Assembly: GCA_022560615.1 (NCBI GenBank)
Contig: JADFSR010000025.1
Span: 1-59,475 of the forward strand
Length of the DNA: 59,475 bases
DNA from: Gemmatimonadota bacterium
GTDB lineage: Bacteria > Gemmatimonadota > Gemmatimonadetes > Longimicrobiales > Gaopeijiaceae
Direction: 5' to 3'
Part shown: piece after piece, positions 1 to 59,475 of the stretch
Layout of the letters: every line of letters begins with the position of its first letter
How positions within the stretch are numbered: position 1 is the first letter of the stretch
Made by a program: the position numbers and the translations under genes
Notes under the pieces: generated by a model
The model's input: only the letters and a program-made list of their open reading frames with translations
Told to the model about the DNA's origin: nothing
Databases searched by the model: none

Positions 1-261
1 TCGGTTCGCGATACTGGCCGGGGAATCTCCCCTGAGCAGCGGGCCCGACTCTTCCAGCCATTCCAGAAGTCCCCTGGACGGCAGGGGTTCTTCTTTGCCC
101 CAAGCGGGCTCGGCCTTTCCATAGTGCAACGCCTGCTCGAAAAGATGGACTCCGAGTTGACCATGGAAAGCGAGCTCGGACAGGGTACGCGGTTCTCCTT
201 CATACTGCGCCTTCCCAGTTGCTTCCCGTCCCAGAGCAGGCTGCCGGTGGTCAGGAGGTAG
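1..261 (+). CDS. Sensor histidine kinase, C-terminal end (partial)
   Basis: Only the last 86 codons are in the window; the gene starts upstream. What is seen is the ATP-binding lobe of a two-component sensor kinase: a G1 box DTGRGI at the start of the fragment, an F-box-like LFQPFQK, the G2 box SGLGLSIV, and the closing strand motif GTRFSFILRLP that ends HATPase_c domains. In this family the lobe binds ATP and phosphorylates a conserved His in the upstream dimerisation domain, which is not visible here. The last ~15 residues after LRLP are a short tail. Partner and signal cannot be judged. Confidence 0.85.
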   Translation, partial: SVRDTGRGISPEQRARLFQPFQKSPGRQGFFFAPSGLGLSIVQRLLEKMDSELTMESELGQGTRFSFILRLPSCFPSQSRLPVVRR

Positions 262-415
262 ACGACCAGTTGGGTGCACGGAGCGGGTGGTGCCGGTATC
301 GGGGGAGCCGCTGCGCCGGGGTCGCCATGGCGGACATCCACGCCTCCCCCGGTTCCTGACCGGGGAACCAGCCCCTGCCCCCGATCGTTCTCTTGCTGAA
401 CCGCAACGACACGGG

Positions 416-1589
416 GTGCTCCATTCGCGGTATAGCCGAGCTAGGTCGCTTCCTCCGGAGCCGTGGCTATGGGTCGCGGCAGTGTGCCTCAGTGCGTGCG
501 GGAGTGACCCGGCTGTTCCCCAGGCCGAGGAGGAAGATCGCCGCCGGGCCGGCACCGAGCTGACCAACGCGTTCCTGAACCTGACGTTCGAGGCCCCGGT
601 GGCGCTGAGCGGGGCTCCGGCCGGCCTTCCGCGCCTCTACGTGGCGTTGCGCTCGGGGTACATCCACCAATTCGACAACGACCTGCAGGTCGAGGGAACG
701 TTCGCATTCGTCGACCTGAGGGACCGGGTCTTGGACGATGGGGAAGCCGGAGGACTCCGTTCCTTCGTCTTCCACCCCGATTGGGCGACGAACGGGGAGA
801 TCTACGTTCACTACATCGCCGCGAATCCCCGTCGCAGCGTGATATCGCGCTTCCTGAACGAGCCGGGCACGCTCGACTTCGTCGACCCCGCGTCGGAAGA
901 GGTGCTGCTCGAGATCGATCAACCGCACGGGGCTCGACCGGGTGGGCCTCTCCGCTTCGGGCCGGACGGATTCTTGTACATCGCCTTGGGCGACGGCGGA
1001 CCGGACGGAGATCCGCCTCGATGTAGGTGCTACGTCCGGTATGCTCCCGTATGGGATTCCACCGGACAATCCGCTCGTCGGCAATGCGGAAGGACTGCGA
1101 GAGGAGGTCTACGCGTGGGGCTTTCGAGACCCCTCGGGCCTCGCGTTCGATCCGACGACCGGCCGCGTTTGGGTCACCGATCGCGGCGCTGTGCGTCTCG
1201 ACGAGGTCAACGTCGTGACGGCAGGCGGCAACTACGGTTGGAATGTCATGGAAGCAAACATCTGCTACTCGCCGCCGTCGGGCTGCGACACAAGCGGCCT
1301 GATCAGCCCGGTCTTCGAGTACGGCGGCTCGACGATGCCGCGGGGCATCGCAGGCGGCTTCGTGTACAGAGGAACGCGCAATCCCGAGCTACTCGGGCGC
1401 TATATCATGGCCGACCGTGGGACCGGCCAGGTCTGGGCGATCGACTATGACGGTTCGGTGGGGCTCGGGGAACGGTTGGTGCTCGGCGAACCCGGCTTCA
1501 TCGCGATCGGGTTGGACGCGGACAACGAGCCGCTGTTCGCGAACATCCAGGACGGGAGAATCTACCGCTTCGTGTGGACAGCGCCCTAG
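416..1589 (+). pseudogene. PQQ-type sugar/sorbosone dehydrogenase, frameshifted with an internal deletion
   Basis: A six-bladed propeller of the soluble glucose/sorbosone dehydrogenase family, which oxidises sugars in the periplasm with PQQ. The first half runs in one frame: a lipoprotein leader from a GTG at 416 (WLWVAAVCLSAC lipobox), then LYVALRSGYIHQF and LYIALGDGGPDGD. The second half runs in another frame from about 1013: RLDVGATSG, PYGIPPDNPLVG, VTDRGAVRLDEVN, GGNYGWNVME. Between GDGGPDGDPP and IRLDV the family normally has about 15-20 more residues including LLG; these are missing, so the break looks like a small deletion and not a single-base error. Bases 262-415 before it hold nothing recognisable. 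Probably inactive unless the break is an assembly artefact. Confidence 0.75.
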
Positions 1590-1602
1590 CAGCCCATGGC
1601 GC

Positions 1603-2727
1603 CTAACCTCCTGCCCCGACACTCCCCGCGCGAGCACCCTCCCTGACCAAGAGGGCCGAGACGACATTCGCCACCCGATCGGCTCCACCACCTGCTCGCG
1701 GTCGACGCGGAAGGCTGAGCAGCTCCGGCACCCGGTCGATCCAACCACCCTCCGTGAAGTCCTCAGGAGGTATCTCGAAGCCGAGCAGCTCACGTCGGAC
1801 AAACGCCTCGAGCGGGGGCATTTCCCGAAAATCGCGGCGGCTCACGAAGGCGTACGGGAGCCCTTCGCGCCAGGCCTCCGCGGTGATGCCGTACCCGAGC
1901 TTCGCGACCAGCGCGTCGGCGGCGCGCAACAGGTCGGGCATGAAGATAGGCGCTTGGCTGCCGAACAGTCTCAGGTTGCCGTCGTGAGTCGTCTCGCTCG
2001 CCCCGGTCACGACAAAGACCACGTCGGACATCGCTCGAAGCCGCTTCAGGAAGGGCATACCTTCGCAATAGCCGCCCATGGTGATCATGACGACCTGCGC
2101 ATCGAGAGGGATATCGAGCTGAGTCCTGACCTCGCAGCGCTCGAGCCGGGGAGCTCGGCTGATCGGGTCGACCAGCGTCTCCACTGCGGCGTCGCGCCAA
2201 CAGAGCGGCTCGGTCTGGATGTGCAACGTAGCTTTTCTCCACCACTGATCGAGCTCGTCGCTGAATCGCTCGAGGTCCGGAGCGCGTTCGTATAGCGGCT
2301 CGTACAGCCATTGCCACGAAAAGCTCTCGATGAGCACCGACGGCAGACCGGCGCGCTCCGCGACCGCGATGCCGAGCGGAGCGATGTCACACAGAACCGC
2401 GGTGCACCCCGCTTCGAGCACGCGGGCGGCGAGGTCATCCAGCACAAGCGGATCGAAGGGGAGCAGATGGCGCAGAGCTTCGACCGTCCTGTCCAAGTCG
2501 TAGCGTAGAGCCGATACCTGCACGAAGCCGACGTCGCACAGGACGTCGTGGTACCGGAAGAACCCCCCGATCGACTCGTCGAAGAACCACCGTGGCACGG
2601 TCGTGTAGAGCTCGAACTCCGCGCCGGTCCTCCGGTGGAGCGCGGCCATCACGGCCGACGAACGCGCGGCGTGCCCGTAGCCGTGGGGAGAGACAAAGAA
2701 CGCGAGGCGCAGCGGGGTCTCCCCCAC
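1603..2727 (-). CDS. Glycosyltransferase, MurG/L-arabinokinase N-domain-like (GT-B fold)
   Basis: 374 residues, GTG start directly abutting the TGA of the upstream creatininase (TGA|GTG), so the two are probably translationally coupled. The N-terminus FFVSPHGYGHAARSSAVMAAL is the HGxGHA-type glycine loop seen in GT-B glycosyltransferases of the MurG/UGT group and in the N-terminal domain of plant L-arabinokinase. The second half has the typical donor-site segment (VVMITMGGYCEGMPFL, then FVVTGASETT, then PDLLRAADALVAKLGYGITAEA). No signal peptide or membrane segment is evident, so it is probably cytosolic. Donor and acceptor cannot be told from sequence. The tail after residue 340 is Gly/Arg-rich. 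Confidence 0.7.
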   Translation of the reverse strand: MGETPLRLAFFVSPHGYGHAARSSAVMAALHRRTGAEFELYTTVPRWFFDESIGGFFRYHDVLCDVGFVQVSALRYDLDRTVEALRHLLPFDPLVLDDLAARVLEAGCTAVLCDIAPLGIAVAERAGLPSVLIESFSWQWLYEPLYERAPDLERFSDELDQWWRKATLHIQTEPLCWRDAAVETLVDPISRAPRLERCEVRTQLDIPLDAQVVMITMGGYCEGMPFLKRLRAMSDVVFVVTGASETTHDGNLRLFGSQAPIFMPDLLRAADALVAKLGYGITAEAWREGLPYAFVSRRDFREMPPLEAFVRRELLGFEIPPEDFTEGGWIDRVPELLSLPRRPRAGGGADRVANVVSALLVREGARAGSVGAGG

Positions 2728-3513
2728 TCAGTCGCTCGCGCTCAGAGCATCGGCGATCCCGTCCGCCACGTTCGCGATGCACCGCTCACCGATGTCGACG
2801 CTCATCCCTCGCGCGTCGCCCAGAATCCCGTTGGGGGTCACGGTTCGGAAGCCATCGCGGAAGATCCTCTCGGCGAGTCCTTCATCGAAGTCCTGGACGA
2901 GGCCGCGTTCCGCCCGGCCCTCGCGGACCAGGTCAGGACGGATGCACAGCATTTCAGAGGACTCCGAGATATCTGCGTGGCCCCCGACCCTGCCCTCCAA
3001 CCCGGGAGCCTCGATCGCGACGGCGTTCTTCCAGAAGGTCATGAAGCCCAACAGGTCAGAATAGGCGTCTACGGCGCAGTCTGGCGCGACCGCGCTGCGC
3101 AGATCGTCGAGCATTTCGGCGAGCGGCGCGAAGTTTCCTCCGTGGGATGGCACGAAGCACACACGCCGGAATCCGTGGCGTGACAAGCTCACCGTATAGT
3201 CCATGCACAGGGCTTCCAGCGTTTGCCGCCGCAGTGATAGCGTGCCCGGAAAACCCATGTGGTGTTCGGAACAACCCACGCGAATCGTCGGCGCGACGAG
3301 CGCATGACCGAGTCGCCGAGCGACCTCGAGTCCGAGCCGGTCCCCACGCGCGGCATCAACGAGTAGAGGTAGGTGCGGCCCGTGCTGTTCTGTGGCGCCG
3401 ACAGCGACCACGACGGTAGTGAAACCCGCTTCCAGCGCCTGGCCCACCTCGGGCCACGTCATCTCTTCCAGCAGTAGGTTCGGTTCTGTCATGGTGTGAA
3501 CGTAAAGGATCAT
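2728..3513 (-). CDS. Creatininase-family amidohydrolase
   Basis: Metal-dependent amidohydrolase of the creatininase/MftE group. Visible family motifs: VGATEQHGPHLPLLVDA (Glu, His and Asp metal ligands), VGCSEHHMGFPGTLSL, FVPSHGGN, and GGHADISESSEML, which carries the conserved His and Glu. In the family these enzymes cleave a cyclic amide or a peptide-like bond at a binuclear zinc or manganese centre. Start: ATG at 3513, with ACGAGG a few bases before it; a TTG at 3525 and an ATG at 3492 are alternatives, the latter fitting family length best. It precedes a glycosyltransferase with no gap. Substrate unknown; creatinine is unlikely to be implied by the family name alone. Confidence 0.82.
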   Translation of the reverse strand: MILYVHTMTEPNLLLEEMTWPEVGQALEAGFTTVVVAVGATEQHGPHLPLLVDAARGDRLGLEVARRLGHALVAPTIRVGCSEHHMGFPGTLSLRRQTLEALCMDYTVSLSRHGFRRVCFVPSHGGNFAPLAEMLDDLRSAVAPDCAVDAYSDLLGFMTFWKNAVAIEAPGLEGRVGGHADISESSEMLCIRPDLVREGRAERGLVQDFDEGLAERIFRDGFRTVTPNGILGDARGMSVDIGERCIANVADGIADALSASD

Positions 3514-3603
3514 GGCCTCGTGCAACCCGGGACACTAACATCTGTGTCCATCCGTAGGGACTGTTTCTCGTAAGCCAATCACGGCTGTTCTCGGAGTCGG
3601 CGC

Positions 3604-6600
3604 ATGCGCTTTCTGTCTCGCGGCCTCGTGCGGGCCGCCCTGCCCCTTCTGGCACCGCTCACGTCGCTCGCACAGGAGGCCGATCTCGACCCCGATCGAG
3701 GCCTTCCGCTCGAGCCCGCCCGGTGGGCGGAGTTCACTACTAATGAGGGGACCTGGATCTCCCTGGACGTGAGCCCCGACGGTCAGACGATCGTCTTCGA
3801 CCTGCTCGGCGACCTCTACTCGATGCCCATCTCGGGCGGCACGGCAACGCGCCTGACCGAAGGATTGGGACACGATATGCAGCCGCGCTTCAGTCCCGAC
3901 GGCGAGCGGATCGTGTTCGTGTCCGACCGGAGTGGTGACAACAACCTCTGGCTCATGCCTGTGGCGGGCGGCGAAGCGACGCAGCTCAGCAAGGGCGTTG
4001 GCAGCCGCTTCCTCTCCCCCGAGTGGACGCCGGACGGCGACTACGTCGTGGTCGCGCGGGCGCCGCCGCGCGCGGGCCTCGAGAAGCTGTGGCTGTACCA
4101 CGTGGACGGTGGCACGGGCCTCGAGATGGTCGGCGGCAGCCGCGCGATGCGCCTCATGGGCCCCGCGATCGACTCCGAGGGCCGCTACGTGTGGCACTCC
4201 CAACGCAACGGCACATGGTCGTACAACGCGATTTTCCCGCAGTATCAGATCTGGGTCTACGATCGCCAGACCGGCACCCGCACGCCGATGAGCAACCGCT
4301 ACGGTTCCGCCTTCCGCCCCACGCTGTCGCCCGACGGAAAGTGGCTCGCGTACGGCAGCCGACACGACGCGGAGACCGGCATCCGGTTGCGCGAATTGGA
4401 CTCCGGGGAGGAACACTGGCTCGCGCACCCGGTTCAGCGCGATGACCAGGAGTCGACCGCGAACATGGACGTGCTGCCGGGATACTCGTTTACGCCCGAA
4501 TCGGACGCGCTGATCATCTCGTACGGCGGCGGTATCTGGTCCGTGCCCGTGGACGGCTCGGATCCGACCGAGATCCCGTTCACCGTGAACGCGCGCGTCG
4601 CGGTCGGGCCCGAGGTCCGCTTCGAGTACCCGATCGAGGACACGCCGACCTTCATCGTCAAGCAGATCCGCAACGCTCAGCCATCTCCGGACGGGAGCCG
4701 GATCGTCTTCACAGCGCTCGATCGTCTGTATACCGCGACGCTCCCAGACGGTGAGCCGGAGAAGCTCACCAACGAGGAAATCGGTGAGTTCCAGCCGATC
4801 TGGTCTCCCGATGGGAGCTCGATCGCATACGTCACATGGGACGACGACGCGGGTGAGGGCCACATCAAGCGGATCTCGGCCAACGGCGGCTCGCCGACCA
4901 CGGTCACGACCGCGCCGGCGTACTACCAGCAGCTCGCGTGGTCCCCGGACGGTGGTCGCATCGTGGCGGTCCGTTCGTCGCGCCGGAACGTGCAGGAGGC
5001 GATCGATCCGTTCATCGGGCTGGGTCTCGACTCCGAGTTCGTCTGGGTCCCAGCCGGGGGCGGCGACATCACCGTCATCGGGCCGACCGCCGGTCGCCAG
5101 CGCCCGCACTTCACGTCGGATCCCGATCGCATCTATTCGTACGGCTTCGCCCAGGCCGACCCGGTTCCGGGTTCAGCGACCGCCCGCCCACGCACGCTCG
5201 CGCTCGTCTCGACGCGGTGGGACAATACCGATGTGAGGCAGCACCTCCGCGTCACGGCACGGATCGACGTCTCCGCGGGCGGAGTCGCGGATGGTTACCA
5301 GATGTCCGCGACCTCTGACCTGGTGATGCCCCAGCAGTTCGACGAAGACGGCGAAGCCCGGGAGCTGATTCCGGAGCGTTCCGCTGGGCTCATCCTGATG
5401 GCACCTCAAGGTGATCTGGCGCTCGCCCAGATCGGCTCGGACGTGTATACGGTCACGGTCCCCCAGCTCGGCGCCACCGTACCCACGGTCCAGGTATCGA
5501 AGCCCGACTCGGCCGCGGTTCCGGTGTCGAAGCTCAACGAGCTCGGCGCCGAGTTCCCGACATGGAGCGCGGACGGGCGCTCCGTCCACTGGTCGATCGG
5601 GAACGCCTTCCTCTCGTACGATCTCGACGCCGCCGCCGGCGACGCGGGCTACACCGCGGACGAACAGCGGATCGAGGTGACCGCGGAGCGGGATATCCCG
5701 CAAGGCACCGTCGTGCTGCGCGGCGCGCGCGCGATCACCATGAACGGTGACGAGATCATCGAGAACGCCGACATCGTCATCACGAACAACCGCATCGCTT
5801 CGGTCTCTTCGGGACCGGGCACGGTACCCGAGGGCGCGCAGGTCATCGACGTGAGCGGCAAGACGATCCTGCCGGGCTTCGTGGACACGCACGCGCACAT
5901 GTGGAACCTGTGGGGCTTCCACTGGGCCAGACCGTGGATCTATCAGGCGAACCTCGCCTACGGAGTCACCACGACCCGCGATCCGCAGACGGCCTCGACA
6001 GACGTGCTCTCGTACGAGGACATGGTGAGGGCCGGGAGGATGGTCGGCCCCCGCGTCTACTCGACCGGCCCAGGAGTATTCTCGGGCGACGCGATCCGAA
6101 GCTACGAGCACGCCCTGACCGTACTGCGGAAGTACAGCGATTACTACGACACCAAGACGTTCAAGATGTACATGTCGGGCAACCGCCGACAGCGGCAGTG
6201 GCTCATCATGGCGGCGCGCGAGCTCCAGCTCATGCCGACCACCGAGGGCGGACTCGACTATCGGCTCAACATGACGCACGCCATGGACGGGTATCCCGGT
6301 ATCGAGCACACGATGCCCATCGTGCCCGCCTACAACGACGTCGTCGAGCTGTTCGTGACGTCCGGCACCACCAACACCCCCACCTTGCTCGTGTCGTATG
6401 GCGGCCCGTGGGCGGAGAACTACTACTACACGCACGAGAACGTGGTCGGCGACGAGAAGCTGAACCACTTCACGCCCAAGCGCGAGATCGACTTCAAGGC
6501 GCGCCGCCTCCAGACCACCGGCCCGGGACCCGGCGCGTGGTTCATGGAGGAGGAGTACGCCTTCAAGAAGCACAGCGCCTGGCTCGCCGACCTGGTCGAG

Positions 6601-6984
6601 GGCGGCGGCCGCACGGGCATCGGCAGCCACGGACAGCTTCAGGGCCTCGGTTACCACTGGGAGCTGTGGACGCTGCAGAGCGGCGGCATGGACGAGCACG
6701 ACGCGCTTCGCGCCGCGACGATCATGGGGGCGGAAGCGCTCGGCCTGGGCCGCGACGTGGGATCGATCGAAGTCGGCAAGCTCGCCGACCTCGTGATCCT
6801 CGACGCCAACCCACTCGACGACATCCGCAACTCGAACACGATCGATCAGGTGATGATGAACGGCAGACTGTACGACGGCGATACGCTGGACGAGGTGTGG
6901 CCGAGGCAACGCCCCGCTCCGGACGAACCGTGGAGGAACACCGCGCCGGACGTGCAAGCCGGCATCCGGGGAGGTGCACGATGA
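3604..6984 (+). CDS. Exported PD40 beta-propeller amidohydrolase (copy A)
   Basis: 1126 residues. A Sec signal (MRFLSRGLVRAALPLLAPLTSLAQ) is followed by about 650 residues of TolB/DPP-like PD40 repeats (many SPDG motifs: FSPDGERIVFVSDRSG, WSPDGSSIAYV), then an amidohydrolase domain from about residue 690. Metal-site elements: VDTHAH with His763 and His765, KMYMSGN with the bridging-Lys position, and MTHAMDGYPGIEH. The late strand that carries the catalytic Asp in most relatives reads GIGSHGQLQGLG here (His1009), and its neighbour has the same. In the family such proteins act in the periplasm, probably on peptides or cyclic amides. The TGA overlaps the next ATG (ATGA). SD-like GGAG lies ~9 bases before the ATG. 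Confidence 0.88.
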   Translation: MRFLSRGLVRAALPLLAPLTSLAQEADLDPDRGLPLEPARWAEFTTNEGTWISLDVSPDGQTIVFDLLGDLYSMPISGGTATRLTEGLGHDMQPRFSPDGERIVFVSDRSGDNNLWLMPVAGGEATQLSKGVGSRFLSPEWTPDGDYVVVARAPPRAGLEKLWLYHVDGGTGLEMVGGSRAMRLMGPAIDSEGRYVWHSQRNGTWSYNAIFPQYQIWVYDRQTGTRTPMSNRYGSAFRPTLSPDGKWLAYGSRHDAETGIRLRELDSGEEHWLAHPVQRDDQESTANMDVLPGYSFTPESDALIISYGGGIWSVPVDGSDPTEIPFTVNARVAVGPEVRFEYPIEDTPTFIVKQIRNAQPSPDGSRIVFTALDRLYTATLPDGEPEKLTNEEIGEFQPIWSPDGSSIAYVTWDDDAGEGHIKRISANGGSPTTVTTAPAYYQQLAWSPDGGRIVAVRSSRRNVQEAIDPFIGLGLDSEFVWVPAGGGDITVIGPTAGRQRPHFTSDPDRIYSYGFAQADPVPGSATARPRTLALVSTRWDNTDVRQHLRVTARIDVSAGGVADGYQMSATSDLVMPQQFDEDGEARELIPERSAGLILMAPQGDLALAQIGSDVYTVTVPQLGATVPTVQVSKPDSAAVPVSKLNELGAEFPTWSADGRSVHWSIGNAFLSYDLDAAAGDAGYTADEQRIEVTAERDIPQGTVVLRGARAITMNGDEIIENADIVITNNRIASVSSGPGTVPEGAQVIDVSGKTILPGFVDTHAHMWNLWGFHWARPWIYQANLAYGVTTTRDPQTASTDVLSYEDMVRAGRMVGPRVYSTGPGVFSGDAIRSYEHALTVLRKYSDYYDTKTFKMYMSGNRRQRQWLIMAARELQLMPTTEGGLDYRLNMTHAMDGYPGIEHTMPIVPAYNDVVELFVTSGTTNTPTLLVSYGGPWAENYYYTHENVVGDEKLNHFTPKREIDFKARRLQTTGPGPGAWFMEEEYAFKKHSAWLADLVEGGGRTGIGSHGQLQGLGYHWELWTLQSGGMDEHDALRAATIMGAEALGLGRDVGSIEVGKLADLVILDANPLDDIRNSNTIDQVMMNGRLYDGDTLDEVWPRQRPAPDEPWRNTAPDVQAGIRGGAR

Positions 6985-9900
6985 GCGCGCGCACCAGGTG
7001 GTTCGGTCGCGCCGCATGGGCTCTCGTGGCGTTCGCGGCGGCGGCGGTTCCCCTCGAAGCACAAGGACGCGGTGGCCGCGGCGACTCCGATGACGATGAC
7101 GACCCCCCGCTTTCGCTCGAGGCCGCCCGCACCGCGGAATTCACCGCCACCGAGGGCACTTGGATTTCGCTGGACGTGAGCCCGGACGGTCAGACGATCG
7201 TTTTCGACCTCCTCGGTGAACTCTACACCATGCCCATCACCGGGGGAACGGCGTCTCCGCTGCTCACCGGAATGTCGTTCGACGTGCAGCCGCGCTTCAG
7301 CCCGGACGGAGAGTCTGTGGCCTTCATCTCGGACAAGAGCGGCGGCGACAACCTCTGGACCATGAGGCTCGACCACACCGACACCACGCAGGTCACGCGC
7401 GGGAACACATCGCTGTACCTGTCGCCCGAGTGGACGCCCGACGGGCAGTACATCGTAGTGAGCCGCTCGAGGGGCTTGGGCGGTGCCGCTCAGCTGCAGA
7501 TGTACCACGCGGAGCAGCGCTCTCCGCTTCCGATCTCGGGCATCCCGCCGACGCGCAAGTCGATCGGGGCGGCGCTGAGCCCGGACGGCCGCTACCTCTG
7601 GTACGCGGGTGGGACCGGCGACTGGCAGTACAACGCACGCCTGCCGAGGTACCAGTTGTACCGGTACGATCGTGAGACCGCGACGTCGACGCTCATGAGC
7701 AACCGTTACGGCTCGGCGTTCCGACCCGCGATTTCGCCGGACGGGCGTTGGCTGGTGTACGGCACGCGCGAAGACAGCGAGACCGGTCTGCGCAAGCGCG
7801 ACCTCGAGACCGGCGAGGAGTCCTGGCTCGCCTACCCGGTGCAGAGGGACGAGCAGGAGTCGCGTGCTCCGCTCGACCTCCTTCCGGGATACGCGTTCAC
7901 GCCGGACGGAGCCTCCATCATCGCCTCGTATGGCGGAAAGATCTGGGACATCCCGATGGCTGGTGGAGAAGCGACCGAAATTCCGTTCGAGGTTCCGGTG
8001 GAGCTCGGGATCGGCCCCGAGGTGAAGTTCGCCTACCAGATCGACACGACCGAGATGGTGACCGCTAGCCAGATCCGGAGCCCGGTCGCTTCCCCGGACG
8101 GGAGCCAGGTCGCCTTCACCGCGTTCGACCGCCTGTGGGTGAAGGACATGCCCGACGGCGAGGCACGCAGGTTGACCGACGCGGGCGTCGGTGAGTTCCA
8201 CCCTCAGTGGTCGCCCGACGGGCAGTGGATCGCTTACGTCTCCTGGGACGACACCGATGGTGGTCATATCGTGAAGGTGCCGGCCGGCGGAGGTGCGCCG
8301 ACGCAACTCACGAGCACTGCGGCTCTGTACTCCAACGTCGCCTGGTCACCCGACGGCGAGCGGATCGTCGCGTCTCGGGCTGCGGCACGTCAGTTGAAGG
8401 ACGCGTCCGGAGTCTTCTTCGGACCGATCGGAGGTGAGTTCGTCTGGGTGTCGAGCAACGGCGGCGAGGCCACGGTGATCTCTCCGACCGGGTTCCGGGA
8501 CGTCGCGCACTTCGTGAACGACGAGCCGGATCGCATCTACGCATACAGCCCCGTGGAGGGCCTCGTATCGTTCCGCTGGGACGGGACGGACGTGAAGCAG
8601 CATCTCATCGTTCGTGGACCGCCCCCGCGGGGCGGCCTCGCCAACCCGCATCCGGACGAGTGGGAGTTCCTTCCACGCCGCGTTTTCCCGTGGCGGAAGG
8701 CACCCGACCCGACCGACCCTGACCCCAGCGCAGAACCTGGCGATCCGCCACCGGCCGGGCTGGTCATGCTCTCGCCGGCGGGCGACCGAGCCTTCGCACA
8801 GATCGGGAGCGACATCTATATCGTCGACCTCGTCGAAGGCTCCGGCGGGCCTCCGCTCACGGTGATGGCGGCAAACGAGGAAGGCGCCCCCGTGCCGGTC
8901 CGGAAGCTGACCGACGTGGGCGGTGAGTTCCCGTCCTGGGCGCCGGACGGTTCGGCCGTCCACTGGGCGATGGGCAACGTGCTCTTCACGTACGATCTCG
9001 CCGAGGTCGAGGCCGAAGAGGAAGCGGAAGAACAGATTGGCCACACGCGAGCGTTGCTGCGTGCCCGCGCGATGGCTGTCACGGACTCGCTGCAGGAAAA
9101 GCGCGCCGAAGCCGACAGCCTCGACACGGATGACGAGGACGTTCCAGAGGAGCTCAGCGCCGAGATCATCCGGCTTGCGGCAGACTCGGTGCAGGTCGAA
9201 GCAGACTCGCTGATGGCACGCGCAGACTCGATCCGTGACGCGGCCGAGAAGGTCGCGGCCCGTGCCGCACGGATTCGTGACGGCGACGAGGAGCTGCTCA
9301 ACGACTCGACCGACACATACGAGGCCGTCGAACAGAAAATCGAGGTGATGTTGCCTCGAGACATCCCCAGGGGCACGGTCGTGCTGCGCGGCGGACGCAT
9401 CATCACGATGGCGGAGACGCCCGACGACACGACGGGAGCGCCGGGAGCGCCGCTCATCATCGAGAGCGGCGTCATCGTGGTGGTCGACAACAAGATCACC
9501 GCGGTGGGGCCGCCGGACTCGGTAGAGATCCCCGAAGATGCCGAGATCATCGACGTCTCGGGCAAGACGCTCCTGCCCGGCTTCGTCGACGTCCACTACC
9601 ACTCGATGTGGCTGATTCCCGAGATCCATCCGGAGGAGGTGTGGCAGTATCTGACCACGCTCTCCTACGGTGTCACGACCACGCGGGACCCGCAGACGGC
9701 GTTCACCGACGTCCTCAGCTACACCGATCGGGTCGAGACCGGTGGGATGATCGGGCCGCGCGTGTACTCCACGGGCCCGGGCGTCTTCATCGGCGAGAAC
9801 ATCCAGAGCGCCGACCATGCGAAAACGGTGCTCCGGCGGTACGCCAAGTACTTCGATACCAAGACGCTCAAGATGTACATGTCGGGGAATCGCCAGCAGC

Positions 9901-10691
9901 GACAGTGGATCATCGCGGCCGCGCTCGAGCTCGAGATCATGCCGACCACCGAGGGCGGTCTCGACTTCAAGCTGGACATGACACACGCGATCGACGGCTA
10001 TCCGGGCATCGAGCACGCCCTGCCCATCGCGCCGATCTACAGCGACGTGGTCGAGCTCTTCAAGACGTCAGGGACCACCAACACACCCACGCTGCTCGTA
10101 TCGTATGGAGGGCCGTTCGGGGAGAACTACTTCTACGCGACCGAGAACGTTCACGACGACCCGAAGCTGAGGATGTTCACCCCCGAGGAGAACATCGATA
10201 CTCGGACGCGGCGTCGCGGACCCGGCGCGGGTGGCTCACCCGGCCAGGCTGGTTGGTTCCTCGAGGAGGAGTACGTCTTCCCAAAGCATGCCGAGTTCGT
10301 GAAGAAGATGCTCGAGGGTGAGGCCCGCATGGGTGTGGGTAGCCACGGTCAGTTGCAGGGTCTCGGATACCACTGGGAGCTACGTGCCATGGGCTCGGGC
10401 GGAGCCGAGCCACACGACGTGCTCAGGGCCGCCACGATCCTCGGCGCCGAGGCGATCGGCTTCGGCGACCAGTTGGGAAGCATCGAGGAAGGCAAGTTCG
10501 CCGACATCGTGATCCTCAACTCCAACCCGTTGGACGACCTGCGCAACACGACCGACATCCAGTATGTGATGAAGGACGGTCGCCTCTACGACGGCATGAC
10601 GCTGAACGAAGTGTACCCGACCCAACGGGTGCTGGAGCGGCAGGGTTCCGTCCAGGGGGCGCCGAACACCGCGGCAGGCATCCGACGGTAG
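6981..10691 (+). CDS. Exported PD40 beta-propeller amidohydrolase (copy B)
   Basis: 1236 residues, starting at the ATG that overlaps the TGA of copy A; the same frame stays open upstream but only as a shadow of copy A. Signal peptide WALVAFAAAAVPLEAQ, then an Asp-rich linker, PD40 propeller and amidohydrolase domain (VDVHYHSMW, TLKMYMSGN, MTHAIDGYPGIEH, GVGSHGQLQGLG). It is clearly a tandem duplicate of copy A. It differs by an acidic, Ser/Ala-rich insertion of about 100 residues (bases ~9000-9330) with repeated ADSL/ADSI units, likely helical or coiled, between propeller and amidohydrolase. The HxH metal motif keeps both His (HYH). Substrate unknown; probably works beside copy A in the periplasm. 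Confidence 0.88.
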   Translation: MSARTRWFGRAAWALVAFAAAAVPLEAQGRGGRGDSDDDDDPPLSLEAARTAEFTATEGTWISLDVSPDGQTIVFDLLGELYTMPITGGTASPLLTGMSFDVQPRFSPDGESVAFISDKSGGDNLWTMRLDHTDTTQVTRGNTSLYLSPEWTPDGQYIVVSRSRGLGGAAQLQMYHAEQRSPLPISGIPPTRKSIGAALSPDGRYLWYAGGTGDWQYNARLPRYQLYRYDRETATSTLMSNRYGSAFRPAISPDGRWLVYGTREDSETGLRKRDLETGEESWLAYPVQRDEQESRAPLDLLPGYAFTPDGASIIASYGGKIWDIPMAGGEATEIPFEVPVELGIGPEVKFAYQIDTTEMVTASQIRSPVASPDGSQVAFTAFDRLWVKDMPDGEARRLTDAGVGEFHPQWSPDGQWIAYVSWDDTDGGHIVKVPAGGGAPTQLTSTAALYSNVAWSPDGERIVASRAAARQLKDASGVFFGPIGGEFVWVSSNGGEATVISPTGFRDVAHFVNDEPDRIYAYSPVEGLVSFRWDGTDVKQHLIVRGPPPRGGLANPHPDEWEFLPRRVFPWRKAPDPTDPDPSAEPGDPPPAGLVMLSPAGDRAFAQIGSDIYIVDLVEGSGGPPLTVMAANEEGAPVPVRKLTDVGGEFPSWAPDGSAVHWAMGNVLFTYDLAEVEAEEEAEEQIGHTRALLRARAMAVTDSLQEKRAEADSLDTDDEDVPEELSAEIIRLAADSVQVEADSLMARADSIRDAAEKVAARAARIRDGDEELLNDSTDTYEAVEQKIEVMLPRDIPRGTVVLRGGRIITMAETPDDTTGAPGAPLIIESGVIVVVDNKITAVGPPDSVEIPEDAEIIDVSGKTLLPGFVDVHYHSMWLIPEIHPEEVWQYLTTLSYGVTTTRDPQTAFTDVLSYTDRVETGGMIGPRVYSTGPGVFIGENIQSADHAKTVLRRYAKYFDTKTLKMYMSGNRQQRQWIIAAALELEIMPTTEGGLDFKLDMTHAIDGYPGIEHALPIAPIYSDVVELFKTSGTTNTPTLLVSYGGPFGENYFYATENVHDDPKLRMFTPEENIDTRTRRRGPGAGGSPGQAGWFLEEEYVFPKHAEFVKKMLEGEARMGVGSHGQLQGLGYHWELRAMGSGGAEPHDVLRAATILGAEAIGFGDQLGSIEEGKFADIVILNSNPLDDLRNTTDIQYVMKDGRLYDGMTLNEVYPTQRVLERQGSVQGAPNTAAGIRR

Positions 10692-10765
10692 GAACTAGGC
10701 AGCACGTCCCCCACTCTCGTACGTTGCCAGCCCCGATATGGCGCCCCGACCGACCGGAGATGAGC

Positions 10766-12376
10766 ATGCGCGGCCGAATGATGCAGACCCCTCTTCTCAT
10801 CTCGTCCCTCATCGAGCACGCGGGTCGGGTCTACGGCAGCCAGGAAATAGTCTCGCGCACGGTCGAAGGGCCGATTCACCGATATAGCTGGCTGGACGCC
10901 CGGAACCGGTCTCGCCAACTCGCCCAGGCACTCGAGGCGCACGGCATCTCCGCTGGAGACCGGATCGGGACGTTGGCCTGGAATACGTATCGGCACCTGG
11001 AGCTCTATTACGGAATCTCCGGCATGGGCGCGGTATGCCACACACTCAACCCGCGTCTGCACGCCACGGAGCTCGTCTACATCGTGAACCACGCGGAAGA
11101 CCGGATCCTCTTCCTCGACCTGACCTTCGTGCCGCTCGCCGAAGCCGTCGCCGACAAGCTCCCGGGTGTCGAGCGGTACGTCGTGCTCACCGACTCGGAG
11201 CACATGCCGGAGACCACGCTCGTGAATGCGGTCGCGTACGAGGACTTCATCGCCGAACCCGACGGTGAGTACGAGTGGCCGGTCCTGGACGAGAACGACG
11301 CAGCGGCACTCTGTTACACGTCGGGCACGACCGGCCATCCGAAGGGCGCGCTGTACAGTCACCGTTCGACGGTCCTTCACGCGTACGGGGTCGCGATGCC
11401 CGACGTCTTCGACATGCGTCCGAGCACGTGCGTGCTACCGATCGTGCCGCTTTTCCACGCGTGTTCGTGGGGGCTCGCCTATGCGGCGCCCCTGACCGGC
11501 GCCAAGGTGGTCTTCCCGGGGCCGCGGTACGACCCTGAAGCGCTCACCGAGCTCATGACGACCGAGAGCGTGAACTACTGCGCCGGCGTGCCATCCGTTT
11601 TCATCCCGCTCGTGCAATACTGGCGTGACCATGGGAACCGGCCGCCTTCGCTGACCATGGCGGTCATGGGAGGCACGGCCCCACCCCCGTCGCTCTGTGC
11701 CGCACTCGAGGAGGAGTTCGGAATCGAATTCCGTCACGCCTGGGGCATGACCGAGACGAGCCCGCTCGGCTCCATCAACACGCTCATGCCGGAACATCGC
11801 GAGCTGCCGCTCGAGGAGCGCAGGCTCTTCCAGACCAAGCAAGGCCGTCCGCCGTTTGGGATCGAGATCCGCATCGTGGACGAGGAAGGAAATCGTCTCC
11901 CGCACGACGGCATCGCATTCGGAGAGCTTCAGGTCCGCGGCCCGTGGGTGATCCACAGCTACTTCAAGGACGACGAGTCGCGGCTCACGGAGGACGGCTG
12001 GTTCCCCACGGGCGACGTCGCTACGATCGACTCACAGTGCTACATCCACATCACCGACCGGAGCAAGGACCTCATCAAATCCGGGGGCGAGTGGATCAGC
12101 TCGATCGACGTCGAGAACACAGCGATGGATCACGAGGACATCGTGATGGCCGCCGTCATCGGCATCCCGGATGAAAAGTGGGATGAGCGCCCAATCATGA
12201 TCGCCGTGGCCGCGCCCGGCTCGAATCCGAGCAAGGAGAGCGTGCTCGAGCACCTTGCCGCTACGCTTGCAAAGTGGCAGCTCCCCGACGAGGTCATCTT
12301 CGTGGATGAGCTGCCGATGGGCGCGACGGGGAAAGTGCAAAAGTCGAAGCTGCGCGAGCAGTACGCTGGGAACTGA
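10766..12376 (+). CDS. Fatty-acid/short-chain acyl-CoA ligase (AMP-forming)
   Basis: Adenylate-forming enzyme that activates a carboxylic acid with ATP and CoA. The P-loop-like motif YTSGTTGHPKGALYSH, the A5 region HAWGMTETSPLGS, the A7 motif GWFPTGDVA, A8 DRSKDLIKSGGEWISS and the A10 lysine in ATGKVQKSKLRE are all in place. ATG at 10766 is chosen because GGAG sits ~6 bases upstream; an ATG at 10760 and a TTG at 10724 also fit the frame. The family type (long/medium-chain FadD or methylmercaptopropionate-CoA ligase-like) cannot be fixed. It stands alone after the amidohydrolase pair and converges with proA (28-bp gap). Confidence 0.87.
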   Translation: MRGRMMQTPLLISSLIEHAGRVYGSQEIVSRTVEGPIHRYSWLDARNRSRQLAQALEAHGISAGDRIGTLAWNTYRHLELYYGISGMGAVCHTLNPRLHATELVYIVNHAEDRILFLDLTFVPLAEAVADKLPGVERYVVLTDSEHMPETTLVNAVAYEDFIAEPDGEYEWPVLDENDAAALCYTSGTTGHPKGALYSHRSTVLHAYGVAMPDVFDMRPSTCVLPIVPLFHACSWGLAYAAPLTGAKVVFPGPRYDPEALTELMTTESVNYCAGVPSVFIPLVQYWRDHGNRPPSLTMAVMGGTAPPPSLCAALEEEFGIEFRHAWGMTETSPLGSINTLMPEHRELPLEERRLFQTKQGRPPFGIEIRIVDEEGNRLPHDGIAFGELQVRGPWVIHSYFKDDESRLTEDGWFPTGDVATIDSQCYIHITDRSKDLIKSGGEWISSIDVENTAMDHEDIVMAAVIGIPDEKWDERPIMIAVAAPGSNPSKESVLEHLAATLAKWQLPDEVIFVDELPMGATGKVQKSKLREQYAGN

Positions 12377-12404
12377 CGCCCCGAGCCAGGACCGCCGACT
12401 CCGC

Positions 12405-13682
12405 TCAGCTTCGGATTTGACCCGTGCCCCTTACGACGAACTTCCGGGTTGTCAGTTCACGGGCACCCATCGGTCCAAACGCGTGCAGCTTCGACGTGGA
12501 GATCCCGATCTCGGCGCCGAGCCCCAACTCACCTCCGTCGGCAAAGCGTGTGCTCGCGTTGACGAGCACCGTGCCCGCCTGAACCGCCGACACGAACGCT
12601 TGCGCCGCGGCATCATCCGACGTCACGATCGCTTCGGTGTGGGACGAGCCGTGATTGTCGATGTGCTCGATCGCCGCAGCCAGGTCGTCCACGATGCGCA
12701 CAGCGAGGATCAGGTCCAGGTACTCCGCGTCCCAGTCCGCCTCGCTCGCCGGCACCACGACGTCACCGAGCAGCTCTCGAGTGCGCTCGCACCCGCGTAG
12801 TTCCACCCCAGAGTCCGTCAGCGCCTCGGCGATGCCGGGTAGGAGGTCCGGAGCGGCCGTCTGATGGACCAGGAGGGTCTCGAGAGCGTTGCACACGCCG
12901 GGACGTTGCACCTTGGCATTGCTCACGATACTGGTCGCCATCCGCGCGTCGGCCGAAGCGTCGACGTAGACGTGGCACACGCCCTTGTAGTGCTGAAGCA
13001 CCGGAATTCGGCTCTTCTCCGTCACTGTACGGATCAGCCCCTCGCCGCCGCGCGGGATCACGAGATCGATGTACTGATCCTGCTCGAGTAGAATGTCGAC
13101 CGCGGCGCGATCCGCTACGGGGATGAGCTGGATCACGTCGGCCGGGACGTCGGTCGTGTCGAGCCCGGCGCGAAGGGCTTCGGCGATCGCACGATTCGAG
13201 TGGAGAGCCTCCTTGCCGCCACGGAGGATGGAGGCGTTACCGGCCTTCAGACAGAGCGCCGCGGCGTCCGCCGTAACGTTGGGCCGGCTCTCGTAGATCA
13301 TGGCCACGACCCCCAGGGGGATGCGCACGCGGCTCACGGCGAGTCCGTTGGGTCGCACGAGCTCGTCGGTGACCTCGCCGAGCGGGTCCGGCTGATCCGC
13401 GATCTCCCGCACCGCGTCTGTCAGCCTAGCGACACCGTCATGGTCCATGACCAGGCGGTCACGCATCGCGGAGCTGACCCCAGCCGCGTCGGCGGCCGCG
13501 AGGTCCAACGCGTTGGCTGCCACGATCTGATCGGCCGCGGCAGCCAAGGCGTCCGCCATGGCCTCGAGCGCCACGCGGCGCTGCTCGCCCGAGGTCGTCG
13601 CCAGCTCCCGGCTGGCCGCGCGGGCCCTGCGCGCCAGGTCCGGGATCAGCAGCTCGACCGAGGTAGCCGCCGAGACCGCCAC
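12405..13682 (-). CDS. proA: Gamma-glutamyl phosphate reductase
   Basis: Second enzyme of proline synthesis: NADPH reduces gamma-glutamyl phosphate to glutamate-5-semialdehyde. 425 residues, the usual family length. Recognisable segments are RIPLGVVAMIYESRPNVT (nucleotide-binding region), LKAGNASILRGGKEA, the catalytic Cys in KVQRPGVCNALETLLVH, and the closing GPMGARELTTRKFVVRGTGQIR. GTG start overlaps the proB stop by one base (TAGTG), so proB and proA are coupled. Cytosolic. Confidence 0.95.
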   Translation of the reverse strand: MAVSAATSVELLIPDLARRARAASRELATTSGEQRRVALEAMADALAAAADQIVAANALDLAAADAAGVSSAMRDRLVMDHDGVARLTDAVREIADQPDPLGEVTDELVRPNGLAVSRVRIPLGVVAMIYESRPNVTADAAALCLKAGNASILRGGKEALHSNRAIAEALRAGLDTTDVPADVIQLIPVADRAAVDILLEQDQYIDLVIPRGGEGLIRTVTEKSRIPVLQHYKGVCHVYVDASADARMATSIVSNAKVQRPGVCNALETLLVHQTAAPDLLPGIAEALTDSGVELRGCERTRELLGDVVVPASEADWDAEYLDLILAVRIVDDLAAAIEHIDNHGSSHTEAIVTSDDAAAQAFVSAVQAGTVLVNASTRFADGGELGLGAEIGISTSKLHAFGPMGARELTTRKFVVRGTGQIRS

Positions 13683-14866
13683 TAACCCTTCTCGTCGTCG
13701 ATGATGAACATGCGATCGCTTCGCATGACTACGGCGCCGACCTCTCTTCCAAGCGCTCGCTCGAGGTCCCTGCTGTGCAGCCCGCGGATGCGCTCGACGT
13801 CTCGGTCGTCGAAGCGGACGATACCGCGCGCCCGCTCCACCCCCGCACGATCGACCACCGAGACCAGATCTCCCTTCCGGAAGCGGCCCACGACCTCGAC
13901 GATGCCACGGGGCAGGAGGCTCGCCCGCCCACGGATGGCAGACACGGCACCGTCATCGACCACCAAGCCGCCTTCGAGTCGACGCTGCACGGCCATCCAG
14001 TGCTGGCGTGCCCGGAGCGGCTCGGCTGCGGGGGCGATGTAGGTGCCGACCTCGTCGCCGTGAAGAACCGCCGCGATCGTGTCCCCATTCGTACCGGAGG
14101 CGATAACGGTCGGGATCCCGTACCTGCCCGCCCTCTCCGCGGCCTCGAGCTTGGTGACCATTCCCCCGATCGACCCGCGAGACGCCTTCTTGAAGCAGAG
14201 CTCTTTCAACTCCGCCGCACTGCGTGCGAAAGGAATCGGCTGCAGGTCGGGGTGGAGCCTCGGGTCGCGGGGGAATACACCCGCGACGTCCGTCAGGAGC
14301 ACAAGAAGATCCGCGTCCACCAGAGCTGCCGTGATGGCCGCGAGGTTGTCGTTGTCACCGACCATGATTTCGGCCACGCTCACTGTGTCGTTCTCGTTCA
14401 CGATCGGGATGACTCCGCGATCGAGCAGCGCCGTGAAGGCGTCTCGGACGGTGACGTAGCGGCGACGATCCGCGAGACAATCGTTGGTGAGCAGGAGCTG
14501 CGCGACGTCGCGACCTCGGTCCCTGAAGACTGCTTCCCACATGCTCATGAGCCGGGTCTGCCCCACCGCCGCCGCGGCCTGACGGTCCCGTACCGCCTCG
14601 GGCGGTGCGTCGAATCCGAGCACGCGAAAGCCGGCCGCAACCGCACCGCTCGAAACGATGACGACTTCGGTGTCCGTCGCGTCGGTGACCGAGGACGCCA
14701 CTCGGGCGAGCGTGTCGGCGCACAGCTCGCCGCCGCCCGCCGTGAGGGTGCGACTCCCCAGCTTCAGGACGACGCGCTTCGGCTTGTGCCTCGAGGGTGC
14801 GTTGTGCCGGTTCGTCGGCCGGTGCCCCGCTTGGGGCCTCATTCTCCGAATCGCAATATCATGCAT
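13682..14866 (-). CDS. proB: Glutamate 5-kinase with C-terminal PUA domain
   Basis: First committed enzyme of proline synthesis, phosphorylating glutamate. N-terminal amino-acid-kinase fold: RVVLKLGSRTLT (normally KLGSS; here Arg), VIVSSGAVAAG, NENDTVSVAE, GDNDNLAA, DVAGVFPRDPR, GSIGGMVTKLEAA. A C-terminal PUA domain (ASLLPRGIVEVVGRFRKGD) is present, as in full-length bacterial ProB. Start: an ATG at 14866 gives a short basic leader; a TATATT -10-like box ends 8 bases before it, suggesting a leaderless transcript, while no Shine-Dalgarno is seen. ATG 14842 is an alternative. The frame stays open further upstream, but that part overlaps the divergent promoter and is not likely to be coding. 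Confidence 0.93.
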   Translation of the reverse strand: MHDIAIRRMRPQAGHRPTNRHNAPSRHKPKRVVLKLGSRTLTAGGGELCADTLARVASSVTDATDTEVVIVSSGAVAAGFRVLGFDAPPEAVRDRQAAAAVGQTRLMSMWEAVFRDRGRDVAQLLLTNDCLADRRRYVTVRDAFTALLDRGVIPIVNENDTVSVAEIMVGDNDNLAAITAALVDADLLVLLTDVAGVFPRDPRLHPDLQPIPFARSAAELKELCFKKASRGSIGGMVTKLEAAERAGRYGIPTVIASGTNGDTIAAVLHGDEVGTYIAPAAEPLRARQHWMAVQRRLEGGLVVDDGAVSAIRGRASLLPRGIVEVVGRFRKGDLVSVVDRAGVERARGIVRFDDRDVERIRGLHSRDLERALGREVGAVVMRSDRMFIIDDEKG

Positions 14867-14874
14867 ACTAGAAG

Positions 14875-14880
14875 AATATA
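14875..14880 (-). promoter_or_regulatory. Candidate -10 box for leaderless proBA transcript
   Basis: On the minus strand the hexamer TATATT lies 8 bases before the proB ATG at 14866, the distance expected if transcription starts at the start codon. The surroundings are the most AT-rich stretch in this part of the window. The -35 region at the matching distance (CTTCCG) is weak. Confidence 0.4.
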
Positions 14881-14910
14881 TATTCGTCCCTCGCGCGCGG
14901 AAGGCCCCCG

Positions 14911-14949
14911 TTGACGCCCCCATTCTGGTGTCGTTACTATTTTGTACAA
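14911..14949 (+). promoter_or_regulatory. Promoter with YefM-type operator before solitary antitoxin
   Basis: A -35 box TTGACG (14911-14916), an 18-base spacer and a -10 box TACTAT (14935-14940) precede the antitoxin gene. Directly downstream lies TTGTACAA (14942-14949), an 8-bp palindrome with the TGTACA core that is known as the YefM-YoeB operator core in E. coli. The layout matches that at 57951-57986 before yefM-yoeB. Confidence 0.6.
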
Positions 14950-14971
14950 CTTTCTTTTTCCCGTGCACCTC

Positions 14972-15187
14972 ATGGATCAACCTTCAAACGATGTGGAGCT
15001 CACCCTCAGCGAGGCTCGAGCGGACTTTTCCTCGCTCTGTAAGCGGGTGAGAGAAGAGAATCTCCGGGTCGTGGTGACCCGATGGGGGAGGCCTATGGCC
15101 GTCCTCGTCTCGCCACAGGAAGCCAAGGACGTTCAGACCTCCCTACGCTTCAAGAAACCACGAGGGATCTACGCCGTAAGCAAGTAA
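14972..15187 (+). CDS. Solitary Phd/YefM-family antitoxin
   Basis: 71 residues from the ATG at 14972; the frame opens earlier at 14942, but those bases are promoter and operator. N-terminal Phd/YefM DNA-binding fold: LTLSEARADFSSLCKRVREENLRVVVTRWGRPMAVLVS, matching the SEAR-F-L...V-VTR-G-P-AVL pattern of the family. The family represses its own operon and neutralises a RelE/YoeB-type toxin with its C-terminal tail. Here the tail is short and basic (RFKKPRGIYAVSK), and no toxin follows: the next gene is a secreted protein. It may be an orphan antitoxin, a pure regulator, or a partner of a remote toxin. Confidence 0.75.
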   Translation: MDQPSNDVELTLSEARADFSSLCKRVREENLRVVVTRWGRPMAVLVSPQEAKDVQTSLRFKKPRGIYAVSK

Positions 15188-15241
15188 CCCTTATCCACAT
15201 GAGCCCCTCTAAGCGGCTCTAGAGGCCAGGTAAGGTATGAA

Positions 15242-16633
15242 ATGACTACGCCCATCAATGCGCCATCGCTCAACCTCATAGTGGTCATAGCGCTCCTGCT
15301 CCTCAGCCCACTGTCGGTAGAGGCACAAGCGGAGCGAACCATGATTGCCCGCGTCACTCTGGAAATCACGATACTGTCACCCCTAGAGATCACGACCCGC
15401 TCCCCGATATCGATCGGTACGGTTGGCGCGGTCTACAGCCAGACGTTGGCCGCCGCAGGCGGTGAGGGCATCTACACCTGGACGCTGGCTAACGGGTCCA
15501 CACTGCCCGCCGGCCTCATGTTGAACGCGGCCACGGGCGAGATCAGCGGCACGCCCACGGCAGCTGGTACGACGAGCTTCGAGATCGAACTCACCAGCGG
15601 CGCACCTCCGCCGGCTGCTGGTCGGTTGGCGATAACCAGCCTATCGAGAGACGTTGCATCGACCGCGGGCGGTACCGTGCTGTTTGTGAACGGAGCTGGA
15701 TTCGACGCGGCGCAGAACCCCGTGGTGGCATTCGGCGGCACCAATGCGACGTCTACCACCTTCGTCAGTGGCTACCAGCTCAGTGTTGTGGTCCCACCTC
15801 ACGCGGTTGGCGAGACCGATGTGACAGTCACGCAGGGAGTGGATGTGGGCACCCTGACAAATGTCCTGCCCGGCGGTGGGGCCTTCGAGTTCCTACCGGC
15901 CCCGACGGTCACGTACGTCACGCACGATTTCGAGGACGGCACGGAAGGAGGGTTCATCAAGGCACAGACAGAGGGTGGGTTCGTCACCATCGGCAACTAT
16001 GGTGTTTCAGTGTCCGGCTCAATGTCGGCGTTGGCTACCACCACCTCTGGTGCGGGGTTGTGGGGACTCGACTACCACTACTCATCGCCGACTCAGCCGC
16101 CGCTCGAACCAACTGGGCTCTACCAACGCTGGTACGTGCAAGTGGACCAGGCAACGCTTGACGCGTCGAACAGGCCCGGAGGAGCTCAGATCAAGCTCTT
16201 ACTCAATCGGGACGCGATTACAGGCAGCGCACCGAGTTGGCTGCACATGGGGATCGGGACCGACTTCGGTGGTCCGGCATTAGGCGTGGTGGTGTTTGCT
16301 GACGCGAACACGGGCTGGCTGGAGGGCATCGGTCCTCCGCCCAACGGGCCGTCATGGCCTGAATTCGTCATGCAGGCGGACACGTGGGTGGAATTCGAGA
16401 CCTGGTTCTACCGAGACACGATCACGGGTCGCGGCCATATTCGCCTTTGGATCAACGGAAAGCTCGAGGTTGAGGCTTCCGATACCAGCCTGGGGACCAA
16501 CTCATCCACGGACAAGCTGATGTGGGCGTTCGGCGGTGCATGGCAGCGGAGCCAGACGAAGGGGGACCTGATGCGCATGTATATCGACGACCCGGCGGCC
16601 GCCAACGGCTTCATTGATCCTGTCGTACTCTGA
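15242..16633 (+). CDS. Secreted protein with putative-Ig and IPT/TIG domains
   Basis: 463 residues. Signal peptide with hydrophobic core LIVVIALLLLSPLSVEAQ. Residues ~50-120 form a He_PIG/putative-Ig domain (GAVYSQTLAAAGGEGIYTW, then LPAGLMLNAATGEISGTPTAAGT). Residues ~125-215 look like an IPT/TIG domain (GTVLFVNGAGF, VVPPHAVGETDVTVT). The last ~240 residues (VTHDFEDGTEGG, YQRWYVQVDQ, WLHMGIGTDF, WVEFETWFYRDTITGRGHIRLWINGK) suggest a concanavalin-like or polysaccharide-lyase-like beta-sandwich. Probably cell-surface or exported with a carbohydrate-binding role; no catalytic residues could be named. It follows the antitoxin by 54 bp with AAGG as a weak SD. Confidence 0.65.
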   Translation: MTTPINAPSLNLIVVIALLLLSPLSVEAQAERTMIARVTLEITILSPLEITTRSPISIGTVGAVYSQTLAAAGGEGIYTWTLANGSTLPAGLMLNAATGEISGTPTAAGTTSFEIELTSGAPPPAAGRLAITSLSRDVASTAGGTVLFVNGAGFDAAQNPVVAFGGTNATSTTFVSGYQLSVVVPPHAVGETDVTVTQGVDVGTLTNVLPGGGAFEFLPAPTVTYVTHDFEDGTEGGFIKAQTEGGFVTIGNYGVSVSGSMSALATTTSGAGLWGLDYHYSSPTQPPLEPTGLYQRWYVQVDQATLDASNRPGGAQIKLLLNRDAITGSAPSWLHMGIGTDFGGPALGVVVFADANTGWLEGIGPPPNGPSWPEFVMQADTWVEFETWFYRDTITGRGHIRLWINGKLEVEASDTSLGTNSSTDKLMWAFGGAWQRSQTKGDLMRMYIDDPAAANGFIDPVVL

Positions 16634-16700
16634 ATGCCGTAGGCCCAGAGGCAGTTAACCCAGCGCCCCTGCTGTGACAACCGCAGCGCCGATCTGGAGT

Positions 16701-17567
16701 TCAGCGCCGCGGACGTGGAACGCATAGTTTCTTCGCCCGAGTTCGTGGCGTGGGTCGCGGCAACGGCACCGGGAATGCTCGATCAGGTGCAGGAGGCTCA
16801 GTTGAAGCTGCCGGCGCCGCCGCAGCCCTTGGACCGACCCAAGTCCCCTGTCCGCCGACAGACGATACACGGAAGCCGCGACCCCGCCGCTCAGCGTACG
16901 CGATCGCCTTCTCCTGTACGACGCCACCGCCGATGCGCCGCACTTCGTCCCAAGTCGCGTGGGTGAGGGCGACCGCCCGCTCGGCGGACTTTGGGTCTTC
17001 TGAGTACACACCATCGACATCCTTCACCAACCGCACTTCGGCGGCGTCCAGCGCGTCGGCGAGAAAAAGCGCGGTTAGGTCGGAACCTCCGCGCCCCAGC
17101 AGCGACGGGGCGCCGGAGGCGTCCCGACCCACGAAGCCCGGAAGCACCACCGCGTCGTGCGTGCCGAGAGCCGCCGCCAACGTGCTCGTGTCGACTTCGA
17201 CGGGATCCGCGTCGCTCAACGCTCCATGCGTCCGGAGACGAAACTGCTCGGTGGGCAAGGACACCACGTTCACGCCCGCACTCGTCAAGGCGATGCTCAA
17301 CAGCGCGACCGAGGCATCCTCACCCGTCGCCAGCAACAGTCCGAGCAACGCTTCGGGCGGCGTCGGTGCGAGGGATCGCGCGGCCTCGATAAGACGATCG
17401 GTGGTGCTGCCCATCGCGGACACCACGGCCACCACCCTATGTCCCTTCGCCACCTCTCGCGCGACCTCGTCGGCTGCTCGGCGGTAGCCGTCGGGCCGGG
17501 CGAGCACGGAGGAGCCGAACTTGAGCACCACAACCGGGAGCGACCTCGGTACGCCACACGCGATCAC
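16701..17567 (-). CDS. lysC: Aspartate kinase catalytic domain without ACT domains
   Basis: Phosphorylates aspartate, the entry to the Met/Thr/Lys branch. GTG start at 17567 overlaps the metB stop (GTGA). Kinase motifs seen: VVLKFGSSVL (KFGGTSV-type), VVAVVSAMGSTTD, LATGEDASVALLS, LPGFVGRD, LGRGGSDLTALFLADAL and VKDVDGVYSEDP. At 288 residues it is much shorter than usual (~400-450): after GGGVVQEKAIAYAERRG and GTWVGP it runs into a Pro/Ala/Arg-rich tail and stops, with no ACT domain. Since ACT domains carry feedback control, this enzyme would not be inhibited in the usual way. The transcription unit is headed by the SAM riboswitch at 19264-19376. Confidence 0.82.
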   Translation of the reverse strand: MIACGVPRSLPVVVLKFGSSVLARPDGYRRAADEVAREVAKGHRVVAVVSAMGSTTDRLIEAARSLAPTPPEALLGLLLATGEDASVALLSIALTSAGVNVVSLPTEQFRLRTHGALSDADPVEVDTSTLAAALGTHDAVVLPGFVGRDASGAPSLLGRGGSDLTALFLADALDAAEVRLVKDVDGVYSEDPKSAERAVALTHATWDEVRRIGGGVVQEKAIAYAERRGRGFRVSSVGGQGTWVGPRAAAAPAASTEPPAPDRAFPVPLPRPTPRTRAKKLCVPRPRR

Positions 17568-18151
17568 ACCGCAGCGCACGCGACCTCCTGTGCTCGGGCA
17601 AGCGCAGCTCGCAAGTCCGCGACGAGGTCGGTGGCATCCTCGATACCGACAGAGAGACGCAGCAGCCCCTCGCTGATGCCCGCAATCGCGCGCGCGTCCT
17701 CGTCCATCGACGCGTGCGTCATCGTCGCGGGGTGCGCGATGAGGCTCTCCACACCTCCCAGTGATTCCGCAAGCGTATGGTGCTCCAGCCCGTCCAGGAA
17801 GGCATCTACCCCCGCCCGGCCGCCGTGGAGCTCGAAGCTGACGAGGCTCCCCCACCCGAGCTGCTGGCGAGCCGCGACCTCGTGTCCGGGATGGCCGGGT
17901 AGACTCGGGTGATAGAGCGCCTTCACGGCGGTGTGTCCGTTGAGCGCTTCCACAACCGCGAGCGCATTCTCCTCGTGGACGCGCGACCGTGCCTGGAGCG
18001 TACGAACGCCTCGGAGTGTCAGATAGGAATCGAACGGGGCCCCGGTGACACCCAGGCAGTTCGCCCACCATGCGATCCGCTCGAGCAGCTCAGGCCCCTT
18101 CGAGACGACCGCTCCGCCGACCACGTCGCTGTGCCCGTTCAGAAACTTCGA
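17564..18151 (-). pseudogene. metB: Cystathionine gamma-synthase, N-terminal half deleted
   Basis: PLP-dependent enzyme of the transsulfuration/sulfhydrylation group. Only the C-terminal half remains, from KFLNGHSDVVGGAVVSK (the Lys is the PLP-binding residue) through LTLRGVRTLQARSRVHEENA, VKALYHPSLPGHPGHE, SLVSFELHGG, HTLAESLGGVESLIAHPATMTHASM and LLRLSVGIEDATDLVADL. About 190-200 N-terminal residues are absent. The frame stays open a further 13 codons to 18190, but there it reads out-of-frame metX sequence. The 5' break lies exactly where metX loses its own family-like end, so one deletion removed the metX tail and the metB head. TGA overlaps the GTG of the kinase. Unlikely to fold alone. 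Confidence 0.82.
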
Positions 18152-19176
18152 ATACGGACGAGACGCGCTCGGGCTCCTTGAGGAACGCATCGTGGCCGAA
18201 AGGCGAGGACAGCGTTACGTGCTCGCAGACGCCCGGAGCGCCCTGGGCGAGCTCCTCGACGAGCCACGGGGGGACGAGCGCGTCGGTGTCGAACGAAACC
18301 AAAGTGGTCCGGCTCTCCACGAGCCCGGGATCGACGCAGTGGATGTCGATCGATGTCGACAGGCTCAAGAAGCTCGCCGCATCGAAGACGCTCGCGAACG
18401 CTCCGCCGCGCGCCTCGAGGTAGTCCTGAACCGGGAAGCGCACCGCTCCGCCGTTGGCGTCGAGGCTGGCGAGGTCGAGGCTGTCCATGTCGGGTCTATA
18501 GTCGAAGCGTCGTTCGAACTCGTCGGCGCTTCGGTAGGTGGTCATCGCCAACGCGCGGGCGAGCGCGAGCCCCTCTGCCGGAGCTCCACGTTCTTCGCCG
18601 AGTCGCACGACCGAGCGCTGGATCGACCGCCAGGCCGTTGCCATCGGGTGCGTGCGGTGCGCCGCACACAGCAACACCAGCCCGGACACCCTGCTGGCGA
18701 AGAGTTCCGCAAAAGCGAGAGCGACCATACCGCCGTAGGACGAGCCCACCAACGTGACGGAAGGAACACCCAGAGCGTCGAGCACCGCGGCGATCGCGCG
18801 AGCCTGGTCGTGCGTGGTCACAGGCGCCGTCGTGCGAAAGGTCGAGCTGGGACCCGCTAGGTAGTCGACGCCGATGAGCCGATGGCGGGTCGGGTCGAGC
18901 GCCCGCCCGAGCTCAACTACTCCGGGCCACCAGCCGGGCGAAGGGTCAGCGACCGTCGGAGCGAGATGCCGACCCGCGGAAATGCCTCCGAGAACGACGA
19001 GCGCCGGCGCGTGCGCGGGGCCATGCACCTCGTACGAGACCTCGATGGCCTGGGTCGCGTGATGGTCCAGCTCGATGCGATGGCGTGTGCGACCGGAGAA
19101 GCCCGGCGACGTGCCGGTCGAACAGTATGCTTCAACGTGACCCGCGGGGCCGCGGGCGAGGGCTGCGTGCGTCATG
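18090..19176 (-). CDS. metX: Homoserine O-acyltransferase, C-terminal tail altered by deletion
   Basis: Alpha/beta-hydrolase that acylates homoserine, the first dedicated step to methionine. ATG at 19176 is chosen for the perfect GGAGG six bases upstream; the open frame reaches 19268, but that lies in the riboswitch. Seen: VLGGISAGRH, GVDYLAGPSSTF, nucleophile elbow LVGSSYGGMVAL (second Ser), Asp in SFDTDALVPPW and His in FGHDAFLKEPERV. The core is complete. After VSSVF (about base 18151) the protein reads ~20 residues (EVSERAQRRGRR...) that are metB sequence in another frame, so the true last few residues were lost in the metX-metB deletion. Activity may still be retained. Confidence 0.88.
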
Positions 19177-19179
19177 TCG

Positions 19180-19219
19180 ATCCTCCAGACCGAGATATTC
19201 CATCGGACTCCTGGAGATC
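19180..19219 (-). promoter_or_regulatory. Hairpin that could hide the metX ribosome-binding site
   Basis: In the metX leader, GATCTCCAG (19219-19211) can pair with CTGGAGGATC (19189-19180), with one bulge. The second arm contains the whole GGAGG Shine-Dalgarno of metX. The loop is 21 bases. It sits between the SAM-I aptamer and the start codon, where an expression platform is expected. No run of T follows any stem here, so control of translation is more likely than termination. Confidence 0.5.
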
Positions 19220-19263
19220 GACGCCCTCGAAGCTCGGCGGCTACGCGTTCGCGAAGCGGGCGA

Positions 19264-19376
19264 CTCATCTTCCAATGGACTCTCGTCCATCGTAGGAGTT
19301 GGCACCTTGCGGAATTGCCACATTCCGCAGGTTGCCCCGGCGTCTAAGGGCCTGTCCCTCGACCGGTCTCGATGAG
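19264..19376 (-). promoter_or_regulatory. SAM-I (S-box) riboswitch aptamer
   Basis: Leader of metX on the minus strand. The conserved SAM-I blocks appear in order: CTCATCGAGACCGGTCGAGG, GACAGGCCC, GCCGGGGCAACC, a P3 hairpin GCGGAAT...ATTCCGC, AAGGTGCCAACTCC, a further hairpin ATGGAC...GTCCAT, and GGAAGATGAG. P1 closes by pairing CTCATC (19376-19371) with GATGAG (19269-19264). In the family, S-adenosylmethionine binding turns off methionine genes. Here it would control metX, the metB remnant and aspartate kinase as one unit. Confidence 0.93.
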
Positions 19377-19417
19377 CTGTTTGTGGCGCCAACAGTAGTC
19401 GATCCGGCTGGGGTAGG

Positions 19418-22400
19418 TCAACCGGCGGCCTCGCCGCCGACCCGGGCGCCATCGGCTCGACTGAGCGCCCGGGACCAGGTGAGCGCGAGCCAAGCGATGA
19501 GCGCCGCAGCGAGCAGGCCACCCACTCGTGCGCCGCGGTATGGCCCGATCAGCGCTGTCTCGAGCGCTTCCGTCACCGCAAGTGTGCCCACGATCAACGG
19601 CGCCAAGGCCGGCACGCGTGCACTGAAGCGCACGATCGTAAGGATCACCGCGACGCCGACCAGCGCGGCCCCGATCCAAGCGAGAACCGACTCCTGCAAC
19701 CCAACCGGGACGATCACGGCACCCATGGCCAAGATCGTGAAGCCCACGATACTCCCGTAGAACGTGTGCCCAGCGAAGCGCACGGTGGCCGCGGAGAGCG
19801 CAAGCATGCCAGCCGTGACAAAGAGGAACGGCGTCACGGCGTCGAGCGGCTCGGCGAGGATCGGAAAGAACGCCGAAGCCCCGGAATAGTCGGGGAGCGT
19901 GGGCCGCCCAGGCGAGAGCACGGACGCCATGCTCCCCAAACCGGCGATGAGCAGACCGAGCGCGGGCCCAACCCAGCGCGGAGCGTTTTTTCGGCTACGG
20001 GGCTCGAACCAGGAGTGGCCGAGGCCGGAGATCAGACCGATGCCGGCTCCTCCGATGAGAGCGATCAACAGGAGCCCGAACGCGGCTCCCCCTGCCTGGA
20101 GGGTCCACGGCTGGGCGGTGGAGAAGATCGCCGTGACGTCAGACCAGCCGTTGCCGATGGAGAGCGCCAACGCCAGGAACGTCACTCCCGCAGTAGTGAG
20201 CACCACTCGCGTCGGGAGCCCCCGGCGACTCCAAACGACAATCGCGATGACCGCGCCCCCGACGAAGTTGAGCACGAGCACCATTGCGAGCCCGCCGAGC
20301 ATGAGACTCCGTCGAGTGCCGCTCTCACGCCGTTCTCGGCCCCACTCCTCCGGCACGTGCACATAGCGGCGGACATCCGCGACTTCGCCGCCGGCGACCT
20401 CGACCGTCACGCGCGCCTCGCCTGCCAGGTCGGCCAGGAGTGCCGGATCACGGAAGGTGAACTCCCAGTCGGTCCGAGCCGGGTGCACGGTCTCCTCGGC
20501 GCCCACTTCTTCGAGACGACGGGCTGCGTCCTCTTCCATCACGGTGCCAGCAGCGGCGAGCGCGAGGACTCGCGCCGAGTCCTCGGACAGACTGACCCCC
20601 GCGCGCGCTTCGGGCAGTGTATGAGCCATGCGCCGCAGCCCACCCTCACCGGACACGTACAAGCGAAACTCCTCGACCCGCTCCTCCGGCTCGGCGTCCC
20701 AGTCCACGTAGCGAACAACCCATTGAGGATCGGTCAGGTAGCTGCCGAGAAGCTGATCGAGGGCTCGCTCCCCTCCCTGCTCCAGCACGTACGCGTGCGC
20801 TGCCGAATTCCCGCCTCCCGTGTAGACGATCCGGGTCCAACCCTCCGACACCGCGCCAGAAGCATCCATTGTTTCCTGAGCGATGGCCATGACTTCGGAC
20901 CGTCCGAGCACGAGCGTCGGCAGCGGTTCCCGCATCACGGCCGCGCCGACCCAGAGTAGCAAGCCGACGAGGCCCCCGACGTAGATCACGCGCGTGGGAA
21001 CGGGTAGCTCGGAGGCGGCGTCGGCGCCGGACGGCGCGTCCCGCGCCCTCACCGTTGCCGCGACAACCCCCGACTCCGGACCGCTCGCCGGCTCGGGCGG
21101 AGACCACGCCCGGTTGTACGCCCACTCCGGCGGGGTCGACCGTGCCCTTCCTCCGCGCCGAGCCCAAAGCACGATCGCGGCAGGAACGAGTCCGACAGCG
21201 ACGATGACGCCCTGGTCGAACATCGCGTCCGACGCGAACAGCACCCCCGAGATCAGCGCGAGGTCGTAGAGGAAATGCGTGAGGATCGTCGGCACGAGTC
21301 CGAAGAAGACGTACACCGCACCCCATGTGAGCGCAGGGATGGTAAGCTCGATGACGCGTGCGTACGGAGGCTGTTGCGGGTAGTTCGCGTGCCCCGCCGC
21401 GAAGACCACCGCCTGCACCGCCACCATTCCCCACACCCACAGGTTCTTCCGCCCGTACTTCGCGCCGATGAGCGCGGCACACGCGATCGGTACCGCACGG
21501 AAGATGCTCTCCTCCCACATCGCGGCGTAGAGCGAAATCGACACCGCCTGCAACCACGGCATGTACGTCGCCAGCAGATCCGGCTGCACCAGTGCACCCG
21601 CGGGAGACCACCAGCCGTCGAGCTGTGACGTGCCCAGGTAGAAGAGTACCAAGTACCCGACCTCGAGCCCCAAGAGCACGTACGCGGCCGCCGTGAGGCC
21701 GAGCGCCGAGTTGGACGACGCCACCTCGGGAGACCAGACGCGCCACTGCTGCAGGTGGTCCGGGAAAGCGCGGCGCCCGAGCGACTCCCCCGCCATGAAG
21801 AAGAAACCGAGGATGGGCGTGCCCAGGAAGAAGATCGCACCGGCCGCCGCGACTTGTTGCAGTACGAATGTGTTCGCCGACAGAGCCGTGTCGTAGGACA
21901 TCCACGACAGCGGCAACGCGTTCACGCCGTTCAGTCCGATGAGCAGCGCCGAGAAGCCGCCCCACGTCAGCGCGGTGCGCCACTCCACCCAACGCCGTCG
22001 CAACAACAGGGCCGTTCCCACGCCCGCGCCGAAGAGCACGAAGAACAGCACCAAGATCGACTGCGAAACGAGCGCGATCGCGTTGTTCGTCGAGCGCATG
22101 TCGGCGTACTGACGCGAGAAGGCCTCTGGCACATGCACGAAGTGCGTGAGTTGTGTGAACTGGTCGCCGGCGATGACGAGCCGCACGCGAAAACGAGCCT
22201 CCGCGAGCGTGACGTCGGTGCGTTCGAAGACGAAGGTGTGGTCCACCCGCCCGCTGGGCAGCGTCTCCTCGGAGGACTCGAGCAGCGCATAGCTGGAGAG
22301 GTCGATGGGCCACGCGGCTGCTCCTGCCTCGGCCGCCGCGCGAGCGGCAGTCTCGTCGAGGTTACCCTGGCCGGGGTCGTCCTCCGAGAGTCGCAAACGA

Positions 22401-22828
22401 AAACCGTACGGGGTGCCCTCTGGCGTGAAGCGTACGAGCGCCTCCTCGACCTCCCCCTCCGCGAATCGCCGCACCGACCACTGGTACGGCTGATAGACAC
22501 CCGCCCTCGCCAGGCTCTCGAACGCGTCGCGGCCGCCGCCCTCGAGCTCGACGTACGTCTGGACCTCTGAACCCACCTGCCCGAACGACGCCGCTGAGCG
22601 CGCGTCGGCGGGGGCCCAACCGTATCGCTCGGCGAGTACGGCGGCTTCGGCCAGCGCACTCCCACGGTCCATGGAGATGTCGAGCGAAACGCTGGGCAGC
22701 GCGACGCGGAAGAGCTGGATCGCCGTGACCGCACCGGCGATGCCGAGCGCACAGAAGATGATCCAGAAAGTCGGGCGACGCGTCATGGGCGCTTCCCGCT
22801 CGGCGGCCAAGATGGCCGTCACCTTCAT
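19418..22828 (-). CDS. Large CPBP-family intramembrane metalloprotease with duplicated outer domains
   Basis: 1136 residues, many membrane segments. The central part carries the three CPBP (CAAX protease/bacteriocin-processing) motifs: EESIFRAVP around residue 440 (EExxxR), FAAGHANYP around 480 (FxxxH) and THFLYDLAL around 515 (HxxxD). The protein is three to four times the usual family size. A soluble region after the first membrane helix (residues ~35-230) and one after the CPBP core (residues ~630-830) look like copies of each other: both are PepSY-like and end in HFVHVPEAF... or RYVHVPEEW... just before a membrane segment. ATG overlaps the upstream TGA (ATGA), so it is the last gene of the operon starting at 24746. 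Function probably in processing a membrane or exported substrate. Confidence 0.8.
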   Translation of the reverse strand: MKVTAILAAEREAPMTRRPTFWIIFCALGIAGAVTAIQLFRVALPSVSLDISMDRGSALAEAAVLAERYGWAPADARSAASFGQVGSEVQTYVELEGGGRDAFESLARAGVYQPYQWSVRRFAEGEVEEALVRFTPEGTPYGFRLRLSEDDPGQGNLDETAARAAAEAGAAAWPIDLSSYALLESSEETLPSGRVDHTFVFERTDVTLAEARFRVRLVIAGDQFTQLTHFVHVPEAFSRQYADMRSTNNAIALVSQSILVLFFVLFGAGVGTALLLRRRWVEWRTALTWGGFSALLIGLNGVNALPLSWMSYDTALSANTFVLQQVAAAGAIFFLGTPILGFFFMAGESLGRRAFPDHLQQWRVWSPEVASSNSALGLTAAAYVLLGLEVGYLVLFYLGTSQLDGWWSPAGALVQPDLLATYMPWLQAVSISLYAAMWEESIFRAVPIACAALIGAKYGRKNLWVWGMVAVQAVVFAAGHANYPQQPPYARVIELTIPALTWGAVYVFFGLVPTILTHFLYDLALISGVLFASDAMFDQGVIVAVGLVPAAIVLWARRGGRARSTPPEWAYNRAWSPPEPASGPESGVVAATVRARDAPSGADAASELPVPTRVIYVGGLVGLLLWVGAAVMREPLPTLVLGRSEVMAIAQETMDASGAVSEGWTRIVYTGGGNSAAHAYVLEQGGERALDQLLGSYLTDPQWVVRYVDWDAEPEERVEEFRLYVSGEGGLRRMAHTLPEARAGVSLSEDSARVLALAAAGTVMEEDAARRLEEVGAEETVHPARTDWEFTFRDPALLADLAGEARVTVEVAGGEVADVRRYVHVPEEWGRERRESGTRRSLMLGGLAMVLVLNFVGGAVIAIVVWSRRGLPTRVVLTTAGVTFLALALSIGNGWSDVTAIFSTAQPWTLQAGGAAFGLLLIALIGGAGIGLISGLGHSWFEPRSRKNAPRWVGPALGLLIAGLGSMASVLSPGRPTLPDYSGASAFFPILAEPLDAVTPFLFVTAGMLALSAATVRFAGHTFYGSIVGFTILAMGAVIVPVGLQESVLAWIGAALVGVAVILTIVRFSARVPALAPLIVGTLAVTEALETALIGPYRGARVGGLLAAALIAWLALTWSRALSRADGARVGGEAAG

Positions 22829-24096
22829 CGGATCGACTTCGAGAAGACCGTGCGGAACCCCCGATCGGTCTCGCAGATCGGAAGTGGGTCGAAGGCCGCG
22901 GCCGGCCGGCCGCTTGCTCCCGCCTGCACGCCGTTGGGTCCGGTATCGGGGCAGCCCGCCACTACGCTCAGCTGAATACGGCCGCGGGAGCGGAAGTCGA
23001 GCCTCATGTACCCGGGGAGAGAGGCTGCGAAGAGAGTCTCAACGCCTTCGCGCTCGACCCTCCGAACCGCGGTCCGCTTGCTTGCACTCCCGGAGACGAG
23101 GTGATGCCAGCTAGCGCCCCCGGGCCCCCCGTCCGGGTTCCCGCTCAATTCATGCACCTGGAGCGAATGATCGTGGCCGGCGGCAAAGATGACCGGGACG
23201 CGACTCGAGGCCACGAGAGGCTCGATCACCCTGAGGTAGTCCCGGTAGGCTGCCGCGGCCATATCCTGGTTCACCAGGCGTGCGCGGTAAGCGAGGCCCT
23301 CCAAGAGCTCCGCGTTGCCGCCGTGGGGACCGCCCGTGACGAGCGGGTGGTGGGCGGCCAGGACCACCTGGGTGTCCCCGGCGGCGGCCAGCTCGGACCG
23401 GAGCCGTCGCACGACATCCTCCTTCGACCGGGAGGCACAATCGGGATTTGCCGCCACGCCTGCAATCCACCACTGAGAGTCGACCGCCAGCACGCGCGCC
23501 ATCAGAGCACCCGCTCGGTTCCGGATATCGACTCTCCTCGGACCGGGACAGCCAGCCTCGGGGACCATCGGGAACGTGTCGCTTCCCAGGGCCCCGAGAG
23601 CGAAGCCATCAGTCCTGAGGGCCCTCTCCTGCGCCCGGAGCCGCCGTCTTCCTACCGGGTCGCTCGTGTTCGCCCAGTCGTGGTTCCCCGCTATGAAGCG
23701 CGCCCGCGCCGAGACGCCTCGCACAACCTCGACCTGCGCGTCGAGGAGCTCAAGATCTTCCGGGTGATCAGCACGTACCCCGTCCTCGTAGACGTTGTCC
23801 CCTAAGTAGAGGACCATCACAGGAACACCTCGATCGCCCAGTGCACGGACGCGCTCCCGCAGGTCGTGCAGCACCGGGTTCTCCCCGAACGGCACGTACC
23901 CCGCATCCCCGACGAGGAAGAGGACCGCTTCCTGATCCGATCCGCCCGGGTCGCGGCATTCGAGCGGCGCGCGCATGCCTTGGGCGGGTGGCGGGCACGT
24001 AGTGACAAACTCGTTGAGGCTGCAGCCCGCCGCTACGAACACGATCCCGAGCACGGCCGCGGTGGCCAATGTGCCCCCTCGACGCCCCAAACCCAT
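22825..24096 (-). CDS. Lipoprotein metallophosphoesterase (calcineurin-like)
   Basis: 423 residues from the ATG at 24096, which shares one base with the upstream stop (TGATG). Lipoprotein signal TLATAAVLGIVFVAAGCS. Calcineurin-fold metal motifs in order: FLVGDAGY, LYLGDNVYEDG, FIAGNHDWAN, VVLAAHHPLVTGG and FAAGHDHSLQVHEL. In the family these bind two metals and hydrolyse phosphate esters. A Ser/Gly-rich part (HHLVSGSASKRT) follows the last His motif. It would be anchored in the membrane facing the periplasm. It lies between a small Gly-rich membrane protein and the CPBP protease in one operon. Confidence 0.85.
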   Translation of the reverse strand: MGLGRRGGTLATAAVLGIVFVAAGCSLNEFVTTCPPPAQGMRAPLECRDPGGSDQEAVLFLVGDAGYVPFGENPVLHDLRERVRALGDRGVPVMVLYLGDNVYEDGVRADHPEDLELLDAQVEVVRGVSARARFIAGNHDWANTSDPVGRRRLRAQERALRTDGFALGALGSDTFPMVPEAGCPGPRRVDIRNRAGALMARVLAVDSQWWIAGVAANPDCASRSKEDVVRRLRSELAAAGDTQVVLAAHHPLVTGGPHGGNAELLEGLAYRARLVNQDMAAAAYRDYLRVIEPLVASSRVPVIFAAGHDHSLQVHELSGNPDGGPGGASWHHLVSGSASKRTAVRRVEREGVETLFAASLPGYMRLDFRSRGRIQLSVVAGCPDTGPNGVQAGASGRPAAAFDPLPICETDRGFRTVFSKSIR

Positions 24097-24746
24097 CAGA
24101 ACCTGATCGACCAGTAGAAGAGGGGGATCGCAGCTATTCCGCCACCCCATGCACCGGGCCCCCAGCCGTTGTGGTCCTCACCCGGTCCTGCAAAGACCCC
24201 GATGGCGCCGACCAGCGCCCCCGCACCGAGTCCGATGAATGCGCCCGACCACGCGCCACCGGGCAGCTCATCACGGAGCTCTTCGGGTCCCAGGCTCGCG
24301 AGCACCGCGCTGAGGGCCCCGACGGCAACCCCTGTCGCAACACCGGCCACCGCGCCACGCACCGTCGGTCCGACGGCGTGCCCAACGGTGGCGCCCTCGC
24401 CGATAGAGATGGAAATCGCTCCAACGGCAGCACCCGCTATCACCCACGGCAGAAGCTCGCCGAGGCCCTCGCTCACCGATCCCTCGACGTAGCTGTCGAA
24501 GACGTTCGCCTTCAGCGTCACGAACGAGGCGCCTGCCAGTGCGCCGGTCAGAGCACCGAGCACGGCGCCGCCTACGGCCGACCCAACTCCCGCCTCGACT
24601 GCCTGAGGTGACTGGCCGGAGCCGTGCGAAGGCCCGAGGATCGCAGCGCCGACAAGCGCTGCAGTGAGCGCGAACCGAAGGCGAGGACACCGCGGTGCTG
24701 GGGCGCTGACCGGTCCCGCGGACCGCGAAGCTCGAAAAGCGTGCAT
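24096..24746 (-). CDS. Glycine-rich membrane protein of unknown function
   Basis: 216 residues from ATG 24746; a GTG two codons earlier (24752) also fits. A cleavable or anchor segment (LRFALTAALVGAAILGPSHGSGQ) is followed by three blocks rich in Gly/Ala with glycine-zipper spacing: GSAVGGAVLGALTGALAGA, VIAGAAVGAISISIGEGATVG and GAFIGLGAGALVGAIGVFAG. Such repeats usually pack as membrane or outer-membrane helices. I do not recognise a family. It is the first gene of the unit with the phosphoesterase and CPBP protease, with one-base overlap to the next gene. Confidence 0.55.
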   Translation of the reverse strand: MHAFRASRSAGPVSAPAPRCPRLRFALTAALVGAAILGPSHGSGQSPQAVEAGVGSAVGGAVLGALTGALAGASFVTLKANVFDSYVEGSVSEGLGELLPWVIAGAAVGAISISIGEGATVGHAVGPTVRGAVAGVATGVAVGALSAVLASLGPEELRDELPGGAWSGAFIGLGAGALVGAIGVFAGPGEDHNGWGPGAWGGGIAAIPLFYWSIRF

Positions 24747-24761
24747 GTCCACGCCTCATTA

Positions 24762-24789
24762 GAGGATTTACGCCGGAGGATTTACGCCG
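24762..24789. repeat. Perfect 14-bp tandem duplication
   Basis: GAGGATTTACGCCG occurs twice back to back just upstream of the Gly-rich membrane protein gene, within its presumed leader. It could be a slippage product; no symmetry is seen in the unit. Confidence 0.8.
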
Positions 24790-24982
24790 GTCGCGCTCGC
24801 TCCCGTCGAGCGCGGCGGCCAGCCTGGGGGACCGTAGCCTACGGGCGATTCGGGTGGGCGGCAAACGTAGCCATTGCCCCGATCGCAGACGGCCGTTTCG
24901 TTCTCGCTTCGACCAGGCTCTTCGCCGGCGCTCTCTTCGTCGCTGCGTGTGGCGGCGCCACTAGCCCGAACACTCCGCCACC

Positions 24983-25716
24983 CACTGGATGATGGTCCAG
25001 ACCGGGGCGGCCAACCCGGACGCGCGACAGCTTCCGCTCACAGATCGCCTCATGGAGGAGGCGATGGAGCAAGTGATCACGCATGAGATCGGCCATGCGA
25101 TCGGACTACCGCACAACATGGTCGCTAGCTCGTCCTACCCGGTCGACTCTCTTCGTTCACAGAGCTTCGCCAGCCGGATGGGGGTCGCGCCGACCATCAT
25201 GGACTACGCGCGCCAGAACTACATCGCACAGCCCGGGGACGGATTACGGCCCGAGGACGAGCTCGGGACACTCGACGAATGGATCGTCGAGCGCGCGCAC
25301 GATCGCATGTACAAGTACCTCCCTCAGGGCGGCCTCAGCGTGAGCGACCCACGCGCCCAAACGGAGGACATGGGTAGACGATCCGGTTCGAGCCAGCGAG
25401 TACGGCATGGCGAACCTGAAGCGCATCGTCCCGAAGCTCGTCGAGTGGACGACCAAGCCGGGAGAGGACTACACCGACCTCGCCGAAATCTACGGTGAGG
25501 CGTTGAGCCAGTGGAATCGGTACGTCGGCCACGTGCTCACGCTGGTCGCGGGCGTGCACGTCGACCTGAAGACGTCCGACGAGACGGGAGCCGTCTTCGA
25601 CGGGGTCGAACGCGATCATCAGAAGCGCGCGATGGATTTGCTGGCGCCGCGAGGTGTTCACGGCACCGGTCTGGCTCAACGAGGCCGAAATTCTGGAGCG
25701 GGAGGCGAGGAAATAG
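24983..25716 (+). pseudogene. Zinc-dependent metalloprotease (DUF4953 type), C-terminal remnant with two frameshifts
   Basis: From WMMVQTGAANPDARQLPL the sequence follows the C-terminal third of the large exported zinc proteases common in Gemmatimonadota and Bacteroidota: ITHEIGHAIGLPHNMVAS (HExGHxxGxxH zinc site), SIMDYAR-like TIMDYARQNYIAQPGDG, then DPRAQTEDMG. The frame breaks at about 25373; the homology goes on in another frame as VRASEYGMANLKRIVPKLVEWTTK, GQWNRY-like SQWNRYVGHVLTLVAGVHVD. A second break near 25645 is followed by WRREVFTAPVWLNEAEILE and a stop at 25714-25716. The N-terminal two thirds are gone. A lipoprotein-like leader (RLFAGALFVAACGG) lies just upstream in another frame (24910-24990) and ends at a stop; it may be the original start or chance. 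Confidence 0.78.
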
Positions 25717-25791
25717 GTCGTCGTCGCAGACTTCGGGGCTACGCCATCTAGGTTTATCCCCGCGAACGACCAGCTACGTCGATCTACGTAG

Positions 25792-25820
25792 TTGAGCGTG
25801 TGCGGTCCTGGGCGTATAGT
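25792..25820 (+). promoter_or_regulatory. Sigma70-type promoter before small lipoprotein
   Basis: TTGAGC (25792-25797), 17-base spacer, TATAGT (25815-25820), ending 33 bases before the ATG at 25854, with a purine-rich SD (AAGGGGGAA) between. This is among the best-formed promoters in the window. Confidence 0.6.
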
Positions 25821-25853
25821 GGTTGAGAGGCGGGTTGACCAAGGGGGAATGCC

Positions 25854-26435
25854 ATGAGCGCACGGACACCACTCGCACGGGCCTTCGCCGTCACATTCGG
25901 CGTTGCACTGCTCGCGATGACGACCGGGTGCACTCAGGCGCTCAACTCCGGACTCGCCATCGTGGGCATCGACCGGGACGAGTCCTCGAACCCCTTCGGG
26001 AATTCAAGCCGAGCCGAGTCCCACGGGCAGTTCACCAGCACCTACCAGCACACACCAACGCTGGACCTCTGGACCGGCGTGTCGATCGGTCGGCCCTATT
26101 CCGTGGCGTCGAGCTTGTCGATCAGCCTCAGGGGCCAGAGCCCATCGGGACTGCAGAATTGCCAGGTCTTCCCGATGGGCCTCGCGCGCGTCCTGCCGAT
26201 CGACAACGGCGTAAGTGGCACCCCGCTGCACGACTCCGGTGGCGTCCATATCGGTATTGCCGGTAACCTCGCGCCGTCGAGCACGCTGCTGGCGGGGGAC
26301 GGACTCGGTTTTGCCCGGCAGGCGCTCAGCGCGAGCTCGCGCATGGGCACCGCGGGCAATGAGTGCGGGCAGTCGCTCTTCATGTACGTGCAACTCGGGT
26401 CCAGCCCAGGCACGCCGGTCAGCGTGCTACGCTAA
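25854..26435 (+). CDS. Lipoprotein of unknown function
   Basis: 193 residues. ATG at 25854 with AAGGGGGAA five bases upstream. Leader ARAFAVTFGVALLAMTTGC is a lipoprotein signal with Cys at position 26. The mature part is Ser/Gly-rich and without charged clusters (SSLSISLRGQSPSGLQNC, LLAGDGLGFARQALSASSRMG, ECGQSLFMYVQLGSSPG); two mature Cys might form a disulfide. No family recognised. It is the only intact-looking gene in the decayed 24.9-28.5 kb zone and has its own promoter, so it may be expressed alone. Confidence 0.6.
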   Translation: MSARTPLARAFAVTFGVALLAMTTGCTQALNSGLAIVGIDRDESSNPFGNSSRAESHGQFTSTYQHTPTLDLWTGVSIGRPYSVASSLSISLRGQSPSGLQNCQVFPMGLARVLPIDNGVSGTPLHDSGGVHIGIAGNLAPSSTLLAGDGLGFARQALSASSRMGTAGNECGQSLFMYVQLGSSPGTPVSVLR

Positions 26436-26469
26436 CAAGCCGTTTTTCCACGCCCTTTACCGCGGCCTT

Positions 26470-26586
26470 CTACCCCAGCGCCCGAGCCCTCTCCCGCAGC
26501 ACGAACTTCTGGATCTTCCCAGTCGACGTCTTCGGCAGCTCACCGAAGACCACGGACTTCGGCGCCTTGAAGTGCGCCATGTTGTC
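26470..26586 (-). pseudogene. 3'-terminal remnant of an acyl-CoA ligase gene
   Basis: About 38 codons reading [20 protein letters not shown] then [17 protein letters not shown] and a stop (26470-26472). This is the very C-terminus (A10 lysine motif) of an adenylate-forming ligase and is nearly identical to the end of the intact ligase at 28642. Upstream of 26586 the likeness ends at once. It is either a fragment duplicated from that gene or the last trace of a paralogue. Confidence 0.85.
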
Positions 26587-26629
26587 CCAAATAGGTTCGG
26601 TAACACCCAGCGGCACCTAGCGGCCTGCC

Positions 26630-26975
26630 TCAGCCCTCAATACGTACTTCTCCCCTTCGTACACCCAGACCGGGCCATGGAGAATCTCGGTGCGCGGTCT
26701 CCTCGCCCAGACTGCGCAGTCCCTGAATCAGGAACCGAGTTGCTCGTTCGCTGAGAGGATTCAGGTCACAATACCGCTCGGCCAACTCAACTTCCCGTCG
26801 GTGATCGCCGGCCCCCCTCGCATCCCGGATGAGCGTCGCCAAGGCAACTTCAAGACCAGTCCAGATCCGATCGTTTTCGGACTCGATCCACCTGGACAAC
26901 TCGCCACCGCTCGTGTCACGAAGCGACGAGAGGAAGGGCCCTCCGTATAGCCGGACCGCTGTCGCGTAGTCCTCG
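26630..26975 (-). pseudogene. Fragment of a BTAD-domain (SARP-like) regulator
   Basis: The reading frame gives EDYATAVRLYGGPFLSSL, GGELSRWIESENDRIWTG, LATLIRDARGAGDHRREVEL, AERYCDLNPLSERATRFLIQ. This is the bacterial transcriptional activation (TPR-like) domain of SARP/AfsR-type regulators (LYxGPFL...W...ER, then DPLxExAxR). The N-terminal winged-helix part is not found upstream, and after GLRSLGE the frame runs into unrelated residues and stops. A broken gene, transcribed leftward if at all. Confidence 0.7.
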
Positions 26976-27324
26976 CTTCGTGTCGGACAGGAGTGCCTTC
27001 GTCTCAGGCCCTGATCGGTGCAGAGACAGTCGTCCGAGTGTTCTGAGACAATAGATCACGTCATCTCAATCCAGAGACGTGGTACAGGCGGAGGCAGGCA
27101 GTTTGTGCGTTTATCCGCGACCAAGCAACGCCTCACTTTCTCCTTACCGCCGAGCCCGCCAGCTCAACACTGTCTTCACTGTCAGCACATGATGTATGGA
27201 ACGGCTGCTGCTAGGACGGTTGCGGGGACCACGAGTAGGGCGGACTCATGGCCTAGAGGCCTAGACCGGCTGCACGCCAGCAGGATCTGCCGACGATCAC
27301 CAGGCCGTCCACGAAGACGTGGAA
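26976..27324. other. No gene seen
   Basis: About 350 bases inside the decay zone. I see no open frame with family features, no RNA gene and no clear repeat on either strand. Confidence 0.6.
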
Positions 27325-27479
27325 TCATGATGGCGCGAAGACCCGCGTGGGGACCTCCACTGGGCGGGTGTCGTCCTCTCCCCAGGCCTGGAACGATCGG
27401 TTCCGTCCCCAGCAGTACAAGAATCCGACGTCCGAAATCGCACAGGTGTGATTCCCTCCCGCGGTGACGGACCGCGTGG
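27325..27479 (-). pseudogene. Fragment of an RCC1-repeat protein
   Basis: One frame reads SVTAGGNHTCAISDVGFLYCWGRNRS, FQAWGEDDTRPVEVPT, VFAPS and a stop at 27325-27327. AGGNHTCAI...LYCWG is the consensus of bacterial RCC1 (regulator of chromosome condensation-like) beta-propeller repeats, which occur many times in exported proteins of this phylum. Only one repeat remains, with a stop a few codons upstream in the same frame. Confidence 0.7.
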
Positions 27480-27531
27480 ACTTCTACTACATCGACCCCT
27501 GAGCCTAGAGTCCCTCTTCGGGTTTGCCGGG

Positions 27532-27552
27532 AAGGCTCTGAAGAGCCTTTTT
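27532..27552 (+). terminator. Rho-independent terminator
   Basis: Perfect 7-bp stem AAGGCTC / GAGCCTT with a TGAA loop, followed directly by T residues (five T's counting the stem end). It faces rightward, but no intact gene ends before it; it is probably left over from a lost plus-strand gene. Confidence 0.75.
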
Positions 27553-27902
27553 CGGTGGAATATCCAATCATTCCCTCCCTGCAACGCCGTGGTGCTTAGG
27601 GAGCGTCGAGGATGGCCCTGGGATCACCAGATCGTCGTGCACACGAGGATGGACGGAAAGATTACCCAGCGCCTCGTCGCGCCAGACGAGGACCTTTCGG
27701 CCGCTTCTCCATCACTTCCGCCTGCCACAGACGACCCACCCAGGATCGGGTACTAGACTAGACTAGATCCCATCCACAAATTCGTAAGTTGTTGCAGGAT
27801 AACGAGAAAGGCGCATCTGGCGCTCGCAATTTCGCGTGGAAAGGCGTAGGTTTGGTGTAAGAAAACAAGCAAACCACCCACCAGCAAGATCGGAGCAACT
27901 GG
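27553..27902. other. No gene seen; region before IS remnant
   Basis: About 350 bases between the terminator and the transposase remnant. It holds a short CTAGA tandem (around 27764-27775) and AT-rich sequence that may contain the left end of the insertion sequence. I could not find a matching inverted repeat on the right. Confidence 0.5.
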
Positions 27903-28497
27903 ATGCGCCCAGTCTTTCCCGCCCTCGACCTCTTCCGAGGCGACAGCCTGCCCCACGAGCATGCTCGCGAGTTGGAAGTGATCGATCGGATCCTGTGTGA
28001 CAACCCTACCATCACGCGACTGGTCTGGAAAGATCTGCAAGATGAGGAAGGTACGAAGCCCGATCGGCGAGGTCGGCCGGGCTTGAGCGCGTACGTCATC
28101 CTCCGGGCGGCCGTGATCAAGCAGATGAGGGGCTTCAGCTACGAGGAGCTGGAGTTCTGCCTGGCGGACTCGCTCACCTACCGGCGCTTCTGCGCCTTCA
28201 CGCATCCGCTCGATGTGCCCCGCAAGTCGGCCGCTGGCCAAGAACATCAAGCGGATCTCCGAGGCGACCTGGCAGACGGTCAACCAGGTGATCCTCCAGT
28301 ATGCTGAAGCCCAGGGAGTCGAGGACGGACGTAGGGTGCGCATCGACGCCACTGTCACCGCGTCCAACATCCATCACCCGCTGGATGGTGCCGCCGCGCC
28401 CGTCAATCGTAGAGATCGCGAGCCCCTACCTGTCCGGCCGAAAACACCACCCGCCTTCCGTCCGGTGCTGTTCCAGGGATCGGCATTAGAAGGATAA
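27903..28497 (+). mobile_element. Insertion-sequence transposase remnant (IS5/ISNCY-like), frameshifted and truncated
   Basis: ATG at 27903: PVFPALDLFRGDSLPHEHA, DLQDEEGTKPDRRGRPGLSA, YVILRAAVIKQMRGFSYEEL, EFCLADSLTYRRFCAF match the N-terminal DUF772-like part of IS5-group transposases. Near 28213-28235 the frame shifts; the other frame goes on with LAKNIKRISEATWQTVNQVIL, RRVRIDATVTASNIHHPLD, the region before the first catalytic part of ISNCY-type enzymes. After IHHPLD the likeness is lost, so the DDE domain is deleted. The element cannot move by itself. Confidence 0.78.
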
Positions 28498-28641
28498 GCC
28501 CTGCTGGAGACCCCGATGACGATTTTGTAATCGGGCGGGTACCAGTAATGTAGTCGTGCAATCCCAGGGGGCTCATAGGCCAGTGAGCGCCCTCCGGTAG
28601 CAGCTCCCCAGCGTGCGCCTTTTGGTTGGCGCGCCTGAGAA

Positions 28642-30267
28642 CTAGGAATCAAGCGCCCGCGCCCGCTCCCGCAGCACGAACTTCTGAATCTTCCCAGTCG
28701 ACGTCTTGGGCAGCTCCCCGAAGACCACGGTCTTCGGCGCCTTGAAGTGGGCCATGTTGGCCCTACAGAAGTCGATGACTTCCTGCTCCGTCACCTCGGC
28801 ACCCTCCCGTAGCTCGAGGAACGCGCACGGTGTCTCTCCCCAGTGGTCGTCAGGTCGCGCCACGACCGCGGCCGCCGACACCGCAGGGTGACGATACAAC
28901 ACGCTCTCGACCTCGATCGACGAGATGTTCTCGCCACCCGAGATGATGATGTCCTTGGACCGGTCCTTGATTTCGACGTAGCCGTCCGGATGCATGACGG
29001 CGAGGTCACCTGTGTGGAAGTACCCGCCCTCGAAGGCCTGCTTCGTGGTGTCGGGATTCTTCAGGTATCCCTTCATGAGCACGTTTCCGCGCATCATGAT
29101 CTCGCCAATCGTCTCCCCGTCGGCCGGCACCGGCTCGAGCGTCTCCGGATCCAGTACGGTCAGCTCCTCCTGCACGGTGTAGACGACTCCTTGCCGAGCT
29201 TTCAGCCTGGCCTGTTCCTCCAGCGGCAGCTCGTCCCATTCGGGGTGCCACGCGCAGACCGTGTTCGGCCCGTAGCACTCGGTGAGGCCGTACGCGTGCG
29301 TTATCTCGAAGCCCACACGCCCGGCTCGATCCAGCACCGCGGCCGGGGGGGCGGCGCCCGCCGTCATCATGCGAACCTTGTGCGGCAGGGCCTCACCCCG
29401 CTTCTCAGCTTCTGTGGTGACCATGTTGATCACGATCGGCGCGCCGCACATGTGCGTGACGCCCTCGCGGCCAATCAGATCGAGGATCGCACCCCCGTCG
29501 ACCCCGCGCAGGCACACGTTCGTCCCGGCCACGGCCGCGATCGTCCACGGAAAGCACCAGCCGTTGCAGTGGAAGAGCGGCAGCGTCCACAGGTAGATCG
29601 GACCCTGCGGTAGCGACCAATCGAGCGCGTTGCTGAGCGCATTCAAGTACGCGCCGCGGTGGTGGTAGACGACGCCCTTGGGATTCCCCGTGGTGCCCGA
29701 GGTGTAGTTCAGTGCGATCGCGTCCCATTCGTCTGTGGGGCGTGACCAGTCGGCGCCAGGATCGCCTTCCGCGATCAGCTCTTCGTATGACACGTCACCG
29801 AAGCTCTCGACAGGCTCGATCGCATCGTCTTCGATGAACACGACCGTGGGCGACGCCTCGGCGATCCGGAGCGCCGCTGTAGCGACCTGCGCGAAACTCT
29901 GGTCGACGACGAAGAAGCGCGCTTCCGCATGGTCGAGGATGAACGCGACCATCTCGGCGTCGAGTCGCGTATTGATCATGTTGAGAACCGCGCCCGCCAT
30001 CGGCACGCCGAAGGAGACCTCCACCGCCGGTGGCGTGTTCGGGCACAGCACCGCAACCGTGTCGTTCTTCTCCACGCCCCGCCGCCGCAGGGCATCCGCA
30101 AGAGCTCGGCACCGACCGTACGTCTCAGCCCAACTCCACTCCTGGCGGCCGTACCGGATCGCGCACCGCTCCGGATACACCGCTGCCGTACGCCGCAAGA
30201 ACGACAACGGCGACAGCGGCACATGATTCGCAGACCGCCGCTCCATATCGAGATCGTACTTGCTCAA
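28642..30267 (-). CDS. Acyl-CoA synthetase (AMP-forming)
   Basis: 541 residues, TTG start with a strong AGGAGGAG five bases upstream. Complete set of adenylation motifs: NYTSGTTGNPKGVVYHHRG, PLFHCNGWCFPW, THAYGLTECYGPN, GYFHTGDLAVMHPDGYVEI, KDRSKDIIISGGENISSIEV and the A10 lysine in [20 protein letters not shown]. It resembles the medium/short-chain ligase group (including methylmercaptopropionate-CoA ligases). No neighbour clarifies the substrate: upstream is the hairpin repeat at 30321-30432 and downstream the IS remnant. Only distantly related to the ligase at 10766. Confidence 0.88.
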   Translation of the reverse strand: MSKYDLDMERRSANHVPLSPLSFLRRTAAVYPERCAIRYGRQEWSWAETYGRCRALADALRRRGVEKNDTVAVLCPNTPPAVEVSFGVPMAGAVLNMINTRLDAEMVAFILDHAEARFFVVDQSFAQVATAALRIAEASPTVVFIEDDAIEPVESFGDVSYEELIAEGDPGADWSRPTDEWDAIALNYTSGTTGNPKGVVYHHRGAYLNALSNALDWSLPQGPIYLWTLPLFHCNGWCFPWTIAAVAGTNVCLRGVDGGAILDLIGREGVTHMCGAPIVINMVTTEAEKRGEALPHKVRMMTAGAAPPAAVLDRAGRVGFEITHAYGLTECYGPNTVCAWHPEWDELPLEEQARLKARQGVVYTVQEELTVLDPETLEPVPADGETIGEIMMRGNVLMKGYLKNPDTTKQAFEGGYFHTGDLAVMHPDGYVEIKDRSKDIIISGGENISSIEVESVLYRHPAVSAAAVVARPDDHWGETPCAFLELREGAEVTEQEVIDFCRANMAHFKAPKTVVFGELPKTSTGKIQKFVLRERARALDS

Positions 30268-30282
30268 TTGCTCCTCCTATTC

Positions 30283-30314
30283 CTCAGCCCCTCAGCCCCT
30301 CAGCCCCTCGGCCT
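30283..30314. repeat. 8-bp tandem repeat, four units
   Basis: CTCAGCCC three times in a row and then CTCGGCCT, between the hairpin repeat and the ribosome-binding site of the acyl-CoA synthetase. Such a tract in a leader can vary by slippage. Confidence 0.75.
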
Positions 30315-30320
30315 ACAACG

Positions 30321-30432
30321 TCGGGGGCGCGCGTCGCGTGTCTTTCCGAAGCGACATCGCGTTCCGGCGGGGGGCGGGGACCGGGGAAAGGAATGCCTGA
30401 GCGAAGGAAAGACACGCGACGCACGCCCCCGA
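30321..30432. repeat. Long-hairpin dispersed repeat, copy R1
   Basis: A 112-bp near-palindrome. The arms TCGGGGGCGCGCGTCGCGTG and CACGCGACGCACGCCCCCGA pair over about 25 bp when the following TCTTTCC/GGAAAGA is included. The middle contains GACATCGCGTTCCGGCGG and GGGGAAAGGAATGCCTGAGCG. The same middle is found, inverted, in R2 at 47279. It lies two bases beyond the TGA of the phosphofructokinase gene and before the next gene in the same direction. Confidence 0.85.
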
Positions 30433-30434
30433 AC

Positions 30435-31628
30435 TCACCCACTAGTCATGATGAAAAGAGGTTTCTCCCCGAACGTCGTGTACTTGGGTCGCAGGCGCTC
30501 CGTCTCATAAAAAAGCTCGACGTCCACAACCTTTTTCGTACCCATCACCGCATCGATGGGCACGTGCCGGTACACGCCGTCTCGGACCGCCACGAGCACG
30601 CCGCTCTTCCCCTGCCCGACCAGGTCGAGCGAGAGATTGCCGAACGCCATCGGGACGATCGAGTCCAGAGCGTCGGGCTCCCCCGAGCGGACCAGATACC
30701 CGAGCCGCTGGTTCACGGTATTGATGAGCTTTCCGTCGTTGAAGCGCGGTGACAGCTCCTTGATGCGCTCGGAAAGCCGATCGCCGATGCCGCCCAGCCT
30801 CTTGTGGCCGTACTGGTCCTTCTCCTTGTCGGAGAAGACCATGTCGTCGTCTCCCGTCATCGTCGCGCCCTCGGAAACGAGTACGACCGAGTAGCGACTC
30901 GGATTCCGGCGCCGGTCTTCGACCAGCAGCTCCGTGAGGCGCTCGGCATCGAACGGGTACTCCGGAATCACGCATCGGTCCGACGCCCCCGCCATCGCGG
31001 GCACCAGCGCCGTGTACCCCGCGTACCGTCCGAAGACCTCTATGACCAGAATGCGTTCGTGGGATCCGGCCGACGTGCGCAGCCGGTGAGTGAGCTCGAT
31101 CGTGCGGGTCACGCAGGTGCTGAACCCGATGCAGTAGTCCGTGCCCGGAACGTCGTTGTCCATCGTCTTCGGGATCGCGATGACGTTCACGCCCTCCTCG
31201 TGCAGACGATACGCGTACGAGAGCGTGTCATCACCGCCGATCGGGATCAGCGTATCGACCCCCAGGAAGTCGAGGTTCTTCAGCACATCGTTCGTGACGT
31301 CGTTGATCTCGTCCGGGTACCGATCCCGTAAGTGTTGTGGCACGAACGCCTTGGGCAAATGGCTGGGCCGGGTGCGCGACGAGTGCAGGATGGTGCCCCC
31401 CGTGCGACCTGCCGTGCGCACGACTTCGGGCGTCAGCTCCACCACTGCCACAGAGTTGTCCGCGTCCGGATCGGGCACGAGGTCCACCAGGCCGCGCCAC
31501 CCGCGGCGGATGCCGAGTACCCGGTGCCCTTCCCGGACCGCGCGGAGGGTGACCGCCCGCACGGCAGGATTCAACCCCGGCACGTCTCCACCGCCCGTCA
31601 GGACGGCGATAGTGCCCTTTGCGCTCAT
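30435..31628 (-). CDS. pfkA: 6-phosphofructokinase, predicted pyrophosphate-dependent
   Basis: 397 residues; ATG at 31628 overlaps the TGA of the upstream MBL hydrolase (ATGA). Phosphorylates fructose 6-phosphate. Motifs: AVLTGGGDVPGLNPAVRA, PIGGDDTLSYAYRL, IPKTMDNDVPGTDYCIGFST, EVFGRYAGYTAL. Where ATP enzymes have GGDG and a Gly before TIDND, this one has GGDD and Lys (PKTMDND), the pair of residues linked to pyrophosphate use in the family. Cytosolic. TGA is two bases before hairpin repeat R1. Confidence 0.85.
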   Translation of the reverse strand: MSAKGTIAVLTGGGDVPGLNPAVRAVTLRAVREGHRVLGIRRGWRGLVDLVPDPDADNSVAVVELTPEVVRTAGRTGGTILHSSRTRPSHLPKAFVPQHLRDRYPDEINDVTNDVLKNLDFLGVDTLIPIGGDDTLSYAYRLHEEGVNVIAIPKTMDNDVPGTDYCIGFSTCVTRTIELTHRLRTSAGSHERILVIEVFGRYAGYTALVPAMAGASDRCVIPEYPFDAERLTELLVEDRRRNPSRYSVVLVSEGATMTGDDDMVFSDKEKDQYGHKRLGGIGDRLSERIKELSPRFNDGKLINTVNQRLGYLVRSGEPDALDSIVPMAFGNLSLDLVGQGKSGVLVAVRDGVYRHVPIDAVMGTKKVVDVELFYETERLRPKYTTFGEKPLFIMTSG

Positions 31629-32587
31629 ACGCCGTTCAGGGCGGTCATCCAAGCGCCGATCGCGCGAGCGAAGTACCCCGGACTGAAGAGCGTCCACTCC
31701 TCCATCCCCTCCGGCAGCCGGTACTCCTCGCCGGCCTGCTCTGCGGTCAACCCCCGCTCGATCGCCCGCCTGGCCGCCGCTTCCACGTCGTCGAGCAACT
31801 CGATGTACGCGCCCACCGCCGCGTCGTCCGCTAGCGGTCCGTGGCCTGGCACGTAGGTGGTCGGCTCCCTGCGTCGCAGGACCCGCACATTCTGAGACAG
31901 CTGGTTGGGTACCGCGTCCACGTAGTTCGGGAACATCCCGTTCCAAACCAAGTCGCCGCAGAAGACCACGGACGGATCGGCGATCTCGATGCTCACGTCG
32001 GAGTCAGTGTGTCCCCTGCGAGGCACCACGAGCAGCGACCGGTCACCGAGGTCGATCTCGGTGGGTCCCCCTCCGCCGAGCAGCTCCACACCTTCAAGCA
32101 CGTCCGCAGGAGCGTTTCTGTTCCGCTCCAGGATCGTGTCGCGTGTCAAAGCGGTCGCCAGCATGACGACGTCCGTACTCTCCGCTGCGCCCCGCAGACC
32201 TCCGGTGTGATCCCCGTGATGGTGGGTGAGAATGACGTGCGTGGGTGGCCGCCCAACGAGGCGCATCGCCTGTTGAGCCATCCAGCGGGCTCCTTCGTCG
32301 GATGCGAAGCTCTCGATGACGACGACGCCCGCCCGACCCGCGACGATGCCTCCGTTGCAGAGCGTCGTGCGATCCTCGAGCGGGTTGGAGACCAAAGCCC
32401 AGATGCCTGCGCTGATCTGTTCCAGCCGCCCCCACGACTCTGAAGCGACCACCGGAAAGCGCTCCTGCCGACTCCACAGAGCGCGCGCCCACAGCGGTGA
32501 CGCAGCAGCCATGATGCCCATGTGGGCGGCGCACGACGTGGTGCGATCGAGGAACTCGCGCCGTGTGTAGCTTCGGTAATCTCCCAA
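31625..32587 (-). CDS. Exported MBL-fold metallo-hydrolase
   Basis: 320 residues, TTG start supported by GGAGG six bases upstream. The N-terminus YTRREFLDRTTSCAAHMG looks like a twin-arginine-type signal (RREFL) with a weak hydrophobic core. Metallo-beta-lactamase motifs: VILTHHHGDHTGG (HxHxDH), VPRRGHTDSDVSIEI, VVFCGDLVWNG and TYVPGHGPL. In the family this is a di-zinc hydrolase of a thioester, lactone or similar bond. It overlaps pfkA by four bases, so the two are co-expressed although one seems exported and one cytosolic. Confidence 0.83.
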   Translation of the reverse strand: MGDYRSYTRREFLDRTTSCAAHMGIMAAASPLWARALWSRQERFPVVASESWGRLEQISAGIWALVSNPLEDRTTLCNGGIVAGRAGVVVIESFASDEGARWMAQQAMRLVGRPPTHVILTHHHGDHTGGLRGAAESTDVVMLATALTRDTILERNRNAPADVLEGVELLGGGGPTEIDLGDRSLLVVPRRGHTDSDVSIEIADPSVVFCGDLVWNGMFPNYVDAVPNQLSQNVRVLRRREPTTYVPGHGPLADDAAVGAYIELLDDVEAAARRAIERGLTAEQAGEEYRLPEGMEEWTLFSPGYFARAIGAWMTALNGV

Positions 32588-32778
32588 AACGACCTCCAGC
32601 TCAGTGTGAGCCGCAACCTATGGCTCCGTTGCCGCACTTCGCGAGACCAGCAACAGAAGACAACGGATACAGCGGTGCTCGCTTGGGGACACCGGAACGC
32701 ACACTTTGACAGCGTCCCGGGAAGTGCAGCTGTCTTCTCGGTGCCTTGACGTTGATCCGTAGCCGATGGAGGGCTCTC

Positions 32779-33822
32779 ATGCGGATAACCACACCAGTGC
32801 TCGCAGCCGTAGTGACACTTCTGCTGCCCGGACCCCCAGCCGTGGCGCAGACCGATACGGATCCCGCGCTTCAAGAGTGGGAAGTCCCTTATGCGCAGTC
32901 GCGTCCCCGGGACCCGATGGTCGCGCCGGACGGACGGGTGTGGTTTGTCGGCCAGGTGGGCAACTACATCTCCGTGCTCGACCCGAAGACGGGTGGCTTC
33001 GAGAAGTTCGACATGGACGAGAGCGTCAATCCGCACAATCTGATTGTCGACGTCGACGGCATGGTCTACTACTCGGGCAACCGCGCGAGCCACATCGGGA
33101 GACTCGACCCAGAGACCGGAGACGTCGAGAAGTTCATGATGCCCGACGAACGCGCACGTGATCCGCATACGCTCATTTTCGACTCCATGGGCGACATATG
33201 GTTCACTGCGCAGAACGGCAACTTCGTCGGTAAATTCTGGACTGAGACCGGTGAGATTCGCCTGCTCGAGACACCCTCTGCGTCCGGCCGCGGTGGTCGC
33301 ATGGGGAGCAGCCGGCCGTACGGCATCGTCATGGACTCAAGAGACCATCCGTGGATCGCGCTGTTCAACACGAACATGATCGCGACGGTGGACCCTGAGA
33401 CGTTCGAGCTCGAGACCTTCGAACTGCCGGAGAATGCGCGGCCACGCCGCATCGCGATCACTTCGGACGACGTGCTCTGGTACGGCGACTGGACGCGCGG
33501 CACGCTCGGCCGCCTCGACCCCGCGACCGGTGATGTACAAGAGTTCCCGCTCCCGGGCGGGGAAAGTTCGCGTCCCTACGCCGTGGTCGCGGACGACTCC
33601 GACCGCATCTGGCTGGTCGAGACCGGTCCCAGACCGAACAACTTCGTGGGCTTCGATCCGATGACGGGCGAGATCTTCAGCCAAACGCTCCTCGAGAGCG
33701 GCGGCGGCTCGATCCGTCACATGTACTTCGACGCTGAGACCAACTCCATCTGGTTCGGTACCGACACGAATACGGTGGGACAGGCCAAGCTTCCGCCGCG
33801 GAGGCGCATCGTCTCGTACTGA
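32779..33822 (+). CDS. Exported Vgb/streptogramin-lyase-like beta-propeller
   Basis: 347 residues; ATG 32779 with GGAGGG five bases upstream. Signal peptide PVLAAVVTLLLPGPPAVAQ. The mature part has about seven repeated blades of the form DGRVWFVGQVGNYISVLDP, GMVYYSGNRASHIGRLDPETG, GDIWFTAQNGNFVGKFWTETG, as in virginiamycin B lyase and SMP-30-like propellers. Its stop and the next ATG share one base (TGATG). First gene of a run of five overlapping plus-strand genes (to 37742). Enzymatic role not certain; many such exported propellers are binding proteins. Confidence 0.75.
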   Translation: MRITTPVLAAVVTLLLPGPPAVAQTDTDPALQEWEVPYAQSRPRDPMVAPDGRVWFVGQVGNYISVLDPKTGGFEKFDMDESVNPHNLIVDVDGMVYYSGNRASHIGRLDPETGDVEKFMMPDERARDPHTLIFDSMGDIWFTAQNGNFVGKFWTETGEIRLLETPSASGRGGRMGSSRPYGIVMDSRDHPWIALFNTNMIATVDPETFELETFELPENARPRRIAITSDDVLWYGDWTRGTLGRLDPATGDVQEFPLPGGESSRPYAVVADDSDRIWLVETGPRPNNFVGFDPMTGEIFSQTLLESGGGSIRHMYFDAETNSIWFGTDTNTVGQAKLPPRRRIVSY

Positions 33823-34751
33823 TGCGTCTGCGCTTCGTGGTTCCAGCCGTGATGAGAACGGGCCTCGCGGTTGCTGTCGCGGCGGCCACGACCCTCACGG
33901 CCGAAGCGGCCGCGCAGGACATCGAGTACCCGGCGTCATTCGACCGACTGCTCCAGGATCTTTCCGTGCTCGCGCACGACTCCATGGAGGGACGAGCCTC
34001 GGGGACGCCAGGCAGCGCGCGCGCGAGGGTCTTCCTGATCGAGTCGCTGAAGTCCATCGGGGCAGCACCGATCGGCGAGAGCTACGAGCACGGCTTCGAG
34101 ACCGCCAACGCACGCGCGGTGAACATCATCGCGACCGTGCCGGGTCGAGACGCGACGAAACGGTACATCGTGCTCACAGCCCACTACGATCACCAAGGCG
34201 TGCGAGGCGGCGTCGTTTTCAACGGAGCCGATGACAACGCCTCAGGGGTCGCCGCGGCGCTCGCGATCGCACGCGACGTAGTGGCGAGTCCGCTCGGCGC
34301 TACACTCGTGATCGCGCTGGTCGATGCCGAGGAGGAAGGATTGCTCGGGGCGAAAGAGTTCGTGGCACAACCTCCGATCCCTCTCGGGCAGATCGTGCTG
34401 AACGTCAATCTCGACATGGTCGCCCGCACAGCGGGCCTGCTCTGGGCAGTGGGCGCGCACCACACGCCTGCGCTTCGACCTGTGATCGAGGAGGCGACGG
34501 CGAACGCCCCCGTGACCGTGAGGCAGGGACACGACCGCCCGGGCGCCCCGGAGGGCGCGAACTGGACCAACTCGTCGGACCACGCGCCCTTCCACCAAGC
34601 CGGAATCCCCTTCGTGTACTTCGGAGTCGAGGACCACGCCGACTATCACCGTCCCACTGACGACTTCGAAAACATAGACCCCGTCGAGTACGTCGCGTCG
34701 GTCCGGACGATTCTGACCGTGATGCGCGCGCTGGACGAGGCCCTCCGATGA
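33822..34751 (+). CDS. Exported M28-family metallopeptidase
   Basis: 309 residues, signal peptide ending TLTAEAAAQ. Zinc aminopeptidase motifs of family M28: LTAHYDHQG (His), NGADDNASGVAA (bridging Asp), DAEEEGLLGA (catalytic Glu pair), LNVNLDMVAR (Asp) and HADYHRPTDD (His). All five metal or catalytic positions are present. Probably removes N-terminal residues from peptides in the periplasm. It overlaps the propeller gene upstream by one base and the YfcC-type transporter downstream by four (ATGA), suggesting that peptide cleavage and uptake are linked. Confidence 0.88.
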   Translation: MRLRFVVPAVMRTGLAVAVAAATTLTAEAAAQDIEYPASFDRLLQDLSVLAHDSMEGRASGTPGSARARVFLIESLKSIGAAPIGESYEHGFETANARAVNIIATVPGRDATKRYIVLTAHYDHQGVRGGVVFNGADDNASGVAAALAIARDVVASPLGATLVIALVDAEEEGLLGAKEFVAQPPIPLGQIVLNVNLDMVARTAGLLWAVGAHHTPALRPVIEEATANAPVTVRQGHDRPGAPEGANWTNSSDHAPFHQAGIPFVYFGVEDHADYHRPTDDFENIDPVEYVASVRTILTVMRALDEALR

Positions 34752-36106
34752 GCGAGGCGAAGCCGCGGTTCAGCATTCCCCATCCTCTCGTTCTGCTCGC
34801 TGGCTGCGTGATCCTGGCGGCGGCGGCGAGTTACGTCTTGCCCGCGGGCCAGTTCGACCGGTCCGAAGACGAGGCGACCGGCCGCTCGGTCGTGGTCGCG
34901 GGCACGTACCACGCAGTCGAGCGCGCCCCCGTCAACCTCTTCGATGCGATGGTCGCGCTACCCCGTGGCATGGCCGAAGCCGCCGAGGTGATCTTCCTGG
35001 TGTTCCTCATCGGTGGGGCATTCACCGTGGTCGACGAGACCGGTGCGCTCCGGCGGGGCGTCACGTCGCTGGTGCGCACGCTGAGAGGTCGCGACCTACT
35101 GGTCATCCCCATCGTCTCGATCTTCTTCGCCACAGGAGGTGTGGTGGAGAACATGCAGGAGGAGATCATCCCGCTGATCCCCGTTCTGCTCATTCTGACC
35201 CGCACAGTCGGCTTTACACCGCTCGTCGCGGTCGCGATGAGCGCCGGTGCGGCATTCGTGGGATCGGCGTTCAGCCCCATCAACCCTTTCCAGGTCCAGA
35301 TCGCACAGAAGCTGGCAGAGCTTCCGCTCGGCTCGGGGGGACTCTTCCGCGGGGTCTTCCTGATCCTGGCGCTCGCGCTTTGGATCGGCATGACGATGCG
35401 CTACGCATCACGGAAACGGCGGGAGCCGGAAGTCGTCGAGGATTCGAGCGACGCCGGGATCGGAGGCAAAGACTGGGTGATCTTCGGGCTCATCGCCGTG
35501 ACGTTCGCAGTGATCGTGATAGGCCTCCTGCCGCGTTGGGGCTGGGACTTCAACGAGATGTCTGCCGCCTTCTTCATCATGGGCGTGGTGATCGGCCTAC
35601 TCGCGGGCATGGGCCTGACCGGCACCGCCGAAGCGTACGTGCGGGGCTTTCGAAGCATGGCATACGCCGCACTGCTCATAGGCTTCGCGCGCGCGATTTT
35701 CGTCGTGCTCGAAGACGGCCACATCGTCGACACGATCGTGCACGCCATGTTCACGCCGCTCGAGGGACTGCCGCTGATCGCCTCGAGCCTGGGAATGATC
35801 GTCGCCCAAACCGCGATCCACGTGCCCGTGCCGAGCGTGAGCGGCCAGGCTGTCCTCACCATGCCCGTCCTCATTCCGCTCTCTGATCTACTCGGTCTCT
35901 CACGGCAGGTCGTCGTGCTCGCGTATCAGTACGGGGCAGGCCTTTGTGACATCATCACACCGACCAATGGGGCGCTGCTGGCGATGCTCGCTGCGGCAGG
36001 AGTGCGCTACGAGGAGTGGATCAAGTTCGCGATGCCGCTCTACTTGGCACTCGTAGCGCTTGGAGCACTCTCCATCGCGATCGCCATCGCGATCGGGCTG
36101 GCTTGA
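34748..36106 (+). CDS. YfcC/DcuC-family transporter
   Basis: 452 residues with about 12 hydrophobic segments. The sequence starts with HPLVLLAGCVILAAAASYVLPAGQFDR, the typical opening of YfcC/short-chain carboxylate or amino-acid carriers, and keeps FFATGGVVENMQEEIIPLIP, GSAFSPINPFQVQIAQ and YQYGAGLCDIITPTNGALLAML, where the conserved Asn, Thr and Pro of the family lie. Inner membrane. ATGA overlap upstream with the M28 peptidase; its TGA overlaps a TTG start of the MFS gene. Confidence 0.85.
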   Translation: MSEAKPRFSIPHPLVLLAGCVILAAAASYVLPAGQFDRSEDEATGRSVVVAGTYHAVERAPVNLFDAMVALPRGMAEAAEVIFLVFLIGGAFTVVDETGALRRGVTSLVRTLRGRDLLVIPIVSIFFATGGVVENMQEEIIPLIPVLLILTRTVGFTPLVAVAMSAGAAFVGSAFSPINPFQVQIAQKLAELPLGSGGLFRGVFLILALALWIGMTMRYASRKRREPEVVEDSSDAGIGGKDWVIFGLIAVTFAVIVIGLLPRWGWDFNEMSAAFFIMGVVIGLLAGMGLTGTAEAYVRGFRSMAYAALLIGFARAIFVVLEDGHIVDTIVHAMFTPLEGLPLIASSLGMIVAQTAIHVPVPSVSGQAVLTMPVLIPLSDLLGLSRQVVVLAYQYGAGLCDIITPTNGALLAMLAAAGVRYEEWIKFAMPLYLALVALGALSIAIAIAIGLA

Positions 36107-37356
36107 GCCAGCGGGGCACCCCCCCTTCCGATCACCCTCCTAGGCCCGGCGCCCGGGAAAAGCTGCACAAAAACGTCTGGGTCGCGACCGGGACGAGCTT
36201 CCTCACGGACGTCTCGAGCGAGATGCTCGTCAACGTCCTGCCGCTCTTCCTCGCGAACGTTCTCGGAGTTCGCATCTGGACGGTCGGGGTCATCTACGGT
36301 CTTGCCGACACCGCCTCCAGCGTTCTCAAGCTCTACTCGGGATGGCTCTCCGATCGGCTGCGCGCCAGGAAGTGGCTGGCGGTCGCCGGATATGCAACCT
36401 CCGCGATTTCCAGGCCGTTCCTCTACTTCGCTTCCACATGGGGCGCGGTCGCGGCAATCCGTTTCGTGGACCGCGTCGGCAAGGGGATCCGCACCGCACC
36501 GCGGGATGCCCTGCTGGCAGACTCCACCCCACCGGAGCGTCGGGGCTTGGCGTTCGGTCTACACCGCGCAGGCGATAGCGCGGGAGCGGTCGTCGGCCTG
36601 CTGGTCACGATCTGGGTCGTAGCAAATGCCCAGGGAGCCAATCCGATGCTGTCCGAAGGGACGTTCAGGACTCTCGTGCTGTGGAGCCTAGTCCCCGCGT
36701 TCCTGGCTGTCGTCGTGTTGGCCGTGGGCGCGCGGGACGTTGCCTTGCCGAGGGAGCGTGCACGTGCTGGGCCCCGGATCCGCATCCGCGGGCTCGGGAG
36801 GGGCTTTGCAGCGTTCGCCGCATGCTCGGTTCTGTTCGAGCTCGGGAATTCCGCGGACGCGTTCCTCGTGCTACGAGCGCAGGAGCGCGGGCTCTCCGTC
36901 CTGGGTGTGCTGTGGATTCTCGTGGCGTTCAACGTCGTGTACACGACCATCTCCGGTCCGGCCGGCTCACTCGCTGATCGAGTACCGCGGAAGTGGGTCC
37001 TCTTCGGCGGATGGCTCGTCTACGCCATGGTGTACCTGGGCTTCGCTGCCGCGCGCACCCCCACACATATCGCCGTCCTCTACACCGTGTACGGGGCGTA
37101 CCACGGGCTGGTCTCCGGGGCCGCCAAGGCGCTGATCGCAGACCTCGTGCCTCCTGAGCTACGGGGGACCGCGTACGGAAGCTACGCCGCGGTGGTCGGC
37201 CTCATCAGCCTCCCGGCCTCATTGCTGGCGGGCGTGCTGTGGCAAGGCGTCGGGCCTTGGAGCGGCTTCGGCGCCGCGGCGCCTTTCGCGTTCGGCGCCG
37301 CCACCGCGGGCCTCGCCGCCATCCTACTCGTGTGGACCGTTCCCAGCCGACGATGA
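36103..37356 (+). CDS. MFS transporter
   Basis: 417 residues from a TTG at 36103 that overlaps the preceding TGA (TTGA); the frame is open upstream only inside that gene. About 12 membrane segments. FLTDVSSEMLVNVLPLFLA and RFVDRVGKGIRTAPRDALLA are typical of a group of MFS proteins whose first loop carries the DRxGKGxRxxPRDAL motif. Substrate unknown. The stop overlaps the NUDIX start (ATGA). Confidence 0.83.
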   Translation: MSQRGTPPSDHPPRPGAREKLHKNVWVATGTSFLTDVSSEMLVNVLPLFLANVLGVRIWTVGVIYGLADTASSVLKLYSGWLSDRLRARKWLAVAGYATSAISRPFLYFASTWGAVAAIRFVDRVGKGIRTAPRDALLADSTPPERRGLAFGLHRAGDSAGAVVGLLVTIWVVANAQGANPMLSEGTFRTLVLWSLVPAFLAVVVLAVGARDVALPRERARAGPRIRIRGLGRGFAAFAACSVLFELGNSADAFLVLRAQERGLSVLGVLWILVAFNVVYTTISGPAGSLADRVPRKWVLFGGWLVYAMVYLGFAAARTPTHIAVLYTVYGAYHGLVSGAAKALIADLVPPELRGTAYGSYAAVVGLISLPASLLAGVLWQGVGPWSGFGAAAPFAFGAATAGLAAILLVWTVPSRR

Positions 37357-37742
37357 AGCAAGCACCGATCCCCGTTGTCGCGGCGGTAGTCCGGCGGGGC
37401 GGCCGCTATCTGGTCGGACGTCGGCCCGCGCACAAGCGACATGGCGGCCTGTGGGAATTCCCCGGAGGGAAAGTCGACGCCGGAGAGTCGATGTTGGAAG
37501 CCGCGAGACGCGAGCTCGCCGAAGAATTGTCGGTCTCGACGAACGGCATCGGACGGACGCTCTTCTCCTCTCGCGACGGCGACACCCCCTTCGAGATCCA
37601 CTTCGTGGAGGTCGAGATCGAGGGCGAGCCAGTCCCACACGAGCACTCAGAGGTGGCGTGGTTCACACCGTCGGAGCTCGGAAGGTTACCGCTCGCCCCG
37701 GCCGACGCGGCGTTCGTCAGAGAGCTCAACAGAGGGGACTGA
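37353..37742 (+). CDS. NUDIX hydrolase, MutT-like
   Basis: 129 residues, ATG overlapping the MFS stop. Nudix box GGKVDAGESMLEAARRELAE plus EL fits GX5EX7REUXEEXGU. The N-terminus PVVAAVVRRGGRYLVGRRP and the C-terminal HEHSEVAWFTPSELGRLPLAPAD match the MutT/8-oxo-dGTP or CTP pyrophosphohydrolase group. It hydrolyses a nucleoside diphosphate linked to another group; cytosolic. Its last 57 bases overlap, tail to tail, the end of the methyltransferase gene on the other strand. Confidence 0.87.
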   Translation: MKQAPIPVVAAVVRRGGRYLVGRRPAHKRHGGLWEFPGGKVDAGESMLEAARRELAEELSVSTNGIGRTLFSSRDGDTPFEIHFVEVEIEGEPVPHEHSEVAWFTPSELGRLPLAPADAAFVRELNRGD

Positions 37743-39218
37743 CGCTTCCAACGCCCTCAGCAGATCGGCGGACCGCGCCTTCGGGATCTCACTCTTCAGC
37801 CCGTCGACGGTAGCGGCTCCCCGGCCTACGAGGTCTCCGTCGTAGCGCAGCGCCACAGGACCACGGAGTTCTTGCTCGAAGTCGATCGCCTCACGGAGTG
37901 CAAGCCGGAGCATCCGCTCGTGATCGATGTCGAAGGCTCGCTCCCGCACCGAGTCTCCGAGCCATCGCAGAAGATCGTTCGTCGGGCGTGGCCGATCCCT
38001 CGAGTCGAAATCGACCGCTCGGAAGCCGACCGAGATCGGCCGCCAGGCTCCCTCTCGCCACGGACCTTCTCGCCAGGCGTCGAGCGGCCACTCGCCCAGC
38101 GAGTGCAACCATAAACGGCCGCCACGCTGGATCCACGCGAGGTCGACGAGCTCGCCTCGATCGACGCCGAACCGCTGCTCGAGGTCCTCGCATGCCGTCC
38201 GGACATGGTGCGCAGGATCGAGGCCGTCTCCCGGGAAACTCGCCGGCACCGGAGTCCACCCGTCATCGAAGGATCCGTCGGCTGTGGTGGAGCCATCGTC
38301 CAGCCGGCGCAGCTTCGCCAGGAAGAGTCCACCGGAGTCGAAGTGGTGCGGATAGATCCGCGCTGCACCCTCCAACCGGGCGTCGTAGCGGGCTCCGGCG
38401 AACGACGTGAGTCCGGGCGCGTGTGGTACCGGAAGCGTGATCGGCTCGACCTCCACGGGCTGGCTCTTCAGGACTTCGTCGACGACGGCCTCATTCTCCT
38501 CGGGAGCGAAGGTGCACGTCGCGTAGAGGACCGTGCCGCCCGGGCGAACCAGTCGGATCGCCTTCTCGAGGAGGGCCCGTTGAGCCGCCCTCACGTAGCG
38601 GCCAAAAGAGGCCGACTGCCGGGGCGCCTTGCCGCCGCTGCGCCGGAGGGTGCCTTCCCCCGAGCATGGAGCGTCGACGAGGACACGGTCGAAGAGCGGC
38701 CCTTCGGGGAAGTCACGGCCATCGCTCGCGACCACGAACACGTTCGGATGACCGAGTCGATAGACGTTGCCGAGAAGACCGCGGATCCGGTTCTCGCTGA
38801 TCTCCGACGCCACGAGACACCCCCTGTCCTGCATCAGATCGGCGGCATGCGTGGTCTTGCCTCCCGGCGCCGAGCAAAGGTCGAGCACGCGCTCACCGGG
38901 CTGGGGGTTCAGCACTGGCGCCGCGACACCGGTCGAAGCTTGCTGCACGTAGAAGAGCCCGAGCCAGTGCTCCAGCGTCAGAGAGACCGGTCCCGGTCCG
39001 GATTCGACTTCGAAAAAGTGTGGAAGCCCCTCTTTCGGTCGCAGCACGAAGCCGCGACCCGCCAACCGATCGAGCAACGCATCGGGGCTGATCCGGCCGG
39101 TGCGTACGCGCAGCACCGTCGGCTCGGGGCGCTCCACGGCGGCCGCGAAGTCGGCCCAGTCAGAGATGATCTCGCGGTACCGCTCGAGGTCTACGGTCTG
39201 CGCGCGCTCCAGACGCAC
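37686..39218 (-). CDS. RNA m5C methyltransferase, RsmB/RsmF/NOP2 family
   Basis: SAM-dependent cytosine-5 methyltransferase for rRNA or tRNA. Motifs: DLCSAPGGKTTHAADLM (SAM), LVDAPCSGEGTLRR (first catalytic Cys) and LYATCTFAPEENEAVV (second Cys). The C-terminal ~170 residues resemble the RsmF-type tail (DLAWIQRGGRLWLHSL). GTG at 39218 is preferred; a GTG at 39290 would overlap the GroES-like gene by 50 bases and adds only an Arg-rich leader. 510 residues. The 3' end overlaps the NUDIX gene by 57 bases on the opposite strand. Confidence 0.87.
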   Translation of the reverse strand: MRLERAQTVDLERYREIISDWADFAAAVERPEPTVLRVRTGRISPDALLDRLAGRGFVLRPKEGLPHFFEVESGPGPVSLTLEHWLGLFYVQQASTGVAAPVLNPQPGERVLDLCSAPGGKTTHAADLMQDRGCLVASEISENRIRGLLGNVYRLGHPNVFVVASDGRDFPEGPLFDRVLVDAPCSGEGTLRRSGGKAPRQSASFGRYVRAAQRALLEKAIRLVRPGGTVLYATCTFAPEENEAVVDEVLKSQPVEVEPITLPVPHAPGLTSFAGARYDARLEGAARIYPHHFDSGGLFLAKLRRLDDGSTTADGSFDDGWTPVPASFPGDGLDPAHHVRTACEDLEQRFGVDRGELVDLAWIQRGGRLWLHSLGEWPLDAWREGPWREGAWRPISVGFRAVDFDSRDRPRPTNDLLRWLGDSVRERAFDIDHERMLRLALREAIDFEQELRGPVALRYDGDLVGRGAATVDGLKSEIPKARSADLLRALEASVPSVELSDERRVGRGER

Positions 39219-39240
39219 ACGGCCCCGTCCGCGGCCTCGC

Positions 39241-39645
39241 CTAGAGCGAGAGACCGCCCTCGTCTCCCTCGTCTCCCTCTGCTTCCTCACGGACGAGCGT
39301 CAGGATCGCGGCCTGCGGCACGACCAAGTAGTGATCGCCGTCGAATGTGATCTCCACGGCCGCGCGTCGGAAGAAGATCGCGTAGTCCCCGATCTGTGCC
39401 TGCACCGGCAGGTAGCGCGGCTCCGGCGCCCCGATCTTCCAGGGCTCGTCATCGAGCTCGGTGGGGGCGGAAAGCGCATTACCTGGACCCGTCGCGGCAA
39501 CGGTACCGCCCTGCACCGCCTGGTTGTCCACAGCGGTGGCGGGAAGATACAATCCGACTTTCGTTCGGTCCTCACCCTCTTCGGGCTGAATGAGAACCCT
39601 ATCGCCGACGACGATCAGCCTCTTCTTCTTCTTCCGTTCCGACAT
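39241..39645 (-). CDS. GroES-like co-chaperonin
   Basis: 134 residues. Three ATG codons stand in a row (39651, 39648, 39645); the last has GAGG six bases upstream and is chosen. LIVVGDRVLIQPEEGEDRTKVGLYLP and QGGTVAATGPGN are the GroES beta-barrel and mobile-loop neighbourhood, and HYLVVPQAAIL the closing strand. The protein has about 30 extra residues (ELDDEPWKIGAPEPRYLP) and an acidic tail compared with the usual ~95-residue GroES, and no groEL follows. It may be a specialised paralogue. Confidence 0.75.
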   Translation of the reverse strand: MSERKKKKRLIVVGDRVLIQPEEGEDRTKVGLYLPATAVDNQAVQGGTVAATGPGNALSAPTELDDEPWKIGAPEPRYLPVQAQIGDYAIFFRRAAVEITFDGDHYLVVPQAAILTLVREEAEGDEGDEGGLSL

Positions 39646-39746
39646 CATCATCCTCAGAAAGCGTGGGGACGAAGGCCGCGACAACGAGCCGGCCCGGCAT
39701 GCGAGTTGAAAGGTCGGGATCGGAGGGCGCCGCCTCAAGGGGCTTA

Positions 39747-40103
39747 GCAGCCCGTGGTAGAAGTACAGTGGGCCGCGCGCAGGGGTCTCGCGAGACCTGG
39801 AGTAGGCACGACGACGAGTCGTAGTTGTTCGGGCACCGCCGCCGAAGGCGGTGGTCCGAGGAGGAGAAACGACCTCCAGGGCCGCGACCCCCCTGCGCCC
39901 GACACCGAGTGTGACATACCTACCGGTTCGTGGGTTACGGTGGCACGGCCCCATCTCCGTCGTTGGAGCGCCTAGCCGTAGCGACGGCTATGGCGTCGTC
40001 GCCCCGCGACCCACGCTACGCGCGGGTGCCCTCTGGAGCCGTGGCACCCGGGGACCCGTGCGTAGCACGGGTGGCGGCCCGCTGTACTTCTACTACGGGC
40101 TGC
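39747..40103. mobile_element. MITE-like inverted-repeat element flanked by TA
   Basis: 357 bp with ~30-bp imperfect terminal inverted repeats: GCAGCCCGTGGTAGAAGTAC at 39747 and its complement GTACTTCTACTACGGGCTGC ending at 40103. TA lies directly outside each end, as expected of TA-duplicating elements (Tc1/mariner or IS630 type). Inside are several perfect hairpins: GGTCTCGCGAGACC (39784-39797), CACCGCC/GGCGGTG (39834-39853), TAGCCGT/ACGGCTA (39973-39990), GGGTGCC/GGCACCC (40024-40049) and CCCGTGC/GCACGGG (40055-40071). No gene inside. The right end forms the stop codon of the PfkB kinase gene. Confidence 0.8.
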
Positions 40104-41023
40104 TAGCGAGTGGGTCGGTGCTTCCTCATCTTGATGCGCGCCTCGCGCGCCCGGGAAGCGACCCCTCCCGCCGTCACCGCGAGCAAGCGATCAACCGAGA
40201 ACGACTCGACCGCCAGCGACCCCATCGCCACGGCGTGTCTGAGTGCCTCGTCCATCGCGGTGGGGGCAGGCCAATCGCGCGCGAGCGTCGCGACGAGACC
40301 ACCCCCGAAGGCGTCGCCGGCGCCCGTCGGATCCTTCACCTCCCGAGGTCGCGGGGCCGACACGGCGATCGCGCGATCGTGGCCAAACGCAATCGCGCCC
40401 TGGTCGCCGCGCTTCACAACGACCCACGAGCAGCCTTCTTCCAGGATCGGCCGAATACCGGCGGCTTGATCTCCGTCGCCCAACAGCAGCGCCTCTTCCT
40501 CGTTCAGTAGCAGGACATCGGCGCTGCGCGTCAGCAGACGCAGGTCGTCACTCCGATCCCGAATCCAATGCGTCATCGTGTCGAGCACGACGAGCGCGGG
40601 TGCGCCTGCATTGGCAAGCACCGATGCCTGGATCGATGGGTCGGTGCTCCCCAAGAAAAGGGCGGCCGGCCCCTTCCGGTCCCCCGGAACCTCGGGGGTC
40701 TCGGCGAGAGCCGTTTCGCGATTGGTGGACAACGTCTCCCGGTTCCCGTCCGGACCGTACCGGACGTGCCAGCGGAACGTCTCACCAGTGTGGCGCGACA
40801 GTCCGCCGACGTCGATACCGGCTTCGCTCAAGCGCGTGAGAAAGCGTTCGGGAAAGTCCTCGCCCACGACGCCGACGATCGCCACATCAGCCAAAACACG
40901 AGCGGCCGCGGCGAAGTACGGGGCGGACCCTCCGAGAACGTCGTGGGCCACTTCCCCGGCGGACTCGACCGTGTCGAGCGACACGGTACCTACGCCTAGG
41001 ACGGAAGGCCGCTTCTGGATCAC
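40103..41023 (-). CDS. PfkB-family sugar/nucleoside kinase
   Basis: 306 residues; GTG at 41023 overlaps the TGA of the nucleoside transporter (GTGA). Ribokinase fold: LGVGTVSLDTVE, LGGSAPYFAAAARVL, VGVVGEDFPERF, then the signature KDPTGAGDAFGGGLVATLA with the catalytic Asp. With a nucleoside permease directly upstream, an inosine/guanosine or adenosine kinase-like role is reasonable. The stop TAG is the first triplet of the MITE-like element at 39747-40103. Confidence 0.85.
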   Translation of the reverse strand: MIQKRPSVLGVGTVSLDTVESAGEVAHDVLGGSAPYFAAAARVLADVAIVGVVGEDFPERFLTRLSEAGIDVGGLSRHTGETFRWHVRYGPDGNRETLSTNRETALAETPEVPGDRKGPAALFLGSTDPSIQASVLANAGAPALVVLDTMTHWIRDRSDDLRLLTRSADVLLLNEEEALLLGDGDQAAGIRPILEEGCSWVVVKRGDQGAIAFGHDRAIAVSAPRPREVKDPTGAGDAFGGGLVATLARDWPAPTAMDEALRHAVAMGSLAVESFSVDRLLAVTAGGVASRAREARIKMRKHRPTR

Positions 41024-42369
41024 ACGAGCATCCCGGCGAACGCCGCCGTGAGCAGAGCCGCCAGCAGGCCGGCGAACATCGCCTTCACGCCCAGCTTCGC
41101 GAGGTCGTGTCGTCGTTCTGGCGCGATCTCTCCGACGCCCGCGACCGTCATCGCCACAGAGCCGAAGTTGGCGAACGTCGCGAGCGCGTAAATGGCGATG
41201 ATGAGCGACCGCTCGTCGAGCGCCGCACCCGCGGCGAGCACCGCCTCCAGTTGCACGAAAGCAACGAACTCGTTGAGCACGAGGTCCACCCCGATCATCT
41301 GACCCACCAACCCTGCGTCCGACCACGGCACGCCGAGCATCCACGCCACGGGGGCGAACAGCGACCCGAGCATGCCGTCGATGGTGAGGCTCTCGAAGCC
41401 GGCCAGCCCCCCCGCCCAGCCCACGACCCCGTTCGCCAATGCGATCAACGCGACGAAAGCGATCAGCATCGCAGCCACGACCAGCGCGAGCCGCAGCCCC
41501 TCCGCGGCCCCGCGCGCCGCTGCGTCGATCACGTTCACATCCGGCCTTTGCGGCTCGATGTCAAGCGTGTCGGAGGTCGCGGGTTCCCCGGTCTCGGGAA
41601 CGAGCAGCTTAGCCATCACCAAGGCGCCAGGCGCCGACATGATCGAGGCGGCGATCAAATGTCCCGCGGCTTCGGGCTGATACGGGAGCATCATTCCCGC
41701 GTACGCGGCGAGGACGCCTCCGCTGATGGTTGCCATTCCCGCGGTCATGATCGCCATGAGCTCCGACTCCGTCATCTTCGCGATGAACGGCTTGATGACG
41801 AGCGGAGACTCCATGAGGCCCACGAAGATGTTCGACGCGGTACAAAGCGTTTCGGCGCCCGACGTACGCATGGTCCGCTGCATCACCCACGCAGCACCCC
41901 GTACGACCACTTGCATGATGCCGAGGTGGTACAACACCGTCATGAGGCACGCGACGAAGATGATGTTCGGGAAGATGCGGAAAGCGAAGAATGCCCCGGT
42001 TCGTGCCACCGCACCCGGCGTCGCGGTGAAGTTCTGGTTCGCGTCGAGGGTTCCTATGGGGACGTTGTCCGAGACGAGGTTCCCGAAAACGAACCGCCCC
42101 CCCTGCTCCGCGTAGCCGAGCACCGCGCGCACGAGACCGTTCATCCATTCAAAGAACGTCACGCCGAGCGGTGTTTGCAGCACCAATACCGCGAACGCGA
42201 GCTGCAGCCCGAGCCCCCACCCAACGACACGCCACGAGATTCTGGCCCGATCGGTGGAAAGGGACCAAGCGATGGCGATCAGCAATATGGCACCGACCAG
42301 CGCGCGCAGGCGCGCAGGCGTCGCCGCCGCGAAAGAAGGATCCTGAAAGAGAAGCGCGAGGCCGCTCAC
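41020..42369 (-). CDS. nupC: Concentrative nucleoside transporter (CNT/NupC)
   Basis: 449 residues; GTG at 42369 overlaps the stop of the upstream lipoprotein gene (GTGA). Sodium- or proton-coupled nucleoside uptake at the inner membrane. Family motifs: ASNIFVGLMESPLVIKPFI, TISGGVLAAYAGM, LIAASIMSAPGALVMAKLL and NEFVAFVQL, plus FANFGSVAMTVAGVGEIAPE near the C-terminus. The frame is open well upstream but only inside the previous gene. Confidence 0.92.
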   Translation of the reverse strand: MSGLALLFQDPSFAAATPARLRALVGAILLIAIAWSLSTDRARISWRVVGWGLGLQLAFAVLVLQTPLGVTFFEWMNGLVRAVLGYAEQGGRFVFGNLVSDNVPIGTLDANQNFTATPGAVARTGAFFAFRIFPNIIFVACLMTVLYHLGIMQVVVRGAAWVMQRTMRTSGAETLCTASNIFVGLMESPLVIKPFIAKMTESELMAIMTAGMATISGGVLAAYAGMMLPYQPEAAGHLIAASIMSAPGALVMAKLLVPETGEPATSDTLDIEPQRPDVNVIDAAARGAAEGLRLALVVAAMLIAFVALIALANGVVGWAGGLAGFESLTIDGMLGSLFAPVAWMLGVPWSDAGLVGQMIGVDLVLNEFVAFVQLEAVLAAGAALDERSLIIAIYALATFANFGSVAMTVAGVGEIAPERRHDLAKLGVKAMFAGLLAALLTAAFAGMLV

Positions 42370-43427
42370 CGGCCGCCGAGCTTCTCCGTCGCCACCCCGT
42401 TGGCCCCAGACCCCGAGAAGAGGAGAGCGGTGAGCTGCGGCCCCTCGTCCTGGAGTCGGATCACCGCCGTGTAGTAACCGGTCAACACCTGGTCGCCCGC
42501 CGGTAGTGTGTAGCGCCCCATGCAGAAGCTGATGCGCTCGCTGACGTCGAAGTCGAGGATGCTCATGTTGAGGTCGCCGACCGCCGGCAGCAACCGCTCG
42601 AGCGAGTACGCCGCGTTCGTCTTCCCGACCACGGGCACATCCCACGGCAGGCGGACGACGGCACCCGGAGCGAGCATCGATACTGCGCTCTCGAAGTCAT
42701 CGTTGTTCCACGCGTACCGAAACTCTGACAGATAACTGTTCGCGGACAAGTACGCGTCGACCATCCACTCAGCGCGCTCGTCTTGACCGTTGAGGGCACG
42801 CTCCCCGTAGCGCGCTCGAATCGAGTCCAACGTCAGGTGCGGGGGCTCCGGGGAGAGCAGATCACGCCGTGTCGGGACACCCGAACCCCCGAACGCCAAG
42901 TACATCTTCGACCGGATCTGCCAAGTGAAGTGGTCGCGTTTCGCGATGGTGACGTGAACGCCGCGGTGATCGCCTGCGGGCTGGGACGAATCCGTCTCGT
43001 AGCGCCCGTAGATGAACGCCATGAGCCCCGACACGGCAAACTCATCCCTCCACGTCTCGATCCCAGAGATCTGTGGCAGCTGCCAGTCGGCGTACGCAAG
43101 CACGGCGTTCCGGCCCTGAAGGAGCTGGCCATCCGGCGTGACGAGCGTCACGTCTTCGGAGTATAGGTCAGGCAGGTACTCGCGGTTGTCCCGTTGCCAC
43201 ACTTCGCTGAAGCGCAGCATCAGTGAGTCCGTGCCCTGCAGCGCGTTCGCGCGGAACTCGAGCTTGTACGCGGCGAGCGCGCGCCCATCCCCCCCGGGAA
43301 GCGCACTGGAGAGTCCCGTAGTGCCTTGCGTGAGGTCTGAGGTGTTTGCACCGGCACACGCGGCCAGAGCCGCGAGGAGGGTCGGGGACAACACCGCGAG
43401 GAATCGTCGCGCTGGAATTCGATGCAA
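42366..43427 (-). CDS. Lipoprotein with NTF2/SnoaL-like domains
   Basis: 353 residues from a TTG at 43427 with AGGAG ten bases upstream; a GTG at 43481 would add 18 residues before the leader. Signal RRFLAVLSPTLLAALAAC is a lipoprotein leader. Residues ~55-170 (SEVWQRDNREYLPDLYSEDV, GRNAVLAYADWQLP) and ~220-330 (YAWNNDDFESAVSMLAPGAV) each look like a SnoaL/NTF2-like cone-shaped fold, so the protein may be a tandem. No catalytic site can be named. It leads the nucleoside-uptake unit, overlapping nupC by four bases, which hints at a binding role. Confidence 0.65.
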   Translation of the reverse strand: MHRIPARRFLAVLSPTLLAALAACAGANTSDLTQGTTGLSSALPGGDGRALAAYKLEFRANALQGTDSLMLRFSEVWQRDNREYLPDLYSEDVTLVTPDGQLLQGRNAVLAYADWQLPQISGIETWRDEFAVSGLMAFIYGRYETDSSQPAGDHRGVHVTIAKRDHFTWQIRSKMYLAFGGSGVPTRRDLLSPEPPHLTLDSIRARYGERALNGQDERAEWMVDAYLSANSYLSEFRYAWNNDDFESAVSMLAPGAVVRLPWDVPVVGKTNAAYSLERLLPAVGDLNMSILDFDVSERISFCMGRYTLPAGDQVLTGYYTAVIRLQDEGPQLTALLFSGSGANGVATEKLGGR

Positions 43428-43573
43428 GGCAGGAAGTCTCCTTCGGGAAGGGCGGACCGTTGCGCTCGCGAGTCTAGACACCCGCGTCGCGAGGATAGCT
43501 GACTCTCACGTCCCCGTCGGAGGCCAAACAACGTAGGGGACGGGATCCTCCTCAGGAACCGCGTAGTGCGCCC

Positions 43574-45799
43574 TCACGAATCCAACTCCAGAATGAGCGC
43601 GTTCGCCCCGCGTAAGCGAGCTCCAAGGACGCGACCAATCGTGGCCTGGAGCTTCACTGCGATCACCGGGTGGTCGGCGCTGAGCTCCAAGAAGGATTCA
43701 TGCGACAGCTCGAACAGTTCGAGCGGCTCGCTAGCCTGAACCGCCGCCGCGCGCGGCAAGCCGTCGAGAAGCGCCATCTCCCCGAAGATCGTACCCTGCG
43801 CGAACGTGGCCAGGCGGCGACGGCGGCCCTCTCCTGGGATCGGTATCGACACGTCCACGCTACCCCGCGAGAGCAGATACATGGACCGCCCCGTCTCACC
43901 TTCATAGAAGACGAAGTCGCCGGCGTCGAAGTGGCGCGACTCGAGGAAACGGACGAGGATCTCACACTCCTCCTGGTCCATGCCCCACGACTCGCCGAAG
44001 TCCGCGAGCGTCCAGCCGCCGGGGCGTTCCTCTCCAGCTCCGATTTTCATCAAAAGCCCCTCCTCGAAGTACTCCAGCGCTTCGTCCGTGCTCTCGAACA
44101 GGCGAGCCTCGGGAACACCGTTCAGGAGGAGGTCCTCTGCGATCTCCGCCCTGAGGCCGCCTGAAGTCACGTAGCTGAACGCGAGCGTCGCACCGCGGGA
44201 GCGCAGCCGCTGGAAGGTCTGTCCGAGCACCTTGTATCCCGTGGCGTCGACCGTGCGCACGCGCTTCAGGTCGAGCAATACGAACTCGGCACCCTCGTCA
44301 GCGAGGTCTTCGGCGCGGGTCGCGAGCGCGTCACAGGAACCGAAGAAGATCGTGCCCTCGAGCTCGATGACCGCGATTCGGTGTCCTTCAGAGCGCAGCA
44401 GCTCAGCGAGGTGCTCGGGTCGCTGCTTCGCCGAACGAACCGCGGAACCCAACCGCACGCGGCGGATCGGCGACCGGCTCATCTCGGCTACGAAGACGAG
44501 CACCGAGAGCGCAACGCCCGCGCCGACCGCAGCAACCAGGTTGACGAACACGCCGACCGCGACCACGAACGCCATCTGGCCCACGGCCAGGTAGTTGTCC
44601 ATGACCTGCTCGGCATCGGTCCTCATCGCTTCCTTGATCTGGCCGAGCGTCCAACGGTCGAAGAGCCCGGACGCGATGACCATGATCAGCCCAGCGATCG
44701 CAGCTTTGGGGATCAGTGCAAGCGGGCGGGCCAGAACCACCACTAGCAGCAAGACGACGATGGCGTTCACAACGCCGGAGGCGCGAGAGCGGCCGCCGGC
44801 GCTGTAGTTCACCGCAGCACGCGCGAGAATGCCGGACGTCGTCAGACCGCCGAAGAAGGCGGCCGCGGCGCTTCCGAGGCCCTGGCCGATGAGCTGGTTG
44901 TTCGCGTCGAACCGTCGGTCGGCGATGCTCTGGTAGGTCACGAGCGTGATGAGCGACGAGATGGAATCGAGCACGGCCATCGCGAGCGCCCCACTGAGCA
45001 CCAGCCCAAGCAGCGTGAAGTTCGCGCTATCCGCCAGCGCGGCGAAGATGCTCCGGGCATACTCGGGTCGCGGAATCGCCGATGGCAGGCTCTCGAATAC
45101 CGGGCCCAGCCTGGCGCCGGGCATGACCGTCTCGAGCAAATGGTACAGAAGCGTACCCACGAGGAGCGCCACCACCGGCACGATGGCCTTCGGCAAGAAC
45201 CGCCCACCTTTCCACGCGACAGCCGCGGTCGCGGCCGCCACCGCGGCCGTCGCCGGTTGGATCTGGCCGAGGTCTGCGAAGAGTGAGACGACGCCGTCGT
45301 TTACCACGCCGAGAAACGGCCAGAGCTGTCCGTAGATCAGCAGCACCGCGGTCGTATTTCGAATGCCGGCCACAACGGGATACGGCATGAACCTCACCAA
45401 GGCACCGACGCGGAAGGCCCCGAGGAGAATCTGGACGCTTCCACTGATGAGCACCGCGCTGAACGCGAGCGCCAACAGCAGATCCACCGACTCGGGCGAC
45501 GACATGTCGAAGCGGCCGGTGGCGATCAACTGGCTCAACAGCGCCGCGAACGCCATCGAAGTCGTCGCCTTGGGCCCGGAAATCATGCCGGGTGCGCTGC
45601 CGAAGAGCGCGGCCATGAGTCCCGCCACGATCGAGCTGAACATGCCGGCGAGTATGCCTTGCCCCGTGTACGCCGGCCCGAGCGGCGCGAAGGCGATCAC
45701 ACCCGCCGCCACGTTGCCCGTGATCGACACGACGGCGGACGCGATGCCTCCGGACAGATCTCCCGGTGTGACGCTCGGGTTCCGAGTTCTTGTGGACAT
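43574..45799 (-). CDS. SulP-family anion transporter with STAS and cyclic-nucleotide-binding domains
   Basis: 741 residues from ATG 45799. The first ~460 residues are a SulP permease (TPGDLSGGIASAVVSITGNV, GPAYTGQGILAGMFSSIVAG, GLTTSGILARAAVNYSAGGR) with 10-12 membrane segments. A STAS domain follows (AVIELEGTIFFGSCDALATR, FVLLDLKRVRTVDATG). The last ~150 residues are a cNMP-binding domain: FYEGETGRSMYLLSRGSVDV, then FGEMALLDGLPRAAAVQA with the Glu and Arg of the phosphate cassette. Transport of sulfate, bicarbonate or similar may thus be gated by cAMP or cGMP. Divergent from the ATP-grasp gene. Confidence 0.9.
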   Translation of the reverse strand: MSTRTRNPSVTPGDLSGGIASAVVSITGNVAAGVIAFAPLGPAYTGQGILAGMFSSIVAGLMAALFGSAPGMISGPKATTSMAFAALLSQLIATGRFDMSSPESVDLLLALAFSAVLISGSVQILLGAFRVGALVRFMPYPVVAGIRNTTAVLLIYGQLWPFLGVVNDGVVSLFADLGQIQPATAAVAAATAAVAWKGGRFLPKAIVPVVALLVGTLLYHLLETVMPGARLGPVFESLPSAIPRPEYARSIFAALADSANFTLLGLVLSGALAMAVLDSISSLITLVTYQSIADRRFDANNQLIGQGLGSAAAAFFGGLTTSGILARAAVNYSAGGRSRASGVVNAIVVLLLVVVLARPLALIPKAAIAGLIMVIASGLFDRWTLGQIKEAMRTDAEQVMDNYLAVGQMAFVVAVGVFVNLVAAVGAGVALSVLVFVAEMSRSPIRRVRLGSAVRSAKQRPEHLAELLRSEGHRIAVIELEGTIFFGSCDALATRAEDLADEGAEFVLLDLKRVRTVDATGYKVLGQTFQRLRSRGATLAFSYVTSGGLRAEIAEDLLLNGVPEARLFESTDEALEYFEEGLLMKIGAGEERPGGWTLADFGESWGMDQEECEILVRFLESRHFDAGDFVFYEGETGRSMYLLSRGSVDVSIPIPGEGRRRRLATFAQGTIFGEMALLDGLPRAAAVQASEPLELFELSHESFLELSADHPVIAVKLQATIGRVLGARLRGANALILELDS

Positions 45800-45948
45800 C
45801 ACGGAGTCGTGGGGGAGCGGGCGGACGGCACCCAAGATGTCACACTGTCAAAACCATGGCGAGGCGACCCATTGAATCGGTAACATGTGGCGGGAATTTG
45901 GCAGCTCCCTACGAGTGTCCCTCGACTTTCCCTCTCCAGGAGCAGTCC

Positions 45949-47277
45949 GTGGCTTCGTTTCCACCCGTTGCCGATGCACCTCTCTGGCCTGGGCTCGATC
46001 GCGACTTTCATAGCGCGTTGATCCAGGAAGGACTCGCCCCGGACGGTGTGGCGCTACGTCACCGGGCAGAGGCGCGGTTTCTGTACGCAGAGGGCAAACC
46101 GTTCCTGCTTGGGCCGGCACAGATGGTGGTACCGGAGATGGCGGAGCCGCTACGCCGTGTGACGCGCACTTACCATCGGGCCATCGAAGCGATCGTGCAG
46201 GCATCCGTAAGCGACGAGGCGGTCCGCAACGCCCTGTCGACGCCGCCGGCGCTCGCCGAAGACCTCGCCGCAGACACCGATCCGGCGAACTGCAAGGTCC
46301 ACATCTGCCGGCTCGATCTCCTGCCTGATCCGGACGGCGGGTTCTGGATCGTGGAGACCAACGCCAACTGCCCCGGCGGCTTCGTCTTCTCCGGCATCTG
46401 CAACCGGGCCTGGCGGGAGTTCCTCGAAGAGCGGGGCCACACGCTTCCGCCGCCGCTCGAGCACGAGGAGATGGGCTTCATGGCGAACTGGTTCCTGCGC
46501 GTGATCCGGCACGACACCGGGACCTCACCCGACTTCCTCGCCCTTCTCCGTGAGGAAGGAGGAAATCGCCTGGAGCTCACGGACTTCGCGAAGCACGTGG
46601 CCTGGCACGATATCGAGTGCGCCGAAGTGGACCCGCGAGAAATCGAGTACGATGGGACCGGGACCCCGACGGCGCGCGGCCGCCCTCTGACGCACGCGTA
46701 TCAGAAGCTCGGCATGCAGCTGTTCCAAAGACTCCGCGCAGAGCTCGAGCCCTTCGTGGCTGCGGTCCGCGATCGCGCACTGTTCGTGCAGAACGGACAG
46801 CGCGGCCGATGGGTGGGCGACGACAAGCTCTGTCTTGCGATCATCTCGGATCCGGCATTCCAGCACCTCTTCGACGTGGACGATTGGGACCTTCTGCAGA
46901 AGCACGTGCCCTGGTCGAGGAATGCACGCCTGCTCGACGACGAGTGGTTGGAGGCCGTGCGCGGTGAACGCGCACGCTACGTACTCAAGCGTGGCCTGGA
47001 CACGCGGGGCGAGGGCGTCCTGGTCGGGGAGGGCATGGAGCAAGACCATTGGGACGCGGCGCTACGAGTGGCCGTCGAAGAGGGTTGGTTGGTGCAGGAG
47101 TTCCACCCCACCACCTGGATCGAGCGCGACTTCGACTCTCCGGACGTGCAGAGGCACGACCTCGCGCTCGGCGCGATCAACGGCGAGCTGACCACGCTCT
47201 TCATGCGGAGCAGTAGCGAACTGCGCGTGAACATGAGCCGCTCGGGTCGCATGCATCCGGTCTTTCTGGGGGTCTAG
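45949..47277 (+). CDS. ATP-grasp-superfamily protein of unknown substrate
   Basis: 442 residues; GTG at 45949 with AGGAG six bases upstream. The pattern FWIVETNANCPGGFVFSGIC early and RYVLKRGLDTRGEGVLVGEG late recalls ATP-grasp ligases in circularly permuted order, where a Glu/Asn metal site and a Lys of the ATP site are used. These enzymes join a carboxylate to an amine or thiol through an acyl phosphate. No signal peptide. Its TAG stop is immediately followed by hairpin repeat R2. Substrate cannot be inferred. Confidence 0.6.
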   Translation: MASFPPVADAPLWPGLDRDFHSALIQEGLAPDGVALRHRAEARFLYAEGKPFLLGPAQMVVPEMAEPLRRVTRTYHRAIEAIVQASVSDEAVRNALSTPPALAEDLAADTDPANCKVHICRLDLLPDPDGGFWIVETNANCPGGFVFSGICNRAWREFLEERGHTLPPPLEHEEMGFMANWFLRVIRHDTGTSPDFLALLREEGGNRLELTDFAKHVAWHDIECAEVDPREIEYDGTGTPTARGRPLTHAYQKLGMQLFQRLRAELEPFVAAVRDRALFVQNGQRGRWVGDDKLCLAIISDPAFQHLFDVDDWDLLQKHVPWSRNARLLDDEWLEAVRGERARYVLKRGLDTRGEGVLVGEGMEQDHWDAALRVAVEEGWLVQEFHPTTWIERDFDSPDVQRHDLALGAINGELTTLFMRSSSELRVNMSRSGRMHPVFLGV

Positions 47278-47278
47278 C

Positions 47279-47392
47279 GGCCCGTGGGTGCGTCGCGTGT
47301 CCTTCCTGCGCTCAGGCATTCCTTTCCCCGCTCCCCGCCCACCGCCGGAACGCAATGTCGCTCCGGAAGAACACGCGACGCACCCACGGGCT
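47279..47392. repeat. Long-hairpin dispersed repeat, copy R2
   Basis: A 114-bp near-palindrome whose outer arms GGCCCGTGGGTGCGTCGCGT and ACGCGACGCACCCACGGGCT pair over more than 20 bp. The middle (CGCTCAGGCATTCCTTTCCC, CCGCCGGAACGCAATGTCGC) is the inverse complement of that of R1 with few changes. The outer stem differs from R1 in sequence but is still paired, so the fold is kept. It starts right at the TAG of the ATP-grasp gene; TAGCGGCCCGTGG resembles the end of the MITE-like element at 39747. Confidence 0.85.
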
Positions 47393-47437
47393 ACTGGGGA
47401 GCGGAACTGGCCGGGCGGTCATCGGGTTCGGTAGCAC

Positions 47438-48514
47438 ATGAAGACCATGCGTTCTTTCCTGCTCACCGTACTCGTCGCGGGTACGACCGCGTGCGGGGAT
47501 GAAACGGTCGCTCCGCTGGATGATGGGGCGACCATCGCGCTGTGCGACCTGGCAGAGAGCCTCACGGCTCAGGGCAGCTTCCCCGACGCGATTCCAGCGC
47601 TCACCGAGCCGGCGCTTGTCGGCGCCGAGTCCGCGGATTACCTCGTCGACTCGGACCGGGTGCTCGGGCTCGTGGTCGACGGCGAGGCACGGGCGTATCC
47701 GCACAACATCCTCTGGTGGCACGAGATCGTGAACGACCGATTCGGCGACCTATGGATCTCGGTGAGCTATTGCCCGCTCACGGGGTCGGGGCTGGCGATG
47801 GACGCGACGATCGACGGCCGCAGGGTCGAGTTCGGAGTCTCGGGCCTACTCTTCGCCAACAACCTCGTGATGTTCGACCGGCTCTCCGAGGACCTTTTCG
47901 GGCCGCAGCTATCTGCAACCGGAAAATGCCAAAGCTTCGCGAACGCCGTACCCGACCGACATCCTGTGCGCGAGATGAGTTGGGGTGCCTGGAAGGATCT
48001 CTACCCGCTGACCCGCGTCGTGAGCGACGACACCGGCTACTCGCGCAACTACCGTTTGTACCCGTATGGCTCGTACGACGATCTGGACAACTCGGACTTG
48101 CTTTTCCCGCAGGTTCCGGATGACACGCGGCCTATCAAGGAAAGGGTGCTGGGCATCCGGACCGGAGAGTTCTCGGGGCGCGCTTATCCGTTCGGGGAGC
48201 TCGCCGCCCGAGGTAGCACCGTCGCGCTGAACCAGAACGTCGGCGGAGAATCCGTGGCAGTCTTCTACTCGGCAGACGATGGGGAGTCTGCGGTCGCGTA
48301 CCGTCCGACGGTGAACGGTCAGACGCTCACGTTCGAGGCAGACGGCGACATGTGGCGCGACCTCGAGACCGGGACGAGTTGGAATCTCGCCGGCGCCGCC
48401 GTGGATGGACCGCTGGCGCCGGCGCGGCTCGAGCCGGTTGCCGAGGCGTACGTGGTCTTCTGGTTCGCATGGAAGCACTTCCAGCCCGACTCGGAGATCT
48501 GGCTGGCGAACTAG
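47438..48514 (+). CDS. DUF3179-domain lipoprotein
   Basis: 358 residues, leader MRSFLLTVLVAGTTACG with lipobox Cys. DUF3179 signatures: RAYPHNILWWHEIVND, WISVSYCPLTGSGLAMD (a conserved Cys-Pro-Leu), GVSGLLFANNLVMFDR, and GVSRNY-like TGYSRNYRLYPYGSYD. Family function is not known; proteins are exported and keep a Cys that suggests metal or redox chemistry. It stands between R2 and the GT2 glycosyltransferase, same strand, not overlapping. Confidence 0.85.
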   Translation: MKTMRSFLLTVLVAGTTACGDETVAPLDDGATIALCDLAESLTAQGSFPDAIPALTEPALVGAESADYLVDSDRVLGLVVDGEARAYPHNILWWHEIVNDRFGDLWISVSYCPLTGSGLAMDATIDGRRVEFGVSGLLFANNLVMFDRLSEDLFGPQLSATGKCQSFANAVPDRHPVREMSWGAWKDLYPLTRVVSDDTGYSRNYRLYPYGSYDDLDNSDLLFPQVPDDTRPIKERVLGIRTGEFSGRAYPFGELAARGSTVALNQNVGGESVAVFYSADDGESAVAYRPTVNGQTLTFEADGDMWRDLETGTSWNLAGAAVDGPLAPARLEPVAEAYVVFWFAWKHFQPDSEIWLAN

Positions 48515-48599
48515 CAGCTAAGGTAAGGACTCATCTCCTCGACAACTCCACGCGTCAGGTTGAGTTTCCGACTGCGCCATCACCCCACCGAGAGGCCGT

Positions 48600-49343
48600 T
48601 TGTCCGCAACGTTCGAGTCGCTCACCGTCGTCCTTCCGACCCTGGAAGAGACTCACTCTCTGACGCACACGGTCGAGCGCCTCGTCGGGGACTTGCGGGA
48701 CGACTTGGCCGAGATCCTCATCATCGTCTGCGACCGCACGACCGAGGCGGCGCTCGAACACGCGAGCGCTGCGGTTGAGAAGTACCCTGACCTGGTGAGC
48801 ATACACTGGCAGGACCAACCGTTCTTCGGCGGCGCGATCCTCAAGGCGTTCGACATCAGTGTCGGCAGCCACACGCTTCTGATGGCGTCGGACCTCGAGA
48901 CGAAGCCCGAGGACGCTCCCGTGTTGGTAGCGGCGGCGAAGGCGAACCCTGATGCCGTTATCACTGCCTCGCGTTGGGCCGGGGGCGGCTTCGAGGGCTA
49001 CAGCAAGTTGAAGCTTCTCGCGAACTGGATCTTCCAGAGGAGCTTTGCGTTGCTGTACGGCGTCGCCCTCACGGACATGACGTTCGGGTACCGCATCTTG
49101 CCCACGTATTTGACCAAGACCATCAACTGGGAAGAGAGCCGGCACCCTTTCGTGCTGGAGACGATCGTGAAGCCGCTGCGCCTCGGCGTGCGCGCGGTGG
49201 AGGTTCCGACCTCCTGGAAAGCCCGAGTGGAAGGGCAGTCCGTAAACCCATTCATGCGCAACTTCGAGTACTTTCGTCCGGGCCTGAAGACGCGTTTCAT
49301 GGACCCCAAGAAGATTCTGAAGAGCGACGCGGAAGCGGTCTGA
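48600..49343 (+). CDS. Family-2 glycosyltransferase
   Basis: 247 residues, TTG start with GAGAGG upstream. GT-A fold: TVVLPTLEETHSLTHTVERL, IIVCDRTTEAALEHA, GGAILKAFDIS and LLMASDLETKPED, where the Asp-x-Glu stands for the usual DxD metal site. It resembles dolichol-phosphate-mannose-synthase-like cytosolic transferases without membrane segments. It is 30 bp ahead of the STELLO-like transferase, so the two probably build one glycan or glycolipid. Confidence 0.8.
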   Translation: MSATFESLTVVLPTLEETHSLTHTVERLVGDLRDDLAEILIIVCDRTTEAALEHASAAVEKYPDLVSIHWQDQPFFGGAILKAFDISVGSHTLLMASDLETKPEDAPVLVAAAKANPDAVITASRWAGGGFEGYSKLKLLANWIFQRSFALLYGVALTDMTFGYRILPTYLTKTINWEESRHPFVLETIVKPLRLGVRAVEVPTSWKARVEGQSVNPFMRNFEYFRPGLKTRFMDPKKILKSDAEAV

Positions 49344-49373
49344 TCCCTCAAAAACCCCATCGGAGCGTCGTCG

Positions 49374-50288
49374 ATGTGCAAGGTGATCGTAACCACAACC
49401 ATCAACCCGCCCACCGACGCACTGCGGAAGTTCGCAGCGATGCCGGAGTGGGAGTTGGTGGTCATCGGCGACAAGAAGACACCGACCGACTTCCACATCG
49501 ACGAGGCGACCTATGTCACGCCGGAAGAGCAGGAGAAGTACGATCCCAAGCTCTCGGAGGCGCTCGGCTGGAACGTCGTGGAGCGCCGCAACTACGGCTT
49601 CCTGTGGGCGCTGGACATGGGTGCAGAGATCGTCGCCGTGGTCGATGACGACAACGTGCCACTCGAGAACTGGGGCGAGCAGATCTTCGTGGGAGAGGAG
49701 ATCGAGGTCGACTACTACGAGACCGACCTGCTCGCTTTCGACCCGATCGCGGTGACGGAACACAGCCATCTCTGGCACCGGGGATACCCGCCGCAGCTGC
49801 TCGCCGAGCGCGATTTCGGTGAGCCCACGCGGAAGGTCGTCGAGCCCGACGTGCAGGCCGACTTCTGGAACGGCGACCCGGACATCGACGCGATCTGCCG
49901 CATGCAATTCAAGCCGGACGTGGTGTTCGACCCCGGTCGCTTCCCGCTCGCGTCGAACAAGATCGGCCCGTTCAATTCGCAGAACACGTTCGTCAGCCCG
50001 GATTGGCTCGGCGAGTACTTCCTCTTCCCGCACGTAGGCCGTTTCGCCGACATTTGGACTGGGTACTTCGTGCAGGCACACGGCGCGACGCTCGTGTACG
50101 GGCCTCCTACTGTGCGGCAGGACCGCAACGTGCACGACCTCACCCGCGACCTCGCGGCCGAGTTCGTCGGATACGAGCACACGCTTGCGCTGCTCCAGCG
50201 CCTGACCGAGCACCCGATGGCGATCTTCGACTTCATGCCGGAACGGTCGGCGCTCTCCTACAAGGCGTACCGGAAGCACTTCGAGTGA
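49374..50288 (+). CDS. STELLO-like glycosyltransferase
   Basis: 304 residues, ATG start. The order VTTTINPPTDALRKFA, WELVVIGDKKTPTDFH, ERRNYGFLWALDMGAEIVAV and VDDDNVP is that of STELLO/reversibly-glycosylated-polypeptide-like transferases, with DDDN as the metal-binding site. Later parts (FNSQNTFVSPDWLGEYFLFP, ADIWTGYFVQAHGATLVYGP) are also family-like. In plants STELLO proteins act in the Golgi; bacterial ones are mostly uncharacterised. Cytosolic here (no leader). Paired with the GT2 gene upstream. Confidence 0.75.
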   Translation: MCKVIVTTTINPPTDALRKFAAMPEWELVVIGDKKTPTDFHIDEATYVTPEEQEKYDPKLSEALGWNVVERRNYGFLWALDMGAEIVAVVDDDNVPLENWGEQIFVGEEIEVDYYETDLLAFDPIAVTEHSHLWHRGYPPQLLAERDFGEPTRKVVEPDVQADFWNGDPDIDAICRMQFKPDVVFDPGRFPLASNKIGPFNSQNTFVSPDWLGEYFLFPHVGRFADIWTGYFVQAHGATLVYGPPTVRQDRNVHDLTRDLAAEFVGYEHTLALLQRLTEHPMAIFDFMPERSALSYKAYRKHFE

Positions 50289-50465
50289 AGCAGAAACCCG
50301 TGCCGCTCAGGCCGCCCGCGTGACCTTGGCGGGGTGGTCGGGTGATGCGAACCACACCGACGGTAGGTGGGCGTCATGCGATCTGTCGTTCGGGTAGTGC
50401 GCGCCGTCCGCTGCACGCGTTATTCTGAGCGCCTCCACCGACATTTCAGCTTCATGAGGTGCCTC

Positions 50466-52127
50466 ATGCGGTCGCGCGAGCTCCGCGCCTTCCCTGGCGT
50501 TCTCTTCGCACTTCTGGTCACCCTCCCTGCGCCGACTTTCGGCCAGAGCGTCCGGCAGGCAGGCCGCTCCGATGCCGGTATGGTCGCCACCGCCCACCCC
50601 CTCGCGACGGAAGCGGGTGTGCGCATGCTGGAGTTGGGCGGAAATGCAGCCGACGCCGCCACGGCTGCCGGATTCGCGATCGCCGTGGTCGAGCCGACCA
50701 TGAACAGCATCGCCGGTCGAAATCAGATCCTGGTGCGCACTCCCGACGGCGACCTCCATGGCATCGACGGTACTACCCAGGCCCCGTGGGACTACGACTA
50801 CGACACGGCTCCCCAAGCCAGCTATGGCTATCCCGTCATCGGCGTACCCGGCGCGCTCGCAGGCCTGATCAAGCTTCACACGGAGCACGGGTCGCTCCCG
50901 CTCGAGACGGTGATGGCTCCCGCGATCGCTTACGCGGAGAACGGCTTCCGTGTACTACCCGGTGACGCGGCGCGCCAGCTCAGTGGGCTCAGCCAGGCTC
51001 AGGAGTTTCCGGGCACGGTCGACGTGTACTACAAGGGCAATGGCACAAGCCACTTCGCCGGAGACTTACTCGTCCAGCGGGACTACGCGAACACGCTGCG
51101 CAAGATCTCCCAGGGGGGAAGGGACGTCTTCTATGAAGGTGAGATCGCCGAAAGGATGGCGGCAGATCTAGGAGCGCACGGCAGCGCGGTCACACTCCAG
51201 GCGTTCAAGGACTACGTGGCCGAGGACAGCCGGATCGTTCGGGGCAGCTACCGGGGTTACGACCTGATCGGCATGGACGTGCCAGCCGCCGGTGTGCTGG
51301 CAATCCAAGCGCTCCAGATCATGGAAAACTTCGACCCCTCGTCGATGACCGAGCCCGAGTGGTTTGCCATCACCGCCCAGGCCCTACGCATGGCGTCGGG
51401 TGAGCTGCGCGTCCTGGGTACGGACACGGCCGCCGCGCGCGCGACCTCCAAGCAGTACGCCGCCGGGCTCGCGGGAGAGGTACTCGCGCCCGCCCAGGTG
51501 CCGGCCGGACTCCATGACCCGGTCGCGATCATCGAAGACCGTGGCGATCTGTATGGGGGCCACACGACGCACCTCTCCACTGCGGACGCCAACGGAATGT
51601 TCGTCGCGCTCACGCAGACGCTCGGACCGAACATGGGCTCGAAGGTTGTGACACCCGGGCTCGGCTTCCTCTACGCGTCGACGCTCGGAGGATACCTTGG
51701 CCCGATGGAAGCAGGCGCTCGAGCACGCTCGAACATCTGCCCGTTCATTGTCATGAAGGACGGTGAAGTCGTGCTCGTGCTCGGCGCCGCCGGCGGAGGC
51801 ATGATTCCACCCGCGGTCGTGCACGCGATCACACGTGTGATCGACTTCGGCATGTCGCTGCCAGAAGCGCTTGCCGAGCCACGCGTGGCGGGTGGCCGCA
51901 GTGGCGCGTTCAACGCCGAAACGAGTGCGGACATTGGGTGGACAGCCGCGGAGTTGGACGAAATGCGCGCGCTTGGCATCGAGATCAACCCGACGCCGCG
52001 CCCCGGTGCGTTCGGCCGCGTGCACGGCATCCAGTACGACGAAGCGACGGGGACCTGGATCGGTGCCGCCGATCCGGACTGGGAGGGCAGCGCGCGCGGG
52101 CCGACGATCCAGCGCGTCGGCAACTGA
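50466..52127 (+). CDS. ggt: Gamma-glutamyltransferase (gamma-glutamyltranspeptidase)
   Basis: 553 residues; ATG 50466 with AGG six bases upstream gives a clean Sec leader (FPGVLFALLVTLPAPTFGQ). Cleaves or transfers the gamma-glutamyl group of glutathione-type peptides in the periplasm after self-cleavage. The nucleophile Thr is in the GHTTHLSTADANGM block that starts the small subunit. Other motifs: ATAAGFAIAVVEPTMNSI, GVPGALAGLIKLHTEHG and VLGAAGGGMIPPAVVHAI. The typical GGS-type oxyanion loop reads GAAGGGMIPP. Followed 62 bp later by the M20 amidohydrolase, a plausible partner in peptide breakdown. Confidence 0.88.
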   Translation: MRSRELRAFPGVLFALLVTLPAPTFGQSVRQAGRSDAGMVATAHPLATEAGVRMLELGGNAADAATAAGFAIAVVEPTMNSIAGRNQILVRTPDGDLHGIDGTTQAPWDYDYDTAPQASYGYPVIGVPGALAGLIKLHTEHGSLPLETVMAPAIAYAENGFRVLPGDAARQLSGLSQAQEFPGTVDVYYKGNGTSHFAGDLLVQRDYANTLRKISQGGRDVFYEGEIAERMAADLGAHGSAVTLQAFKDYVAEDSRIVRGSYRGYDLIGMDVPAAGVLAIQALQIMENFDPSSMTEPEWFAITAQALRMASGELRVLGTDTAAARATSKQYAAGLAGEVLAPAQVPAGLHDPVAIIEDRGDLYGGHTTHLSTADANGMFVALTQTLGPNMGSKVVTPGLGFLYASTLGGYLGPMEAGARARSNICPFIVMKDGEVVLVLGAAGGGMIPPAVVHAITRVIDFGMSLPEALAEPRVAGGRSGAFNAETSADIGWTAAELDEMRALGIEINPTPRPGAFGRVHGIQYDEATGTWIGAADPDWEGSARGPTIQRVGN

Positions 52128-52189
52128 GTGGTCAACTGAGTGGGGCCGCACGGATCGAGAGAGAACACTTTTTTCTTGGAGCTAGCACG

Positions 52190-53656
52190 ATGATGCGATA
52201 CGCACGCACTGCCCTTCTCGGCATGGCCGCGCTCGGTTTTCCCGCCCTCGCCGCCGCGCAGGACGGCAAGGTGATGGTCGCGACTTACATCGACGACAAC
52301 GCGCAGACGTTCGGCGATATCGCCCAGGAGATCTGGGAGCTGGCCGAGCTCGGATACCTCGAGACGGAAAGCTCCGCGCTTCTGCAGGCGACCTTGCGCG
52401 ACGCGGGCTTCACGATCGAGTCGGGTGTCGCGGGCATTCCGACGGCGTTCGTTGCGAGCTGGAGCAACGGTGACGGCCCGATCGTCGGGATTCTCGCGGA
52501 ATACGACGCCCTACCCGGCATCACCCAGGACCGAAGCCCCATCCGCTCGCCGATCGCGGGCAAGCCGCAGGGACACGCGTGCGGACATCACCTCTTCGGG
52601 ACCGGCTCCACCGCGGCGGCCATCGCCACGAAGCGGTGGATGGAGGCTACGGGTCAGCGGGGGGAGATCCGACTGTTTGGCACACCCGCAGAGGAAGGCG
52701 GGGCCGGCAAGGTCTACATGGTGCGCGCCGGTCTCTTCGACGACGTGGACGTCATGCTCCACTGGCACCCCGGCGACCAGAACGATGCCGGCGCTTCGAG
52801 CACGCTCTCCAACAAGTCCGCCAAGTTCCGCTTCACCGGGATCTCCGCTCACGCCGCGGGGGCTCCGGAGCGTGGCCGCTCCGCGCTCGACGGCGTCGAA
52901 GCGATGAACAACATGGTCAACATGATGCGCGAGCACGTTCCTCAGGAGTCGCGCATTCACTACGTGATCACTTACGGTGGCGCAGCCCCCAACGTGGTTC
53001 CGGACTTCGCGGAGGTCTTCTACTACGTACGGCACCCCGATCCCGAGCACGTGAAGACCATCTTCGAGCGCGTGGCCAAGGCGGCGGAAGGAGCGGCCCT
53101 CGGCACCGGTACCACGATGGAGTACGAAGTCATCCACGGCCTGTACAACATGCTGCCCAACGTCACGCTCCAAGAGGCGATGCACGCCAACCTCGAGCGC
53201 GTAGGCGGGGTCTTCTACGACGATGAGGAGTTGCGTTTCGCGGAGCTGATCCATCGCACCTTCCCCGCGGACGCACCTCCGCTCGAGTCGGCCGCCCAGA
53301 TCCAACCGTTCTCCGTCACGGAAGAGGGAAGCGGCGGGTCCACGGACGTGGCCGACGTGAGTTGGATGGTCCCCACCGCCGGCATGAACGCGGCGACGTG
53401 GGTACCGGGGTCGTCCGCCCACTCGTGGCAAGCGATCTCGGCCGGCGGCACCACCATCGGTGAAAAAGGCATGATCGTCGCGGCCAAGACGCTTGCGATG
53501 ACCGCCATCGACTTGTTCACACGCCCCGACCTGATCGCCGCGGCGACGGCGGAGCACGCGCGGCGGATCCCCGAAGGCTGGGTGTACGAGCCGCTTCTCG
53601 GTGATCGTGACCCACCGCTCGACTACAGGAAGCCGGCAGGGCCTGGGGGTGGGTGA
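52190..53656 (+). CDS. Exported M20-family amidohydrolase (AbgB-like)
   Basis: 488 residues; ATG 52190 (or 52193) with GGAG eight bases upstream. Signal peptide TALLGMAALGFPALAAAQ. M20 metal-site motifs GHACGHHLFGTG and GTPAEEGGAGK, then LHWHPGDQNDAG and a dimerisation-type insert (FRFTGISAHAAGAPERGRSA). It resembles p-aminobenzoyl-glutamate hydrolase and indole-acetyl-amino-acid hydrolases, which remove an acyl group from an amino acid. Being exported, it may act on products of the preceding transpeptidase. Confidence 0.87.
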   Translation: MMRYARTALLGMAALGFPALAAAQDGKVMVATYIDDNAQTFGDIAQEIWELAELGYLETESSALLQATLRDAGFTIESGVAGIPTAFVASWSNGDGPIVGILAEYDALPGITQDRSPIRSPIAGKPQGHACGHHLFGTGSTAAAIATKRWMEATGQRGEIRLFGTPAEEGGAGKVYMVRAGLFDDVDVMLHWHPGDQNDAGASSTLSNKSAKFRFTGISAHAAGAPERGRSALDGVEAMNNMVNMMREHVPQESRIHYVITYGGAAPNVVPDFAEVFYYVRHPDPEHVKTIFERVAKAAEGAALGTGTTMEYEVIHGLYNMLPNVTLQEAMHANLERVGGVFYDDEELRFAELIHRTFPADAPPLESAAQIQPFSVTEEGSGGSTDVADVSWMVPTAGMNAATWVPGSSAHSWQAISAGGTTIGEKGMIVAAKTLAMTAIDLFTRPDLIAAATAEHARRIPEGWVYEPLLGDRDPPLDYRKPAGPGGG

Positions 53657-53672
53657 GGGGGTCACGCCCTAG

Positions 53673-53858
53673 GCGTCCTTTATCATCAATCTGCCCACTC
53701 TCGAGCGGGCAGGGATCTCGCCTGAGATGGCGATCCACCTCGAGAAAGCCTTCGGGGGATCCGCACGCCATTGGCTGCAGCTCCAGATGAACTTCGATCT
53801 ATGGCAGGGGGAGCAGGGAGCGGAGGACCTGGATATCCCTCGGCTCCAGCCCGTGTAA
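53673..53858 (+). pseudogene. HigA-type antitoxin, C-terminal fragment
   Basis: In frame after a stop (53670-53672): GISPEMAIHLEKAFGGSARH then WLQLQMNFDLW and a stop at 53856. This matches the last helix of the HTH and the FWxxLQxxYDL segment of HigA (VapI) antitoxins. The N-terminal helices are missing and no higB toxin is found. Opens the toxin-antitoxin island. Confidence 0.75.
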
Positions 53859-53863
53859 CAGTT

Positions 53864-53944
53864 CCTCAGGACATGCAAGTTCACGACGAGAGGGTTTACA
53901 CGCGGATTCTCAGCAACGGCTCGCTCGGCTTCGGCGAGTCGTAT
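53864..53944 (+). pseudogene. Fragment of cyclopropane-fatty-acyl-phospholipid synthase
   Basis: 27 codons reading PQDMQVHDERVYTRILSNGS and LGFGESY are very like the start of bacterial Cfa (WDIQVHDERxYxRVLxxGSLGLGESYMDGWW). The likeness stops at once after ESY. It lies six bases after the HigA fragment, so several broken genes are joined here. Confidence 0.6.
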
Positions 53945-54089
53945 CCGTGCCGATATCGACAAGAAAGTCTGCGCCAACTGGAGATGAGCTCGTCCCACAA
54001 CCTACGGTCCCCCTGTCGTACGCCTCGACGCCGCCACCCTTCTTGACTCCAGGTTCTCGCTCAGTATATTGGTGTCAGAGAAAGGTCGT

Positions 54090-54115
54090 TTGTATCTACT
54101 ACCGATACATACAAT
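54090..54115 (+). promoter_or_regulatory. Operator/promoter of abiE
   Basis: Inverted repeats TTGTAT (54090-54095)/ATACAA (54109-54114), with a nested GTATC/GATAC pair (54092-54108). TACAAT (54110-54115) resembles a -10 box and ends six bases before the abiEi ATG, with no SD, so the message may be leaderless. AbiEi proteins repress their own operon by binding such inverted repeats. Confidence 0.5.
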
Positions 54116-54121
54116 ATCTCT

Positions 54122-54916
54122 ATGACACGTTCGATTTCGCCGACTCTGGCACCTGTCTTGGGGCTCCTGGAATTGAATCGGCCGGTCACCGTCAGCAGGA
54201 AGGAGATGGAGCTCCTTGTCTGCGAGGCTGGGGTGGGCTGGCCGGTAAACGTGGTAATCCAGCGGCTCTCGAAGCTTGGCTGGCTAAAGGAGACGGAGGC
54301 CCGGGGTGTTTGGGAGTTCCTACCTGCGGAACGAGCCGGCGCCTTCTCCACGGGTGACCCACTGTTGTCGCTGAGGGCGACGCTCACCTCCCACCCGCAC
54401 GTGCCCGTAGCCGTAGCTCTGGGCTCGGCCCTGTGGTATCTGGATATCGCGGATCGGCGTCCGGACGTGACCGAGGTTGCCTTACCTCCCAGGAGTCACG
54501 TTCCAGCAGCGATAAGGCGGAGTTACCGAGTCGTCCGTCACGAGACCCGCCTGCCTCCGGTTCAGGTGCGGGCGATTCCGGTTCATGCCCCGGCGAGTGT
54601 GCTCGTTCATCTTGCGACCCGACCCACAGATGTCCGAAGCTGGGCAGCAGTGCTCGAGGTGCTGCCGGAACTCGTAAGTGCTGCCGAAGAGGTGGACATC
54701 CTTACCGAGATCGAGGGGCGAACGCATGCTACTCGCGCGCGCTTCGCCTACCTGGTAGGGGGAATCGCACCAAAGCTCGTGGAGCGGCTGCGAGTCCAGG
54801 CCAGGGGGAAAGTCTGGTTCGGCCCGAGGGGTCCCCTGCGGAGGCACGATTCCCGATGGAACATCGCGGATACCCTCCTTCCTTTCCCCCCTTCTGAGCT
54901 CGGATCACAAAGGTGA
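54122..54916 (+). CDS. abiEi: AbiEi-family type IV antitoxin
   Basis: 264 residues. N-terminal winged helix (VLGLLELNRPVTVSRKEMEL, NVVIQRLSKLGWLKE, RGVWEFLPAERAG), then the AbiEi C-terminal domain (PVAVALGSALWYLDIADRRP, RRSYRVVRHETR, PASVLVHLATRPTDVRSWAA). In this type IV system the antitoxin represses transcription and counters the toxin without binding it. Overlaps the toxin gene by four bases (GTGA). The operator at 54090-54115 is directly upstream. Confidence 0.82.
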   Translation: MTRSISPTLAPVLGLLELNRPVTVSRKEMELLVCEAGVGWPVNVVIQRLSKLGWLKETEARGVWEFLPAERAGAFSTGDPLLSLRATLTSHPHVPVAVALGSALWYLDIADRRPDVTEVALPPRSHVPAAIRRSYRVVRHETRLPPVQVRAIPVHAPASVLVHLATRPTDVRSWAAVLEVLPELVSAAEEVDILTEIEGRTHATRARFAYLVGGIAPKLVERLRVQARGKVWFGPRGPLRRHDSRWNIADTLLPFPPSELGSQR

Positions 54917-55860
54917 TCGGGGATAATCATTCGCTCACGCCGGGATATGTGGCTCGACACGTGTCCCGAGACTCGCCGGCGGGACCGGACGTCGCTGTCC
55001 TGGACATTGCTCAGGATTTCCTCTTGGCGCATCTGGAAGAATGTGGCGTTTTTGAGCACCTAGCGGTGTTCAAGGGGGGGACCGCGCTCCGGAAGCTATT
55101 CGCCGGTGCTCGAGGGAGGTTTTCCACGGCCCTTGATTTAGCTGCGGCGGACGTGGATGCCGATCGCCGAACCCTCGCCCAGCTCGTCGCTCGTGAGTCC
55201 GATGTCACGTTGGGGCCGTTTCGGTTCCGCCCCTCAGAATCCCGCGGCCGGTGGCGCATTAGCGTCTCCAGCTCCCTAGGAGATCCTATGATCTCGATCA
55301 AACTCGATGTAGGGCCTCCGTGTTGGTTGGAGCCGGAACTCCGGCCGTTCGTTCCCGTCTCCACCCATGAGCGGTATGGGTTCAGGTTGCCTTCAATCCC
55401 CACCATGCGGCTCGAAGAGATCCTCGGGGAAAAGATCGCACGACTTACGCGCACGTCGACGGCAAGGGATGCGTCCGATCTGGTTTGGGCGGCAACCACC
55501 TCTCCTCATTCCGGATTTGACCGTGATCTTGTCCGCCGTTTGGCGGTTCTAAAAGTGTGGGTGGACATCCATGGACTCCGGCCCGGTTGGAATCCCGCGC
55601 TAGGCCCAGTCCGGTTCGAGCCTGACGCCTGGTTGTCCAGCCGGGAATCATGGGACGATGAACACATTGGTCTGCTTGCCCATGCTCCACCTTCCGTAGG
55701 CCAACTCGGAAGTGATCTCCAGAACTGTTACTCATGGCTACGCGACCTGTCTGAGGAGGAAACTCGATGGGCAGCAGCCGACATGAACGACCGTGGTGAC
55801 GTGATTGAAGGGATTCAGAACTTGGATGGCGGCGCACTGGCTGAGGCCCATCTTTGGTAG
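54913..55860 (+). CDS. abiEii: AbiEii-family nucleotidyltransferase toxin
   Basis: 315 residues from a GTG at 54913. Nucleotidyltransferase signature: HLAVFKGGTALRKLFAGARG, then RFSTALDLAAADVD, which matches the FKGGTALxK...RFSxDLDF motif of AbiEii/MenT-like toxins; the third acidic residue would lie in SIKLDVG, and the Lys in LEEILGEKIARL. Such toxins add nucleotides to tRNA or other targets to stop growth, often against phages. In RFSTALDLA the first Asp of the usual DLD is Ala, which may weaken metal binding. The C-terminal ~80 residues are longer than in short members. Confidence 0.83.
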   Translation: MIGDNHSLTPGYVARHVSRDSPAGPDVAVLDIAQDFLLAHLEECGVFEHLAVFKGGTALRKLFAGARGRFSTALDLAAADVDADRRTLAQLVARESDVTLGPFRFRPSESRGRWRISVSSSLGDPMISIKLDVGPPCWLEPELRPFVPVSTHERYGFRLPSIPTMRLEEILGEKIARLTRTSTARDASDLVWAATTSPHSGFDRDLVRRLAVLKVWVDIHGLRPGWNPALGPVRFEPDAWLSSRESWDDEHIGLLAHAPPSVGQLGSDLQNCYSWLRDLSEEETRWAAADMNDRGDVIEGIQNLDGGALAEAHLW

Positions 55861-55939
55861 CGCGATCCCCTCTGGGATCCCCAGGATCAGCGGGACTGCC
55901 GCACCGGCCTGGCGCACAAAAGCAAAGGCCGGCCCAAGG

Positions 55940-56032
55940 GCCGGTCTCGCGAACCTGGGCCACGAACGATGCCACGTTCGCGCGGAACGCAGTCAACGGC
56001 TGAATATCCTCGGTCGATTTCATGCGGGCCAT
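55940..56032 (-). pseudogene. Phd/YefM antitoxin, N-terminal fragment
   Basis: From the ATG at 56032: MARMKSTEDIQPLTAFRAN, VASFVAQVRETG, the start of a Phd-type antitoxin (STEDIQPLTEFRAN...V..TGRP). After RETG the frame leaves the family; the break coincides with a perfect palindrome CCGGCCCAAGGGCCGG (55928-55943). No toxin found. The triple GTAC array at 56047-56074 lies just upstream. Confidence 0.7.
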
Positions 56033-56046
56033 GTGGGGGCCCTTAT

Positions 56047-56074
56047 GTACGCTATAAAGTACGGATTAGTGTAC
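56047..56074. promoter_or_regulatory. Three GTAC cores at 12-bp spacing
   Basis: GTAC occurs at 56047, 56059 and 56071, each start exactly 12 bp apart, in an AT-rich stretch upstream of the Phd fragment. Direct, regular spacing near one helical turn suggests an operator array of the former Phd-type module. Confidence 0.45.
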
Positions 56075-56199
56075 GAAAAGAGACCGTCTCATGAAGAGCA
56101 AGGACAAGTCCCGCTACGAGGGAGAAATCTGAGAGATTCTCCTGGGCGCTACGATGGCTGGCTCGGTGCCGCCCGGCCGCGGCATGGCATGAAATAGTA

Positions 56200-56218
56200 T
56201 CATGAACTAGATTCATGA
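56200..56218 (+). promoter_or_regulatory. Palindromic operator of the first VapBC module
   Basis: Perfect inverted repeat TCATGAA-CTAGA-TTCATGA, one base before the vapB ATG at 56220. RHH-type antitoxins with their PIN toxin bind such repeats to repress their own promoter. Confidence 0.6.
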
Positions 56219-56219
56219 C

Positions 56220-56546
56220 ATGACCCATGATCCCGGGACACCAAAGCCGCCACGCGTATCCGAGCCTGTGCAGGTCTACCTGCACCGACCGGACCAGGAC
56301 CGTCTAGGGCGCCTGACGGAGCGCCTTGGTACCACCAAATCCGACGTGCTCCGACGCGGGTTGGAAGCGCTCGAGCGTCAGTTGACCGACCCTGACGATC
56401 ATCCAGCCCTGCGGATCATCGGGTTGGGCGCGTCGGACGCCGACCCACCCCCGGCCACGGATTCGGTGGAAGAGCACGACCGCTTCCTGACCGACTCGGA
56501 GGTCGCTTCTTGGGGCCACACCCCAGACGGTTCCAATGGCACCTGA
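56220..56546 (+). CDS. vapB: Ribbon-helix-helix (CopG-like) antitoxin of a VapBC pair
   Basis: 108 residues. RHH pattern VSEPVQVYLHRPDQDRLGRL then TERLGTTKSDVLRRGLEALE: a beta strand followed by two helices with the TxSDVLRRGL second helix typical of CopG/MetJ folds. The C-terminal part (VEEHDRFLTDSEVASWG) would bind and block the toxin. Its stop lies 11 bases inside the PIN gene, so the two are coupled. Confidence 0.75.
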   Translation: MTHDPGTPKPPRVSEPVQVYLHRPDQDRLGRLTERLGTTKSDVLRRGLEALERQLTDPDDHPALRIIGLGASDADPPPATDSVEEHDRFLTDSEVASWGHTPDGSNGT

Positions 56547-56946
56547 GCTCTTCGTAGACACCAGCGCTTGGTATCCGCTGGTTGACCGCAACGCGCCGGG
56601 TCACGCTCGCCTGGCGGCAGTCCTACGGGAGCGCATCACCAGCGGCTGGACGCTAGTTACGACGAATCTCGTGATCGCCGAATCTCAGGCGCTGATCATG
56701 CGACGCATCGGGAAGGAGACAGCGCTGTCCTTCCTGCTGGAGGTGCGCGCCGCCCCGAACATCGTGGAGTTCAGCACGCCGGAACGGGAGGAGCGGGCCG
56801 AGCGCGACTGGTTGGCGCGGTACTCTGATCAGGCGTTTTCGCTGATCGACGCCGTGAGCTTCACCGTCATGGCGGAGCGCGGGATCGGTGAGGCGCTGGC
56901 ACTGGACCGGCACTTTGCTACCGCGGGGTTTGTGCTCGCCCAGTAA
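56536..56946 (+). CDS. vapC: PIN-domain toxin (VapC)
   Basis: 136 residues. PIN nuclease acidic residues: LFVDTSAWYPLVDR (first Asp), VIAESQALI (Glu), FSLIDAVSF (Asp) and EALALDRHFATAGF (last Asp). The family cleaves RNA, commonly tRNA or rRNA. ATG lies within the end of the antitoxin gene. Confidence 0.87.
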   Translation: MAPELFVDTSAWYPLVDRNAPGHARLAAVLRERITSGWTLVTTNLVIAESQALIMRRIGKETALSFLLEVRAAPNIVEFSTPEREERAERDWLARYSDQAFSLIDAVSFTVMAERGIGEALALDRHFATAGFVLAQ

Positions 56947-56973
56947 AGAATAGGCGTGCCATGGCACTACTCC

Positions 56974-57057
56974 TCACCGGATCAGCAGCCGCACGTCCGC
57001 CCCCAGCGCCGCGAGAAGGCGCACCATCTGATCCAGCGTCTTGCCGGCCCAGGTCTA
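56974..57057 (-). pseudogene. C-terminal fragment of an XRE-type antitoxin
   Basis: TWAGKTLDQMVRLLAALGAD, VRLLIR and a stop at 56974-56976. The motif SLDxLxRLLxALGxDVxL closes many XRE/HigA-like antitoxins. It begins right at the stop codon of the DUF4382 gene, so a deletion has joined the two. Confidence 0.6.
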
Positions 57058-57663
57058 TTTCGGGCCCCGGCCCAACTCCACCAAGGTTGGAGTGAACAGA
57101 ATGCCCGAAGGGTTGGTGGGCGGGCCTTGGAAAACGAAGTTCTTCTCGACGTCGAAGTCCACGAGTAGCACCATCAGCTGCCCTTCCATCACGTTGACCG
57201 GCTCGGAGAGCTGCACGTTGATCCCGGACTCCGATCCGCTGGGCACGCGCAACGAAGCCTCGGTGCTCCCGTCACGAAGTGTGAACCCCTCGATGAACGT
57301 GACGCGTGCGCTATCCACCACGAGACGGAGTTGGGTGTAAACCCCGGCATCGACCATCACGGGATCGGTGAGATCTGCGACCACACCATCTCGCAAGTCG
57401 AGCAGGTCATAGTGGCGCGGGTTCTCGGGGTCGTTGAACAGGTCGACGGGTCCCCCGCCCCCTCCCCCGCCCTGGAGGAAGACACGGGAAATCCACACCT
57501 CCGCCGACGCGAGTTGATCCGCGGGCGCATCGGTGAGCTGTATCTGGATCAAGGCCGGTTCGCCTACCTGCTGGATGCTACCATCCCCACACGCGAACGT
57601 GGAGAGGATTCCTACAGGGACGATCGCCAGGCAAAGTCGGCGTCCGAAGGTTTGCGCTACCAT
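57055..57663 (-). CDS. DUF4382-domain lipoprotein
   Basis: 202 residues; ATG at 57663 with AGGAG nine bases upstream. Leader LAIVPVGILSTFACG is a lipoprotein signal. Mature part: IQIQLTDAPADQLASAEVWI, YDLLDLRDGVVADLTD, GVYTQLRLVVDSARVTF and LLVDFDVEKNFVF, the DUF4382 pattern of exported beta-sandwich proteins. Function unknown. It is the only non-TA gene in the 53.7-59.3 kb island. Confidence 0.82.
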   Translation of the reverse strand: MVAQTFGRRLCLAIVPVGILSTFACGDGSIQQVGEPALIQIQLTDAPADQLASAEVWISRVFLQGGGGGGGPVDLFNDPENPRHYDLLDLRDGVVADLTDPVMVDAGVYTQLRLVVDSARVTFIEGFTLRDGSTEASLRVPSGSESGINVQLSEPVNVMEGQLMVLLVDFDVEKNFVFQGPPTNPSGILFTPTLVELGRGPK

Positions 57664-57950
57664 TTTGACATCTCCTGCTGGCCATGGGCTATCCGGGGGT
57701 TGGGACAGCGGACACTAAGGAGAGCAAGAGACGTGCCCCGTAGAAACGACAAGCGTTATATGGCTAAGTGTTTTTCACACAACCACTTACAATCATGTCC
57801 CCTGAGTGGAGGGGGCGTCGAATCAGAAAAAGAGTTTCAGATCGCCGGAAGATAGGTTCGGAGCTGAAGGAGCGGATGGGAAACCGATGTGAAAGGGCGG
57901 CTGTCAGCACGCCGGAAGAGGTGGCATCCACCGGACCTCGTAGAGCGACT
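57664..57950. other. No gene seen
   Basis: Some 290 bases between the DUF4382 start and the yefM promoter. It contains an inverted TAAGTG...CACTTA (about 57764-57788). A short open frame (57768-58007) has no family features and overlaps the yefM promoter; I do not call it. Confidence 0.55.
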
Positions 57951-57986
57951 TTGACCTTCCCGATCTTGTACAGTATTGTTGTACAA
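57951..57986 (+). promoter_or_regulatory. Promoter with two TTGTACA operators for yefM-yoeB
   Basis: -35 TTGACC (57951-57956), 17-base spacer, -10 TATTGT (57974-57979). Operator TTGTACAA (57979-57986) overlaps the -10 end and a second, imperfect TTGTACAG (57966-57973) lies 13 bp upstream in the spacer. E. coli YefM-YoeB also binds a long and a short repeat with TGTACA cores. Confidence 0.75.
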
Positions 57987-58003
57987 CTTAAGGGAAGCGA
58001 TTC

Positions 58004-58282
58004 ATGACAGAACACGTCAGCTACAGCTACGCACGCCAGAACTTCGCGAAGATCCTCAGCGAGGCCGAGGAGCGCCAGGAACCCGTCATCATCCGGAGGC
58101 GGGGTCATGAGGATATGGCGCTGATTCCTGCGGACGAACTCCGCAGTCTCGAGGAGTCCGCGCACCTGCTCCGTTCTCCCAAGAACGCGCGACGCATCCT
58201 TCAGGCCCTCCAGCGGGCCCTCGAGAATGCCGGCGTCGCGGAGACCCCCGGGTCCTTGAGATCGCAGCTTGGCCTCGAGTAG
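58004..58282 (+). CDS. yefM: YefM antitoxin
   Basis: 92 residues; AAGGGA lies about 8 bases before the ATG. VSYSYARQNFAKILSEAEER, EPVIIRRRGHEDMALIPADE and LRSLEESAHLLRSPKNARRI line up along the whole of E. coli YefM (SYSEARQN...SLEETAYLLRSPANARRL). It wraps and blocks the YoeB RNase and represses the operon through TGTACA operators, present upstream. The toxin gene overlaps the end by 14 bases. Confidence 0.93.
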   Translation: MTEHVSYSYARQNFAKILSEAEERQEPVIIRRRGHEDMALIPADELRSLEESAHLLRSPKNARRILQALQRALENAGVAETPGSLRSQLGLE

Positions 58283-58553
58283 GCACGCCCCTTCGACCCG
58301 GGCGGCCTACTTCCAAGACGAGTTCAGGGAGGATCTGCGTTACTGGATCGACACCAAACGGCGCGTCGCACTCAAGGTCATGGATTTGGTGGAAGCAGTC
58401 ACCCGAGATCCCTTCAAGGGAATCGGAAAGCCCGAGCCGATCAGGCATCTCGGAGCGAACGTGTGGTCGCGCCGAATCACTCAGGAGCACCGACTCGTAT
58501 ACCTGGTGCGCAAGGATCGGATCGACTTCCTTCAGTGCCGATACCACTATTGA
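58269..58553 (+). CDS. yoeB: YoeB ribosome-dependent mRNA interferase toxin
   Basis: 94 residues from a TTG at 58269 inside the yefM end. DLRYWIDTKRRVALKV, RDPFKGIGKPEPIRHL, VWSRRITQEHRLVYLV and the terminal QCRYHY are hallmarks of YoeB; the catalytic Glu (QEH), Arg (SRRI, HR) and C-terminal His-Tyr are all present. It cuts mRNA in the ribosome A site. The pair appears intact and functional. Confidence 0.95.
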   Translation: MASSRHAPSTRAAYFQDEFREDLRYWIDTKRRVALKVMDLVEAVTRDPFKGIGKPEPIRHLGANVWSRRITQEHRLVYLVRKDRIDFLQCRYHY

Positions 58554-58600
58554 GGAACGGCGGGGACCGCGGAGTCGAGGGTATCGCGTGAGGTAGATGC

Positions 58601-58638
58601 TTGACGAAGATACACAGTACACACACATTCTGTGTATC
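58601..58638 (+). promoter_or_regulatory. Operator/promoter of the second VapBC module
   Basis: Perfect 9-bp inverted repeat GATACACAG (58609-58617)/CTGTGTATC (58630-58638), ending right before the vapB ATG at 58639. A TTGACG -35 box is at 58601-58606 and the repeat covers the -10 area. With no room for an SD, translation is probably leaderless. Confidence 0.65.
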
Positions 58639-58887
58639 ATGGCAACCAAGACCATCTCTCTTCGTGTAGAAGCGTACGAAAAACTTCGCCGCGCCAGGAC
58701 GCACCCGACCGAATCGTTCAGCGACGTCGTCATGAGGGCTCGGTGGGACGAGCAAACGGTGACGGGAGGCGAGCTTCTCACCCTGGTTCGGGAGCGTGGC
58801 CCCTTGTACGACTGCGATGAGCTCGACGTGATCGACGACATGAAGTCCACGGGGAAGGCTCCGGCGGATAAGTGGTCGACGCCCTGA
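58639..58887 (+). CDS. vapB: VapB-family antitoxin (DUF217 type)
   Basis: 82 residues from ATG 58639. MATKTISLRVEAYEKLRRAR then ESFSDVVMRA is the AbrB/RHH-like start of the DUF217 antitoxins, which bind an operator directly at the start codon; the acidic C-terminus (CDELDVIDDM) would bind the toxin. The ATG directly follows the palindrome. The toxin GTG lies 16 bases inside the end. Confidence 0.8.
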   Translation: MATKTISLRVEAYEKLRRARTHPTESFSDVVMRARWDEQTVTGGELLTLVRERGPLYDCDELDVIDDMKSTGKAPADKWSTP

Positions 58888-59273
58888 TTCTGGAGACCAG
58901 CTTTCTGGTCGACCTGGAACGAGAGCTGATCGCCGGGGAGGCCGGGCCGGGCCAGCGCTTCCTCGAGTCACACCAAGCCCAGAAGCTCCACATCACGTTC
59001 ACCATCGCGGGTGAACTGGCCGCCGGACCTCGCATGAGCGAACGAGCCACCTGGGATGAGATGGTGTCTCCGTTCGAGGTGCTTCAGTGTACGACGGAGG
59101 TGGCCTGGAGGTACGGTCGTCTTTATCGGTACCTGAAGGAGAACGGGCTGTTGATCGACGCGAACGATCTTTGGATCGCGGCTACGGCTCTTGCGTTTGG
59201 GATGCCGGTGGTGACGCGCAATGAGCGGCACTTCGGGAGGGTGCCGGAGCTGGGGGTTGTTGGGTATGGGTGA
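58872..59273 (+). CDS. vapC: PIN-domain toxin (VapC)
   Basis: 133 residues, GTG start overlapping vapB. PIN acidic residues: ALILETSFLVDLER (Glu in place of the usual first Asp, with Asp in LVDLE), IAGELAAG (Glu), LIDANDLWIAATAL (Asp pair). MPVVTRNERHFGRVPEL is the typical end. The change D to E at the first position (LETS for LDTS) is conservative but unusual. RNA-cleaving toxin of the second VapBC pair. Confidence 0.85.
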   Translation: MVDALILETSFLVDLERELIAGEAGPGQRFLESHQAQKLHITFTIAGELAAGPRMSERATWDEMVSPFEVLQCTTEVAWRYGRLYRYLKENGLLIDANDLWIAATALAFGMPVVTRNERHFGRVPELGVVGYG

Positions 59274-59475
59274 GGGGTTGGGGTGAGTTTCCTCCTGTTG
59301 CGCTGGGGGGTCCCCTTCGGCCGTGAACTCTTCTATCGAAGTTTGGCCGATGGGATGGTGGGGTGGGTCTGGGAGCGAGGGGGTGCCTGGACGCGACTCC
59401 TCAGGATGTGATCGGAAAGCACAGCTCCATGGGAGCCGGGAACTGGTGACTCACGTGAAACGGTCTCCGATAGAC

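Follow-up and report, generated by a model that had tools for sequence, protein, structure and literature searches.

Between a PfkB-family kinase gene and a GroES-like gene of a Gemmatimonadota bacterium lies a short stretch with inverted ends and flanking TA dinucleotides, and the question raised by this locus is whether the stretch is a mobile element and, if so, what moves it. The window, that is the whole stretch of DNA analysed, is 59,475 nucleotides long and comes from a 4.5-Mb genome. A sequence-only reading had proposed a TA-flanked element at 39747-40103 that separates the two genes. These coordinates proved exact and give a 357-bp element with TA directly outside each terminal inverted repeat (TIR), at 39745-39746 and 40104-40105, and the domains of both neighbors (PF00294 and PF00166) were confirmed. 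The 30-bp inverted ends of that reading are present as the TIRs (39747-39776 and 40074-40103), but are imperfect, with 28 of 30 positions paired; a repeat finder, which counted in the flanking TA, reported a 32-nt inverted repeat of 94% complementarity. The parts of the window copy and its neighbors are as follows.

39241-39651, minus strand: GroES-like (Cpn10) ORF on the opposite side of the element from the kinase (PF00166).
39745-39746, no strand: left TA target-site copy (from the sequence; TA duplication inferred from the filled/empty comparison, clearest at locus L012).
39747-39776, plus strand: left TIR, end type A (GCAGCCCGTGGTAGAAGTAC...); the outer 16 bp match the insertion sequences (IS) at L069 (14/16) and L251 (14/16).
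39777-39898, minus strand: hairpin unit 1 (P2), closing stem GCGCAGGGGTC / GACCCCCCTGCGC, inverted homologue of unit 2.
39831-39856, no strand: optional hairpin module GGGCACCGCCGCCGAAGGCGGTGGTC within unit 1, present or absent across the aligned copies.
39898-39930, no strand: variable linker joining hairpin units 1 and 2, with the highest column entropy in the element.
39930-40076, plus strand: hairpin unit 2 (P3), conserved more widely than any other part; matched by model R1 at 39930-40054.
40008-40031, no strand: optional hairpin module GACCCACGCTACGCGCGGGTGCCC within unit 2; other copies have CTAGGA there.
40050-40074, no strand: optional hairpin module GGGGACCCGTGCGTAGCACGGGTGG, which stands in for a short CGTAAC of other copies.
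40074-40103, minus strand: right TIR, from the inverted-repeat comparison.
40103-41344, minus strand: PfkB-family kinase ORF, mechanical start (PF00294).
40104-40105, no strand: right TA target-site copy, from the sequence.

The PfkB stop codon TAG (40105-40103) consists of the TA of the target site followed by the outermost base of the element, and the N-terminal extension of the GroES-like ORF into the element given by the ORF list was taken as spurious. The element has no transposase gene, and none of the ORFs belongs to it. The interior had been described as a row of five perfect hairpins, a count that did not hold: three hairpins are perfect (stems of 6 bp or more, loops of 3-8 nt), against a mean of 0.9 in shuffles, together with the loopless perfect palindrome GGTCTCGCGAGACC and imperfect hairpins. 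Folded as a single strand, the whole 357-bp element gave -239.5 kcal/mol (z -12.8 versus dinucleotide shuffles). The element had no Rfam match at the gathering or a relaxed threshold and we found no published description, in keeping with the earlier suggestion that the family is undescribed; our literature search for such an element in Gemmatimonadota, in which subscription journals were outside coverage, returned nothing. The sole Rfam match in the window is a SAM riboswitch (RF00162, 80.5 bits) at 19262-19378 on the minus strand.

The other checks proposed by the sequence-only reading were for further copies, for empty sites and for a full-length element having the same ends and a transposase; the absence of other copies and of empty sites in close relatives was to count against mobility. 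Both were found. A BLAST search of the source genome with the element gave 40 distinct interior places, and a model of the right half of the element gave ten additional copies, mostly with other end types, for at least 50 copies in all. A genome of the same genus (G001) gave 28 BLAST matches, and further genera within the family and the order also carry copies. A 111-position model of unit 2 (R1) matched 41 of the 395 Gemmatimonadota genomes of our phylum sample at E <= 1e-4; nine candidates per genome were scored, so that per-genome counts are lower bounds. The positive genomes belong to four families (f1, f2, f7, and f8) of one class, and those matches that bear names are without exception Gemmatimonadetes/Gemmatimonadota MAGs. 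The plasmid, phage and viral collections searched contained no match. Many copies are situated at contig ends. A 169-bp shorter relative with ends CTAGTGTACCGTTGCAGAAG (L068, in G025:C1) is possibly a separate subfamily; many copies in that genome matched only the innermost hairpin.

When the flanks of six insertions were joined in silico, each gave an uninterrupted alignment to G001, and hence all six sites, the window site included, are empty in that genome. The cleanest was L012, where the empty site ACTAGT became ACTA-[element]-TAGT, a 2-bp TA duplication; this is the one empty site at which the duplication is base-perfect, the other five having diverged near the junction. With small shifts tolerated, about 24 of 40 copies have TA on each side, and 38 have it on one side or more. 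The insertion target is thus (C)TA(G) with duplication of TA, and the insertions are recent enough for same-genus sites to be empty. Insertion at long open frames (20/40) was no commoner than at control sites (57% for TA and 29/68 for CTAG), so the PfkB stop codon case is not a rule. At L024, near 1477 (G000:C28:50975-51061, 51085 on), a type C element abuts a type A remnant at the latter's CTA end; the CTAG at the end of one element serves as the target of the next insertion. Given the copies, empty sites and TA duplication, the element is a non-autonomous transposon (MITE).

Comparison of the copies indicated how the element is built. Its TIRs are about 16-30 bp long and were tabulated for 40 or more copies. 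In the different genera the element in its basic form measures about 300-314 bp; some forms are shorter, near 275-280 bp, and the listed copies span about 170-411 bp; the window copy reaches 357 bp because of its optional hairpin modules. In many copies model R1 also hit unit 1, there on the opposite strand (best score 58.1 bits, E 3.5e-9), and the two units aligned with 54-62% identity, although in the window copy their homology is seen by alignment only (54%). The element thus consists of two related ~110-bp hairpin units in inverted orientation, with a variable linker between them and a long TIR stem around them. At five or more places the copies differ in whether they contain a short hairpin module (GGGCACC..GGTCGC or the reverse). 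At L007, L063, L010, and L022, modules of ~25 nt with this asymmetric frame occur at varied places, in both orientations and in place of short segments, and may themselves constitute a smaller unit that is mobile or arises by template switching. Deletion derivatives with a single unit (L260, 220 bp; L065, 208 bp) or with one TIR folded onto itself (L035, L041, and L058) were also present. Four loci (L035, L041, L055, and L058), around position 1502, have 34-bp solo copies of the form TAGCAGCCCGTGGTAGAAGTACAG(Y)GGGCTGCTA, one TIR self-closed, three of which share an identical junction, as if the interior had been lost between the GGGC repeats of both TIRs.

The core occurs with at least six types of ends.

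Type A: GCAGCCCGTGG
Type B: AAGGCTGTTGAAG
Type C: AAGGGTGATCGGAAA
Type D: GGGAGCCTCTGCACA, with the flank form CTA-GGGAGCCTCTGCACAAG
Type E: GCAGGTCGCTGAA
Type F: GGAGCCTGTCCGAGTA

These ends led to candidate partners, as complete IS1182/IS5-type insertion sequences of the class have ends flanked by CTA..TAG that match those of the element at 13-16 of 16 positions. The IS of this genome (L069) reads CTA-GGAGCCCGTGGCAGAAA..-TAG, encodes a 472-aa DUF772/DDE transposase and matches type A at 14/16 positions, as does L251; the ends of L249 match type B (16/16), those of L226 type C (14/16) and those of L245 type F (13/16). The best IS match to type E was 12/16, and among the IS inspected none matched type D or its variant D2. 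DUF772 and DDE_Tnp_1 domains were found in the proteins of L069, L249, L251, and L226. Scores with the IS1182 family model NCBIfam NF033551 (cut-off 270) were 336.9 bits for L226, 249.3 for L249, 196.3 for L251 and 164.7 for L069, and the L249 transposase was above the IS5_4 cut-off. L069 (G000:C88, 1278-2743) is the single complete IS1182/IS5-like element of this genome and its right end is the contig end; a search of 22 genomes found no relatives of its transposase in other genomes. An IS1182-type transposase was present in 9 of 41 carrier genomes (22%) versus a background of 69/394 (17.5%), two samples that differ slightly, and we saw no association between the presence of the element and that of IS1182. 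In G121, the ends of the IS do not match the small elements of the same genome. Derivation of the core from the interior of an IS was considered and rejected, as BLAST found significant matches in the TIRs only.

The TIRs, the short length without a transposase gene, the dispersed copies and empty sites, the TA duplication and the IS with the same ends are together the hallmarks of a MITE. They make it very probable that the window element is a Gemmatimonadota MITE moved in trans by IS1182/IS5-group DDE transposases, much as the sequence-only reading had supposed in postulating a non-autonomous element of a TA-targeting transposase; these transposases are probably its mobilizers.

On a tree of unit 2, albeit from a short alignment (112 columns), about 24 changes of end type are needed versus a minimum of five, and the branches with strong support by themselves require four or more changes for types D and F. 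Near-identical cores with different ends are adjacent on the core tree, as with L023 (type D) beside L025 (type A). The ends of different types are related to each other, and because types A, B, and E differ at just 5-6 of 20 positions, some A/B/E exchanges may have arisen by parallel substitution and not by swapping. We infer that both ends are exchanged simultaneously, and a core with the ends of several transposons apparently rides on many of them. The six or more end types might instead belong to several MITE families without common origin, whose cores became similar by convergence or because a host hairpin was captured repeatedly. This we think quite improbable, given that the 111-position model of unit 2 aligns over its full length whatever the end type or family, that the inverted-pair layout and total of ~300 bp are constant across both, and that copies with almost identical cores but different end types are intermixed on the core tree; moreover, no host gene or RNA with the same core outside a TIR-bounded element has been found so far. 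The inverted pair of hairpin units with its linker also resembles a BIME, and 34-bp solo TIR hairpins exist, as would be expected of a REP/BIME-like element that a Y1 transposase (RAYT/IS200-IS605) mobilizes through its hairpins in single-stranded form. That mode of movement seems very improbable, since near-perfect TIRs and TA duplication at an empty/filled pair are DDE features and the complete IS sharing the ends encode DDE transposases. As the linker is the most variable part and its surroundings are conserved, it could in principle be a guide to the target site, like a bridge RNA or omega RNA. The linker matched its own flanks (mean local score 6.74) no better than those of other copies (6.62) and the target is simply (C)TA(G), which leaves the guide proposal a negligible chance.

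The row of hairpins had suggested to the sequence-only reading that a transcript may fold. This is physically likely, the fold being very stable. The core could be a functional structured RNA (a regulator, processing site or trans-acting RNA) carried by the transposon, with the compensatory changes due to selection on the transcript. In 133 distinct unit-2-like sequences 94.2% of cells were paired, 28 of 32 pairs were changed on both sides, and the 691 double-changed cells were not equaled in any of 500 shuffles; these figures lean towards structure, since the alignment was fitted to it and includes opposite-strand and unit-1 matches. G-T pairs are conserved at a few unit-2 positions, and in 42 of 46 copies the fold of the plus strand is slightly better than that of the minus strand. 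However, selection on one strand predicts a large excess of G-U over A-C in the stems, whereas with pairs defined by Watson-Crick pairing alone the two were about equal: 21 versus 19 distinct interior contexts in the own-genome set plus close relatives, and 107 G-T versus 131 A-C cells for unit 2 across the phylum. Unit 2 has one conserved G-T and one conserved A-C position near each other. Furthermore, units 1 and 2 being inverted homologues, a single transcript contains both strands, and Rfam gave no match. Selection for RNA structure is therefore unsupported and a functional RNA core is unlikely; given the G-T/A-C symmetry the palindromes look to be maintained at the DNA level. Stem complementarity may result from fold-back correction, which needs no selection, or from a selected DNA hairpin.

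For the MITE moved in trans we propose that DDE transposases of the IS1182/IS5 (DUF772 + DDE_Tnp_1) group would cut and insert the element, with the outer 16 bp deciding which transposase serves it. The core of paired ~110-bp hairpin units would be kept while the ends swap between IS types, and the stem arms would be kept complementary in DNA, most simply by fold-back (quasipalindrome) correction in replication, possibly with additional selection for a DNA hairpin that aids mobility. The persistent double-hairpin core with promiscuous ends is unusual and goes beyond an ordinary MITE. A tentative, rather doubtful extension is that the element is a long-lived hyperparasite of transposases: the inverted DNA hairpin pair would be the selected entity, promoting its own mobilization and persisting across the class by re-tipping both ends at once with available IS1182/IS5-type recognition sequences.

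The significance of the element would be that one core, conserved across Gemmatimonadota families, outlives its ends, which track different transposases. This makes testable both partner switching by a non-autonomous element and whether the hairpins aid transposition or record fold-back correction. In practical terms, it accounts for a repeat that breaks assemblies, many copies being at contig ends, and offers phylogenetically informative insertions for an uncultured group.

Bacterial MITEs are usually viewed as deletion derivatives of one IS. BIMEs are inverted REP pairs of hairpin units plus linker that are not known to have TIRs or a target duplication and have a Y1 partner; the element is like them in its inverted hairpin-unit pair and linker, but differs in having TIRs and TA duplication. 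Among short TA-ended repeats, RUP is ~107 bp and ERIC/IRU is 127 bp with a 7-bp TIR; the latter is not known to have a partner. ERIC/IRU has TA at its ends, a target duplication and a long intergenic palindrome (PMC2229807), all features of our element, but lacks the double-unit core. The Correia/NEMIS repeats of Neisseria share with it TA-flanked TIRs and size variants through an internal block and give a stem-loop transcript (PMC2229807); they differ in their 107/155-bp lengths, in ~24-bp TIRs of a single kind and in the RNase III processing proposed for them. The IS427 group of IS5 makes mostly 2-bp duplications, and a 4-bp duplication came from the one IS1182 member captured in Paracoccus (PMC3281130). 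The IS1182 and IS5 (IS427 group) elements resemble ours in ending at CTAG/TA and in the kinds of TIR, but encode a transposase and have no interior sequence in common with it. The RUP element of Streptococcus pneumoniae is a TA-ended MITE with TIRs like those of IS630-Spn1 and is presumed to be mobilized in trans (PMC2229807). Our element is likewise a MITE with TA at both ends and TIRs resembling identified IS, but whereas RUP has one TIR type and an IS630/Tc1-type partner, this element is ~300-400 bp and has many end types and IS1182/IS5-type partners.
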